From a virus: a stretch of DNA of 49,623 nt. Both the position numbers and the translations under genes were made by a program. The stretch covers positions 1-49,623 of the IMG/VR virus record IMGVR_UViG_3300026321_000003; one strand, 5' to 3'. Within the stretch, counting starts at the first letter, position 1; each line of letters begins with the position of its first letter. Positions 1 through 49,623 of the stretch are shown piece by piece. Below the pieces are notes generated by a model. It was not told where the DNA came from. It saw only the letters and a list, made by a program, of their open reading frames with translations, and searched no databases.

Positions 1-1600
1 GTGATTCTACCGTATCCTGCTCTACCATCTCTACAATCCCAGAATGCTGTAGCAGAATTAGCGTTACCTTCAGCAACGACCTCAAGAGGTGATCCAGGAT
101 TGTCATCACCAATACCTAATCTACTGTTACGGAAGTATACGTTGGCGTATGAAAGTTTGGTACCGTCATAACCAAAGGAATTACCATCATTACCAAAGCG
201 AATGTAACCAGTAGTACTACTGTTTCTACCTTTAACAGAGAGAACATTAGTTGTTGCCTTACCTAAGTCAACACCAGAAGCACCACCAAGTTGTAATATC
301 GCAGTACCAGTGTTGTTAAAGATACCTTGGTCACCAGTTAAGTCATTAACTGTTAGGTGTCCAGATCCATCTCTACGTGCGATTGTATTACCACTAGCAG
401 CAGTAGACTGGGTGAATCCATCTAAGTAATGAGCATCGAGCTGAGATGAACTACCATCGTTACCAGCGTGCCACATAGTGTTACCATTAACGGTAATATC
501 ACCAGTGTTAATTCTTAAAGTACCATTTCCGTTGTTAGTATTACCACCAGAAATGTAGAACTGAACGTCATAATCAGGAGACTGTCCAGAAGAACGGAAG
601 TCAACTGTTGGGGTTGTGGAAGTAGCTGCCTTACCAATTTGTAATTTAGCACCTGCAGCAGCATCTCTTAAACCAATAACCGTAGTAGAACCACCTGATA
701 CTGGGTTAGAAGATGATACAGTCCACTTAGTTCCTGGGTTAGGACCAAAGACGTATATGTTTGCGTTGGTGTTAGAACCAACAAATGCGATTGTACCTGT
801 TACTAAGGAGTATATCTCACCAGATGTATGAGTTGCTTCAGTAACACCTGTGGAATCAACTACAATTGAACCGATGTTATTTGTTGCGCCAACATCAGAG
901 TAGATAGTATATGTACCACTTGGGTTAATGTTACCATTAGTACCAGTTCTTACATGATAATCAGGGATGTATAATGTGTACTTCAGACCACTATCGTTAA
1001 GATAGAAGTTCTCGAAGACCATCTTATCTTGACCAAGAACCTCAGGAAGGAACATATCACCCATTGGATGAGTAAGTCCTGCGCGAGTGTCACCCATGTT
1101 ATAACCAGACTGATACCACAGTCCTTGGTGACCATCAAGTTTGTCAGCATCTAATCCAGATGCAGCTCCATCATTATTTCCTGACCAGACCTTCTCCCAG
1201 TTGCCGTATACAGCATTACCACCAGAGTTACCTCTTATCCAGAGGTTGTCATTATCAGTCCAACCTAACTGAATCGCAGCAGAACCTGTTGCTTCTCTTC
1301 TGTAAGTAGTAATACCATGTGTAGTACCACCGTCAGAAAGACCAGTTGCGTTGTTATTTCTAAGTGCTGCAGAGACACCGTTTGCTGCCTGTGCAGGTGA
1401 TGGGTTAGAAGTTAATGATGCAGTCTCGTTGAATATTCTGTTTGCTGTGTCAGCAGTACCAGATATCGAGATGTTATAAGTTGTATTAGCAAGACGAGCT
1501 GGGTCAAGTGTACCAGCGGTTAAGTTACCAGCATTCTGATAGAACGCACCGTGGTTACCATCCAGTTTGTCTGCATTAAGTTCGGATCCTGGTCCTTGGT
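1..1600 (-). repeat. LDG-type fibre shaft units near the left edge
   Basis: Three units of the form LxADKLDGxxxxxY: ELNADKLDGNHGAFYQNAGN, GLDADKLDGHQGLWYQSGYN and QLDAHYLDGFTQSTAASGNT. They are followed by VNDLTGDQGIFNNTGTAILQ and LGIGDDNPGSPLEV. Units like these are common in the distal shafts of marine phage fibres. Confidence 0.65.
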
Positions 1601-4600
1601 CTATTGTGACCTGACCAGCGTTATCAATTACGAAACCACCTTCGGACTGGTTACCAACTGCTTGGTTAGCAACATCCTTACGGAACCTAAAGACACCGTA
1701 GTTACCATAGACACTAGCAGCAGGAGTGAGGTTATCACCCTTCCTCATGTCAATTTCGATGTTACCGAATACACGGTTGATTGTTCCCTTAACAGCAGTT
1801 AGGATTCCTCCAGTACCACCACCAAGTTCGGTTGGGATCGTTATACTGAATCCAGCAGTGTATCCTGTACCAGCGTCAGTTACAGTAGCAGATGTGATCG
1901 CACCGCCTGAGACGATGTAAGTACCTCTTGCAACACCAACATCGGAGATGCTGACGTTACCACCCGCTAGTGGAATGTTCTGATATGTACCATTAGTATA
2001 TCCAGAACCAGCACTAGTGATTGTAATGCTGTCGATATATGTACTGTCTGTGACAGATCCACCAATAACGATACAGTCTTGAGTGGTCGGTCTAATTGCT
2101 TGTAGTGCATACTCCCATGATGAATCACCACGTAAGAACGTGTAGGAGTTTGAAGTACCTTTACTTGCTAGACGTTGAGGGTCAACTGTACCAGCAACGA
2201 TGTTAGAAGCATCAATGTTAGTAGAAGTTAACTGTGTCCAGTTAGAAACGTTGCTACCAGAAGTATTGATTACTCTGTTGAGGTCAACAATTCTCTTTCT
2301 GGCAACGTTACCGTTTGTGCTTGCGCTACTTGTAGCAACGACTGTATACTCGTTAGCGTTAACAAGAGTAATAGCATAGAAACCATCAGCACTTTGACCA
2401 CTTGTGAAGTCTAAGTATGCTAGAGCACCGTTAGATAAACCATGACCAGTTTCTGATATGGTTATGGTTGTAGTTGCCTGAACGTAAGTACCAGTTCCTT
2501 CATTTGCAGATGCACCGTCAAGTAGGAAGTCAGAAGCATCAAACTTGATGTTGTTAGCAATGTTAATGTTGACTCTACCTTCAATCTGAGCAGCAACAAC
2601 TGCGTTATTGTTTGTAGGTGAGTTAGGTGCGGTTACAGTTGGCTGTGTATAGTATCCAGCACCAGCGTTAGTAATAGTAACCGCAGTTACAGTACCACTT
2701 GTTACGTTAGCGGTTGCAGCTGCCTGTGTACCACCTGCATCATCAGGTGCACTAATCGTTAGTGCGAAGTCTCCAGTGTAATCTGCACCACCATCACTGA
2801 TAACGAAGTTGTAAATTAAACCATCGTTATAGGACTGAACAGTACCACGAGCAGTAGTTGTACTACCAGTTAGGATAGAACCATTAGTGAATGCGAAGTT
2901 GCTATTAGGTAGGAATGCCAAGAACTGAGATTCTAAGTCATTCTCCAAGATGTATGAAACAGCAACACCGTCAGTCTCGAATGAATGAGTACCAGTACCT
3001 TGACCAGTTAGATCAACTGCTTGGTTGTTGGTAGCATTAGATGTTGTTGTTGCAAGTTTAACAGTATTAGCATCAACCTTAATGACGTAATACTTAGTAT
3101 TAGTGGATAGTCCACCAATTGCTGTTGTTCCCTCAGTATATGTTAATCCATCACCAGTGTTTGCACCATGAGATGCAATGGTGATCTCTTCAGTACCTGT
3201 ATTAACAGATGCAGGAGAAACAGAGAATGTTGTAGCAGTTGTTTGAATTGCAATGTCACCAGCTTTTGCGTCTTCAATAGCAAGTCTTGCTGCCTGTGAT
3301 GTGACAGAAGTAATGTTGAATGGACGTAAAGCAGGGATCTGGTCAATGTTAATCTTACCTGAAGATGTTAACTGAACCAGAGCAGATGGAACTGCGTTAG
3401 TTGAATAAGGCTGGTTTAGGTATGGTCCTAAGTTGTTAGAGATGTAATCTTTAACAGATGCCTGTGTAGGTAGTAAAGCATCAGATGCGAAAGTACCACC
3501 AAGGTTGTCATCCTTAGAGAAACCTGTAATCGTGATGTCACCACCAACGATCTTAATAGATGATAGTTCAGAGATACTAACAGTACCAACGAAACTAATA
3601 GCACCAGTTCTGTTGTAGATAGTAACGAAATTACCAACCTTGAAGTCACCAAATTCGTTAGTACCTGATGTATAGACCTGACCGAAGGATTCTTCTGCTG
3701 CCTCAAATGCAGTACCTAAACCGAAACCACCGTTCTGTGGTAGAGCAGCATAGGTGTTACCTGATCCGCAGAATTCCCAAGTATGTGATGAGGAGTTAAC
3801 AACAGATGGTCTGTGGAAGTTAATTGCTTTAGTGACAAGACCGCTTAAGTTACCATCAGCATATCTGTACCTAGTGTTAGGTGCTGCAGTCAGGGTGTAA
3901 TCCATCGACCTGTTGGTCGTGATCTTAGCAACGATCTGAGTACCAGGAGCACCAGAAATAACTTCTGTTTCAAGAATGATGTGCTCAACAGCAGGGTCGG
4001 TTGGAGTTGTTCCACCGATTCTAATGATATAATCTTCTGTTGGAATATTTGTTAATGCTGCACCAGATACCTGAATGATCTGTCTACCAGTTTCAACTCC
4101 ATTTCCATCAACATCGTTAGTGATAGAATCAATAACACCAATATCAAAGGTGTAAGGTTCTGTTCTAAATCCATTTGCACGTAGTGAATACGTACCGAAG
4201 TTAGATGCAGAGTTGGTAACTGATGCATAACCACCAGACTGACAAAGGATACCATCTTGCGTGAAGATAGCGAACACAGACACAACCTGAGTATAACCAT
4301 CATTACTGATGTTATAACCAGTACCACCAAAGGAGATGATAGTGAATGCGTTTGCAACCATCGACTTACCTTGTGGGTCGAATTGTGCAACTGTCTGATT
4401 CTGTGAATTAAGTTTTAGACCTGGGCGAGGTACGTTTGGTGTAGCACATTTCGCACCGTCAATATCACAACCAGAACCACCAAGGAATGAAATCAGTGAG
4501 GAGTTCTGAATGTAAGGAGATGCCTCAATAACAGGCAGATCTAAGAAGATATTGAGTAGTGGGAAGCTGTACTTGGCAGCGTCTTGCTCTTCAATGATAG

Positions 4601-7600
4601 GATCTGGATTTGTTATCGTACCGCTATAGAGAGTGGCACTTGATAGAACATTGTCCAGAATACCCCAATTGGTAGTAAGTGCAGAGATTACATTAGCACA
4701 CTCAGGAGCACTTGAATCTACTGTAATTGATCCATTAGATACAGGAGCGATCTTAGTAAAGAAGCCTGCTTCTAAATCATTTCTTATTGCCTTAATGGAT
4801 AATTCTTTTGCGTATGCAAAGATCGCACGAGTGTAAGCTACATCCTCTGTGATATGTGCAATTGCACCACTAGAGATATACTTATTAGCAGCCTCAACTA
4901 CCTTAGAGTTACCACCATAACGAAGGTCATACTGGAATGCTCTAACGATATGAAGGATGTCATCAAGACACTGCTGATCTCCAGGTGCGAAGGTTCTTGT
5001 TACAGCAGTAAGACTACCGTAGCTACCATCAGATCCAAGAGCAGTAGTTAGAGTACTGAAGAATGTTGTGATTGCAGATGCTACATCAGTACATGTTGGT
5101 GTAGTTGCTACAGTATCTGTAGCATGTGTGAGACTATCATTGACAATTGCTTGCTCAACAATAGAGAATAAAGTATCAACTGATGACTTAGTATTGACGC
5201 AACCACCTGGTTCTACTGTAATAGTAAGATCCTTAGTTTGCTCTATACCATGCCAACCTTTAACGTTAACTGTTTCGTTAGCAATAACTTGCTGTGCTAC
5301 GATGCTACCCATCTCCATGACTGCACGAGCCTGGAATTCTTCTCCGTCTACGTGGGTAGTTCCAACAAAGTATCCTGCATGATCGTAAACAGCATCGTTA
5401 CCACCATTAGTGAGGTTATAAGCAACCGCCCTTAGGACATCTGATACGTCATCCTTACAATCTTGATTGTGATTAGGAATTGTAAATCCTGGATTAGCGA
5501 TTGGATCAGATGCTCTAGGATATTTCTTAGTGCTCTGATCTCCATGAGTACAACTTAACTGTAGTGATTCTACTGCAATCTTAATTGTAGAAGTTGCATA
5601 ACTGACACTATCAGCTGCAGCAGATACAAACGTATGAACAGTTGTATTGGTTGATGGAATAGTATCAAGTACTAGTACATCAAAAGTATTTGTCGTTACA
5701 TTGGCAATATTAATCCACTTGTTGCTAACTGGATCACTTGCTCTTGGGTAAGCATGGTTACCACCACCATGAGTACATGTAAAGGTAAACGCACTATCTG
5801 CTATCTTAACCTTATCACCAGAGTTAAATCCATGGTTATTAATAGTAACTGTAAGAATACCAGTATTCGGATTGTACGTGCCGTTAGTTGGAGTGTGTGT
5901 TGTTGGGGCAGTAAGTTCATTGGCTCCTATAGTAAGAGTTAATGCACCTGTTGTTGCGTTGTATGTTCCTGCAGAAGGAGCATAGTTGTTAATAGTAGAA
6001 GAGGTTGATCTCTTAATACCATTGCTAGTTGCTGAAACGAACGTGTGAGCATAGTTACCACCTGTAATTACTGAGTTATTCAGTGCAGACTGATAAGTAT
6101 GAGGAGTATTATTAGAAGAAATACCAACGTCAAGAGTAACTGTAGTTCCAGTTGTTGCTACGATAGGAACTGAAGTATTGTAAGACTTGTCACGTTTCTG
6201 CTGAATACCATTAGCAGATGCAGATACAAATGTATGTGTGTCAGTGTTAGTTGAAGGGAGCGTATCTAGAACTTGAAGTTCAAACGTAGTTGAGGTTACA
6301 TTCCTTACCTTCTGCCACTGATTGTAAACTGGATCAGATGCACGAGGATAAGTCTTCTCAGCAGCGGCACCTGAAGCACCACCAAATGCACAACTAAACT
6401 TAAGTGAACCTTCTGCTAGTTTAACCCAGTCACCGTTTCTCATTCCATGAGCTGCGGTTGTGGTGATCTTCATAATACCCGTTGTTGGGTTATATGTTGT
6501 ACCAGGACCAGCAGTATGTGAATCAACTACTGCTCTTGGATAAGCATGTTCTGTAGAATTACTATCTTCAGCACACTTGAATGTAATTGCACCTGTAGTA
6601 AGTTTTATGTTTTCCTTAACGTGCTTAAGACCATTAGCAACAGCAGATACGAATGTATGTGCGTCAGAGATTGTTAGTGCGACACCACCAGTACAATCAA
6701 ACTTGAATGTGTTTGCGGTAACATCCCAGATGTTTAACCACTTGCCGTCTGCATATTGACCTGCTTTTGGATAATCTTCGTTACCACCACCGCCGTATCC
6801 ACAGCTCATCTTGAGAGAGCCTTGAGCAACGTTGATCTTATCTCCCTCTTGGAATCCATGACCAGTAATGGTCGCAGTCACTATACCAGTAGCAACATCA
6901 ATTGTTGCACCAGTTATAGTATGAGAGGTAGGAGCCTTAAGTGTATGATTACCTATAGTAACTTCAACCAGACCTGTTGTAGGAGCATATACAGCGTTTG
7001 TAGGAGTGTATGTTACAGGAGCTGCAGTACCTACATTAATATCGAAAGTACTCTGTGTAACATTAGTAACACTCTTCCAAACATTAATTGCTGGATCAGT
7101 TGATCTAGGATACGTGTGCTTGGAGAAATTATCATCCATTGCACAAGTAAAGGTCAATGAATCTTGAGCGACCTGAACCTTTTCACCCTGTGTAAATCCG
7201 TGGTTAGGGATTGTAATTGTTAGTACACCTGTTACTGGTTCGTATGTTGCTCCAGTTACAGTATGTTTTGTATAACCAACGTCATTATAAACAACTGCTC
7301 TAGTTACACAGTTAGTAACTGCAGAAACAAAAGCATGTTCCGTAACATCAGTCTTTGCTTTACCAACATTAACTTTAACATTATTAGCATCTATCTTTTG
7401 TACACCAACCCACTTATTATAGTATGGGTCAGTTGAACGAGGGTATGTCTTAGTAGCACTATCTCCATCTAAGTCACAAGTGAATGATAATCCATCAGCA
7501 GCAATCTGGAGTCTATCTCCATCTACAAATGGGTGACTTGCAATGGTCAATACCATATAACCCGTTAGAGGATTATATACAGCATTAGTTGGAGTGAACT

Positions 7601-10600
7601 GATAAGTGGATACTCCTTGATAGGTATGTGCAGTTGTGTTTGTTGGAGTAGTTCCGTTCAGTGCATTGATTGTAATATCATTGCCAGCAACTGTTTCAAC
7701 AGGAACATCAGTTAGACTTGCGATATATCTTTCAACTGCTTCTCCAGCAATGAATGAATTATTAGTATTCAGTAGATTCGCAGCATCCTGAGTGAAGTTA
7801 GGAACAAGTCCATAAGTACCTCTATCTAAAGTGATAGTTGTATTATATTTCTGAAGTATAGTACTATGTGGATTTCTGAGAATAGGTAGATTGCGTATAA
7901 CCTTATTCGCATAATCTCTTGCATAGTTGAATGCAGCTATATACTTGCTCTGATTACTTGTAGTTACCTGAGTGATGAAATAGTTAGCAGCATCATATAC
8001 TCTGTCATTACCACCCCACTTGAGGTTATGGTAAAGTGACTTCTGAAGGAAGTCCTTAATGTCATCAGTACATGCTGTATTACCAGTAGGTACACTATAA
8101 CCAGTATCAGCAACCATACGCTTAACTGCTACCTCAGCAATTAATTCAGCGTTAGATGAAATTAAATCAGCAGCATCAGCTTGCTTATTGTTTACTGGGA
8201 AACTATTTGGAGTTCTATATGGCTTTCTTACATCAGTAAATGTACCATCTGTTCCAGTGGTACCATCTGCAATAGTATTAAGTCCAATATCTAATGTAAA
8301 TGATCTGTGATCATATATTTCATGAACGGCATGTCTACCATTAATTCCAGCATTTGAACTACCAGCAATGGTTATACCAGCAGCAACACCAACATTAACA
8401 GTAACTGTTCCTGCAGCATCCACCGCAGTAATCTTTAATGTAGCACCATAAGCAGGGTCAGTTGCTCTTGGATATGTGTGTGAAGTACTATGATTGTCCC
8501 TAGAACATGTGAAGCTTAAAGCACCATTAGCAATAGTTAATGTATTAGCAGTGGTGTAACTATGTGCTCCAATTGTTAGTACCAGATCACCTGTAACAGA
8601 ATCATATGTTGCACCTGTTACATTCTTCTGAACACTACCTTGAACGATAGTGATAGCATTAGATGCTGTACCACCATTATAGGTATGTTGATGATTTACA
8701 TAATCTGGAGTTAAGTTGTGTCCTGTATTAACCTTACATGTTAGAAGATTATCTTGAACACTCCAAGTATTAAGTGGATGTGTAAATGTCTCACCTACAG
8801 CATTGAACGTAGTAGGTCCAATTACTAAGTTAGTTGTTCTAGTAGCAGAGTTCTCTTGGAATGACTTAACATATCCATATGATTCTTCTGCAATAAATTC
8901 TTGGTTCTGTCTGATTGCCTCAGCACCATCTCTATAACGATCAGTCTGAGAGATCTTAACAAATCCATAAGGAGAGTTCCTTAAGGATGCTAGAACATAG
9001 TTACTAGATGAGATAACTGCCTGAGTACCAGTTGGATTCAGAGTAGCGTTGAATACACTAACAGCTGCTCTCACAACAAACTCTAATGCATATCCATCAG
9101 CACGTTCAATACGATGAGTTATATACTTACGACCATTTAGATCCCCAACGTTATCTAAGACACTAACTGTAGATCCACTAGCAGTTGCAGTATTAGTTGT
9201 TGATTGGATATTTGCTACCTTAAGTACGAAAGTAACTGTTAAGTTAGAACTATTGTACTTAGCAGCACCCATACCCAATGCAGTGTTGCCAGGTAAGGAT
9301 GGAGTACCAGCACCTAAAGAGAAGGTATCAATTTGATATGTCTTACTTAATGCTTCTGAACCAGCTCCACTGAAGTTAAACTTAAGTCCACATTCTCCAA
9401 GTGACATCCAGTTACCGAACAATCCAGTAGTGATTGTATTGTCAACTGTGGTTATAGTAACTGTAACTTCACCACTTGCTAACGACCAAGATGTATTAGT
9501 CGATGCACCAAAGGCAATAGCAGAACTTTGGAAACCATATAATAGAATCTCTTGACCTACCTCATAATCGTGGTAGTTAGTTCCAGTTAAAGTAAACTTA
9601 GGACCAAGATAGGCTTGCTGTGTAGTTAATGATGTATCAATAGTGTTAACTGTTAACAGTCTATTTGCTATTTCAAATCTTTGATAACCAAGTCCTGTAC
9701 CAGTAATATCAAGAGTTATAGGGTTATCAGTAACTCCATCAGCTGCTTTCTGTACAGCATTAGCGGCAGATGCTGCTAATCTGAACCAGCTAGTGTTCTC
9801 CTTATAAACGTAATATGTAGTTCCATCAACTAAACCTGCAATACCACCCATCTTGCTTGCGCGATAGATGATACCATCACCAGTAGCATACTGGTGTGCA
9901 GGTTGATAAAGGTTATTAGACTCTGGCATAATTGGGCCAGTAGTCAACTTATGAAGTTTAGTATCCGCAGATACTGAAGTAATATCTTTCCTACCTGTGG
10001 TCGCAGTGCTTGTTGTAGCATTGGTCCAGGTATCATACAATTCAATTGTATTGGCATCAACTGCTCTTACATAGTAAGCAGTGTTATCAGTAAGACCTGC
10101 TAATACAGTAGCCTCATCTTTCTGATAGTAAGCCTGTTGACCAGTGCTAAGAGAATGACCAGTAATCGTAATACGATCTGTAGTTAGATTAACCTTAGTA
10201 GCATCAGCAGGGAAAGATAATACTTCTCTTTCTGAATTAATAGTATGCTGATAGATCTGATTAGAGATAGTCTCTAATTCTGGTCTTAATGATTCAGCGT
10301 CAGCAACGTCAAATCTATTGGATGGGTTGTTCAGTAAGTCTGTAACAATATTTGCCGCTACAGCATCATAGAATAATTTCTCTGCATCCTGGAATACGTC
10401 ATTAACACCTGACGTAATTAAAATCTTAGCTGTACCAGTTGAGTATGGAGATCCAGTAGGACCAGTGAATGTAACTTCTTGAATAGTACCTAATGTACCT
10501 GAAGATCCACCTTGTACAAAATAACCAACTACTAATGTAGCATTATCTCCCGTATGGTTAGTGAATGTAATATTGAATAGGTTATCACCACGGAACTTAT

Positions 10601-11738
10601 CACCAGGAACAGCTGGGATATTACCTAGTTCTGGTTCGTAGTAAAGTCTTTGCTTATCGTCAAATACGAATGCATACTTCCAAGTATGAATTACAGCACT
10701 CTGTGGATCTGAGGAGTTCTGAAGTGCGTCTCTGAATACACAACCAAACACATACGTCTCGTTAGACGCTTTGATCATGTGACGATCTTGATTCTGAGGT
10801 CTGACAATAACACGACGTAGGTTGTCACCAATCAGTGAGCAGTTCCTAGGAAGTGAAATTGGGTTATCTTCTAGGTATTCACCACCAGAAACGATCAGTG
10901 ATACGTACTCATCACTAGGATCTGGTTGAGCTTTCTGTAAACCGTAAGCAATTTGTGCTGCTTTCTTAATAGTTTTTACAGGTCTTGCAGCAGAACGACC
11001 ATCATTTAGGTCACTACCAATAGTCTGAGAGACATATACACGTCCACCAGTGTCATTTGTAGCAACTTTATAAACGAAATCTGTAGTTGCGACACGCCTT
11101 GACTGATCAGTCAGAGGTGGGGTGTCAGCAGTTGGATAAAATGTTTGACCGTAAGTATCACTTGTTACGTCTGTATCTTCATAGTTGATCAGATTCGGAC
11201 CACGAAGAGCCAACGCAGGGTTGATTATAGTCTGAATGTCTAGGTTAACAACCTGTGCAGTGTCAGAAATGATAGAACGAGTAGTTCTGATTTGACCCTC
11301 AACGTCTAATTCATACTGAGGATCGGTAGTATTAACACCAACGCGAATATTATTTTGAGGATTTATGTTTAAAGTTAATGCATCCTTCTCATTAGCATCA
11401 ACACCCACAGACATTTCTATGGTTTCATCACCTTGAATACTTAGAGATCTTACTCTCTTATATGCTAGAGTATTACCAGCAGTAATTACACCTAAATTTG
11501 AACTTTGGAATTCAAGATTATCGTCGTCTACCTTTGTTACAATGTAAGTTCCATCAACTTCACCACCTGAGGTAAAATCAATGTATAGCTTCTCGCTGGC
11601 AATAAAGCCGTGAGCAACAGAAAGAATATTAACTTTCCCTGCAGCAGTTCTACTGTAGGTGGCATTTTGCCAATTCCCTGTGGGGGTACTACCAGATGCC
11701 TGTATTCTTTGCTGGTCAGAATTAATCTTGAGACTCAT
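1..11738 (-). CDS. Giant tail-fibre-like protein, partial at its C-terminus (at least 3,912 codons)
   Basis: An open frame from the ATG at 11738, with AGGAA six bases upstream, runs without a stop off the left edge. It starts SLKINSDQQRIQASGSTPTG. In order: an HGF-type unit (about 29-75); a shaft unit VGVNTTDPQYELDVEGQIRT; a beta-helix-like part from about residue 229 (VYVSQTIGSDLNDGRSAARP); several FCCH-like HGL...YYV units (about 450-1,000); one Tyr-Pro-Arg unit near 1,050-1,100; a helical module; the Tyr-Pro-Arg array (about 1,345-2,085); two more helical modules; GAGY strands; and C-terminal ADKLDGHQGLWYQ-type and LGIGDDNPGSPLEV fibre units. The last ones usually precede a receptor-binding tip or a self-cleaving chaperone, which would lie outside the window. 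It shares modules with the 5,098-aa wedge protein. Confidence 0.85.
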   Translation of the reverse strand, partial: MSLKINSDQQRIQASGSTPTGNWQNATYSRTAAGKVNILSVAHGFIASEKLYIDFTSGGEVDGTYIVTKVDDDNLEFQSSNLGVITAGNTLAYKRVRSLSIQGDETIEMSVGVDANEKDALTLNINPQNNIRVGVNTTDPQYELDVEGQIRTTRSIISDTAQVVNLDIQTIINPALALRGPNLINYEDTDVTSDTYGQTFYPTADTPPLTDQSRRVATTDFVYKVATNDTGGRVYVSQTIGSDLNDGRSAARPVKTIKKAAQIAYGLQKAQPDPSDEYVSLIVSGGEYLEDNPISLPRNCSLIGDNLRRVIVRPQNQDRHMIKASNETYVFGCVFRDALQNSSDPQSAVIHTWKYAFVFDDKQRLYYEPELGNIPAVPGDKFRGDNLFNITFTNHTGDNATLVVGYFVQGGSSGTLGTIQEVTFTGPTGSPYSTGTAKILITSGVNDVFQDAEKLFYDAVAANIVTDLLNNPSNRFDVADAESLRPELETISNQIYQHTINSEREVLSFPADATKVNLTTDRITITGHSLSTGQQAYYQKDEATVLAGLTDNTAYYVRAVDANTIELYDTWTNATTSTATTGRKDITSVSADTKLHKLTTGPIMPESNNLYQPAHQYATGDGIIYRASKMGGIAGLVDGTTYYVYKENTSWFRLAASAANAVQKAADGVTDNPITLDITGTGLGYQRFEIANRLLTVNTIDTSLTTQQAYLGPKFTLTGTNYHDYEVGQEILLYGFQSSAIAFGASTNTSWSLASGEVTVTITTVDNTITTGLFGNWMSLGECGLKFNFSGAGSEALSKTYQIDTFSLGAGTPSLPGNTALGMGAAKYNSSNLTVTFVLKVANIQSTTNTATASGSTVSVLDNVGDLNGRKYITHRIERADGYALEFVVRAAVSVFNATLNPTGTQAVISSSNYVLASLRNSPYGFVKISQTDRYRDGAEAIRQNQEFIAEESYGYVKSFQENSATRTTNLVIGPTTFNAVGETFTHPLNTWSVQDNLLTCKVNTGHNLTPDYVNHQHTYNGGTASNAITIVQGSVQKNVTGATYDSVTGDLVLTIGAHSYTTANTLTIANGALSFTCSRDNHSTSHTYPRATDPAYGATLKITAVDAAGTVTVNVGVAAGITIAGSSNAGINGRHAVHEIYDHRSFTLDIGLNTIADGTTGTDGTFTDVRKPYRTPNSFPVNNKQADAADLISSNAELIAEVAVKRMVADTGYSVPTGNTACTDDIKDFLQKSLYHNLKWGGNDRVYDAANYFITQVTTSNQSKYIAAFNYARDYANKVIRNLPILRNPHSTILQKYNTTITLDRGTYGLVPNFTQDAANLLNTNNSFIAGEAVERYIASLTDVPVETVAGNDITINALNGTTPTNTTAHTYQGVSTYQFTPTNAVYNPLTGYMVLTIASHPFVDGDRLQIAADGLSFTCDLDGDSATKTYPRSTDPYYNKWVGVQKIDANNVKVNVGKAKTDVTEHAFVSAVTNCVTRAVVYNDVGYTKHTVTGATYEPVTGVLTITIPNHGFTQGEKVQVAQDSLTFTCAMDDNFSKHTYPRSTDPAINVWKSVTNVTQSTFDINVGTAAPVTYTPTNAVYAPTTGLVEVTIGNHTLKAPTSHTITGATIDVATGIVTATITGHGFQEGDKINVAQGSLKMSCGYGGGGNEDYPKAGQYADGKWLNIWDVTANTFKFDCTGGVALTISDAHTFVSAVANGLKHVKENIKLTTGAITFKCAEDSNSTEHAYPRAVVDSHTAGPGTTYNPTTGIMKITTTAAHGMRNGDWVKLAEGSLKFSCAFGGASGAAAEKTYPRASDPVYNQWQKVRNVTSTTFELQVLDTLPSTNTDTHTFVSASANGIQQKRDKSYNTSVPIVATTGTTVTLDVGISSNNTPHTYQSALNNSVITGGNYAHTFVSATSNGIKRSTSSTINNYAPSAGTYNATTGALTLTIGANELTAPTTHTPTNGTYNPNTGILTVTINNHGFNSGDKVKIADSAFTFTCTHGGGNHAYPRASDPVSNKWINIANVTTNTFDVLVLDTIPSTNTTVHTFVSAAADSVSYATSTIKIAVESLQLSCTHGDQSTKKYPRASDPIANPGFTIPNHNQDCKDDVSDVLRAVAYNLTNGGNDAVYDHAGYFVGTTHVDGEEFQARAVMEMGSIVAQQVIANETVNVKGWHGIEQTKDLTITVEPGGCVNTKSSVDTLFSIVEQAIVNDSLTHATDTVATTPTCTDVASAITTFFSTLTTALGSDGSYGSLTAVTRTFAPGDQQCLDDILHIVRAFQYDLRYGGNSKVVEAANKYISSGAIAHITEDVAYTRAIFAYAKELSIKAIRNDLEAGFFTKIAPVSNGSITVDSSAPECANVISALTTNWGILDNVLSSATLYSGTITNPDPIIEEQDAAKYSFPLLNIFLDLPVIEASPYIQNSSLISFLGGSGCDIDGAKCATPNVPRPGLKLNSQNQTVAQFDPQGKSMVANAFTIISFGGTGYNISNDGYTQVVSVFAIFTQDGILCQSGGYASVTNSASNFGTYSLRANGFRTEPYTFDIGVIDSITNDVDGNGVETGRQIIQVSGAALTNIPTEDYIIRIGGTTPTDPAVEHIILETEVISGAPGTQIVAKITTNRSMDYTLTAAPNTRYRYADGNLSGLVTKAINFHRPSVVNSSSHTWEFCGSGNTYAALPQNGGFGLGTAFEAAEESFGQVYTSGTNEFGDFKVGNFVTIYNRTGAISFVGTVSISELSSIKIVGGDITITGFSKDDNLGGTFASDALLPTQASVKDYISNNLGPYLNQPYSTNAVPSALVQLTSSGKINIDQIPALRPFNITSVTSQAARLAIEDAKAGDIAIQTTATTFSVSPASVNTGTEEITIASHGANTGDGLTYTEGTTAIGGLSTNTKYYVIKVDANTVKLATTTSNATNNQAVDLTGQGTGTHSFETDGVAVSYILENDLESQFLAFLPNSNFAFTNGSILTGSTTTARGTVQSYNDGLIYNFVISDGGADYTGDFALTISAPDDAGGTQAAATANVTSGTVTAVTITNAGAGYYTQPTVTAPNSPTNNNAVVAAQIEGRVNINIANNIKFDASDFLLDGASANEGTGTYVQATTTITISETGHGLSNGALAYLDFTSGQSADGFYAITLVNANEYTVVATSSASTNGNVARKRIVDLNRVINTSGSNVSNWTQLTSTNIDASNIVAGTVDPQRLASKGTSNSYTFLRGDSSWEYALQAIRPTTQDCIVIGGSVTDSTYIDSITITSAGSGYTNGTYQNIPLAGGNVSISDVGVARGTYIVSGGAITSATVTDAGTGYTAGFSITIPTELGGGTGGILTAVKGTINRVFGNIEIDMRKGDNLTPAASVYGNYGVFRFRKDVANQAVGNQSEGGFVIDNAGQVTIDQGPGSELNADKLDGNHGAFYQNAGNLTAGTLDPARLANTTYNISISGTADTANRIFNETASLTSNPSPAQAANGVSAALRNNNATGLSDGGTTHGITTYRREATGSAAIQLGWTDNDNLWIRGNSGGNAVYGNWEKVWSGNNDGAASGLDADKLDGHQGLWYQSGYNMGDTRAGLTHPMGDMFLPEVLGQDKMVFENFYLNDSGLKYTLYIPDYHVRTGTNGNINPSGTYTIYSDVGATNNIGSIVVDSTGVTEATHTSGEIYSLVTGTIAFVGSNTNANIYVFGPNPGTKWTVSSSNPVSGGSTTVIGLRDAAAGAKLQIGKAATSTTPTVDFRSSGQSPDYDVQFYISGGNTNNGNGTLRINTGDITVNGNTMWHAGNDGSSSQLDAHYLDGFTQSTAASGNTIARRDGSGHLTVNDLTGDQGIFNNTGTAILQLGGASGVDLGKATTNVLSVKGRNSSTTGYIRFGNDGNSFGYDGTKLSYANVYFRNSRLGIGDDNPGSPLEVVAEGNANSATAFWDCRDGRAGYGRI
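4640..5470 (-). repeat. Two helical NGGN/YGGN modules in the left-edge fibre
   Basis: CKDDVSDVLRAVAYNLTNGG followed by N, with DGEEFQARAVMEMGSIVAQQ, and CLDDILHIVRAFQYDLRYGG followed by N, with YTRAIFAYAKELSIKAIRND. Between and after them are Cys-led helices (CVNTKSSVDTLFSIVEQAI, CTDVASAITTFFSTLTTAL). These match the helical modules of the 5,098-aa protein. Confidence 0.6.
5480..7705 (-). repeat. Cys/His Tyr-Pro-Arg beta-repeat array in the left-edge fibre
   Basis: About seven units of the type described in the giant wedge protein, such as LSFTCDLDGDSATKTYPRST, LTFTCAMDDNFSKHTYPRST and FTFTCTHGGGNHAYPRAS; one is degenerate (MSCGYGGGGNEDYPK). An isolated copy lies at about 8440-8620 (LSFTCSRDNHSTSHTYPRAT). 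The linker LDTIPSTNTTVHTFVSA also recurs. Confidence 0.8.
7700..8200 (-). repeat. Helical KWGGN module in the left-edge fibre
   Basis: ADLISSNAELIAEVAVKRMV, then CTDDIKDFLQKSLYHNLKWG followed by GN, DRVYDAANYFI and YIAAFNYARDYANKVIRNLP; a further AANLLNTNNSFIAGEAVERY opens a second, incomplete unit. The order of elements matches the helical modules of the 5,098-aa protein. Confidence 0.6.
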
Positions 11739-11756
11739 TTCGTTCCTGAACCGTGG

Positions 11757-12290
11757 TTATGATACGACTGTGATATCTAAAATGCCAATCCATTTAACAA
11801 TGGAGTTGGTAGTCACTGATTTTACTTCAAAAGTAAAAAATGGATCACTTCCAATCACGAAGGCATCTGGAGTTACACTCCAATTTTCCTGTCCTGGTGG
11901 ATTGTTCCTAATTATGTTTTCATATTGAGCTGCTATTGTTGGAGTACCATCATTAGCAGTAGTTACTACAATATCAAATGTAGTTGCATAGACATAGGTA
12001 TTATTGGAAGTTTCCTGTCCAAAAACTCTTGCCTTAACAAAAGAAACCCTATCTGCAGCTAGTGCAGGAGTGTTTGTTGCTAGAGCAGTAGTTCCATCTA
12101 AGGTTAGCTGCAACGTATTGTTAGCAGCGTCGGTTACTCTCTTGCATAGGTACTTATCATGCGTAGCATCAGCGAAGTTATCGCTGGTCATATGAATCGC
12201 AGAGATATTCTTGAGTTCATAAGCTGTGTTTATGATCTCTGTAGAACCTACTGAGAAACCCCCAATTGATGAAAAATTCTTGGTTGGCAT
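11757..12290 (-). CDS. Unknown virion-associated protein, 177 aa
   Basis: A 177-aa mostly beta protein. It begins MPTKNFSSIGGFSVGSTEII, has KYLCKRVTDAANNTLQLTLD, a central DRVSFVKARVFGQETSNNTY and ATTFDIVVTTANDGTPTIAA, and ends with ENWSVTPDAFVIGSDPFFTF and a short strand. I do not recognise a named family, although proteins of this style are found among cyanophage structural genes. It is preceded by an exact late promoter and has AAGG as a weak ribosome site about 12 bases upstream. It lies 18 bases ahead of the giant left-edge fibre and is probably a fibre-associated or accessory virion protein. Confidence 0.72.
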   Translation of the reverse strand: MPTKNFSSIGGFSVGSTEIINTAYELKNISAIHMTSDNFADATHDKYLCKRVTDAANNTLQLTLDGTTALATNTPALAADRVSFVKARVFGQETSNNTYVYATTFDIVVTTANDGTPTIAAQYENIIRNNPPGQENWSVTPDAFVIGSDPFFTFEVKSVTTNSIVKWIGILDITVVS

Positions 12291-12313
12291 AACGCTATAT
12301 TACCTTCAGGGTT

Positions 12314-12321
12314 ATTTATAC
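12314..12321 (-). promoter_or_regulatory. T4-like late promoter ahead of the 177-aa gene
   Basis: An exact TATAAATA on the minus strand straddling the stop of the 2,449-aa gene, with its 3' end 23 bases ahead of the ATG at 12290. It likely drives the 177-aa gene and the left-edge fibre. Confidence 0.75.
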
Positions 12322-15300
12322 CTTGACCTTAGTAGTTGTATATCTACCAGTGAAAGTCGAGGATGATGTAGCAGCAGAAGACTTGTTCAAACTGATGTTC
12401 ACGTTGTTAGCAGCAACAGAAACTGTAGCGTCCATCAGATCATTATCTGAAGTGATGGAGTTAGTAACTGTGCAATGAGCGACTGTTCCACCAGCAGCAC
12501 ATATTGCAGTAACCTCAAACATTTGTACTTTACCGTCATCACTTTCAATAGTAATTAAGGTCTTAGCACCTTTATATGCAGTCTTATCAAATGCTGCAAT
12601 AGAAGCATTTGAACTGAATGAGGTCATTTGACCACCTTCAACCCTAGCAGAATCTAATTCCATGAAGGTTGCTGTGGAATCAAATACTGTTAGATAGCTT
12701 TCAGTACCACCCGCTTGCCAGTTTCTGTTAATCTTCCACTTACACTCAGATGCATTGGAATCTAGAGCAATGAATGCTTTAGAATCTAATCTTGTGAGGT
12801 AATCCTGTAGAAGAACATCATTACGAGCATATGGAGTAGATGGACTAGAGATGGTATCAACTCTAATCGTTACGTCTTGAGATGGAGTTAATCCACCAAG
12901 AGCAGTACCTAATACTCTCAATACTTCACCATTTCCAGCGGAAGGAGCAGATGCTGCTTCATAAAGAGTACCACCAGCGTTGATAGCAACTGTCGTAATA
13001 GTTCCAGCACCGTCAGTAACGATGTCTAATGTTGCTCCAACACCTTCAACAGATCCAAGTGTTGTGACTGCAGTGAATGTTGTAGATGCAGTATATGATG
13101 TAGCAACTTGTGTGAGGGTAGCAGCATCAAGAGTAGCAGCAACACCCTGAGCAGGTACAGAACGTAATCTTAATCCACCACTAATTTCAAAGTCTTTCTT
13201 AGATCTTACAGCAGCAATAAGATTGCCCTGCCCTTTAACCTCTAATGGGTTTGTATCATATATCGTACCGTTGAGTGTAAATCCACCAGTAACTGTTGCT
13301 AGATGAGATGCAGCATATGTGGTACCCGTCATGTTCGTCTTGAACGCTAGGGTAGTGTTATTCAATGAGAGGTTATTAATACCTGCAGCAAAGAACTCAA
13401 ATGTATCTTCATCAGAACTAGGTGAAACCTCAGTTAATATGTAAGTATCTTGGTCAACGTCTCTAACACCACCAAGAGAAACGAAATCATTTCCGTTGAA
13501 CCCTTCAAACTGTAACTGTGTAGAGTTGAATCTAATAGCACCTGCTATTCTATCATTAACAAGTGGACGTTGGTTTGTAGTACCAGCTGGTATAATAAGT
13601 GAACCAGTTGATTTAACATAAGCACTCTTACCGCCACCTGGTTTGAGGACAATACCTTGACCTTGTGTATCAGTAATAGTAACAGTGTTTCCAGAACCAC
13701 CACCAATCGTAGCAGGGTTAAATGTTATTTCATCACCAATATGATAGTTGTGACCCTTAGCAGCAGCGGTTACTACTGCAGCAGTAATAGCACCACCAGA
13801 GACAGTAACGTCAAAGGTTGCAGCAGTACCAATTCCAGTTGTTGCAGTGACAGTACATGCGGTATAAGAACCGTCAGTGTAACCCGTTCCTGAACCAGTG
13901 ACTGCAACTGTTAATATTTCACCGAAGGAATTCGTTCCTCCAATATCTGCGTTCTCAATGCTATTAACTTGGAACTTAAGCTTTTCATCAATCTTGAAAG
14001 TACCAGCAACTTCAGCATTACCAGTCTGAGTATCAACAAAGAATTTCTTATTAGCTACATTACCATCGTTAACTTGGAACTCTCTATTTGCAGCACCAGT
14101 AACGACCATATCACCTTCTCCTTTTGGAGTAATAGTGACAGGTATATTAGCATCCTGACCAGCAGCAGTTAGTACAGCAGCGTTATTAAGCTGAAGTCCA
14201 GAGTTTGCACTACCAACAGTAAGAGTTTCGGCAGTAGAATCTACTTTAAAGAATGGAGCAGCATTACCTATAGTACTGTCAGCGACAATATCACCAGCAG
14301 TTTCTATACCAGTTGCTTTAATAACATGCTTTTGGGTTCCGCTATGTGAGATGCTTATCTCATCAGCAGCAGATCTATAGAATCCAGTATCATTTTCTGC
14401 AGCGAGGAATAGTGCAGGAGCAGCAGCAGTACCAGCTTGGATACCTGCTCTCATATTCTCTACAAAGTTATCTAATCCATTACAAACAATATTTCCAGTA
14501 AATGTTGAAATACCAGTAACACCTAAGACTCCACTAAATGTTCCACCTACAGCAGTAAGATTAGCACTTGCTTGAATAGTTCCAGTAGTTAGTGTGTCAG
14601 ATGATAAAGTACTTGTTGTGCCCGAAGAACCAATTGTTAGGTTTCCAGCAGCAGAGAAGTTGTAGTTTGCAGATGTTAATGAACCATCACCAGCAATTGT
14701 AGTAATTGATGTTGTTATAATAGTATTTGCGGTCATCGCAAAGTTACTACCAGCACCCATTCCACTAAACTGTGTGTCGTCAAATACTATTGTTTGACCA
14801 CTGAAGAATCCAGCACCACCATTACCAGTTGCTATTTCAGCAGTACCAACATAACCAACTTTAGATACTGTGTATTGGAAACCAGATCCACCAGCATCAC
14901 CAAGGTTAACATCATCAGCACTAAGAACATCACTAACAGCATATCCAGATCCAGATGCTTGAATCTCAGTTACACTGAAGACACCAGTATCATTACCAGT
15001 AATTGTATATAAGAATCCAGAAGTATTACCAATAAGAGCATTAGATGTTACTCTAAGAACGTCACCGACCTTATAGTCAGATCCTTGCATACCTGTTGGG
15101 AAGGTTGCTATAGTAACTCCACCACCTGCAACAGTGATATCAAGTTGTGCACCGTGTCCATATTCACCAGCAGCACCAGCAGTAACATTGATCAATGCGT
15201 TTGCTGACATCTTACGACCATGTGTAGAACACTCGTAATATGCAGTGTTACCTATGGTTGCTCCAGGTTTAACAACAATATCTACAAAAGATCCTGCAAC

Positions 15301-18300
15301 ACCAGGAGATCCATATGTTACTGTTTGGAATTCAGTTGTAGCAGCCTGAGATGTACCATCCATAACGAATGGGTGACCATTATTAGTTGCATCAGACATA
15401 TCAAAACGATATGTATTACCTCTAATCATGGTTAGGTTTGGTGCTTCTACAGCACCTGAACCAGTATTAATGAAATATCTTGCAACGTCTGCAGGAGTAC
15501 CAGCAGTAGTTAAACTACCACCACTAGCAAAGTTAACCACCTCATTATCTTGGAATGTTCCAGTGACAGGTGAATTCAACATAACGAAACTATCAGTACC
15601 TGCAGCTGCGGCACCAACGTAACTTACAACACCAGTTGCACCAGATGTTGCACCTGTGGCAGTTGTACCAACGGTAACTGATCCTGTGATTCCACTAACA
15701 GTAGATGCTAATTCGTGTTTGGTTACAACAGTAACTGGCCATGTAGCAGTAGGGTTGTTATTAACAACATTAATCTGCATATATTCACCAGCAGTACCAC
15801 CAGTACCTGCGGTAATATTTCCGAAAAGTCCTCTTACAGTAAAGGTTGCAGATGCACCTGTACCAGTTCCACCAGTAAATGCTACGTTGGCATATTCTCC
15901 AGCAACGTATCCAGATCCAGCAGCAGTAATAGTACCAGAAACAGGTAAGACTGTAAGTGATGCAGTTGCACCAGATCCAGAACCACCATTAACAACAACT
16001 GTTGGTGTAGCTGTATATCCTTCTCCACCCTGAGATAAGGTTATAGTACCTACCTGACCAAGTTCAGTGTCTAGTGTTGCTGCAGCTACAGCATCCGTAT
16101 CGGGACTACCGCCACTGAATGTGATGTTTGGTACGTTTGAATATCCATATCCACCATTGTTTAATGTAATAGATTCAACAGAATATGTTAATGCAGAGAC
16201 TGTTGCAGTCGCTCCAGTACCTGTTGTATCACCACTAGTTGTGTTTGCTGTAACTGTTAGGGTTGGTATTGCTGAATATAAACCATCACCAGTAGTCTGT
16301 ATCGATGCAAGCTCACCACCGAGCCATACTGTGAATTGAGCATCTGTGACTCCACCACCAGTCTCACTCATTGTAAGAGTTGGAGATGAACCAATTGTAT
16401 ATCCTGATCCACCAGATGTTACAGCAACTGCTGTAATTGCACCTGCTGCAACTGTTACCGCACCACAAACAGCAGTCTCACCTCTAATAATGTGAAGTTC
16501 TTGAGCACCAGTAGCAGTCAGAACTATAGGTGTACCACCTGAAGTTGCTGCAAGTTGAAGAGTATGAGTTACTGAGTTTCTATTTACAACATAATATGTT
16601 GTACCACTTGTAAGGTTAGTTAAGTTACTATTACTATTATTGTCATATACTACCTTATCACCATTCTTAAAGTTAGTCTGAGTAAATGTAATTGCATTGT
16701 TTGCAATAGCAGTGTTAGCATCAAACTGTCTATCAGGTGGAGCAGTAAATGTTCCTGTAGGTGATGTATATCCAGCACCACCAGGGGCAATAGGTACAAC
16801 CTTCGCAACAGAACCACAAGCACTCAAAGAAGCTAGGAATGTTGTTGATCCTGAAACAGGAGCAGTACCAGTAGTAACCTCTGGGTTAGCTGTATATAAT
16901 GAACCACCAGCAGTAATCGTAATGTCACCAAGCAGACCATTAGTTGCTAATGTAGCAGTTGCGGTAGCAACTTGATCTGGGTTTGATAGTAGAGCAGCAC
17001 TGTAAGCACCTGGAGTGTATCCAGAACCTTCATTGGCTATCGTTATACCACTTCCAGTATCATCAAGTGCTTTCTTATTAACACCGAAGTTCTTGTTGGA
17101 GTAGATACCATAAGAGGAGAATCCTGCTTGAGCAAAGGTACCAACCGTAAATGCACAAGAAGAATTACCAGTTCCAATCATGGAAGCAATTCTGTTAGAG
17201 TCAAAGTAGATGTTTTCTGGGCAAACTACCTGACCATTAAGTGTAATATCTTGGTCACCAGCAGGGTCAAGGATGATCTTACCTGATGTTGATGTTAGAC
17301 TGTTACCTGCTAGACGTAAGTTTCCTGTTTCAACGTATGCAGGATAAATGTTTGTAGTACCAGTTCCGTCAGTTAATGTAATATTTGCAGCAGACTGAGC
17401 AGTCGATGTTGCTGCGAAAGATACATTACCAGTTGCTTGATCAACTGTAAATGCATCACCAACACGGAAGTCACCGTCTTGGTCAGTTGATGAATAAAGT
17501 ACTTGACCGTTATTTAATTCTTCTACTTCGTTAACTTGAACTGCTAATGATGGGTCATTGGTATAGTCAGAACCAGCACCAACATATGCAAAGTTGTGAG
17601 CAGTTAGAAGGAACTTAACACCAGATCCATCTGCCTGTACACCTTTAGTACCGTATACACATGCAGAAGCAACTGAACGTAACTCAGCACCAAATGCTGA
17701 ATAGTCAGCAGTAGTTACTGAAGTAGCACTATCTCCACCGCTAGAACGAATATCGCTAGTACCACCAGATTCATCTGTGAATGACGTAGTAGCGTCGTCA
17801 CCGTTAGCATGTAGTAATAGTACAGTATTGTTATCTGAAGTATATGCAGATGTTGTAGAAGTAAATGCACCAGTGAAACGGGCAGCACCCTTACTGAATC
17901 TTACCTCATCAATATGTCCATTGAATGCCTCAGCTGGAGCAGTAGTGTCGTAGTTTGATCCTATTGCTACAGGTTTTTCAACTCCATAGTCATTAGTGTC
18001 AGCACCAGTTGCTAACTCTACACCATCAAGGAATAGTTTTGTAGTTCCAGCATTTCTTGCAACAGCAACATGATACCATGTACCTGTAGATAAAGTACCA
18101 CCAGTACGAGTGGATGCGTTACCCACACCATAATGAAGTGCAGTACCATTCAAGTAAAGCTTACCTGCTGTGTCTGTAGCAGAAGCGTTTCTAAGGTCAA
18201 ATATATGTTGTATGCCAGAAACACTTGCTGGACGTATGAATGCCTCCATACAGAAGTTTGAAGTACCAAATCCGAAGTCCTCTCCAGATGGTACCATTAA

Positions 18301-19665
18301 ATTATCTTGCGTACCGTCAAATAGAAGTGATCCACTTCCAAATTTCTTTTGTGCAGTATCGATCTGGGTGTCACCAAATCTACTTAATACCTTTACTGCT
18401 TTAAGTCCTGTAGTAAATGTACCTGTTCCCTTACCAGTAATATAAACGTAAGTACCATCATTACTTGCAACAACACCACGACCTACTGCTTTCTTGTAGG
18501 TTACGTTGTTGGTAGTGATTGTACCAGATGCTGAATCAGTAAATGTAACAACGTTAGCATCTACTTTAGTAACTTGATAGAAGTTATCTGTAGCACCACC
18601 ACTGATAAAGTCTGCATAGATGTAATCATTGGTTAATAAACCATGTCCAGTTCTTGTTAAGGTAACTGTGGTTCCAGCACGAGTATATGTACCAGACTGG
18701 AAACTATCCTCTAACTGATATGCTATCTCAGAAGTAGCAAAAGTTCCACTAACACCACCTAATTTTAATCGAGTATTACCTGTACCATACTTACCTGTTG
18801 CTCCCTGTACACCTTGAAGACCAATAGAAGCAAAATAGTTAAATGAATTTAACCATTCAACACGAATACCATTAGTTACTTTAATACCAACTTGGTTTGG
18901 AGTGATGAATGTACACTCATTAAAGAGTACAGCAGCATGTTGTGAACCAGAATCTACTTGAGCACCATCTAATAGGGCACCACGTCCAGCATCAGCTTGT
19001 GCAAATCCATATGGATCAGCACCAGAAACTACACTACCCTTGGTAGATACAGTAACTCTTTCAACATAGGGACTCTTAACTGAGTCCTTAGATGCTACTA
19101 GAACAAATGCATATCCCTTATCGTTGCCACTATCATATTGGAAACCTTTAATTGTCATATCAGAGATATGGCAATCCCCTGAAAGAATAAATGCGTTATT
19201 ATTATTTGTCGCGCCAGTTGGATATACTTCAGTCGAACGTAAATTAGTACCACGTAGAGTTACACCATCAGGTATAGTCATCGGGAAGACTTCCTGATAA
19301 CTACCTACACCAACTACAATTGTATCCCCAGAAGTAGCTACACTAAGGGCTTTAGTTATTGTTAAGAATGCTGTGTCTTGATGCTTACCTCCAGCACCTG
19401 AGTTAGTGAGCGTAGTGGTGTCTGCACCATTTTTATTGACATACCAAGTACCACCAGGACCATTAGTAACGTCCGTGGCAAGCATTGCCGTAGTAACCTC
19501 ACCTACATTTGGTTTTTGGTTAGCGACCTCAACTATTGCTGCACCATTTCTGGCGTATAATTTTTGATCAACTATATTAAGGGCTACCTCGCCGTCTTCT
19601 AAATTAGAAGTCGTCGGGACGGCTGCCGCTGTCGTCGATCTCTTGAGCTTGATTCTCGTTGCCAT
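12316..19665 (-). CDS. Giant tail-fibre-like protein with beta-helix, laminin-G and cupredoxin-like domains, 2,449 aa
   Basis: The start ATRIKLKRSTTAAAVPTTSN then EDGEVALNIVDQKLYARNG is an Mtd-type N-terminus, which fixes the ATG although it overlaps the previous gene and lacks a clear ribosome site; an in-frame TAA lies one codon upstream. Domains in order: a right-handed beta-helix-like region (about 70-295), an HGL unit (about 325-380), a laminin-G/concanavalin-like domain (about 425-635), Gly-rich GGSGY strands (about 880-1,300), a cupredoxin-like domain (about 1,397-1,493), then fibre shaft. The end includes GGVRDVDQDTYILTEVSPSS, familiar from cyanophage fibres. It probably acts at the virion surface in binding host glycans, but no enzyme active site was identified. 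Confidence 0.83.
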   Translation of the reverse strand: MATRIKLKRSTTAAAVPTTSNLEDGEVALNIVDQKLYARNGAAIVEVANQKPNVGEVTTAMLATDVTNGPGGTWYVNKNGADTTTLTNSGAGGKHQDTAFLTITKALSVATSGDTIVVGVGSYQEVFPMTIPDGVTLRGTNLRSTEVYPTGATNNNNAFILSGDCHISDMTIKGFQYDSGNDKGYAFVLVASKDSVKSPYVERVTVSTKGSVVSGADPYGFAQADAGRGALLDGAQVDSGSQHAAVLFNECTFITPNQVGIKVTNGIRVEWLNSFNYFASIGLQGVQGATGKYGTGNTRLKLGGVSGTFATSEIAYQLEDSFQSGTYTRAGTTVTLTRTGHGLLTNDYIYADFISGGATDNFYQVTKVDANVVTFTDSASGTITTNNVTYKKAVGRGVVASNDGTYVYITGKGTGTFTTGLKAVKVLSRFGDTQIDTAQKKFGSGSLLFDGTQDNLMVPSGEDFGFGTSNFCMEAFIRPASVSGIQHIFDLRNASATDTAGKLYLNGTALHYGVGNASTRTGGTLSTGTWYHVAVARNAGTTKLFLDGVELATGADTNDYGVEKPVAIGSNYDTTAPAEAFNGHIDEVRFSKGAARFTGAFTSTTSAYTSDNNTVLLLHANGDDATTSFTDESGGTSDIRSSGGDSATSVTTADYSAFGAELRSVASACVYGTKGVQADGSGVKFLLTAHNFAYVGAGSDYTNDPSLAVQVNEVEELNNGQVLYSSTDQDGDFRVGDAFTVDQATGNVSFAATSTAQSAANITLTDGTGTTNIYPAYVETGNLRLAGNSLTSTSGKIILDPAGDQDITLNGQVVCPENIYFDSNRIASMIGTGNSSCAFTVGTFAQAGFSSYGIYSNKNFGVNKKALDDTGSGITIANEGSGYTPGAYSAALLSNPDQVATATATLATNGLLGDITITAGGSLYTANPEVTTGTAPVSGSTTFLASLSACGSVAKVVPIAPGGAGYTSPTGTFTAPPDRQFDANTAIANNAITFTQTNFKNGDKVVYDNNSNSNLTNLTSGTTYYVVNRNSVTHTLQLAATSGGTPIVLTATGAQELHIIRGETAVCGAVTVAAGAITAVAVTSGGSGYTIGSSPTLTMSETGGGVTDAQFTVWLGGELASIQTTGDGLYSAIPTLTVTANTTSGDTTGTGATATVSALTYSVESITLNNGGYGYSNVPNITFSGGSPDTDAVAAATLDTELGQVGTITLSQGGEGYTATPTVVVNGGSGSGATASLTVLPVSGTITAAGSGYVAGEYANVAFTGGTGTGASATFTVRGLFGNITAGTGGTAGEYMQINVVNNNPTATWPVTVVTKHELASTVSGITGSVTVGTTATGATSGATGVVSYVGAAAAGTDSFVMLNSPVTGTFQDNEVVNFASGGSLTTAGTPADVARYFINTGSGAVEAPNLTMIRGNTYRFDMSDATNNGHPFVMDGTSQAATTEFQTVTYGSPGVAGSFVDIVVKPGATIGNTAYYECSTHGRKMSANALINVTAGAAGEYGHGAQLDITVAGGGVTIATFPTGMQGSDYKVGDVLRVTSNALIGNTSGFLYTITGNDTGVFSVTEIQASGSGYAVSDVLSADDVNLGDAGGSGFQYTVSKVGYVGTAEIATGNGGAGFFSGQTIVFDDTQFSGMGAGSNFAMTANTIITTSITTIAGDGSLTSANYNFSAAGNLTIGSSGTTSTLSSDTLTTGTIQASANLTAVGGTFSGVLGVTGISTFTGNIVCNGLDNFVENMRAGIQAGTAAAPALFLAAENDTGFYRSAADEISISHSGTQKHVIKATGIETAGDIVADSTIGNAAPFFKVDSTAETLTVGSANSGLQLNNAAVLTAAGQDANIPVTITPKGEGDMVVTGAANREFQVNDGNVANKKFFVDTQTGNAEVAGTFKIDEKLKFQVNSIENADIGGTNSFGEILTVAVTGSGTGYTDGSYTACTVTATTGIGTAATFDVTVSGGAITAAVVTAAAKGHNYHIGDEITFNPATIGGGSGNTVTITDTQGQGIVLKPGGGKSAYVKSTGSLIIPAGTTNQRPLVNDRIAGAIRFNSTQLQFEGFNGNDFVSLGGVRDVDQDTYILTEVSPSSDEDTFEFFAAGINNLSLNNTTLAFKTNMTGTTYAASHLATVTGGFTLNGTIYDTNPLEVKGQGNLIAAVRSKKDFEISGGLRLRSVPAQGVAATLDAATLTQVATSYTASTTFTAVTTLGSVEGVGATLDIVTDGAGTITTVAINAGGTLYEAASAPSAGNGEVLRVLGTALGGLTPSQDVTIRVDTISSPSTPYARNDVLLQDYLTRLDSKAFIALDSNASECKWKINRNWQAGGTESYLTVFDSTATFMELDSARVEGGQMTSFSSNASIAAFDKTAYKGAKTLITIESDDGKVQMFEVTAICAAGGTVAHCTVTNSITSDNDLMDATVSVAANNVNISLNKSSAATSSSTFTGRYTTTKVKV
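15186..15478 (-). other. Cupredoxin-like domain with candidate type-1 copper ligands
   Basis: Residues about 1,397-1,493 of the fibre. PNLTMIRGNTYRFDMSD, NNGHPFVMDG and AYYECSTHGRKMSANALINV fit the cupredoxin pattern of an early strand, a GHPF-type His, and a Cys-x2-His-x3-Met loop. The candidate ligands are His1431, Cys1479, His1482 and Met1486, at relative offsets 0, 48, 51 and 55. Plastocyanin ligands (His37, Cys84, His87, Met92) have offsets 0, 47, 50 and 55. Copper binding is inference. Confidence 0.65.
15750..17030 (-). repeat. GGSGY beta-strand repeats in the 2,449-aa fibre
   Basis: About nine Gly-rich units at residues about 880-1,305, for example GGAGYTSPTGTFTAPPD, SGGSGYTIGSSPTLTMS, NNGGYGYSNVPNITFSGGSP and QGGEGYTATPTVVVNGGSGS. 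They share the GGxGYxxxPxVxxxGGxGxGA core with the giant wedge protein and gp8. Confidence 0.7.
17760..18390 (-). other. Laminin-G/concanavalin-like domain of the 2,449-aa fibre
   Basis: Residues about 425-635. KKFGSGSLLFDGTQDNLMVP, FTVEAFIRP-like NFCMEAFIRPASVSGIQHIF, TWYHVAVARNAGTTKLFLDG and NGHIDEVRFSKGAARFTGAF, with LLLHANGDD near the end, match the LamG type-3 pattern. The fold commonly binds sugars. Confidence 0.78.
18850..19450 (-). other. Beta-helix (pectin-lyase-like) region of the 2,449-aa fibre
   Basis: Residues about 70-295. GTWYVNKNGADTTTLTNSGA, FLTITKALSVATSGDTIVVG and IPDGVTLRGTNLRSTEVYPT fit the YV...GxD...TIxxAl...GDTIxVxxGxY...IPxGVxLxG pattern of right-handed beta-helix proteins. 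Such folds are frequent in phage fibres that bind or cut polysaccharide. I see no convincing catalytic set. Confidence 0.6.
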
Positions 19666-19810
19666 CTGTTATAGCATCACTAGTTTTTTGTTCGGTTATA
19701 CTATTTAACTGGGCTGACAGATCTTGGATCTGTGCTTCCAGCATCACATTAATAAGGGTCAACTCAGATACTTTTTTTTGTAATGTAGAAATAACAATTT
19801 GTGCATTCAT
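19604..19810 (-). CDS. Small coiled-coil protein between fibre genes, 68 aa
   Basis: A 68-aa protein with a Leu/Val heptad helix over residues 5-40 (IVISTLQKKVSELTLINVML then EAQIQDLSAQLNSI) and an acidic, polar tail ending RPDDF. No Shine-Dalgarno site is evident ahead of the ATG. A run of eight A in the coding strand encodes QKK. The gene overlaps the start of the 2,449-aa fibre by 62 bases in another frame. Small coiled-coil proteins in this position are common, as I recall, in T4-like marine phages; a chaperone or trimerisation role is inferred, not shown. Confidence 0.68.
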   Translation of the reverse strand: MNAQIVISTLQKKVSELTLINVMLEAQIQDLSAQLNSITEQKTSDAITDGNENQAQEIDDSGSRPDDF

Positions 19811-19829
19811 TTTAATAAGATTCTAATTT

Positions 19830-21506
19830 TTAGAAAGTTCCACCGTCTATGGTGTTTGTCCATACAGGAACTCCACCACTAGTTACTGTTAGTATCTGAT
19901 AAGAATCAGTTACGTCAGGACTAGATCCAGGAGTACTCATATTAGCAGCACCAGTTACTTGTAAAGCACCTGCAGCATTACCATATACGATACCGTTTTG
20001 AGTGAATGTACTAACACCAGTACCACCATACTGAACGGTAAGGTCGGTGTCTAGTTCAAGATCACCAATAAGAACAGTACCACGGTTTCCAGTTACACCG
20101 AAAACAGTACCTGTGTCAGTTGCTTCTTCAATGAATGTCCAAGCACCTGCACCATCGTTACCACCTGTACGGTCATAACCGAAGAAACCAAACTTGTTGG
20201 TTCCAGATGCATTGTAGTGTACTTTAACACCACGATCCATTGCATCATCAGCACCTCTAACTGTAACTATTGTGCTACCAAGAGCAAGTTCAGTAGTGAT
20301 GTTAGCAGATAATGTAAGGGTCTTAGTACCAGTGTTGATAGCAGATATAGTTGTGCCACCAGGAATTCCTGTAGCAGTTACAGAGTCACCAACTTGTAGT
20401 TGTTCTACAGCATCAACTTTAACATCTGCCTGTGAAGCAGCAGCTGCTAATTGAACATTTACTGGAGTAGTAGGATCACCCAATTCAATGGTAGGATCGT
20501 TAACACTCATTGAAGCAGAGTTAACAGTCGTTGTAGTACCATCAATTTGAAGGTCACCTTTAATTATGACCAAACCATCAGCGTCTCCACCTGCAGGATA
20601 TGGGTCAATAATCAATTCTTGTACACTATTAATAGTGGAAAGTGTATTTCCATCTAATTTCAGATTGTCAATTTCAATTTGACCAGTCTGAGCTGTATTA
20701 CCAGTAATGTTTGTTAGACCATTGAAGGTAACTTGATTCTGGAAGACTGTTGTTGCGTTAACTGTTAGTGTGTCAGTATTAGCAGTACCCAATGTTGTGT
20801 TGTCATCAACCTTAAGGTCTTTGATCCATGCAGTTGCAGCAACACCAATACCACCAGCATAAGTTACAGATGCAGTTGCTACGTTAGAAGCATCAGTTGT
20901 ATCTGCAAAGTTTACTTGGACACCAGTTCCATAGTTCCAGTCTGCACCATCTACTTGGATCTTGTCAGTAGTAGTCTCGTCATATCTGATAGAACCATCC
21001 TTTGCATTACCAAAGTTTAGTTTCATATCATCAGCGATACGCAAGTCGGGGGTTCCTGCTACACGCTTAATGTCTAAAACTGCGTCTGAATCATTGAATG
21101 AGAGTTCTACATCTCCTGTAGTTCCAAATTCTAGTTCCTGACCATCTTCTATTACTAGTTTACCTGTGCCATTTGCACGGAAGATGAGGTCAGCATCAGT
21201 AGTGGCTGTTGTAATGACGTTAGCATTCAAGTTAATGTCATCAACATTCCAAGTATCTACCTTTGAGTTGCTATCTACAAGAACAGCAGATGATGCAGTT
21301 ACAGTACCATGGGCATGATCCAACATGTCCGTGAAGTATCTACCACCAACTACCTGAGCAGCACTACTATTGTCACCAATGAATAATCGGTCACCAGCGT
21401 TTGCTTGTGTACCGTTACCACCAGTTGTTACGGCTAATTCACCGTAAGTTATGGTTCCTGGTGCGGTTGATCCAGTACTCCTTTTAATTAGGATATTCGA
21501 TGCCAT
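19830..21506 (-). CDS. Tail-fibre-like protein with Mtd-type N-terminus, 558 aa
   Basis: The N-terminus ASNILIKRSTGSTAPGTITY followed by GELAVTTGGN matches the short IKRST...GELA domain found at the start of many phage fibres (major tropism determinant N-terminal type). The body is a fibre shaft with units such as DADLIFRANGTGKLVIEDGQ and VELSFNDSDAVLDIKR, then SASMSVNDPTIELGDPTTPV, a common cyanophage fibre block. Near residues 365-410 is a VTATGIPGGTTISAINTGTK unit. It ends VWTNTIDGGTF. A GGGGG-containing ribosome site encoded by the upstream gene's GGS codons lies nine bases before the ATG. It likely forms a trimeric host-recognition or decoration fibre. Confidence 0.78.
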   Translation of the reverse strand: MASNILIKRSTGSTAPGTITYGELAVTTGGNGTQANAGDRLFIGDNSSAAQVVGGRYFTDMLDHAHGTVTASSAVLVDSNSKVDTWNVDDINLNANVITTATTDADLIFRANGTGKLVIEDGQELEFGTTGDVELSFNDSDAVLDIKRVAGTPDLRIADDMKLNFGNAKDGSIRYDETTTDKIQVDGADWNYGTGVQVNFADTTDASNVATASVTYAGGIGVAATAWIKDLKVDDNTTLGTANTDTLTVNATTVFQNQVTFNGLTNITGNTAQTGQIEIDNLKLDGNTLSTINSVQELIIDPYPAGGDADGLVIIKGDLQIDGTTTTVNSASMSVNDPTIELGDPTTPVNVQLAAAASQADVKVDAVEQLQVGDSVTATGIPGGTTISAINTGTKTLTLSANITTELALGSTIVTVRGADDAMDRGVKVHYNASGTNKFGFFGYDRTGGNDGAGAWTFIEEATDTGTVFGVTGNRGTVLIGDLELDTDLTVQYGGTGVSTFTQNGIVYGNAAGALQVTGAANMSTPGSSPDVTDSYQILTVTSGGVPVWTNTIDGGTF

Positions 21507-21727
21507 CAGAAGCTACCCCCGTTGATAGTGATGTCGTTTAAAATGTTTGTTGGTACAAATTTTGTGTTCGCAGCGTCGTAAACTAGCACTGCACCATTTG
21601 CTAGTCCACCTTGCGAGGAATCAGTAAGGTCAACATCGGACATTCCTCCGATGGTTCCTCCACCACCACCTGTGGCGACTCTAGTTACTCTTGGAACCGA
21701 TTGGTCTCCAAATCTCAGTCTTGCCAT
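21506..21727 (-). CDS. Small fibre/adaptor-like protein ending GGSF, 73 aa
   Basis: A 73-aa protein with a Gly-rich linker (ATGGGGGTIGG) followed by a fibre-type unit, MSDVDLTDSSQGGLANGAVL, then VYDAANTKFVPTNILND and the end ITINGGSF. The unit DVDLT...GAVLVYD...KFVP is common in marine phage fibre and collar proteins. The last residues resemble the end of the next gene product (TIDGGTF), pointing to a shared C-terminal attachment or trimer motif. The start has a GAGGGGG ribosome site ten bases upstream (21738-21744). The stop overlaps the next ATG as TGATG. Confidence 0.7.
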   Translation of the reverse strand: MARLRFGDQSVPRVTRVATGGGGGTIGGMSDVDLTDSSQGGLANGAVLVYDAANTKFVPTNILNDITINGGSF

Positions 21728-22065
21728 TAGATAGTTACCCCCTCAAGTACACTGACAGAACCTTCTAGCACTCTTGACTTGGTACCAGAAGCAGAAGTAA
21801 TAACGACATCATATACAAAACGACCTGACTTCATTGCAGCCGTTTGTCCATTAGTTAACGATAGTTGAATCTGACCAGCAGTAGCAGGAGACAATATTGC
21901 CGCTGTTACCGTAGTCGAAGAACTACTAGTATAGTGTTTCTTAATCTTGCAAGCTACTGAATAACCAGTTAGGTTAAATACAGTTCCGTTATCATTCTCG
22001 ATACTGAAATCGATAATGAAGTCCGAACCTTGATAAATCAGCAGATTGGATACAGCACTTGCCAT
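21727..22065 (-). CDS. BppU-N-like beta protein, 112 aa
   Basis: A compact beta domain with the form seen in the N-terminal domain of phage baseplate upper proteins (BppU-N-like): a Gly-Ser-Asp-Phe start (IYQGSDFIIDFSIENDNG), NLTGYSVACKIKKHY, a central AGQIQLSLTNGQTAAM, GRFVYDVVITSASG and the closing VLEGSVSVLEGVT. The fit is by pattern only. In related phages such domains attach receptor-binding proteins to the baseplate. A possible late promoter lies upstream. Its last codons (GAG GGG GTA) form a strong ribosome site for the next gene, and the TAA overlaps the next ATG (TAATG). Confidence 0.65.
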   Translation of the reverse strand: MASAVSNLLIYQGSDFIIDFSIENDNGTVFNLTGYSVACKIKKHYTSSSSTTVTAAILSPATAGQIQLSLTNGQTAAMKSGRFVYDVVITSASGTKSRVLEGSVSVLEGVTI

Positions 22066-22101
22066 ACTCTAAAGGAATCCTAAGTATTATTTAGCTTAAC
22101 T

Positions 22102-22329
22102 CTATTTATCCACCTTCTTAGCCAAACTTTTAACAAGTTCTTTTAATTCACCCACTTCACTCCTAAGAGAGCTCATTTCTTCTTCTTTTCTCTTTGCTTC
22201 CCTTCGTGCTCTCTTATACGCATCATAAGCACTTTGATCTGTGTTTATTATCGCATTAGACGACGGATCCCTGCCAAGCTGGTTGTGACCACTGACAGGG
22301 ACTAGAAAGATGTCTACGTCTTTACTCAT
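22102..22329 (-). CDS. Small coiled-coil protein, 75 aa
   Basis: A 75-aa protein whose first 30 residues are polar (SKDVDIFLVPVSGHNQLGRD). The second half is a strongly charged helix, AYKRARREAKRKEEEMSSLR followed by SEVGELKELVKSLAKKVDK, with heptad-like Leu/Val spacing typical of a short coiled coil. It is coupled to the upstream 2,229-aa gene by TAATG. The last codons (VDK-stop) contain GATAAATA, a possible promoter for the fibre genes. Small coiled-coil proteins next to fibre genes may act as trimerisation or assembly factors, but no family is recognised. Confidence 0.7.
   Translation of the reverse strand: MSKDVDIFLVPVSGHNQLGRDPSSNAIINTDQSAYDAYKRARREAKRKEEEMSSLRSEVGELKELVKSLAKKVDK
22103..22110 (-). 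promoter_or_regulatory. Possible late promoter GATAAATA ahead of the fibre genes
   Basis: GATAAATA on the minus strand fits NATAAATA but lies 37 bases before the ATG at 22065, further than the exact matches, and overlaps the last codons of the 75-aa gene. It precedes one of the larger gaps in the window. Confidence 0.4.
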
Positions 22330-25300
22330 TATGCAAGAGCGATTGCTCTGAAATCCTTAACTCTAGGTATGTATGGTTGGTTGTGAGCGAGAAGAGCTAT
22401 CTTGATTTGGAATCCATCAAAGTCATTTGCCTCTTCCACTGTATACTCATAATCAGTCCATGCGAAGATTTCGTTCTGTGGAATCATTTCTCCAGTATCA
22501 GGTTTACCATCAGTATTGAAGAATTGGAATTCCAAATCATCCAAATTACCTGCGTAACCAACTGGTATTAACTTATACATGACTGCAATCTTAGATTCTG
22601 TCCAAGAGTTAGCAGCAAGCATAACCTTTATACCACTAGCACTCTTCTCTAATTTTGCTACCTTAGTAATGTAGTTAGCAACACACTCTCCACCGATACC
22701 TGAGGTTGGTGGGATGTTATTGAGAACATTAGCAGTTGTGATGATACCGCATTGTGCCAGATCGATAACTGGACTCAAGTGAGTTACTTCAGAATTAAGA
22801 TTGAGTTCCATAGTGAATGATTTCACACTACTCATCCTGTTAATCTCATTTAACTGGTTGGCAATAACCTTAGTTGTGAAGAAGTTGTTATCGTCACCAA
22901 CTGTAACATCTTGCCATGCACTATCTTTAACGAATGATGTTTCAGCACTGAACCCTGTTGGGAATGGTCCTGAGGAAGTTCCAGAAGTACCCTTAACTCT
23001 ACAAATAAAGCTAGTCTTAGGTTCTACATGACTTTGGATTTGTGGTGTAAGAACATCCCAAGGAATATTCTGTGAAGCGATCATATTTGATCCACCACAA
23101 CTAATACTCGAACTAGCAGTCTTATTAGTAATCTTCAAGTTGTAACTATGAGGACTATTGATAGAGATAATTCCACCAGTTGTATTATTATGTGTACCAT
23201 TAATTAAAGTAAGTGGGATTCCAGTAAGGTTGTAGCATTGTACAACTGCATTATCAGCATGTGCTTTACCTGTACCAGATCCTGAAGTACCTGAATAATT
23301 TCTACCTGCAGCATTAATAGTAATGACGTTACCTGCGATACCTTGATATGCGATAATCTCATCAGCACTACCATCCTCTGCAGTACCTATAATCTTGAGG
23401 AAACCAAGGTTAGAAGCACTTACAGCAGATCCACCAATAGTTGTATGGAACTGAGATGCATCATCAACAGTTAGTGAAGTACCTGTAGTTGTTAATCCAG
23501 ATCCCATATTAACGGCAGTAGGTGCAACTTCAGAAACTACTCCAGTTAATTCATAGTAGTTAAGATTGGATTGCATACCATGGTTACCATGGAACACTCT
23601 AATCTGATCACTTCCAGAAGTTGTTCTAAGAGTATTTGGTCTTAGGTGTAAATATCCACCGTTATTCCTACCAAGTTGTGCATTCTCTAGCATCAACTTA
23701 GAAGGTGCTGCTGTAGTAGGAAGTGTAAATTCTGCTCTATACATCTTAAACATCAAATCCTCATACTGAGAAGGTGTCCAAGTAGATGCGTTCTGTGACT
23801 TGAATAGTACACCGATATATGGCTGCTCTGAGATCTTCTCACCAGCATGTGCAGCGTCAATAGCATCCTTACCAAGTAATGAGATGAATACTCTATACTG
23901 GTTAGAATCAGATGTTAAGACAATAGCATGTTCTTGATTGCGTCCTACAAATACAGGTGCCTTAAATGTAAAGGTTGTTGGTTTAGAAGCATCTGAAGAT
24001 GTAAATACGTCATCAGCATCCTTATTCACTTTAGAGAATGGTAGGATAGTCTGAGTTGGAATTCCATTTTCAACAGTTCTTATGTCAATAGAAACTGGGA
24101 TTTCTTCATCCTTACTATGGAAGAATAGATCAATCTTCGTTAAGAATACTCCACCTTCATATGCTGCATCTTCGACAAGGAAGGTCTGAGCAAGAGGGTC
24201 ACACCATCTAGTTTCTTCAGTTTGATCAACACTAACGCTAGTAAGAGTTCTAGCATCTTTCATATCCTCTGAAGTTACTTTAGCATTTCTCACAGAGATA
24301 ACTGTCTCTTGAGTAGTCTGCTTAATACCTGATGATGAAAATTCTGCTTCACCACTAGAATCGGATATACCAGGTGTCTTATTATTAGTATCGGAATCAG
24401 TAAGTCTGAATAGTTTAGTACCAGTCTTGAATTTTAAGTTACCAGAAACACTTGGATTACCAATGAAGAATGTTCCTCTGAGTTTTCCTTTCTTATCAGT
24501 AACTAGATCCTTATTAGAAACTTTAGCAATAGCACCAGAAGTTTCTCCATAGACATAAGCATTAATCTTAGGTGATCCGAAATAGGTTCCCTTAGCAGCA
24601 TCTGATAAAGACTTAGTATCAATATTAAGGAATGATAGGTTAGACTTATAATCACTAATAGTACTAATATCAGTACCGTCTAGTGGGTTGATCGCATAAC
24701 CTTCATTAGGTGCTGCTACTCTTCCTTGGAATACTGCAGTTCCACCAGGTCCATCTACACGTACAGTCTCACCAATTTGGAAAGGTATACTGTTAGTCTG
24801 AGCATCAGTGCTAGGATCCTTAATAACACCAATTACCTTAGGTGTAATAAGTTTAGTTGGAAGTGAGATTCCATCGAAGAAAGCATAGAACTTAGTTCTT
24901 GGTTTTAGCTTCTCACAAGTAAATTCTATATTCCTAGAGCGCATATGCTTAATATGCTCAACAGAAACAACTTTAGTTCCTAAAGATTGTTGCTCAATAA
25001 CTGGAGTTACTCTATATCTAATACCACTTCTTGTTTGCTTAGTAGTGGTTGTAGTTGTAGTTGTAATAGTTCTGTGTCTTTCCCAACCACCTTTCTGACC
25101 GTGGTTAGGTGATCTCCATGCACCAGTGTTAACTGATACATCTGTACCAGTCCAAGTTGTTTTCCATGAATTCCACTGAATAGGTGTGAAACCATTTTGA
25201 TCAGCATTATATTCATGGATCGTAGTCATGAAGTTTCCTTCAACAACTGGACCTTTAATAGTATCTAATACTGTTGTATCTACCCAGTTATCAGATTCAG

Positions 25301-28300
25301 GATATAACTCAATATCACCAGTGTAAGTAAAGACGTTAAATGGGTTAACGTTTTCCACAGCTGACGCATATGGTTGGTCAATGATTACAGAAGATGTATA
25401 TGGAAGTGTTATGATATCGTCAGTTTGTTGTACATTTACGGACGATGTTGCATAAGTTAGAGGTACCTGAGTCGTATAATGTCCAGGACGTAGCTCACCT
25501 TCTTCAAAGTTAAGTGCTACTCTATAATCCAAATGTAGAGTATCACTTGTAGATAGACTTGAGAAGTTATCTACAATGAAACCATTCTTATACCTGCTGA
25601 GACCACTAGTGTCTCTGATCTCCATACTTGCAGTTTCACTTTCAAGTAAGGAAAGTTGTGTGTAATACTCAAGAGTTTTGATTCTATCTTCAAGTATTTG
25701 AATATCTCTAAATGTATATCTCTTATAATTTGTTTCAGTTATTTGAGTATCTTTCTCAACATCAAAAACATATGGGTTGTATACAACTGTTGCCAATAAC
25801 ATTGCATCATCAATGTCATCAGGGGGAGCTGGATTGAGAGAAGGAGCACCCTTAACTACCTGTATAACACTATCCTTGTTTAAGAATACTTTATCAGATC
25901 TTCCAAGGTAATGTTGTAGAGATATTATAGTAGTATCGCCTACACCTGGAATACCAGTTAAGTTAGCAGTAAATGCTCTATTATCAAAGTCAAGATACTT
26001 AGTAGCACTTAAAGTATATGGAGAAGCAACAGATCCACTATTGGATAACTGTTGAGTTACAATTGGTCTAAAGTCAATACAATCCCTAAGTGCCTTCTTA
26101 TTGTACCTTGGAATGATCTTATATTCTGAAGTTGAATATGAGTCTACAGTATATGGACTAATACCAGATGTTGTTAACCATCTATCAAAGATAACAAAGA
26201 CTCTATGTGTTGGTGCTGTGAAACCAGACTTTCTAACAATAGTTGAATAGTCATAGAACTGATCTCTCTGACCATCATCAAGATCAAAACTAGAAGTTAT
26301 ATCATTAGATCCTTCATTAATACTACCTGAGGTAATTTTAAAGGTAGAGTTTGGTCCAGTTATAGTTTCACCATTAGTGAATACATCACCATCTATAGGA
26401 ATGAAATAAACGTAATTACTTGTAGTTGATACAACTCTTGCCCTAGAACCAGAATCATCTCCAGTTATAACCTCATCAATACCAATAGTACCAAGTAAAT
26501 TAGTATATTGGAAATTAGGAATTACTGGGTCGTTACCATCTTTTGATTCGTAGATTGCCTTAATAGTAAATACATCACCAGTACCAAGAGAGATACGATC
26601 ATCATTTACTCTATATGCATTACCTGGATTAGCTGTAGTTAAACCATTAGGACTACCACTTGTAGTAGTTTTGTCAATTTTAAGGATCTTCATCCTTTCA
26701 GTGGTCTTAGCTTTTGCAGATCTATTAGAACTGTATATTGTTGCAACAACATCTATAGTTCCACTACCACCGCCACAAAGACCCGTTAGTGAAACACTCT
26801 GTGTATTCTGTGATGGACTACCTGTAGCGAAATCGCCTTCTTCTAATACATCACCATCACCAGTACCAGAGGTAACAATAACTCTGAAATCCTTACCATT
26901 ATCTGCATCTCTTAGTGTAAAACCTGAACCTACGTCAACAGTAGCAGCTCCACCACTTACTGATATACCAGTAATAGCAGTTCTGAAGTATCCTGCAGGA
27001 TTCTGTGTGTTATCCTTATTGGTATTCTTTACTGAATTGAAACCAAGAGGTGTAATGAGTTCTTTCTTATCTGCTTCCTTAATCTCTCCACGAGTTCTAA
27101 CCACAGGACTTGTAAGTGCCCCATTAGCAATGTTATTTGAAGTTAAAGACTTGATAGCAAAGACATAAGCACTAGTAACACCAGTAACTTCTGCTTTATG
27201 GATCAAATTGTTATTTGAGAATTCAATAACATCACCAATTTTCAATTGTGTATTGAAATTGGATAGGGTTGCTGTAATAGTACCTGTAGCAGATGTACCT
27301 GTACCAGATACACTAGAAAGAATAGGACCAGAGCCAGGTAAAGCTACCTTAACATCTAGTACAGCATCAGCAGTACCACCGCCACCACTGAATGCATAAG
27401 ATTTAACATCATTGAAACTATAGTTTTTAACTCCACCAGCCGCAACAGTACCATGAGTTGCACCAGCAGTATCATTGACCTTTAGGACTTCTCCCGCTTG
27501 GAAAGCACCATTAACCTGGTAAAGATATCCAACAGTACTAGAACCCGATTGTACGAATCCTGTTGCCCCTGATGTTGCGCCATAGACCTTTCTCCCGTTT
27601 GTCCAAGTACCACTACCTGTAAGAGTAATCTTTGTATATAACTGAGTATCTGAAATATTAGTACGATAAAGAGTAGTCTGAGTATTCTTCGTACCAGATT
27701 CATATGCAAAATCAATCGCTCTTGCTTTACCAATAACAGTACCTGCAGGAGTACCTGGAGTTGCTGTTGAGGTATCTCTTAATTCTATAGTTTCATATAG
27801 AGTAGGAGCTTGATGTTGATTTGTGGTGAAAATATAATTACCAATATCTGTAGCAATCGATTGATTCTCTACAGTGTCAAAAGTTCTTGGTTTTACAACG
27901 TCCTTATATGTTGAGGACATTCTCTCTGTTCTATATCCATTGACGTATGCAACACCAGAGGATAATTGAATAGCTAGGCTCTCTTCAGAAGGGGAATTCC
28001 CATCTCCTGTAGTAGCAGTTGATGCATATACACCATTATTAAATCCATCATCAAGATTTTCCCTTGCATCTATAGAGAATTTCTTGACATAATAGTTTCC
28101 AGATTCTTCCTGTGTTCTCTTAGCAAGAACTTCATTAATAAATCCTAAATCACTACGTTCTACTTTCTTCTGAATTGTACCAGAACTAGTTCTTAGTAAT
28201 TCAATAAAGTCAGCAGAGTTAGGATCTGTAATTAACTTCTTAACTAGTGTTAGATTAATCTTGAATCTATCAGCACCTGGAGCTGAGAAGTTTGTGCTAC

Positions 28301-29018
28301 CTATAGCATTATCATAGAGGGTAGCATCCTCATCTGCAGTTATAATTCTTTCTTCTACCTTAAGACCAACCTTATATGAAGGTATGGTACCATACTGATC
28401 TAATATAAGGATCTGCTCTGCTACAGGAACAAAGTATCCTCTAACATAGTAAACACCAGCACCAATATTACCAGTTGAACCTCTGCTATTTGCAGAAGAG
28501 TTCAGGAGCTGTGCAATAGGCGTTCCAGCAGCAATAGTTGTAGAGGCATAAGTAATATCACTTTCACAAGTAAAAGTTTCACCGTCAGTGAACGTAGACG
28601 TGACATTATCGTTTGCTTTCTGTAGATAATTTAAGTAAAATGTAATATTATTCTTCGTAGAAGTTGTAGCACTTATTGAAAATAGTACACGAGCTCGAAC
28701 CCCAGAGGTTGAACCTTTAATAACTAATCCATCAAGAGCTGCACGATATAATTCTACGTCTAAGTTTAGATATGTATTCTGTATGATTACACACGGCACA
28801 TCTCTGTTCAGAGTAACTCCACCAGGAACTACCATCGAACCTTCTTTATAGACACCCTGACCGAATGTATCTATCTGATTCTGGAGAACACTTTGTAGTG
28901 TTGTCAATTCCCTAGCCTGTACTGGGTACCCAGGCTTGAACAATACTTTTAGGAACCCCTTATTTGAGTCAAAGTCGTCGTAATAAGGAGCTATGTTCAG
29001 GTTTGTATTCTGTGCCAT
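22329..29018 (-). CDS. Large DUF4815-type virion structural protein, 2,229 aa
   Basis: The N-terminus has the DUF4815 pattern typical of marine T4-like phages: APYYDDFDSNKGFLKVLFKP, then GYPVQARELTTLQSVLQNQI and GQGVYKEGSMVVPGG. Further family-like parts are SAPGADRFKINLTLVKKLIT and LAKRTQEESGNYYVKKFSID (to about residue 340). The middle is beta-rich with TSGATGFVQ-type units, then YKRYTFRDIQILEDRIKTLE and a run of eight Thr near residue 1,330. RSRNIEFTCEKLKPRTKFYA follows. The C-terminal 250 residues look globular and end PYIPRVKDFRAIALA. It lies immediately after gp8 (adjoining stop and start) and its stop overlaps the next ATG. The likely role is a baseplate-to-fibre connector in the region T4 uses for gp9/gp10, but that is inference. 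Confidence 0.8.
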   Translation of the reverse strand: MAQNTNLNIAPYYDDFDSNKGFLKVLFKPGYPVQARELTTLQSVLQNQIDTFGQGVYKEGSMVVPGGVTLNRDVPCVIIQNTYLNLDVELYRAALDGLVIKGSTSGVRARVLFSISATTSTKNNITFYLNYLQKANDNVTSTFTDGETFTCESDITYASTTIAAGTPIAQLLNSSANSRGSTGNIGAGVYYVRGYFVPVAEQILILDQYGTIPSYKVGLKVEERIITADEDATLYDNAIGSTNFSAPGADRFKINLTLVKKLITDPNSADFIELLRTSSGTIQKKVERSDLGFINEVLAKRTQEESGNYYVKKFSIDARENLDDGFNNGVYASTATTGDGNSPSEESLAIQLSSGVAYVNGYRTERMSSTYKDVVKPRTFDTVENQSIATDIGNYIFTTNQHQAPTLYETIELRDTSTATPGTPAGTVIGKARAIDFAYESGTKNTQTTLYRTNISDTQLYTKITLTGSGTWTNGRKVYGATSGATGFVQSGSSTVGYLYQVNGAFQAGEVLKVNDTAGATHGTVAAGGVKNYSFNDVKSYAFSGGGGTADAVLDVKVALPGSGPILSSVSGTGTSATGTITATLSNFNTQLKIGDVIEFSNNNLIHKAEVTGVTSAYVFAIKSLTSNNIANGALTSPVVRTRGEIKEADKKELITPLGFNSVKNTNKDNTQNPAGYFRTAITGISVSGGAATVDVGSGFTLRDADNGKDFRVIVTSGTGDGDVLEEGDFATGSPSQNTQSVSLTGLCGGGSGTIDVVATIYSSNRSAKAKTTERMKILKIDKTTTSGSPNGLTTANPGNAYRVNDDRISLGTGDVFTIKAIYESKDGNDPVIPNFQYTNLLGTIGIDEVITGDDSGSRARVVSTTSNYVYFIPIDGDVFTNGETITGPNSTFKITSGSINEGSNDITSSFDLDDGQRDQFYDYSTIVRKSGFTAPTHRVFVIFDRWLTTSGISPYTVDSYSTSEYKIIPRYNKKALRDCIDFRPIVTQQLSNSGSVASPYTLSATKYLDFDNRAFTANLTGIPGVGDTTIISLQHYLGRSDKVFLNKDSVIQVVKGAPSLNPAPPDDIDDAMLLATVVYNPYVFDVEKDTQITETNYKRYTFRDIQILEDRIKTLEYYTQLSLLESETASMEIRDTSGLSRYKNGFIVDNFSSLSTSDTLHLDYRVALNFEEGELRPGHYTTQVPLTYATSSVNVQQTDDIITLPYTSSVIIDQPYASAVENVNPFNVFTYTGDIELYPESDNWVDTTVLDTIKGPVVEGNFMTTIHEYNADQNGFTPIQWNSWKTTWTGTDVSVNTGAWRSPNHGQKGGWERHRTITTTTTTTTKQTRSGIRYRVTPVIEQQSLGTKVVSVEHIKHMRSRNIEFTCEKLKPRTKFYAFFDGISLPTKLITPKVIGVIKDPSTDAQTNSIPFQIGETVRVDGPGGTAVFQGRVAAPNEGYAINPLDGTDISTISDYKSNLSFLNIDTKSLSDAAKGTYFGSPKINAYVYGETSGAIAKVSNKDLVTDKKGKLRGTFFIGNPSVSGNLKFKTGTKLFRLTDSDTNNKTPGISDSSGEAEFSSSGIKQTTQETVISVRNAKVTSEDMKDARTLTSVSVDQTEETRWCDPLAQTFLVEDAAYEGGVFLTKIDLFFHSKDEEIPVSIDIRTVENGIPTQTILPFSKVNKDADDVFTSSDASKPTTFTFKAPVFVGRNQEHAIVLTSDSNQYRVFISLLGKDAIDAAHAGEKISEQPYIGVLFKSQNASTWTPSQYEDLMFKMYRAEFTLPTTAAPSKLMLENAQLGRNNGGYLHLRPNTLRTTSGSDQIRVFHGNHGMQSNLNYYELTGVVSEVAPTAVNMGSGLTTTGTSLTVDDASQFHTTIGGSAVSASNLGFLKIIGTAEDGSADEIIAYQGIAGNVITINAAGRNYSGTSGSGTGKAHADNAVVQCYNLTGIPLTLINGTHNNTTGGIISINSPHSYNLKITNKTASSSISCGGSNMIASQNIPWDVLTPQIQSHVEPKTSFICRVKGTSGTSSGPFPTGFSAETSFVKDSAWQDVTVGDDNNFFTTKVIANQLNEINRMSSVKSFTMELNLNSEVTHLSPVIDLAQCGIITTANVLNNIPPTSGIGGECVANYITKVAKLEKSASGIKVMLAANSWTESKIAVMYKLIPVGYAGNLDDLEFQFFNTDGKPDTGEMIPQNEIFAWTDYEYTVEEANDFDGFQIKIALLAHNQPYIPRVKDFRAIALA

Positions 29019-30533
29019 TTAGAATTCAATTACTACTTTGAGCTCTTCGTTTTGATCTGCCGAACGAGTGATCGGGATCCTATTATCTATGTAAAGTAAT
29101 TCACCTGAATTTAGTTCAATTTCCTCATTGGCATAACCAGTGGTGAAAGATAAACCTAATTCGTAAACAGAAACACCGATAGTGATCTGTGATAAAGGAA
29201 CTTGGGATGTACCAAATGTTGCATCAGGAGTTGCGGTGTAAGCATTCTGTGATGAAGTGATCTGATTTGATCCAGAGAATGCAACTATGTTACCTGCAAC
29301 AACACCATCAGCTGAATCTTGGTAATACTTCAGTACCTTAGTTGTAGCATTGTATGAAACTACAAATCCTTTAGCACCTGTAGATGCTTGGGTTATTGAT
29401 TCTCCTGGGGCAAAATTACCACTTGGAGTACCAGTACCAGACTGAGGGAAGATCATTGCTTTAACAGCAGATCTTGTATTCTGACTACAGATAGTTGTTG
29501 TATTATAATCATAAGGATTTAATACAATACCAACCCTTCTATATGTTAAATCATTAGGGAAATCAACAAATGCACTAGTAGTTTCTAACTTACTAGTGAA
29601 CATAAGACGATATGCACCCAATTCTCTTACAGCATCAGCACCATGACCAGCATTAGGTGGTAGTACAACATCAAGAGATGCACCAGTACCATTACCAATG
29701 TTATTGATCAAAGCAACATCAATAGATGCAAAACTGTATCCAGCACCCGCCTGAGTAATAGTTACTGCAGAAATAGAACCAGAAACAACAGTTACAGTAC
29801 AAAGTGCTTGTGTTCCACCGTTAATGGAATAGTCACCACGAACAGGAACGTTAGTATAAGTACCGTTGTTATAACCAGCACCAGCATTTTCAATGACAAC
29901 AGTGTCAACTGAACCTGGGTTAGCAGCAGATTTTACTAAAGCATTTGAAAGAACTGGAATAAACTCAGATGTAACAAACTTTAGAATGTTATCAGCATCG
30001 ATGGTGTACATGTACTTCCAACGATAAGAGTAATTACCAGGACTATCTGAGGTCTCAATAATAGTTGTTGATGTACCAGTTGGTTCTACCAATGAGGGTC
30101 TTCCTCTTGGGTAGGTTGGATCCTGACCATTGTACAAACACTTGTACACATTGAAGTCAGAGTTCATTACATAGAAGTTTGAATCATATAACCTAGATGC
30201 ACCATTAGCAGTTGTCTTTGCTGGAGCATAATCTGGTTTGTACATTGAATATGTACGACCAACACCACCAGTTGTCTGAGTAGGGTCAGTCCAATCAACT
30301 CTAGGTACTACGAGAGCAGTATCCGATATATCAACCCGCTTAAAGGCAACAGAATCTTGGTATACACCTCTTGCATACTCAAAGCTATCGATAGGTTCAC
30401 CTACTGGTGGTACATCTGTACTACCCCAGGTTTTCGCCCTACCGACGAACATATACACCTTATTTGAACTTTGCAGAGTATCTCTGAAGCTCTCGGCGGC
30501 GTATATTCTAAATTTGTCAGTGACTAATGCCAT
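29019..30533 (-). CDS. 8: Baseplate wedge subunit, gp8-like
   Basis: A 504-aa protein against 334 aa for T4 gp8, the outer-wedge dimer. The start MALVTDKFRIYAAESFRDTL and the middle SDFNVYKCLYNGQDPTYPRG then PSLVEPTGTST fit gp8 of marine T4-like phages; RWKYMYTIDADNILKFVTSE follows. The extra length includes GAGY-type Gly-rich strands at about residues 207-290 and an FAPGESITQASTGAKGFVVS unit near 375-395. The end has ITIGVSVYELGLSFTTGYAN and then NRIPITRSADQNEELKVVIE. A late promoter precedes it, and its TAA directly abuts the next ATG. It follows the giant wedge gene, as gp8 follows gp7 in T4. Confidence 0.87.
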   Translation of the reverse strand: MALVTDKFRIYAAESFRDTLQSSNKVYMFVGRAKTWGSTDVPPVGEPIDSFEYARGVYQDSVAFKRVDISDTALVVPRVDWTDPTQTTGGVGRTYSMYKPDYAPAKTTANGASRLYDSNFYVMNSDFNVYKCLYNGQDPTYPRGRPSLVEPTGTSTTIIETSDSPGNYSYRWKYMYTIDADNILKFVTSEFIPVLSNALVKSAANPGSVDTVVIENAGAGYNNGTYTNVPVRGDYSINGGTQALCTVTVVSGSISAVTITQAGAGYSFASIDVALINNIGNGTGASLDVVLPPNAGHGADAVRELGAYRLMFTSKLETTSAFVDFPNDLTYRRVGIVLNPYDYNTTTICSQNTRSAVKAMIFPQSGTGTPSGNFAPGESITQASTGAKGFVVSYNATTKVLKYYQDSADGVVAGNIVAFSGSNQITSSQNAYTATPDATFGTSQVPLSQITIGVSVYELGLSFTTGYANEEIELNSGELLYIDNRIPITRSADQNEELKVVIEF

Positions 30534-30553
30534 GCCTTATAAGCTTTATTGGT

Positions 30554-30561
30554 TATTTATA
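30554..30561 (-). promoter_or_regulatory. T4-like late promoter ahead of gp8
   Basis: An exact TATAAATA on the minus strand that straddles the stop of the 5,098-aa gene, with its 3' end 20 bases before the gp8-like ATG at 30533. It probably restarts late transcription for gp8 and the 2,229-aa gene after the 15-kb giant gene. Confidence 0.75.
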
Positions 30562-33500
30562 ATGATCTCAGACGAACTTCTGGAAGTAGTGAGATGTTTC
30601 CGCTTGTACTGCGGGAGAATGGATACTGAACTGTGAATCCAGTAGCTCCAGTAACTGAAACTGTGTAGGAACCATCAAATCCAGTACCACTGGTATGTTG
30701 GAGGTAGATAGACATTCCAGATACCAAATTATGAGCACCAGAGGTAGTTACAGTACATGTGGTGCCACTAGAACTATATGTTCCTGTTGTGACCGCAATT
30801 GCGGAAGCTGTAGTTCCACCATACCCTCTACCGCCTGTTGCGACTGTAAGAGTGTTAGCAGATGTATTCTTTGCACCGTAGAGAATTCTTTCTACCGTCC
30901 ATGCTGAGGTACCAGCGTCATAATATGGAATAAGTACTTCACCTTCATCAGCAAATCCATTCTTCTGAGAAACGTCATACCAGACATTCGTTAAATTCAG
31001 AGTTGTAGACGCTGCTGTAATTGTTGTAGTTAGGTAAGTATTTGCAAGCATCTCAGAATCAGATATAAGTCTGTTTCTTTGCTTCCTTTCAATATGTACA
31101 GGATGTACTGGAAGGACAGTTGGAACTGTAGTATATCCGTTACCTGGATTTAGGTTAATAACCCCAGTTACTTTACCACTTCCAACTTCAATAGTTGTTT
31201 CAGCATATGCACCTTCTCCACCACCACCTTGGAAGTAAAGGAATGGAGGAACTTCATAGTTAGATCCAGGACTGGTTATAGCAACTTGAGTAATTTTTCC
31301 ACTAACCAGAGTTGCAGTGAACTCAGCAGTTGTTGGTTTTAATCCAGTATACTCATAACTGTCAACAGTAGTAGAACTAGAAACTGTTGCAATCAAACGA
31401 TCGCTTCCTTCACTAGCAATTTGTAATCTATCACCAGGATCAATAGAGTTGAATGTTTTATCAATTAGAACGTCATCAGCAGATCCAGTGAAGATAAATG
31501 CGACACATTCAGATCCTGCTCTTGGTGGTTCACTGAATTCAATAATAGAACCTCTTAAGTTATAAGCAACTCCAGGTTCCTGGAATACAGAGTTAATGAA
31601 GATAATTAAGTTGTTAGATGCAATAACAGAAGCACTATCAGATTCTAATGAAAGAGGATCATTATTCTTCTTCATTGTGAAGGTCTTCTTATTGTTGTCA
31701 AAGTATGGTGCAAGAGGATCAATAAGTTCAATCTTACCGAAGTAGAACCCATAGAAGTCCATACCAGGTAGAGGTGCTTCATTGAAGGTTAATTCACTAC
31801 CAGTGTATGTGTAAGAATCAGTACTACCCTTAACCTGTAGAGTACTGTTCAAGAATATTAAGAAGTTATCAGAAGCAGGTAATACCTGTGTAGATCCACC
31901 AACCTGAGCTGTGAATGTTGTATCAGTACCATCGAAGGTTACAGTACCCACTTTGATTTGGAAATCAGGAGCACCTGACGCAGTTCTAGTAATGCTATTG
32001 AGATTACCAGCACCACCACTTGTAGTACCAACAGCAGTAGTAATAATATTAAAGAGAGTTGTGATGGTAGAAGCGACATTTTGGCAGTCATTAGTATCAT
32101 AAACAGTATTTCCACTATCATTAGTAATTGTAAGATCCTTAAACTGAGATCCAAGAGTAGTGGAGTTGGTTGTAACCGTAATGTTACGCATTACCTCACG
32201 ACAGATATCTCTAGCATGATTGAACACCTGTACAGATTGATCTTCTTCACCAGTTAGATGTGCTTCAAGATAGTATGATGCAGCATCATATGTAGCATCA
32301 TTTCCACCAAATTCAACGTTATCTGCAACAGCATCAACGACTAATTTAGTATCACGAATACACTTAGTATAACTTGGAACTACAAATGATCCATTAGCAG
32401 CAATCATTCTGCCATAAGCAGTAGTTGCAATAAAGTCTAAGTTATCACGTATGAGTCTACCAGCATCAGCAAGTTGGTCATATGCATAAACTCCAGTAGT
32501 TACAATACCTCTTGTGACAGCTGTAGAAGTGGCACTAACAAAACTGTGCCTATCTCCTGCTTTAACTGCACCAGCATTAGCAGTAACAAACTTATGAGTA
32601 TAATTACCCCCCGTTATAACAGAGTTACTTAGCGCAGAAACGTAGGTATGTGCGTAAGTATTGCTACTTTGAGTAGACGTTAAAACATCAACACTAATCG
32701 TTGTAGCAGTAGTTGCAATGATCTCTAATGAAGTATCATAGAATGGGTCACGCTTCTTCTCAAATGGAGCAATAGTCAAACTGTTATCTGTAGCAGATAT
32801 GAAGGTATGAGGTGTTGTATTAGTAGAAGGTGTATCATTAAGAACCTGAACAGTAAACGTATTAAAGTCAGTGTTAGAAACTGGAAGGAAAGCACCACTC
32901 GCAGGATCCTTCAATGAGATTCCATTAGTTGCTCCTGCAGTCCATGTGTGAGGTGCAATATTTGTAGAAGGAATAGTATCTAATACCTTAACATCAAATG
33001 TATTAGCAGTCTTAGCAAGAACTCTCAACCATTTACCACTAGCAAAGTCTGTGGATCTTGGATACGCAGTAGCAGCAGTAGTCTGTGCAGTACCAACTTG
33101 AACTGTAATTGTAGTAGCAGTCTCTGCAGTGATTGGTAGAATTGCTTCGTATGCAGGGTCAGTGATTCTAGGATATGTGTGAGTAGTCGCATGACTATCT
33201 TCATCACAAGTGAATGATAGAGAGTTAGAAGTGATCTTAATAGTATCACTTGTTGTATAACTATGAGATCCAATTGTTAATTCTATCAGACCAGTTGCAG
33301 GAGTGTATGTGGCAGCAGTGACGCTCTTCTTAGTATTGCTATCGGTAACTACAGTAACAGCATCTGCTACAGTACCACCAGTGTAAGTATGTGTGAATGA
33401 TCCAGCAGTACAACTAAAGGATAGTGCACCATCATCCAACTTAATCTTATCCCCAATATTAATCTTATGGTTAACAGTTGTAGTGACTTTTAGGATACCT

Positions 33501-36500
33501 GTAGTTGGACTATAAGTTGTTCCAGCACCAGCAGTGTATTGTGCTTGAGCAGGTCTAGGATAAGAATATGTGCCTAATCCTTGTGTGCAACTGAATAGTA
33601 AGGATTCATCATCAAACTTGACGAAATCGCCATCTGATAATCCATGTCCAGCAAGGACAGCACCAGTAGTTGCTGAAGAGAAGGAATGAGCAGAAGAAAC
33701 GCTAATTGCACCAGCACCACCATTCACATTAACAGTAATGCTAGTAGCAGCAACTGCTGTGATAGGTAATGTAGAGTTGTAAGCATAATCAGTAGCACGA
33801 GGGTATGCACTCTCAGTAGCGATTGATTGTCCAACGTTGATAGTTACATCATTACCACTAACATTTGATATTACAAGTGGTGTATTATATGCAGGGTCGG
33901 TCAATCTTGGATAAGCATGATTTGTGGCATGGTTATCAGCATCACAAGTAAATGTGAAGCAATTTGCAGCTAAGGTAATTGTATGACTTGTAGTCATTGT
34001 GTTACCAGCCACTGTGAATGTTAAATCACCTGTAGAAGGTGTGTAGGTAGCAGCACTTGGTGTTCCACTAAATCCGTTACTTCCTGTGATTCCAGTAGAA
34101 CTTACAAAGGTATGAACACCTGTTGCAGCACCACAACTGAATGTTAATGATTCAGGAGCAAGTCTAATACTATCAAGAGTAGTTAAATCATGTGTACCAA
34201 TGGATAGAACTAAGTCACCACTAGTAGGATTATAGGTAGCATCACTAACATTAAATCTTGAATTCTGTACAGTCATTACACCCGTTGTTGGGTTGTAATC
34301 TGCATTATGTGGAGATAACTTAGTTGGAGCAACATATAGATGATTATCAGTATTAGTAGAAGGAATTGTATCTAAAACAGTGACATCAAAAGCATTCGAT
34401 GTAACATTTGATACCTTCAACCATCTATCATCTGCATAATCAGTAGATCTTGGATACTGCTTCTTAGCTGTATTACCATCAAGATCACATGTGAATATTA
34501 ATGATTCTCTCTTAAACTTAATCCAGTCACCATTGTTCATTCCATGTGCAGGTGACGTAACTGTCATAACCCCATTATTAGGATTATACAGAACACTATC
34601 CAGATTCAATCCATCTGTTAATGTTCTTGGATAAGCATGATTTGTAGCATTACCATCTTGAGTACAAGAGAATGTTACCGCACCATCTGCCAATTTAATA
34701 CTTTGACCAGAAACAAGACTATGAGAACCGATAGTCAGTTCCATAATGCCTGTGGTTGTATCGTAGGTGGCACCTGTAGGGGTGTAATTAACAGTTGGTG
34801 ACTTCCCAACGAATACTGTAATAACGTTGCCTGAGACCGCTTTAACGGGAAGTATAGTATTATAAGCAGGATCAGATTTTCTAGGATAGGTGTGCTTAGT
34901 AGCTCTATCATCCATTTCACAAGTGAATACTAATCCATTCTCTTCAATTGTTACTGCATCTAATGCTTTCTTAATACCACCAGCAGCAGCGGCAACAAAT
35001 GTATGAGTTGTAGTATTGGTTGATGGAACAGTGGTTAAACACTGAATTGTAAAGGTGTTAGGAGTTACATCAAATATCTCTACAAACTTACCGCTAATTG
35101 GGTCAGTTGCTCTTGGATAAGAATGATTACCACCACCATGTGTACATGTGAATGTTAATGAACTATCTTCAATTAGAACATAGTCACCATTCCTGAATCC
35201 ATGACCAGTGATAGTAATTACTACCTTACCATCAGCAGGAGTGTAAACAGCACCTGTTGCTGTATGAGCTGTAGGTGCAGCTATGCTGTGAGATCCAACG
35301 GTCAACGTTAGATCACCAGTAGTAGCATTGTAAGTTGAATTGGTAGGTGTATATTGGAACCTTTCGTTCTTACCAACGTTAACTTTGAATGAATTTGTAG
35401 TTACTTCGGAAACAGTTAACCAAGCACCACCTGAAGGATCAGAAGCACGAGGATATGTGTGCTGAGTGAAATTATTATCCTTAGTACATGTAAATGTTAA
35501 AGAATTCTCTGTGAACTTGATTCTATCACCCTTATTAAGTCCATGAGCAGCAACTGTACATACCATATCACCTGATGCTGGTAGATACACAACTTCAGTT
35601 GGTTGATACTGGTAAGTACTTAATCCCTGCCAAGTATGAGTAGTAGTGTTAGTTGCAGCAGTACCATTAAGTGCATTAACTGTAATAGTAGTTGCAGCTA
35701 TAGCATCTACAGGAGTATCAAATAGATTTCCAATAGGATCTGTAGCTCTTGGATATGTGTGGTTACCACCGCCACCATGAGTACATGAGAATATTAAAGC
35801 ATCATTTGCGATTCTGACATATGATCTTGCATGACTGATACCAGTAGCAGTACAAGATACGAAAGTATGATCTGTGACGTTAGTAGAAGGAATAGTATCC
35901 AGAACCTGTACAGTGAAAGTATTAGCAGTCACATCGTATACAGGAATCCACTTACTACTCAATGGGTCAGTACTACGAGGATAAGTGTGATTACCACCAC
36001 CATGTGTACATGTAAATGTTAGGCAGTCATCTGCAAATTTAACCTTCTCACCGTTAGTAAATCCATGACCAGTAACTGTTACTATCATTTCACCCGTTGT
36101 TGGGTTGTATGCAGCAGCAGAAGCTTGATGTGTGGTTGGAGCAAGCATATCATGTGCTCCAATGGTCAATACTAGTACACCTGTACTAGGTGTATAAGTT
36201 GCTGTACTAGGAGCATAGTTCTGAGTTAATTGTGATCCAATCTCAGATAAACCTAATACATCATCCTCTGTATATCCATTACCAGCAGTATTTACAGCAA
36301 CATTAGTTACTTTAGATCCTGAAACTGTAATGTCAGCAGTAGCACCATTACCAGATCCAAGTCTATTCTTAAGAGGAACGCTAGTATAGGTTCCATCAGT
36401 ATATCCATATCCTGCTGTTAATCCATCAATAGGATCAAATGACTTACCTACATCAACTGTAATCTTTGTGGCAGTTGGAGAAGTGATTGCAAGTGTTTTT

Positions 36501-39500
36501 CCAGAAGCAGGATCTGAAGAACGAGGATATGCATGATTCGATCCATGAGCATCACCATCACAAGTAAATGTAATTCCACCATCAGCAATAGTGATTGTAT
36601 TGGAAGTAGTAAGACTATGTGATCCAATTTCTAGTACCAACAATCCAGTAGTAGGATTATAGGTTGTTCCAGAGGCAGCAGTAAATGGTCCTCCAGCATT
36701 CGCTGTAATAGCATTAGTAACGCCACTTACAAATGTATGTGTACCTGTTCCCTTTATACCAGTAGAGAAGCTCTTAACCTCATCACCAATCTGATCTAGG
36801 ATGAAACTGGAAGTATATGACTTACGATCATAATACATTGCAATTATCTGAGATTCTATAAGAAGAGGAGAATTGAATGTTATTACATCACTAGAGTAAG
36901 TATAGTTCGCAGGATTCTGAACAACGCCGTTAGCAACGACCATTAGTTGATCTTTATCTGGTGTCTTACCAAGTTTTGTAGTAAGTGTATCTCCACTAGT
37001 TGTTATTGGGAATTGAGTATTGACTCCGTCATGATATACTCTAAATGTATGTCCAACTCCTGTTCCAACAGCAGATATGTTAATTGCATCACCACCAGCA
37101 ACTTCTCTAAGTTCAATAGTGTTCGCATTAACGTATTTGCAGAAATATCCAACACCATTAGTTAATCCACCAAGAGGAGTTCCTGTTCTTGTCTTAGGAT
37201 AGTTTCCTGTGTCTGGATTAGGTAATGTTGATGGGTTATCAATACCATCAGTTATGATCTTAGACAACGTTGTGATTGCGCTTGTGACACTTACACAACT
37301 GTCTGAGGGTTCTGTAATACTTAAATCTTTAACCGTAGCTGTCGTTGAATATGTACCATAAGCAGGTAAGTTATTGACAACAGCTAGTAATGCAAGGTCT
37401 CTTGCTTTATTAAATGCATATATGGTCTCAGTCTCTTCACCCTCAACATGCCTAATATGATTGGATGGATTCGTTCTAACTACGGAAGTAAGGCTATTAG
37501 TAGAAAGAGCAGTAGTAACAATATTAAAGAGAGTGTCCATTGCAGAATCAACTGTAGCACATACAGAAGCACTGAAAGTAGGATTGGTATTAGTGACTTG
37601 AGTAAGACCGTGATTACCTTGAACAGTAATTGCAGTATTGATAAGAACATCTGCAGCTAATTCCTTTGCCTTATTGAATGTCCAAATCGCTTGGACTTCT
37701 TCACCATCAACAGGAGCAGGATTTGAGTATACACCATCAACATAGAAGTTTGCAGCATCCCATACCTCGCTATTACCACCATAACGTAAGTTGTAAGCAA
37801 CTGCTTCTATTACATCAACAACGTCATCAATACAATTATCATCATGACCAGGAACACCTGGATAACCACTTGGAATACCAACTGTAGCATCTTGTAACAT
37901 TCTATACACTGCTTCAGCAGCAATGAAGTTCATATTGTCTCTCAGTAGATTCGCAGCATCAATATATGCATTGCCCTGAGATACAACACCACCAACATAT
38001 TGATTTGTAGCAGATAGAGTAAACCAGTTACCACCATACCTTAAATCATTTGCCCATGCAGCAACTACAAGTCTAATATCTCTAGCACATGTAGCAGAGT
38101 TATATGTAAGACTTGGATATGAAGCATTCAAGAAACCAATTGTCTCTTCAACGATGAAATCAATATTCTTAATGACTAGATCTCTAGCATCTTGGAATCT
38201 ATCACCACCAGCTTGATAAATCATACGCTGATTATCAACTAATCCATGTGCAGTTAGTGTAATCTGATTATTAGCGGTACTTACTATACTTGATGATGAT
38301 CCATCGAACGTAATGCTCTTATCAGTGATATCATCAATCTTATATGAGATACAAGATAAGATCTTCTGAATGTCTAGTAGTTGCCTACCATAAATCTGAA
38401 CTTCAGTAGGTACTGCAGCAGAATAATCTGCTTTACCAAGAGAGTAGTTCTGAATCTGAGAAAGTTTACCAGTTGCCTTTGCGGTTGGCTTAGGTAGAAC
38501 ATAAGTTGTACCGTTAAAGGTAGTTTGTAATGTATTTGTTACTGGAACCCACCAATCAAACTCATTACCAGCAGCCAAGTTCTCAGATGGCTTAGGTCTA
38601 TATGTTTTCTTAACTCCTTGTGATAGTACTTGTGTACCAACGACTTTAAATCCTGCAGGGTGAGCAGCAAACTTAAGTGGGTTCTTCCAATCATTAATAT
38701 TAATGGAAGATGAGATATCATATGAGAATTCCTGATACCTATCACTGTCATATAGTCTCTGTTCGTTAAGATCTAAGAAACCAGTGGTTCTTTCCCATGT
38801 AGTAGCAGAGGTACTGATAGGAGATACATCAAATACTGCATCTGCTCTATCGAATGCATGAATCTGACCAAACGCTGCAGTCTCTTCACCAAATACAGGT
38901 TCACCAACCTTAAATTCACCTTCTACGATTTCAACACTAACAACACGACCTGAAGCATCCCAATTCTTAACATAACCGTATGCAGTATATGAAGTTGTTG
39001 ATGCACCCTGATAAATCCTTTCTCCAACAGAGAAAGTAGCAGGTTTCATGTATGCATTGATAACATCGCCAAGATCAGTAGTATATAAAGTGAAATATGT
39101 CTGTCCAGTTAATGCATCACCAACAGGAGGAGTAGTAAATGTAATAGTTGTCTCAGTATTAGCATTTGCAAGAGATGTAGCAAGTCTAAGTTGGTTATCT
39201 CCCAATCCATTTCCAGTTGTAGCTGCTACTGCATAGTATGCTGTACCCTCAACTAATGGAGCTGGCAACTGACCAGTGATCTGATCAACATAAACCTTAG
39301 TTCCAGTTGGAATCTTTGTGTTATATGGGAAGTTTAATGTATGGTTAGATTGTAGACCAACCCATGTATGAGTTACCTTGGCACCGACTAAAGGACCAGA
39401 TAAGAAACCTCTACCAGCATTTTCAACTAGAATGCTCTGTATAACTTCATTTTCAATAATTGCCTTTAGATCATATAGTGATCCACTACCACCTGTAAGA

Positions 39501-42500
39501 ACTATCTCTGGTGTAGATACAAAGTTTGAACCACCATTGACTACATCAAAGTAGTCGATAACTTGAGTTCTTGTTAATTGTAGGTTATATGTGGTATTAA
39601 GTTCTGGTTTTAAAGTTCTATCGTGAGAATAGTTGAAAGTAATGTTATCTCCACTAATCTTAAGAATCTCACCCAAATCGGAAGACTTAAGTAATATAGA
39701 AGCACCAGTTCCTTTCTTCTGAGTAATATTAACTACTGGAGCACTTCTGAACTGTTGACCAGCAGCTGCAATGGATATACTGGAAACTCCCTCATTTGCA
39801 ATTGCAGCAGTGAATGAAGCGTTAATACCTTGACCACCACTAACAGAAATGTCAGGAGCAGACAAATAACCAGATCCAGTGTTTGTAACGGTTACTGTAT
39901 CTACATAAGCATCTAATACTGTTCCAATAGAAGCTACGTCTGCATGTGCCAATGTAGTAACTGTCACATCAAAATCTTCGTTAGAAGCACCACCAGGAAG
40001 TTTAGTACCGTCAAATGTTAGTGTATCACCTAGTACATATGAACTACCGCCATCAGTACATGTAACTGTGCTAATTGCACCATTACCATCTGTGACTATT
40101 GTAAACTCTGCTCCAGATCCACTAGAACCTGCAATAGAGGTTTGAGTGACACCTGTAGTTGTTGTATCTGCAGTAAAGGCATTTGAAACAGATTCAGTGA
40201 TATTTCCAACTGTAGAAACAGTTCCATAGTAAGGATCGTCAAATATAATGTCTGGAGCAGATCTATAATTAGAACCACCGTTAGTAACAGTAACTTGAGT
40301 TAATGTACCAGCACCATCTACTGTAGTAGCAACAATAGCTTGTGTTCCACTTACAGCACTAATAGATGCTTGAGAATCTGAACTGTAGATTTTATTAGTA
40401 ATAGCATTACCACTACTAAACATAATATATCCCTTATTAGCAGCACCCACTCTTTCATTCTTAAGTGGTTTAACTCTTACTGTCGAAGAAGTAGGATCCC
40501 AAGAAATAACACTACCTCTAGCAGTCTGATTTCCTTGAGTTGTTTGAGATATTACAACTTCATCCTTAATAAACGATCCAAGTACCCCAGTAAGTGTTAA
40601 ATCAACATAATCGGGTAATGATACAACTCCTGTTGGAAGTTGACTTTGATTATATCCAGATCCATCGTTTGTAATGGAAACACTAGACAATTCACCTGAA
40701 ATAGTAGCAACACCAGCTGCACCAGATCCAGATCTAGTAGATCCACTTAATTTTGGAAGAGATGAGTAGTTTCTTCCAGGATCTCCTATAGAGATGGTTG
40801 CAACTCCCCCTGTAGGGTAAATTGAGTTTGTAGTATAAGTAATGCCTGTTGAATATCCACTTTCAGGTGCAAGTGCTGTTACATATGTAAATGCAAAGTC
40901 TGTCTTACTTAAAACTGTCTGTGTTCCAATAATAGGATCATTTATGGATGTAAAGTAACTTCCAGTTACATTTCCTTGAATATCGAAGTAATAGAAGATT
41001 CCAGGTAAATCTTTTATGAAAATTGTAATAGAATTCTGAGCACCCGTAATTGGATCCCTTTCTTCATCAGTAATGTTCTTATAAGTGAAAATATCGGTAT
41101 TTGCGGGATCTAAAGTAAATGCAAGTGTTTTTCCAACATTACTTGCATCGGAAGTGTCAATCTTGTATTTGTGCCCCGAAATAAGTTGTAATTTGGGTTC
41201 TTGGACATAAACCTCGGAAGAAGTCGTATTTGCAGCTGCAATAGTTCCAAAATTACGTTTTACGGTAAATCTACGAAGAGTTTCAGTTCTAACAACGGAA
41301 TAGTCGGTTTTATTGTAACCAGAAGGAGTAATTCCCGAAATATTGACTATATCGCCGATTCCGAGTTGATGTGGCAAAGTTGTATGGCATTGTGCTTCAG
41401 TTTCGACTTCAGTTAGTGTAATAGTGAATCCAGAACCAGCAGGAGATGATGCATTGCCTAAATTGACATTTGCAGCACTAATAGTGTCACCTACGTTATA
41501 TCCATAACCTGCATCTGTAATAGTGACTGTAGTTACCGCACCACCAGAAACTACGATAGTTGCTTTAGCAGTAAGTCCAGATCCATTAGATGATAATGGA
41601 ACATCGAAATATGTGGCATCAAGGTAATTACTACCACCAGTAATACTTGACCATCCACCTTGTACCAAATTACCGTCTGTACGGATTCTCATGTAGGTCC
41701 AATTGATTGAACCATCACTTGCAGTACCAGATGTGTGTGTTGGAGCAGTAGATGCAGAAGTTCCACTTTCTGCAGCTTTATAAACTCTATTGCCAACGTA
41801 AATAAGATCAGCTAGGACATATGCTGTTGTATTAGCATATTCCTTGATTAGATCCATCCTTCCACTTCCAGATAATTGGAAATACTTGAAATGGTACTTA
41901 TCACCTATGACCTTAGCTGAAAGTTCTCTAGTATAGAGGTTATCCGTTAAAGAAACGGTAACATTATCACCAGCATTCAAATAATGCTTCTCTGAAGTGG
42001 TTATAGTCTGAGTATAGACATCTGTGTTAGCATCGACTACACTTGCGACTGTATTAACTGGTTCTCCAGTAATTGCGGATACAGTAGCACTAACACCTTC
42101 ACCATCAGTGCCAGTATTATCAAATAAGAGCCTATCATTGACTTTATATCCATTACCGCCACCTTCTACAAGATATTGATCAACTCCAGCGGAAGAATAC
42201 TTATTAGTTGCGGAAACGATCAATGAATCTGCAGTACCACCTCTAATTGTAGGATAGTAGCTGAAGTATCCAATTCCATCTTCAAGATAAGATAGAATCT
42301 CTCCAGTTTCCATCACAATCAATGTTGTGGTGTCTTCTAGTGCTAAGAAGAAGTCAACTTTGTTATCTAACTGTTTTCTCTTCGCTACAATGTTATCTGT
42401 GCCGATAAATGGCTTTCTATAGCGAATTGCGTCTTCTGTAAAGTTTTTCTGAAGACCATTACCGTTCCAGTTGACAGCATTCGCTTCTGAGTAGAAATTA

Positions 42501-45500
42501 GGTCCAATAAAGTATGGAAACTTCGGTTGTCCCGCAGTACCCTTGATTGTAGCGAAATATGCATAAACTCCATTTGGATATTCTGGAGTAACGCAGAATC
42601 TGCCATTATATTGGTCTAAATCTCCATATCCTTCCGTATACTCATAATCTTCAATATAAGTCCCTAGAGGGTCTGTTAGACCGCTTAGAAGAGCATCTCT
42701 AGAGGTCTTTACATTATAAGATGATATCATCAACTTATATGAGTTATATGGTGTAGTATTTTCAGGATCTTCAAATCCATAAGGTCCATATATGGGGTGT
42801 CCATCATATGCCCAACCAATAATCGGTGAATGCCCAGTTGGATTCAACTCATTAAGATTACTGTCAATATTATCTCTTAAAAGGTACCTAAGTTTCTTAG
42901 GGTTATACAAATATCCGTATTCACCCGCATATATCAAATAGTTCTCACCTTTGAGTGTTGTACCACCTGCAGCATCCGTAGTTTTCCTATTTGTGAAGGA
43001 ACTAGCGGGAACACCGAGTTCTTCATAGGTTGCTGCCTCATTATAAGTTAATTCTGTTAATTTAGTCTGGAATGATGCGCCTGTACCTGGATATACGATA
43101 TCAATGCTTGTAGCACCTGCGCTATAACCAGATCCTTTGTTTGTTACAAGGATACCAGTAACAATATTGGTAGAAAGGTCTACTTGAGCAAATGCGGTAG
43201 CACCAACTCCATCTCCAGTAATAATAACGTCTGGAGCTCCATAATATCCACTACCACCAAAGGTTACAATGATACTTTCAATCTTTCCGTTTAAAATGGA
43301 AGGATACGCAACAGCACCACTACCAGATATCAATTTGATCGATGGTTCGTAAGTATATTGACTTCCTGCGTTAGTAATGTTAATTGTATTGATTGGTCCA
43401 CGGCAAATGGCACTTGCAGTTGCCCCTTGTCCGCTTCCTCCACTAATAGAGATTGTAGGAACACTAGTATATCCGCTACCCTTGTTAGTTACTATGATTC
43501 CAGTAACTGTACCATTAGTGATCTGCGCTGAACCAGTTGCCTGATTGTCATTGCTAGCTCCACCACCAGTAATTGATATAATAGGTTCTGTAACATATCC
43601 ACTACCACCCGCAGTAACGTTAATCGCTATAACCTCACCTAGGACAGAAACAGTAGCAGCTGCGGGAGTTCCTTCGTATTCCCAGTTAACTGTACCTAAT
43701 GTTACGATACCAGATGTGTGTGTTGGGTAAACAGTTGATGATGTTCTACCACTAGTAACAGCTTGGTACCTATTTCCGTTATGCTTTACTCTAGTGTATA
43801 TTGTATAGACTCCATTGAGCGCATAATCTTCTTCAAACACAACTGTAGGTGGGTTTGTGATGTCATATCCCGCGCCACCATTATTCTTAGTGATTGATGA
43901 TAATCCACCAAACTTCTTAATGTCTCTTCCTTTATATGAAAACAACGGAACACCATTTGATCCAATACCAATTTGTCCAATAGGAGTAGCTGTCTTTGTA
44001 CTCTTGGTGGATGGTGTTATGGGGATTCTCTTAAGATATCTCTGGTTACCTGGTGGTAAGTCACCTGAACCGAATGGTCCAATCTTATGTGATGGTACAC
44101 CTGTACTAGCGACGATAACATCCGTATCTGATTTGTAAGTATTCTGTACGTCTGCGGTATAATCCTTAACTACATTATTGATAGATGCGTAATCACTCGT
44201 ACCATACGCAAACTCTCTAGCAATGTAGAATTCAAATCCTGTTATGCCCAGAGCAGGTCTAGATGAGAAGATAAACTCAAAAGTAGTCTCATTAACAATA
44301 CCAACAACGTCATGCTGGTTATTGTAGATATCCTCTGGTGCATTGAGGATTCTAATCACATCATCTCTGATTAACCTATGTGGTTCCTTTGTGACAATGG
44401 TACAACGAACAGAACCATCGTTATTCGTCGTTCCTAGGGTCGCTGAGACACCTCTGAGTGCCCTTCTTACGTTATATGTGAAACTCTCCCAAACTGGATC
44501 AATACTATCAAATCCTGGAGCGGCTGGAGTACTAACCTTACTACTTGGAAGGTAATACTGCCCACCATCAGTTAGTTTAACTCCTCTGGTTCCACCATAG
44601 ACTTTTAATTGAATTTCAGAGTTATCAACATTGGAATATCCATAAATCTTAAACGCGGCAAATACTTCTTGCCCTGCATCATGTGCTACATTGAGTGTAT
44701 TCTCTCTAGCACGTGAACATCCTAAAAATTGGGTTACAGTTTTATCTGTATATGATATAATCTCATCTTCTATCCTAAATCTTCCATTTATCTCTGGCCA
44801 ACCCAATGTAGAGTCAACAGTGACAATTTGATCGTTTACTTCACCACCCAAATCAGATGAAAGCATCGATTTGTATGGAGTTACAAAAGTTCCGAGTGAA
44901 TTATTGGTATCTACGTCAATTTCAAAGATAGATCCGCTAGAAGTGAAAACTTCTACTACTCCTTTAACATAAATCCGCGCAGCGGCAACATTTGGGTCAT
45001 CAGGATCACTTTCCTGATACAAAACTTGCCCAACAAGGTCATTTGGGTCTCCAGAAACAGCAACAGCACGAATTACTTCCCTAGAAGTGTAATATGCGTC
45101 TGATGGCTTGAAAATTCTGTCTCTTGGGTAGTCAACTTCTGATTCTACGCCAAAAAGTGTTCTTAAAACGAATTGGAAAGACCTTGTAGACCCTTTTGCG
45201 GCATAAAAGTCCTTAACTCGCTTAATTACAGTTGATTCAGTTACTCCCTCTGCAAAATTCTTCGGAAATGTTGCTAAGAACTGTTCTTTGAACTTTCCAA
45301 GAACATAAAGTGGGAAAATATTGTTTAAGTTGACAACTTTAGTGCCAAGAGCGTGTGCAGCGGCAACAGTATTCTCAGATCTATACTCTCCTTCCTCTCC
45401 AACACCTCTTACAGCGTTAAATCCCCTTGAACAAGTCTGAAATAGTGTCTGACCCTTACTTTGATAGTGAATTATCTCATCATCAATTAAAAGTAGACCT

Positions 45501-45853
45501 TCATTTGGAAAATCACGAGTAGATTCAACGTCAACAGTTGTAGAAGAAGTTGTTACAGCAGAAATTAGCTTAGTCTCAGTAACTAAACCACCAAAAGCAT
45601 CTATGTTATAATAGTCACCCCAGTTCTGGATGATGTCAAAGCAATATCCCTTTAATTCTTGTGACTTATAATATTCCTTAACGAACGAAATGAAGGTAGG
45701 ATAATTATCCTGTATGAAACTAGCAAATTGCCCAGATACGTTATGGGAAATCTGCGATCTCGATTCAGGGCTGACCTCCGACGGTACGGGCGTTGTTGTA
45801 ACCGTAGTGGTCGGCGTAGTCCACGAACTAACCTTCCAGGAAGAATTTGTCAT
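30557..45853 (-). CDS. Giant baseplate wedge protein in the gp7 position with a YHYH domain, 5,098 aa
   Basis: A single open frame of 5,098 codons between gp6- and gp8-like genes, where T4 has gp7 (1,032 aa). Residues 1-600 resemble the large wedge protein of marine T4-like phages: FIQDNYPTFISFVKEYYKSQ, then DSTxGFP...DDEII-type units near 95 and 350. Then come GGSGY strands (about 650-930), a YHYH domain (about 1,000-1,125; AYDGHPIYGPYG), a degenerate cupredoxin-like domain (about 1,553-1,640), more GGSGY strands (about 1,680-2,160), helical RYGGN modules (about 2,545-2,890), the Tyr-Pro-Arg repeat array (about 3,030-4,450), a third helical module (about 4,455-4,625) and a C-terminal HGL-type unit. 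It probably anchors the wedge and projects outward as a long decoration. The gp7 assignment rests mainly on position; T4 gp7 similarity is not visible by eye. Confidence 0.85.
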   Translation of the reverse strand: MTNSSWKVSSWTTPTTTVTTTPVPSEVSPESRSQISHNVSGQFASFIQDNYPTFISFVKEYYKSQELKGYCFDIIQNWGDYYNIDAFGGLVTETKLISAVTTSSTTVDVESTRDFPNEGLLLIDDEIIHYQSKGQTLFQTCSRGFNAVRGVGEEGEYRSENTVAAAHALGTKVVNLNNIFPLYVLGKFKEQFLATFPKNFAEGVTESTVIKRVKDFYAAKGSTRSFQFVLRTLFGVESEVDYPRDRIFKPSDAYYTSREVIRAVAVSGDPNDLVGQVLYQESDPDDPNVAAARIYVKGVVEVFTSSGSIFEIDVDTNNSLGTFVTPYKSMLSSDLGGEVNDQIVTVDSTLGWPEINGRFRIEDEIISYTDKTVTQFLGCSRARENTLNVAHDAGQEVFAAFKIYGYSNVDNSEIQLKVYGGTRGVKLTDGGQYYLPSSKVSTPAAPGFDSIDPVWESFTYNVRRALRGVSATLGTTNNDGSVRCTIVTKEPHRLIRDDVIRILNAPEDIYNNQHDVVGIVNETTFEFIFSSRPALGITGFEFYIAREFAYGTSDYASINNVVKDYTADVQNTYKSDTDVIVASTGVPSHKIGPFGSGDLPPGNQRYLKRIPITPSTKSTKTATPIGQIGIGSNGVPLFSYKGRDIKKFGGLSSITKNNGGAGYDITNPPTVVFEEDYALNGVYTIYTRVKHNGNRYQAVTSGRTSSTVYPTHTSGIVTLGTVNWEYEGTPAAATVSVLGEVIAINVTAGGSGYVTEPIISITGGGASNDNQATGSAQITNGTVTGIIVTNKGSGYTSVPTISISGGSGQGATASAICRGPINTINITNAGSQYTYEPSIKLISGSGAVAYPSILNGKIESIIVTFGGSGYYGAPDVIITGDGVGATAFAQVDLSTNIVTGILVTNKGSGYSAGATSIDIVYPGTGASFQTKLTELTYNEAATYEELGVPASSFTNRKTTDAAGGTTLKGENYLIYAGEYGYLYNPKKLRYLLRDNIDSNLNELNPTGHSPIIGWAYDGHPIYGPYGFEDPENTTPYNSYKLMISSYNVKTSRDALLSGLTDPLGTYIEDYEYTEGYGDLDQYNGRFCVTPEYPNGVYAYFATIKGTAGQPKFPYFIGPNFYSEANAVNWNGNGLQKNFTEDAIRYRKPFIGTDNIVAKRKQLDNKVDFFLALEDTTTLIVMETGEILSYLEDGIGYFSYYPTIRGGTADSLIVSATNKYSSAGVDQYLVEGGGNGYKVNDRLLFDNTGTDGEGVSATVSAITGEPVNTVASVVDANTDVYTQTITTSEKHYLNAGDNVTVSLTDNLYTRELSAKVIGDKYHFKYFQLSGSGRMDLIKEYANTTAYVLADLIYVGNRVYKAAESGTSASTAPTHTSGTASDGSINWTYMRIRTDGNLVQGGWSSITGGSNYLDATYFDVPLSSNGSGLTAKATIVVSGGAVTTVTITDAGYGYNVGDTISAANVNLGNASSPAGSGFTITLTEVETEAQCHTTLPHQLGIGDIVNISGITPSGYNKTDYSVVRTETLRRFTVKRNFGTIAAANTTSSEVYVQEPKLQLISGHKYKIDTSDASNVGKTLAFTLDPANTDIFTYKNITDEERDPITGAQNSITIFIKDLPGIFYYFDIQGNVTGSYFTSINDPIIGTQTVLSKTDFAFTYVTALAPESGYSTGITYTTNSIYPTGGVATISIGDPGRNYSSLPKLSGSTRSGSGAAGVATISGELSSVSITNDGSGYNQSQLPTGVVSLPDYVDLTLTGVLGSFIKDEVVISQTTQGNQTARGSVISWDPTSSTVRVKPLKNERVGAANKGYIMFSSGNAITNKIYSSDSQASISAVSGTQAIVATTVDGAGTLTQVTVTNGGSNYRSAPDIIFDDPYYGTVSTVGNITESVSNAFTADTTTTGVTQTSIAGSSGSGAEFTIVTDGNGAISTVTCTDGGSSYVLGDTLTFDGTKLPGGASNEDFDVTVTTLAHADVASIGTVLDAYVDTVTVTNTGSGYLSAPDISVSGGQGINASFTAAIANEGVSSISIAAAGQQFRSAPVVNITQKKGTGASILLKSSDLGEILKISGDNITFNYSHDRTLKPELNTTYNLQLTRTQVIDYFDVVNGGSNFVSTPEIVLTGGSGSLYDLKAIIENEVIQSILVENAGRGFLSGPLVGAKVTHTWVGLQSNHTLNFPYNTKIPTGTKVYVDQITGQLPAPLVEGTAYYAVAATTGNGLGDNQLRLATSLANANTETTITFTTPPVGDALTGQTYFTLYTTDLGDVINAYMKPATFSVGERIYQGASTTSYTAYGYVKNWDASGRVVSVEIVEGEFKVGEPVFGEETAAFGQIHAFDRADAVFDVSPISTSATTWERTTGFLDLNEQRLYDSDRYQEFSYDISSSININDWKNPLKFAAHPAGFKVVGTQVLSQGVKKTYRPKPSENLAAGNEFDWWVPVTNTLQTTFNGTTYVLPKPTAKATGKLSQIQNYSLGKADYSAAVPTEVQIYGRQLLDIQKILSCISYKIDDITDKSITFDGSSSSIVSTANNQITLTAHGLVDNQRMIYQAGGDRFQDARDLVIKNIDFIVEETIGFLNASYPSLTYNSATCARDIRLVVAAWANDLRYGGNWFTLSATNQYVGGVVSQGNAYIDAANLLRDNMNFIAAEAVYRMLQDATVGIPSGYPGVPGHDDNCIDDVVDVIEAVAYNLRYGGNSEVWDAANFYVDGVYSNPAPVDGEEVQAIWTFNKAKELAADVLINTAITVQGNHGLTQVTNTNPTFSASVCATVDSAMDTLFNIVTTALSTNSLTSVVRTNPSNHIRHVEGEETETIYAFNKARDLALLAVVNNLPAYGTYSTTATVKDLSITEPSDSCVSVTSAITTLSKIITDGIDNPSTLPNPDTGNYPKTRTGTPLGGLTNGVGYFCKYVNANTIELREVAGGDAINISAVGTGVGHTFRVYHDGVNTQFPITTSGDTLTTKLGKTPDKDQLMVVANGVVQNPANYTYSSDVITFNSPLLIESQIIAMYYDRKSYTSSFILDQIGDEVKSFSTGIKGTGTHTFVSGVTNAITANAGGPFTAASGTTYNPTTGLLVLEIGSHSLTTSNTITIADGGITFTCDGDAHGSNHAYPRSSDPASGKTLAITSPTATKITVDVGKSFDPIDGLTAGYGYTDGTYTSVPLKNRLGSGNGATADITVSGSKVTNVAVNTAGNGYTEDDVLGLSEIGSQLTQNYAPSTATYTPSTGVLVLTIGAHDMLAPTTHQASAAAYNPTTGEMIVTVTGHGFTNGEKVKFADDCLTFTCTHGGGNHTYPRSTDPLSSKWIPVYDVTANTFTVQVLDTIPSTNVTDHTFVSCTATGISHARSYVRIANDALIFSCTHGGGGNHTYPRATDPIGNLFDTPVDAIAATTITVNALNGTAATNTTTHTWQGLSTYQYQPTEVVYLPASGDMVCTVAAHGLNKGDRIKFTENSLTFTCTKDNNFTQHTYPRASDPSGGAWLTVSEVTTNSFKVNVGKNERFQYTPTNSTYNATTGDLTLTVGSHSIAAPTAHTATGAVYTPADGKVVITITGHGFRNGDYVLIEDSSLTFTCTHGGGNHSYPRATDPISGKFVEIFDVTPNTFTIQCLTTVPSTNTTTHTFVAAAAGGIKKALDAVTIEENGLVFTCEMDDRATKHTYPRKSDPAYNTILPVKAVSGNVITVFVGKSPTVNYTPTGATYDTTTGIMELTIGSHSLVSGQSIKLADGAVTFSCTQDGNATNHAYPRTLTDGLNLDSVLYNPNNGVMTVTSPAHGMNNGDWIKFKRESLIFTCDLDGNTAKKQYPRSTDYADDRWLKVSNVTSNAFDVTVLDTIPSTNTDNHLYVAPTKLSPHNADYNPTTGVMTVQNSRFNVSDATYNPTSGDLVLSIGTHDLTTLDSIRLAPESLTFSCGAATGVHTFVSSTGITGSNGFSGTPSAATYTPSTGDLTFTVAGNTMTTSHTITLAANCFTFTCDADNHATNHAYPRLTDPAYNTPLVISNVSGNDVTINVGQSIATESAYPRATDYAYNSTLPITAVAATSITVNVNGGAGAISVSSAHSFSSATTGAVLAGHGLSDGDFVKFDDESLLFSCTQGLGTYSYPRPAQAQYTAGAGTTYSPTTGILKVTTTVNHKINIGDKIKLDDGALSFSCTAGSFTHTYTGGTVADAVTVVTDSNTKKSVTAATYTPATGLIELTIGSHSYTTSDTIKITSNSLSFTCDEDSHATTHTYPRITDPAYEAILPITAETATTITVQVGTAQTTAATAYPRSTDFASGKWLRVLAKTANTFDVKVLDTIPSTNIAPHTWTAGATNGISLKDPASGAFLPVSNTDFNTFTVQVLNDTPSTNTTPHTFISATDNSLTIAPFEKKRDPFYDTSLEIIATTATTISVDVLTSTQSSNTYAHTYVSALSNSVITGGNYTHKFVTANAGAVKAGDRHSFVSATSTAVTRGIVTTGVYAYDQLADAGRLIRDNLDFIATTAYGRMIAANGSFVVPSYTKCIRDTKLVVDAVADNVEFGGNDATYDAASYYLEAHLTGEEDQSVQVFNHARDICREVMRNITVTTNSTTLGSQFKDLTITNDSGNTVYDTNDCQNVASTITTLFNIITTAVGTTSGGAGNLNSITRTASGAPDFQIKVGTVTFDGTDTTFTAQVGGSTQVLPASDNFLIFLNSTLQVKGSTDSYTYTGSELTFNEAPLPGMDFYGFYFGKIELIDPLAPYFDNNKKTFTMKKNNDPLSLESDSASVIASNNLIIFINSVFQEPGVAYNLRGSIIEFSEPPRAGSECVAFIFTGSADDVLIDKTFNSIDPGDRLQIASEGSDRLIATVSSSTTVDSYEYTGLKPTTAEFTATLVSGKITQVAITSPGSNYEVPPFLYFQGGGGEGAYAETTIEVGSGKVTGVINLNPGNGYTTVPTVLPVHPVHIERKQRNRLISDSEMLANTYLTTTITAASTTLNLTNVWYDVSQKNGFADEGEVLIPYYDAGTSAWTVERILYGAKNTSANTLTVATGGRGYGGTTASAIAVTTGTYSSSGTTCTVTTSGAHNLVSGMSIYLQHTSGTGFDGSYTVSVTGATGFTVQYPFSRSTSGNISLLPEVRLRSL
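31980..32490 (-). repeat. Third helical module (FGGN variant) in the giant wedge protein
   Basis: A single copy after the Tyr-Pro-Arg array: ADAGRLIRDNLDFIATTAYG, then CIRDTKLVVDAVADNVEFGG followed by N, DAASYYLEA, EEDQSVQVFNHARDI and CQNVASTITTLFNIITTA. It follows the same order of elements as the copies at 37180-38215. Confidence 0.6.
32510..36760 (-). repeat. Cys/His Tyr-Pro-Arg beta-repeat array in the giant wedge protein
   Basis: About 13 copies of a beta unit with the core YxPTTGxLxLTIGSHxLxxxDxIxxxxxxLxFTC, a short loop, HxYPRxTDP, and a closing VTxNTFxVxVL or VGxS strand. Two loop types occur after the Cys: acidic (C-D-x-D-x-x-A-T-x-H) and Gly-rich (C-T-H-G-G-G-N-H). A few copies lack either the Cys or the YPR. 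A common linker reads LDTIPSTNTTxHTFVSA. The array makes up about 1,400 residues. Confidence 0.8.
37180..38215 (-). repeat. Two helical RYGGN modules in the giant wedge protein
   Basis: Two copies of a predicted helical module: DAxxLIxxNxxFIxxEAV, then a Cys-led helix CxxDIxxVxxAxAxDLRYGGN, then a spacer with DAAxxYV and EExQAxxxFNxAKELA, then CxxVxSAxxTLxxII. The copies are at CARDIRLVVAAWANDLRYGGN and CIDDVVDVIEAVAYNLRYGGN. The same module recurs at 31980-32490 and twice or more in the left-edge fibre gene. Confidence 0.65.
39380..40815 (-). repeat. Second GGSGY repeat block in the giant wedge protein
   Basis: About seven to eight degenerate units spread over residues about 1,680-2,160. 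Examples are NGGSNYRSAPDIIFDDP, NTGSGYLSAPDISVSGGQG and NGGSNFVSTPEIVLTGGSG. They share the GSGY-x(3)-P core with the block at 43060-43900 but are further apart and interrupted by other beta units. Confidence 0.65.
40935..41196 (-). other. Degenerate cupredoxin-like domain in the giant wedge protein
   Basis: Residues about 1,553-1,640. LQLISGHKYKIDTSD and FYYFDIQGNVTG align by pattern with LTMIRGNTYRFDMSD and AYYECSTHGRKM of the intact-looking domain at 15186-15478. Here the positions of the four candidate copper ligands hold other residues, so it can at best be a structural relative. Confidence 0.5.
42480..42860 (-). other. YHYH domain inside the giant wedge protein
   Basis: Residues about 1,000-1,125. 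Recognisable pieces in order are GWAYDGHPIYGPYGFEDP, then GTYIEDYEYTEGYGDLDQYN, GRFCVTPEYPNGVYAYFAT and FPYFIGPNF. YHYH domains are, as I recall, a regular feature of large cyanophage virion proteins and also occur in bacteria. Their molecular role is not settled. Confidence 0.75.
43060..43900 (-). repeat. GGSGY beta-strand repeats in the giant wedge protein
   Basis: About six units of roughly 35-50 residues with the form (N/G)xGSGYxxxPxIxIxGGxGxGAxAxA. Examples are NKGSGYTSVPTISISGGSG and FGGSGYYGAPDVIITGDGVG. The pattern suggests a regular Gly-rich beta structure. Related units recur at 39380-40815, in gp8 and in the 2,449-aa fibre. Confidence 0.7.
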
Positions 45854-45860
45854 CTGTTAA

Positions 45861-47711
45861 CTAACTATAGCTTGACTCTGGTACAACTCCAGTACCAGAA
45901 AGATTTGAACCACTACTGATAGTGTCTTCTACAACACTAACAACAGTATTATCTATGCCTAATGTGAGATAGGTCTCTCGCAAAGAAACTAAGTCGTTGG
46001 ACTTAGGTATTGCAGATATTTGCAATAGGTTTCCAATCACTGAAGTTGACTGGATAATCAAATCGTTAATGACAATTTCACCATTTGTATAATCAACTGA
46101 TCCCCATAGACCATCGACATACTCAAACGCACCAGTATCCTTTACGTAATAAAGACGCAATGAACCTTTACCATCATCATTCATGTAATATTGGTTAAGA
46201 TCATCTCCAACAATCTTGAATCCGCTACTAGTAACAGCAGGAGTATCAGTTTGTTGGTTAATTCTATTACCGTAACAGATCTTATAGTTGACACGAGCGT
46301 TCAAATCGACTGTTACGTTCTTTCTCATCTTAACACGAGTGATATTAGAGGTAATTGATACCTCAGAATCATCAATTATCTTCTGAAGTTTGGAGAATTT
46401 GAATTTTCCACCAAATTTATTAAATTCTGCACCTGTATTAAGCGCAGTTAGTGCTGCAAGCACTACATTTTTAATTTCGGAAGGTTCTCTGCGAGTATCA
46501 TTGGGGTTAAAGTAAACAAAACTGTCCAAATCGATGTAAAGTATCGATGGATCAATGATTGAAGGCTGAATTGCCGCTACAGAGTAGTCTCTAAGCTTCT
46601 TTAGAATAACATTTTTCTCTGAAAGTGATAATTTATCAGCATTTTTTGGTTTGATTGCCAAAAATACCTTACCATATTCAGGTGGAGATGCCTCTTCACC
46701 ACCATAACACGCAATTGACGATACGTTAGGGTAGATTTGAGGAATAATTGCTTCATAATCACGAGTAGAAACTGCTCTACCGAATGCAGAATAGAATTTC
46801 GGTGCAGAAAACTTGATAGATTCAGTAGTTTCTGGTAAAGCACCGCCATCTGGGTAGGTTACAGCACTAATTGTGATGCCAGTACTGATTGTATTACCAA
46901 CATTGTCTAGGTAATTGCCAATATTATCAAAAACTTTAAGTCCATTTGCGCCAGATCCACTTGATGTGGTATATCTAACGGTAATAACGTCACCATCATT
47001 AAGATCTTTACCTAGAACATCGTCTCCAAAGAGGATTTCTGGTACCTCATACTCAGATTCTTCAAGGAAAAAGATCTTTGAGGTAGAATCAATCTTAGTA
47101 ATGTCTGTTGCTTGTAGATATTTCTCTGTGACAGTTCCAGAAGTGACCTCAACTGACATAATAGAGGTGTCTGCATCCTTATTTGTAAGGATGAAACGTT
47201 GTCGTGTAGAAGAATTACGTACAAAAGTGTCTTCAAGGAAGATCCCTTCATACAAAGATAGGTTATTAAAGGCTGCAATACCTGTTGTACTGTCTACACT
47301 CTGTGTAGTATCGACTGGAACCGAGAAAACAAAGTTATTATTATCTAATCCAGTGAAGTTTAGTACCAATCCTGCAACAATTGTAACTGTCTTAGGGTAT
47401 GGGAATGCAGTTTGAACACTTATATTAACAACTGTCTGTGCAGAACGAGCAGATTTAGGTGTATAACCAATCATCCGTGCTAGCTTTACAACATTTTCAC
47501 GTAAAACAGCAGTTTCAAGGAACCCTTCATTAACTGTAAGGTTAGCATTAACCGAAGTATAGTAAGTATTATACGCTAAAACGTCCAAAAGAACTGTCAA
47601 AGAGGATCCCTCGAAGTCATAATCGCTAAATTGCGACTGTGCCTTCATATAGTCTCTTATCTGTGCCTTGATTTCGTTGAATTCAAGAGCGTTGATCTGG
47701 TTAAATGCCAT
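45861..47711 (-). CDS. 6: Baseplate wedge subunit, gp6-like (baseplate J family)
   Basis: A 616-aa protein, similar in length to T4 gp6 (660 aa), which forms the dimeric ring of the inner baseplate. The N-terminal block has the typical pattern EIKAQIRDYMKAQSQFSDYDFEG, then LTVLLDVLAYNTYYTSVNAN and ENVVKLARMIGYTPKSARSA. A central baseplate-J-like part includes APKFYSAFGRAVSTRDYEAI and the following FLAIKPKN strand. The C-terminal third is beta-rich. The start codon sits in the gp25 stop with no clear ribosome site, so translation is probably coupled to gp25. It ends seven bases before the giant gene. The wedge order gp25-gp6-(gp7 position)-gp8 supports the call. Confidence 0.9.
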   Translation of the reverse strand: MAFNQINALEFNEIKAQIRDYMKAQSQFSDYDFEGSSLTVLLDVLAYNTYYTSVNANLTVNEGFLETAVLRENVVKLARMIGYTPKSARSAQTVVNISVQTAFPYPKTVTIVAGLVLNFTGLDNNNFVFSVPVDTTQSVDSTTGIAAFNNLSLYEGIFLEDTFVRNSSTRQRFILTNKDADTSIMSVEVTSGTVTEKYLQATDITKIDSTSKIFFLEESEYEVPEILFGDDVLGKDLNDGDVITVRYTTSSGSGANGLKVFDNIGNYLDNVGNTISTGITISAVTYPDGGALPETTESIKFSAPKFYSAFGRAVSTRDYEAIIPQIYPNVSSIACYGGEEASPPEYGKVFLAIKPKNADKLSLSEKNVILKKLRDYSVAAIQPSIIDPSILYIDLDSFVYFNPNDTRREPSEIKNVVLAALTALNTGAEFNKFGGKFKFSKLQKIIDDSEVSITSNITRVKMRKNVTVDLNARVNYKICYGNRINQQTDTPAVTSSGFKIVGDDLNQYYMNDDGKGSLRLYYVKDTGAFEYVDGLWGSVDYTNGEIVINDLIIQSTSVIGNLLQISAIPKSNDLVSLRETYLTLGIDNTVVSVVEDTISSGSNLSGTGVVPESSYS

Positions 47712-48100
47712 TACGGTTTAAATGCAACTTCGATATTATCAAACTTAGGTGGAATCCCTAAGATTACATAAGCAACACTCACGTTTAATTCATAATAATC
47801 TTCTTCCCAATCAACAGTAACTTCATAGACTGCCACTCTGGGTTCATATAGATTGATACAATCAGCTACTTGTCGCTCTAAAGAACTGATTAGGTCAGGT
47901 GTAACATTTTCAAATAGAAGACCAATTATATTACCACCAAATGCGGGATCAAAGGGCTTCTCATAAAAGTTATATAAAACAATATTTTTGACTGCTGCTT
48001 TAATAGCTGCTTCATTTTTCAGTGACAGAACATCGTTCGTCACCGCATTCTTTTCAAAAGTCAGGCTGAAGTCACGAAAGGACTTCGATACAAAAGACAT
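47711..48100 (-). CDS. 25: Baseplate wedge subunit, gp25-like
   Basis: A 129-aa protein close in size to T4 gp25 (132 aa), the sheath-initiator wedge component related to TssE of type VI secretion and the GPW/gp25 family. Family signs are the early AAIKAAVKNIVLYNFYEKPF with a following GGNIIGLLFE, and the hallmark EPR motif at LYEPRVAVYEVTVDW. In known baseplates gp25 binds the inner wedge and seeds sheath polymerisation. It is preceded by an exact late promoter and a GAAGG site. Its TAA overlaps the ATG of the gp6-like gene (TAATG), as expected for coupled wedge subunits. Confidence 0.9.
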   Translation of the reverse strand: MSFVSKSFRDFSLTFEKNAVTNDVLSLKNEAAIKAAVKNIVLYNFYEKPFDPAFGGNIIGLLFENVTPDLISSLERQVADCINLYEPRVAVYEVTVDWEEDYYELNVSVAYVILGIPPKFDNIEVAFKP

Positions 48101-48124
48101 CCAATGTAGTATTAACCTTCTTTA

Positions 48125-48132
48125 TATTTATA
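48125..48132 (-). promoter_or_regulatory. T4-like late promoter ahead of gp25
   Basis: An exact TATAAATA on the minus strand, with its 3' end 24 bases before the gp25-like ATG at 48100. This is the T4 late-promoter -10 box and fits the NATAAATA consensus reported for marine T4-like phages. It lies in one of the few intergenic gaps and likely drives gp25, gp6 and the giant gene. Confidence 0.75.
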
Positions 48133-48133
48133 C

Positions 48134-48301
48134 TCAATCTGTAGCCTTTTTATTTTCCTCTTGGCTCTTCTTTAAATATACGTCAGAACGAGGGTCAGTA
48201 ATGAGGTATCTACAGTACTCCCAACCCTCTTCTTTAAACTTATCGCCCATGTCTACAGGGCGATTCGCATTACCTTTATATCCTTTATCTTCCTTGGCCA
48301 C
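48134..48301 (-). CDS. Small unknown protein with GTG start, 55 aa
   Basis: A 55-residue frame starting at GTG and ending in TGA at 48134-48136. The GTG is preceded by AAGAGGT (about 48305-48311) with about four bases of spacing, a good ribosome site, and overlaps the upstream gene's end by 17 bases. The protein is highly charged: a Lys/Asp-rich start (AKEDKGYKGNANRPVDMGDK), a compact middle EEGWEYCRYLITDPRSDVYL, and a Lys/Glu tail. It can fold as one short helical domain at most. An internal ATG at 48250 would give a shorter product but has no ribosome site. Family unknown; position just ahead of gp25 suggests a virion or assembly factor. Confidence 0.6.
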   Translation of the reverse strand: MAKEDKGYKGNANRPVDMGDKFKEEGWEYCRYLITDPRSDVYLKKSQEENKKATD

Positions 48302-48437
48302 GGTACCTCTTTCTTGCCTTATTACGTGAGGTAGCAGAGTACTTAGTGTGTGACCCTGTGCCTTGTCTTGTTCTCTTGGGTATTGGTTCTACATGTTGAT
48401 GTGTACCAAAACCACCTGGTTTAGTCTTTGTTGCCAT
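48285..48437 (-). CDS. Very basic small protein, 50 aa
   Basis: A 50-residue, strongly basic protein that begins MATKTKPGGFGTHQHVEPIP and ends with an Arg/Lys-rich tail (RNKARKRYRGQGR). The frame is open further upstream, to an ATG at 48488, but that would overlap the PAAR gene by 49 bases. The ATG at 48437 has an AGGTGG ribosome site at 48444-48449, six bases away, and follows the PAAR stop by two bases. Short proteins of this type (THQH...PIPK near the start, YRGQG at the end) occur, as I recall, near baseplate genes in T4-like marine phages, annotated as hypothetical. The charge suggests nucleic-acid or acidic-protein binding, but the function is unknown. Confidence 0.72.
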   Translation of the reverse strand: MATKTKPGGFGTHQHVEPIPKRTRQGTGSHTKYSATSRNKARKRYRGQGR

Positions 48438-48439
48438 AA

Positions 48440-48724
48440 TTAACCACCTGCGAATACGTTGGGTGAACCAGCAGCTACGCTGGTACATGTTGCATCCCCT
48501 ATTCTACCACATCCTTTGCCATTTACAAATACGGATCCACTCCCCGAACCTATAGGTGCTGAGTGTGAAGGACATGGAACACCAGGCAATAAATGACCAG
48601 TGTTATTATCTCCTTGACGAGAGATCGGAATCCCATTACAAAATACGTTACCAGAACCTTGTGCTCTGACCATTCCTGAACAATGAGATACGTCTGCATC
48701 TCCAACTCTAGTTACTGCTGGCAT
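48440..48724 (-). CDS. PAAR-domain spike-tip protein (T4 gp5.4-like), 94 aa
   Basis: PAAR proteins form the sharp, metal-bound tip of the contractile-tail spike, capping the gp5 needle in T4. The 94-aa length is close to T4 gp5.4. The Gly-rich core has the usual pattern: an opening PAVTRVGDADVSHC, repeated VF-NG turns (near residues 27, 65 and 90), and the closing GDATC. Candidate metal ligands are His14, His44, His54 and Cys80, matching the family's three-His-one-Cys site; Cys15, Cys29, Cys51 and Cys72 are extra. The gene starts inside the stop of the 165-aa gene (TAATG) and lies just ahead of a basic 50-aa gene and the gp25/gp6 wedge genes. Confidence 0.88.
   Translation of the reverse strand: MPAVTRVGDADVSHCSGMVRAQGSGNVFCNGIPISRQGDNNTGHLLPGVPCPSHSAPIGSGSGSVFVNGKGCGRIGDATCTSVAAGSPNVFAGG
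48444..48449 (-). promoter_or_regulatory. Ribosome binding site AGGTGG that fixes the 50-aa gene start
   Basis: AGGTGG on the minus strand lies six bases ahead of the ATG at 48437, inside the last codons of the PAAR gene. It supports the 50-aa start over the longer 67-aa frame. Confidence 0.6.
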
Positions 48725-49221
48725 TAGTTCAAATAATCGTAGTAGTCACCCATGAAGGTATGAATACCTTCCCATGAGTTATTTATTTTCATTGTAAGAG
48801 TAAAGACTTCAGGTGTCTGAGCTACAGTACTTAATTCCCATGATACTGTAACAGTAATAGTCTTAGTAGTATATGCAGTCATATCCTGATCAAGATCATA
48901 TAACCTTTTACCTGCTGGCATGTTAGGTACTCTCTCAACCGTGATCGGTGTCATCGTCTTATCTGATTCACCAGGTTCAACATAAGTAAACCCATCTACA
49001 AAAGGATCCTGAAACGACCCTGTGATCGCCACAGAAGTTACTCCAGGAGTTATTACTATATCAGGTTCAGTTCCATCTACAACAGCAGTTACATTAGTAA
49101 TCTCCTCTTGTAAAGCATCGTCTGTTGCTGCTGTAACTGTCTGGTTAATTGTGAACGTAGGTCTGGTTACTCCAGGGGTTATAGACCAGGGTTCTGCAAA
49201 AGGACTAACTGTGATCGTCAT
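48724..49221 (-). CDS. Unknown beta-rich protein next to the PAAR gene, 165 aa
   Basis: I chose the ATG at 49221, giving 165 aa. The frame can be extended to a GTG at 49239 (171 aa), but only the ATG has a plausible GGA ribosome site (about 8 bases upstream). The protein has alternating Thr/Val strands, including two short ITPGVT repeats near residues 14 and 57 and a long strand around residues 118-145, so an all-beta structural protein is likely. It overlaps the upstream gene by 17 bases and its TAA forms TAATG with the PAAR gene, implying coupled translation with the spike tip. I do not recognise the family. A small baseplate or hub component is possible, but that is inference. Confidence 0.65.
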   Translation of the reverse strand: MTITVSPFAEPWSITPGVTRPTFTINQTVTAATDDALQEEITNVTAVVDGTEPDIVITPGVTSVAITGSFQDPFVDGFTYVEPGESDKTMTPITVERVPNMPAGKRLYDLDQDMTAYTTKTITVTVSWELSTVAQTPEVFTLTMKINNSWEGIHTFMGDYYDYLN

Positions 49222-49456
49222 GGCAATGTTCCGAACCACCTATGGTACTACCGTTCTGAGTTGCTAGACGGTACATCTTTTCATGTATAGTTATCTCTTC
49301 ATCGACACCAGGTGGTTGACACTCAGATGGAGCAGTGTCAATTGGTTCACCTTTATCCGTTGCTATGGGCATTGAATCTAACGGGTTCTGATAAAAATGC
49401 TTCATGCTTGGTGGATCAAACCAATCATCATTCTGTCCCTTTTGATCGTAGGCCAT
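49205..49456 (-). CDS. Small unknown protein with a His/Cys-rich tail, 83 aa
   Basis: An 83-residue acidic, polar protein with no signal peptide or membrane segment. The middle is Pro-rich (PSECQPPGVDEEITIHEK) and the end is a cluster of possible metal ligands, GSEHCHDDHS. The ATG overlaps the stop of the upstream gene as TAATG, with a purine-rich AGAGAGA about 9 bases ahead. Its own 3' end overlaps the start of the next gene by 17 bases or more, so part of the His/Cys composition could be forced by that overlap. The family is not recognised; a virion or baseplate assembly role is inferred only from its neighbours. Confidence 0.6.
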   Translation of the reverse strand: MAYDQKGQNDDWFDPPSMKHFYQNPLDSMPIATDKGEPIDTAPSECQPPGVDEEITIHEKMYRLATQNGSTIGGSEHCHDDHS

Positions 49457-49623
49457 TACTTTGTCTCTCTAGTCATCAATTGTTGTAGGTAGTCTGCATA
49501 CTTACCCATCTCAGTATGTTGCTCCGCTGTATGTGGAGGTTCAGGAATAGTAGGTTCAAACTTAATCAAATGATCAAAACTATCAGGTAGATCCCTGAGT
49601 TTAGAATACGTGGTTAGCACGTT
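49456..49623 (-). CDS. Unknown protein, C-terminal part only (runs off right edge)
   Basis: An open frame enters from the right edge and gives 55 residues before a TAA. The tail is polar and contains a Pro-rich stretch (EPTIPEPPHTAEQH) followed by KYADYLQQLMTRETK. The TAA overlaps the ATG of the next gene by one base (TAATG), which argues that this is a real, translationally coupled gene. I do not recognise the family. By position it belongs to the baseplate/tail cluster, but nothing in the visible part shows its role, and the start lies outside the window. Confidence 0.6.
   Translation of the reverse strand, partial: NVLTTYSKLRDLPDSFDHLIKFEPTIPEPPHTAEQHTEMGKYADYLQQLMTRETK

Follow-up and report, generated by a model that had tools for sequence, protein, structure and literature searches.

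The cupredoxin-like domain and its host protein

The window, by which we mean the whole stretch of viral DNA analyzed (49,623 nucleotides), has the Prochlorococcus phages P-HM2, P-HM1 and MED4-213 as its nearest isolates, with gp6 79-80% identical. The cupredoxin-like domain described here lies in the long minus-strand gene of protein P0001 (Table 1). The profile phrog_32294, named 'baseplate wedge subunit', matches P0001 from end to end (residues 1-2449 against 1-2435, 2791 bits), and P0001 is the positional orthologue of PHM1_095 of Prochlorococcus phage P-HM1, where the annotation reads 'gp7 baseplate wedge initiator'. We dropped the T4 name gp7 for P0001 because S-MbCM7 puts 'gp7' on an earlier gene, which is without the domain, than the domain-bearing one. 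Upstream of P0001 in the window are gp25-, gp6- and gp8-like genes, and P0001 stands further along the gene order, which we take to be where T4 keeps its outer baseplate and fibre genes. The first-pass annotation of this DNA had called the protein a phage fibre; its formal class is baseplate wedge subunit (phrog_32294), but a fibre-like position is plausible.

Compared with P-HM1 in 100-residue blocks, residues 1-800 of P0001 are 70-84% identical and residues 801-1900 mostly 27-48%. The cupredoxin-like domain falls inside this variable, fast-evolving center of the protein, and all four candidate ligands are nonetheless kept between the two phages.

Two other observations concern the neighboring genes. 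In the baseplate gene cluster, P0010 (48724-49239, minus strand) matches phrog_23903 (E=6.4e-51), whose name, 'toxin', looks doubtful. Repeats of the form F-x-C...YPR, mostly with a conserved Cys and a nearby His, occur in P0002 (3-11738, minus strand; seven matches in residues 1076-2075) and in P0004 (30557-45853, minus strand; 11 matches in residues 3096-4229).

Table 1. Coordinates in the window of P0001, its domains, the candidate copper ligands and the second domain copy
Feature	Position	Strand	Basis
P0001, tail/baseplate protein, 2449 aa, carrier of the cupredoxin-like domain	12316..19665	-	phrog_32294 full-length match; P-HM1 PHM1_095 orthologue
Laminin_G_3 (ConA-like lectin) domain of P0001, residues 450-594	17884..18318	-	Pfam PF13385, E=1.4e-17
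Cupredoxin-like domain of P0001, about residues 1396-1497	15175..15480	-	profile alignments, AlphaFold model, Pfam Copper-bind links
His1431, candidate Cu ligand 1, just before the strand starting at model residue 38	15373..15375	-	
Cys1479, candidate Cu ligand 2, end of model strand 79-84	15229..15231	-	
His1482, candidate Cu ligand 3 (C+3)	15220..15222	-	
Met1486, candidate axial ligand, C+7 (C+6 in most relatives)	15208..15210	-	
Second domain copy in P0004 (5098-aa ORF), residues 1552-1640, without copper ligands	40934..41200	-	

The first-pass annotation had proposed His1431, Cys1479, His1482 and Met1486 as a set of copper ligands. A residue check in P0001 placed all four where it had claimed, at a spacing of 0/48/51/55, and the strands that it quoted (IRGNTYRFDMSD, GHPFVM and YYECSTHGRKM) are all found in the protein. 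It had set the domain at 15186-15478 and named no strand; the domain is there, on the minus strand, but its real extent is slightly wider, at about 15175-15480. The forward-strand frames at 15220-15435 and 15428-15622 were rejected as mechanical ORFs opposite the long coding frame. Among the 11 window proteins examined there is a single match to H-x(42-52)-C-xx-H-x(2-4)-M; the chance expectation of this pattern in P0001 is 0.0004, and none of 5000 shuffles reproduced it. The domain contains a single Cys and therefore no internal disulfide.

Relationship to the cupredoxin family

Searched alone, the window domain matched no family in Pfam and NCBIfam, where it stays below the gathering score of PF00127 (Copper-bind; 21.2 bits), and no copper protein among PDB sequences. 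The sole match of the single-sequence PDB search, a monobody (E=0.062), was discarded. Profile A1 had SUMO as its top PDB match (E 2.9e-4 in two stretches that covered it partially). We discounted this match as spurious, since with the broader profile A4 (103 rows) plastocyanins took its place, coming first (E=0.05) and aligning along the domain. PF00127 was matched by 11 of the 103 A4 relatives at E<=0.1, the best at 2e-5. Moreover, A4 finds three cellular domains, L268, L272 and L273 (together A6), at E 2e-11 to 1.4e-10, and these score above the PF00127 gathering threshold. The hhalign comparison of A4 with A6 gave a probability of 98.4 (E 7e-15), and that of A4 with plastocyanin-type sequences directly gave 79.9. 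At the level of sequence profiles, it is transitive homology and not a direct database match that supports placing the domain in the cupredoxin superfamily.

A plant-named Pfam family, PF25489 (At5g54830-like domain), matches 21 of the 103 A4 relatives, with a best value of 4.8e-7. Judging by these matches, the family may also be cupredoxin-like; no link between PF25489 and cupredoxins was found in the literature searched.

AlphaFold2, run with A4, predicted an all-beta sandwich for the window domain (pLDDT 93.6, pTM 0.82), with strands at model residues 3-5, 10-12, 16-19, 23-27, 38-40, 51-56, 65-70, 79-84 and 96-100 and a short helix at 45-49. The first His (model residue 36) comes before the strand that begins at 38, strand 79-84 finishes with the Cys (84), and the last loop contains His 87 and Met 91. 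Plastocyanin has the same strand order, with its first His before a strand, its Cys at a strand end and its second His and Met in the last loop. The Foldseek search of the PDB with the window model mixed Ig-like domains with copper-protein domains; the best E was 0.011, to a titin Ig domain, and the leading matches had TM scores of 0.42-0.53. The relative L234, which is 30% identical, is likewise modeled as a beta-sandwich (pLDDT 94.7), and its best PDB matches include AcoP cupredoxin (5e-4), plastocyanins, pseudoazurin, amicyanin and copper nitrite reductase. The cupredoxin fold suggested in the first-pass annotation thus agrees with the strand order and with the PDB matches of the relative, but the window model's own matches are weak and mixed with Ig domains, so that the fold assignment partly rests on relatives.

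Conservation and loss of the candidate ligands

When 23 divergent domains (mostly 30-41% identical) were aligned, the invariant columns were T, Y, F, D, H31, Y, C79, H82 and M86, that is, the four candidate ligands and a few core residues. Of 230 non-redundant domains, 221 retain the H, C, H and Met, a count that is partly biased since some collection patterns included the Cys/His or the first His; the tblastn set, the source of many A1 rows, is free of that pattern bias. The Met lies at C+6 in 156 of these 221 domains, at C+7 in 64 and at C+8 in one. In the nine exceptions the Cys and the second His were always lost together, while the first His was retained in six and the Met in four. The degenerate, ligand-less state corresponds to about five changes, an approximate loss count taken from a quick, poorly resolved tree with seven degenerate rows, one of them a doubtful weak match. 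The ligand set proposed from the single sequence has proved to be conserved in homologues, and this conservation, the transitive link to PF00127 and the confident beta-sandwich models support the reading of a cupredoxin-like domain.

The P0004 ORF carries a degenerate copy, which offers a comparison within the window for the intact domain, and also has a YHYH domain (PF14240, E=3e-26) at residues 976-1104 (42542-42928, minus strand). P0004 is placed between gp6- and gp8-like genes, the slot of gp7 in T4.

Distribution of the domain

With the window domain as query, tblastn returned 53 phage records at <60% identity, all marine, from cyanophages, pelagiphages, methylophages and marine single-cell viruses. 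Other family members as query returned 43 and 72 phage records, and a plasmid search with the domain gave no match. IMG/VR contributed at least 551 relatives among the 600 pattern matches listed, and BFVD gave 34 matches at E<=0.001, of which the named ones were mostly marine-phage virion proteins. The isolates with the domain are P-HM1, P-HM2, P-SSM2, P-TIM68, S-TIM5 and Melnitz. Domain-bearing phage proteins are annotated as tail fibre, baseplate wedge, virion structural or hypothetical protein, and copper is absent from the annotated names among the phage matches listed. The guess of the first-pass annotation that the family occurs in other marine phages was right, but its view of the domain as unusual in such a setting has to be given up, since tblastn and IMG/VR find it to be common in marine phage tail proteins.

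The virion protein that bears the domain differs between related phages, and marine myovirus fibres are among the proteins in which it recurs. There are mostly one or two copies per protein, in ORFs of <200 to >5000 residues, some of them clipped by contig ends. On a contig filed as Pelagibacter, one protein (L237:2336-4396) has a copper-type domain together with a T7-type tail-fibre N-terminal domain (PF03906). The cupredoxin-like domain is also borne by marine bacterial proteins with cadherin/Ig domains, two of which, L249 and its relative L258, have a lipoprotein-like signal at the start. 'Cellular' matches that resemble phage contigs within host assemblies were not used as cellular evidence. 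Judging by this distribution, the domain is an exchangeable module of the outer virion (baseplate/fibre) and of bacterial surface proteins.

A 189-kb contig of a Prochlorococcus single-cell assembly (C3; L226/L281) has six domain matches in very large ORFs as well as a plastocyanin-like gene, and it looks like a cyanophage genome inside a host assembly.

A putative copper module on the phage tail

After analyzing the profiles, models and distribution together, we propose that residues 1396-1497 of P0001 probably form a cupredoxin-like module holding one copper ion. The ion would be held by His1431, Cys1479 and His1482, with Met1486 as the axial ligand, and would fasten the loops at one end of the sandwich, giving a rigid, metal-dependent knob on the fibre. 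Such a knob would serve structure or host contact and not the electron carrying of a diffusing protein. Because the distribution is that of an exchangeable outer-surface module, the copper would most likely fix the module's loops and make a rigid contact surface; a structural or adhesive role, suggested by the domain context, is a tentative proposal to which we give slightly less than an even chance. We infer both that the metal is copper and when it is loaded. The cytoplasm, where phage proteins are made, probably contains very little free copper, and loading may therefore have to wait until lysis or after.

We regard electron transfer, display of copper to a receptor and a decoration free of metal as weaker alternatives to a structural or adhesive copper module. 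The full His2CysMet set, as in electron-transfer cupredoxins, and the retention of the Met at C+6 to C+8 would suit a redox-active type-1 copper centre that served cell-surface electron transfer during adsorption or acted as a redox-sensitive trigger. However, domain profile searches saw no partner redox domain in P0001, the domain lies deep within proteins that are hundreds to thousands of residues long, and its host settings, tail fibres and adhesin-like proteins, appear to be without a known electron-transfer role, so that a redox centre has in our estimation a slim chance. A copper 'Ferrojan horse', in which fibre copper is recognized by a host metal-uptake receptor or copper is scavenged, is similarly improbable. 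It has a precedent in the iron held at HxH motifs of T4 gp37 and proposed for marine tail fibres (PMC11705849), and the domain is widespread in marine phages. However, a single receptor does not appear to be indicated, because related phages place the domain in different virion proteins.

The ligands might also be relics, or stay metal-free in the virion, within a purely structural beta-sandwich decoration. Ligand-less copies do persist in fibres, one of them within this window, and in the Foldseek ranking of the window model Ig-like domains stand side by side with copper proteins, but four chemically specific residues are invariant in a fast-evolving region, and the Cys and second His are lost jointly, which makes a metal-free decoration unlikely. 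Cupredoxin sites are able to take Zn in vitro, and the single Cys is free of any internal disulfide, both of which count for a site for another metal (Zn, Fe) or another role for the Cys. However, the His-Cys-His-Met set with its C-x2-H-x2-4-M loop is the copper-site type of the relatives that pass PF00127, and we consider a different metal or Cys role very unlikely.

Since hundreds of contigs from marine phages contain the domain, copper-binding sites may be present on the tails of many ocean viruses. A broader claim, that functional type-1 copper centres are common on the tail fibres and baseplates of marine tailed phages and serve host contact or a redox- or metal-gated infection trigger, with virions as a copper-binding pool of seawater, is in our judgment unlikely to hold.

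No report of cupredoxin domains or copper sites in virion proteins was found in the literature searched. The fold family is known, and its use as a common virion tail-protein domain is undescribed in that literature, the nearest precedent being HxH iron (PMC11705849). If copper binding is confirmed, it would be a second metal chemistry on phage tails, where so far there has been iron, in phages whose hosts are among the most abundant marine bacteria, and it would tie virion structure to seawater copper. Prochlorococcus is copper-sensitive. The copper question is directly testable because the isolates named above have the domain. Moreover, the domain model would make it possible to annotate these unnamed regions in the tail proteins of cyanophages, pelagiphages and methylophages.

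Comparison with known systems

The window domain shares with plastocyanin and azurin (PF00127) the order His, Cys, His, Met, at 0/48/51/55 against 0/47/50/55 in plastocyanin, as well as a Cys that ends a strand, a first His that just precedes one and a collinear profile alignment; intermediate cellular domains pass both PF00127 and A4. Unlike in plastocyanin, where Asn follows the first His, the window (GHP) and nearly all relatives have Pro, the loop in the window is C-x2-H-x3-M, and the domain is part of a 2449-aa virion protein and not a soluble single-domain carrier. The spacing C-x2-H-x2-M is that of amicyanin and is found in most relatives (C+6 in 156 of 221). Amicyanin, pseudoazurin and AcoP are among the PDB matches of the L234 model, although the Foldseek TM scores are only about 0.5-0.55 and the loops and the context differ.

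Multicopper oxidases have the motif HPxHLHG, in which Pro follows His. The His-Pro of the window resembles this, a match of A4 to the copper oxidase 6vox aligns Y-F...HP, and multicopper oxidase and laccase domains are among the fold matches of both the window and L234 models. In contrast to these enzymes, the domain here is single, and Pfam finds no multicopper-oxidase family match in P0001.

In phages, a transition-metal site has been proposed or shown at the HxH iron-binding motifs in the tail fibres of T4 gp37 and alterophage R22Y (PMC11705849). The predicted site of P0001 would likewise be a transition-metal site on a phage tail, but its fold and ligands are different, and among all His positions of P0001 no pair lies two apart, so that no HxH motif is present. 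Cyanophages also carry a member of the same superfamily as an auxiliary metabolic gene, the plastocyanin gene petE, which is small and separate (324-369 bases; PMC3037559). In contrast to that stand-alone gene, the cupredoxin-like module of P0001 is a domain of a virion protein.
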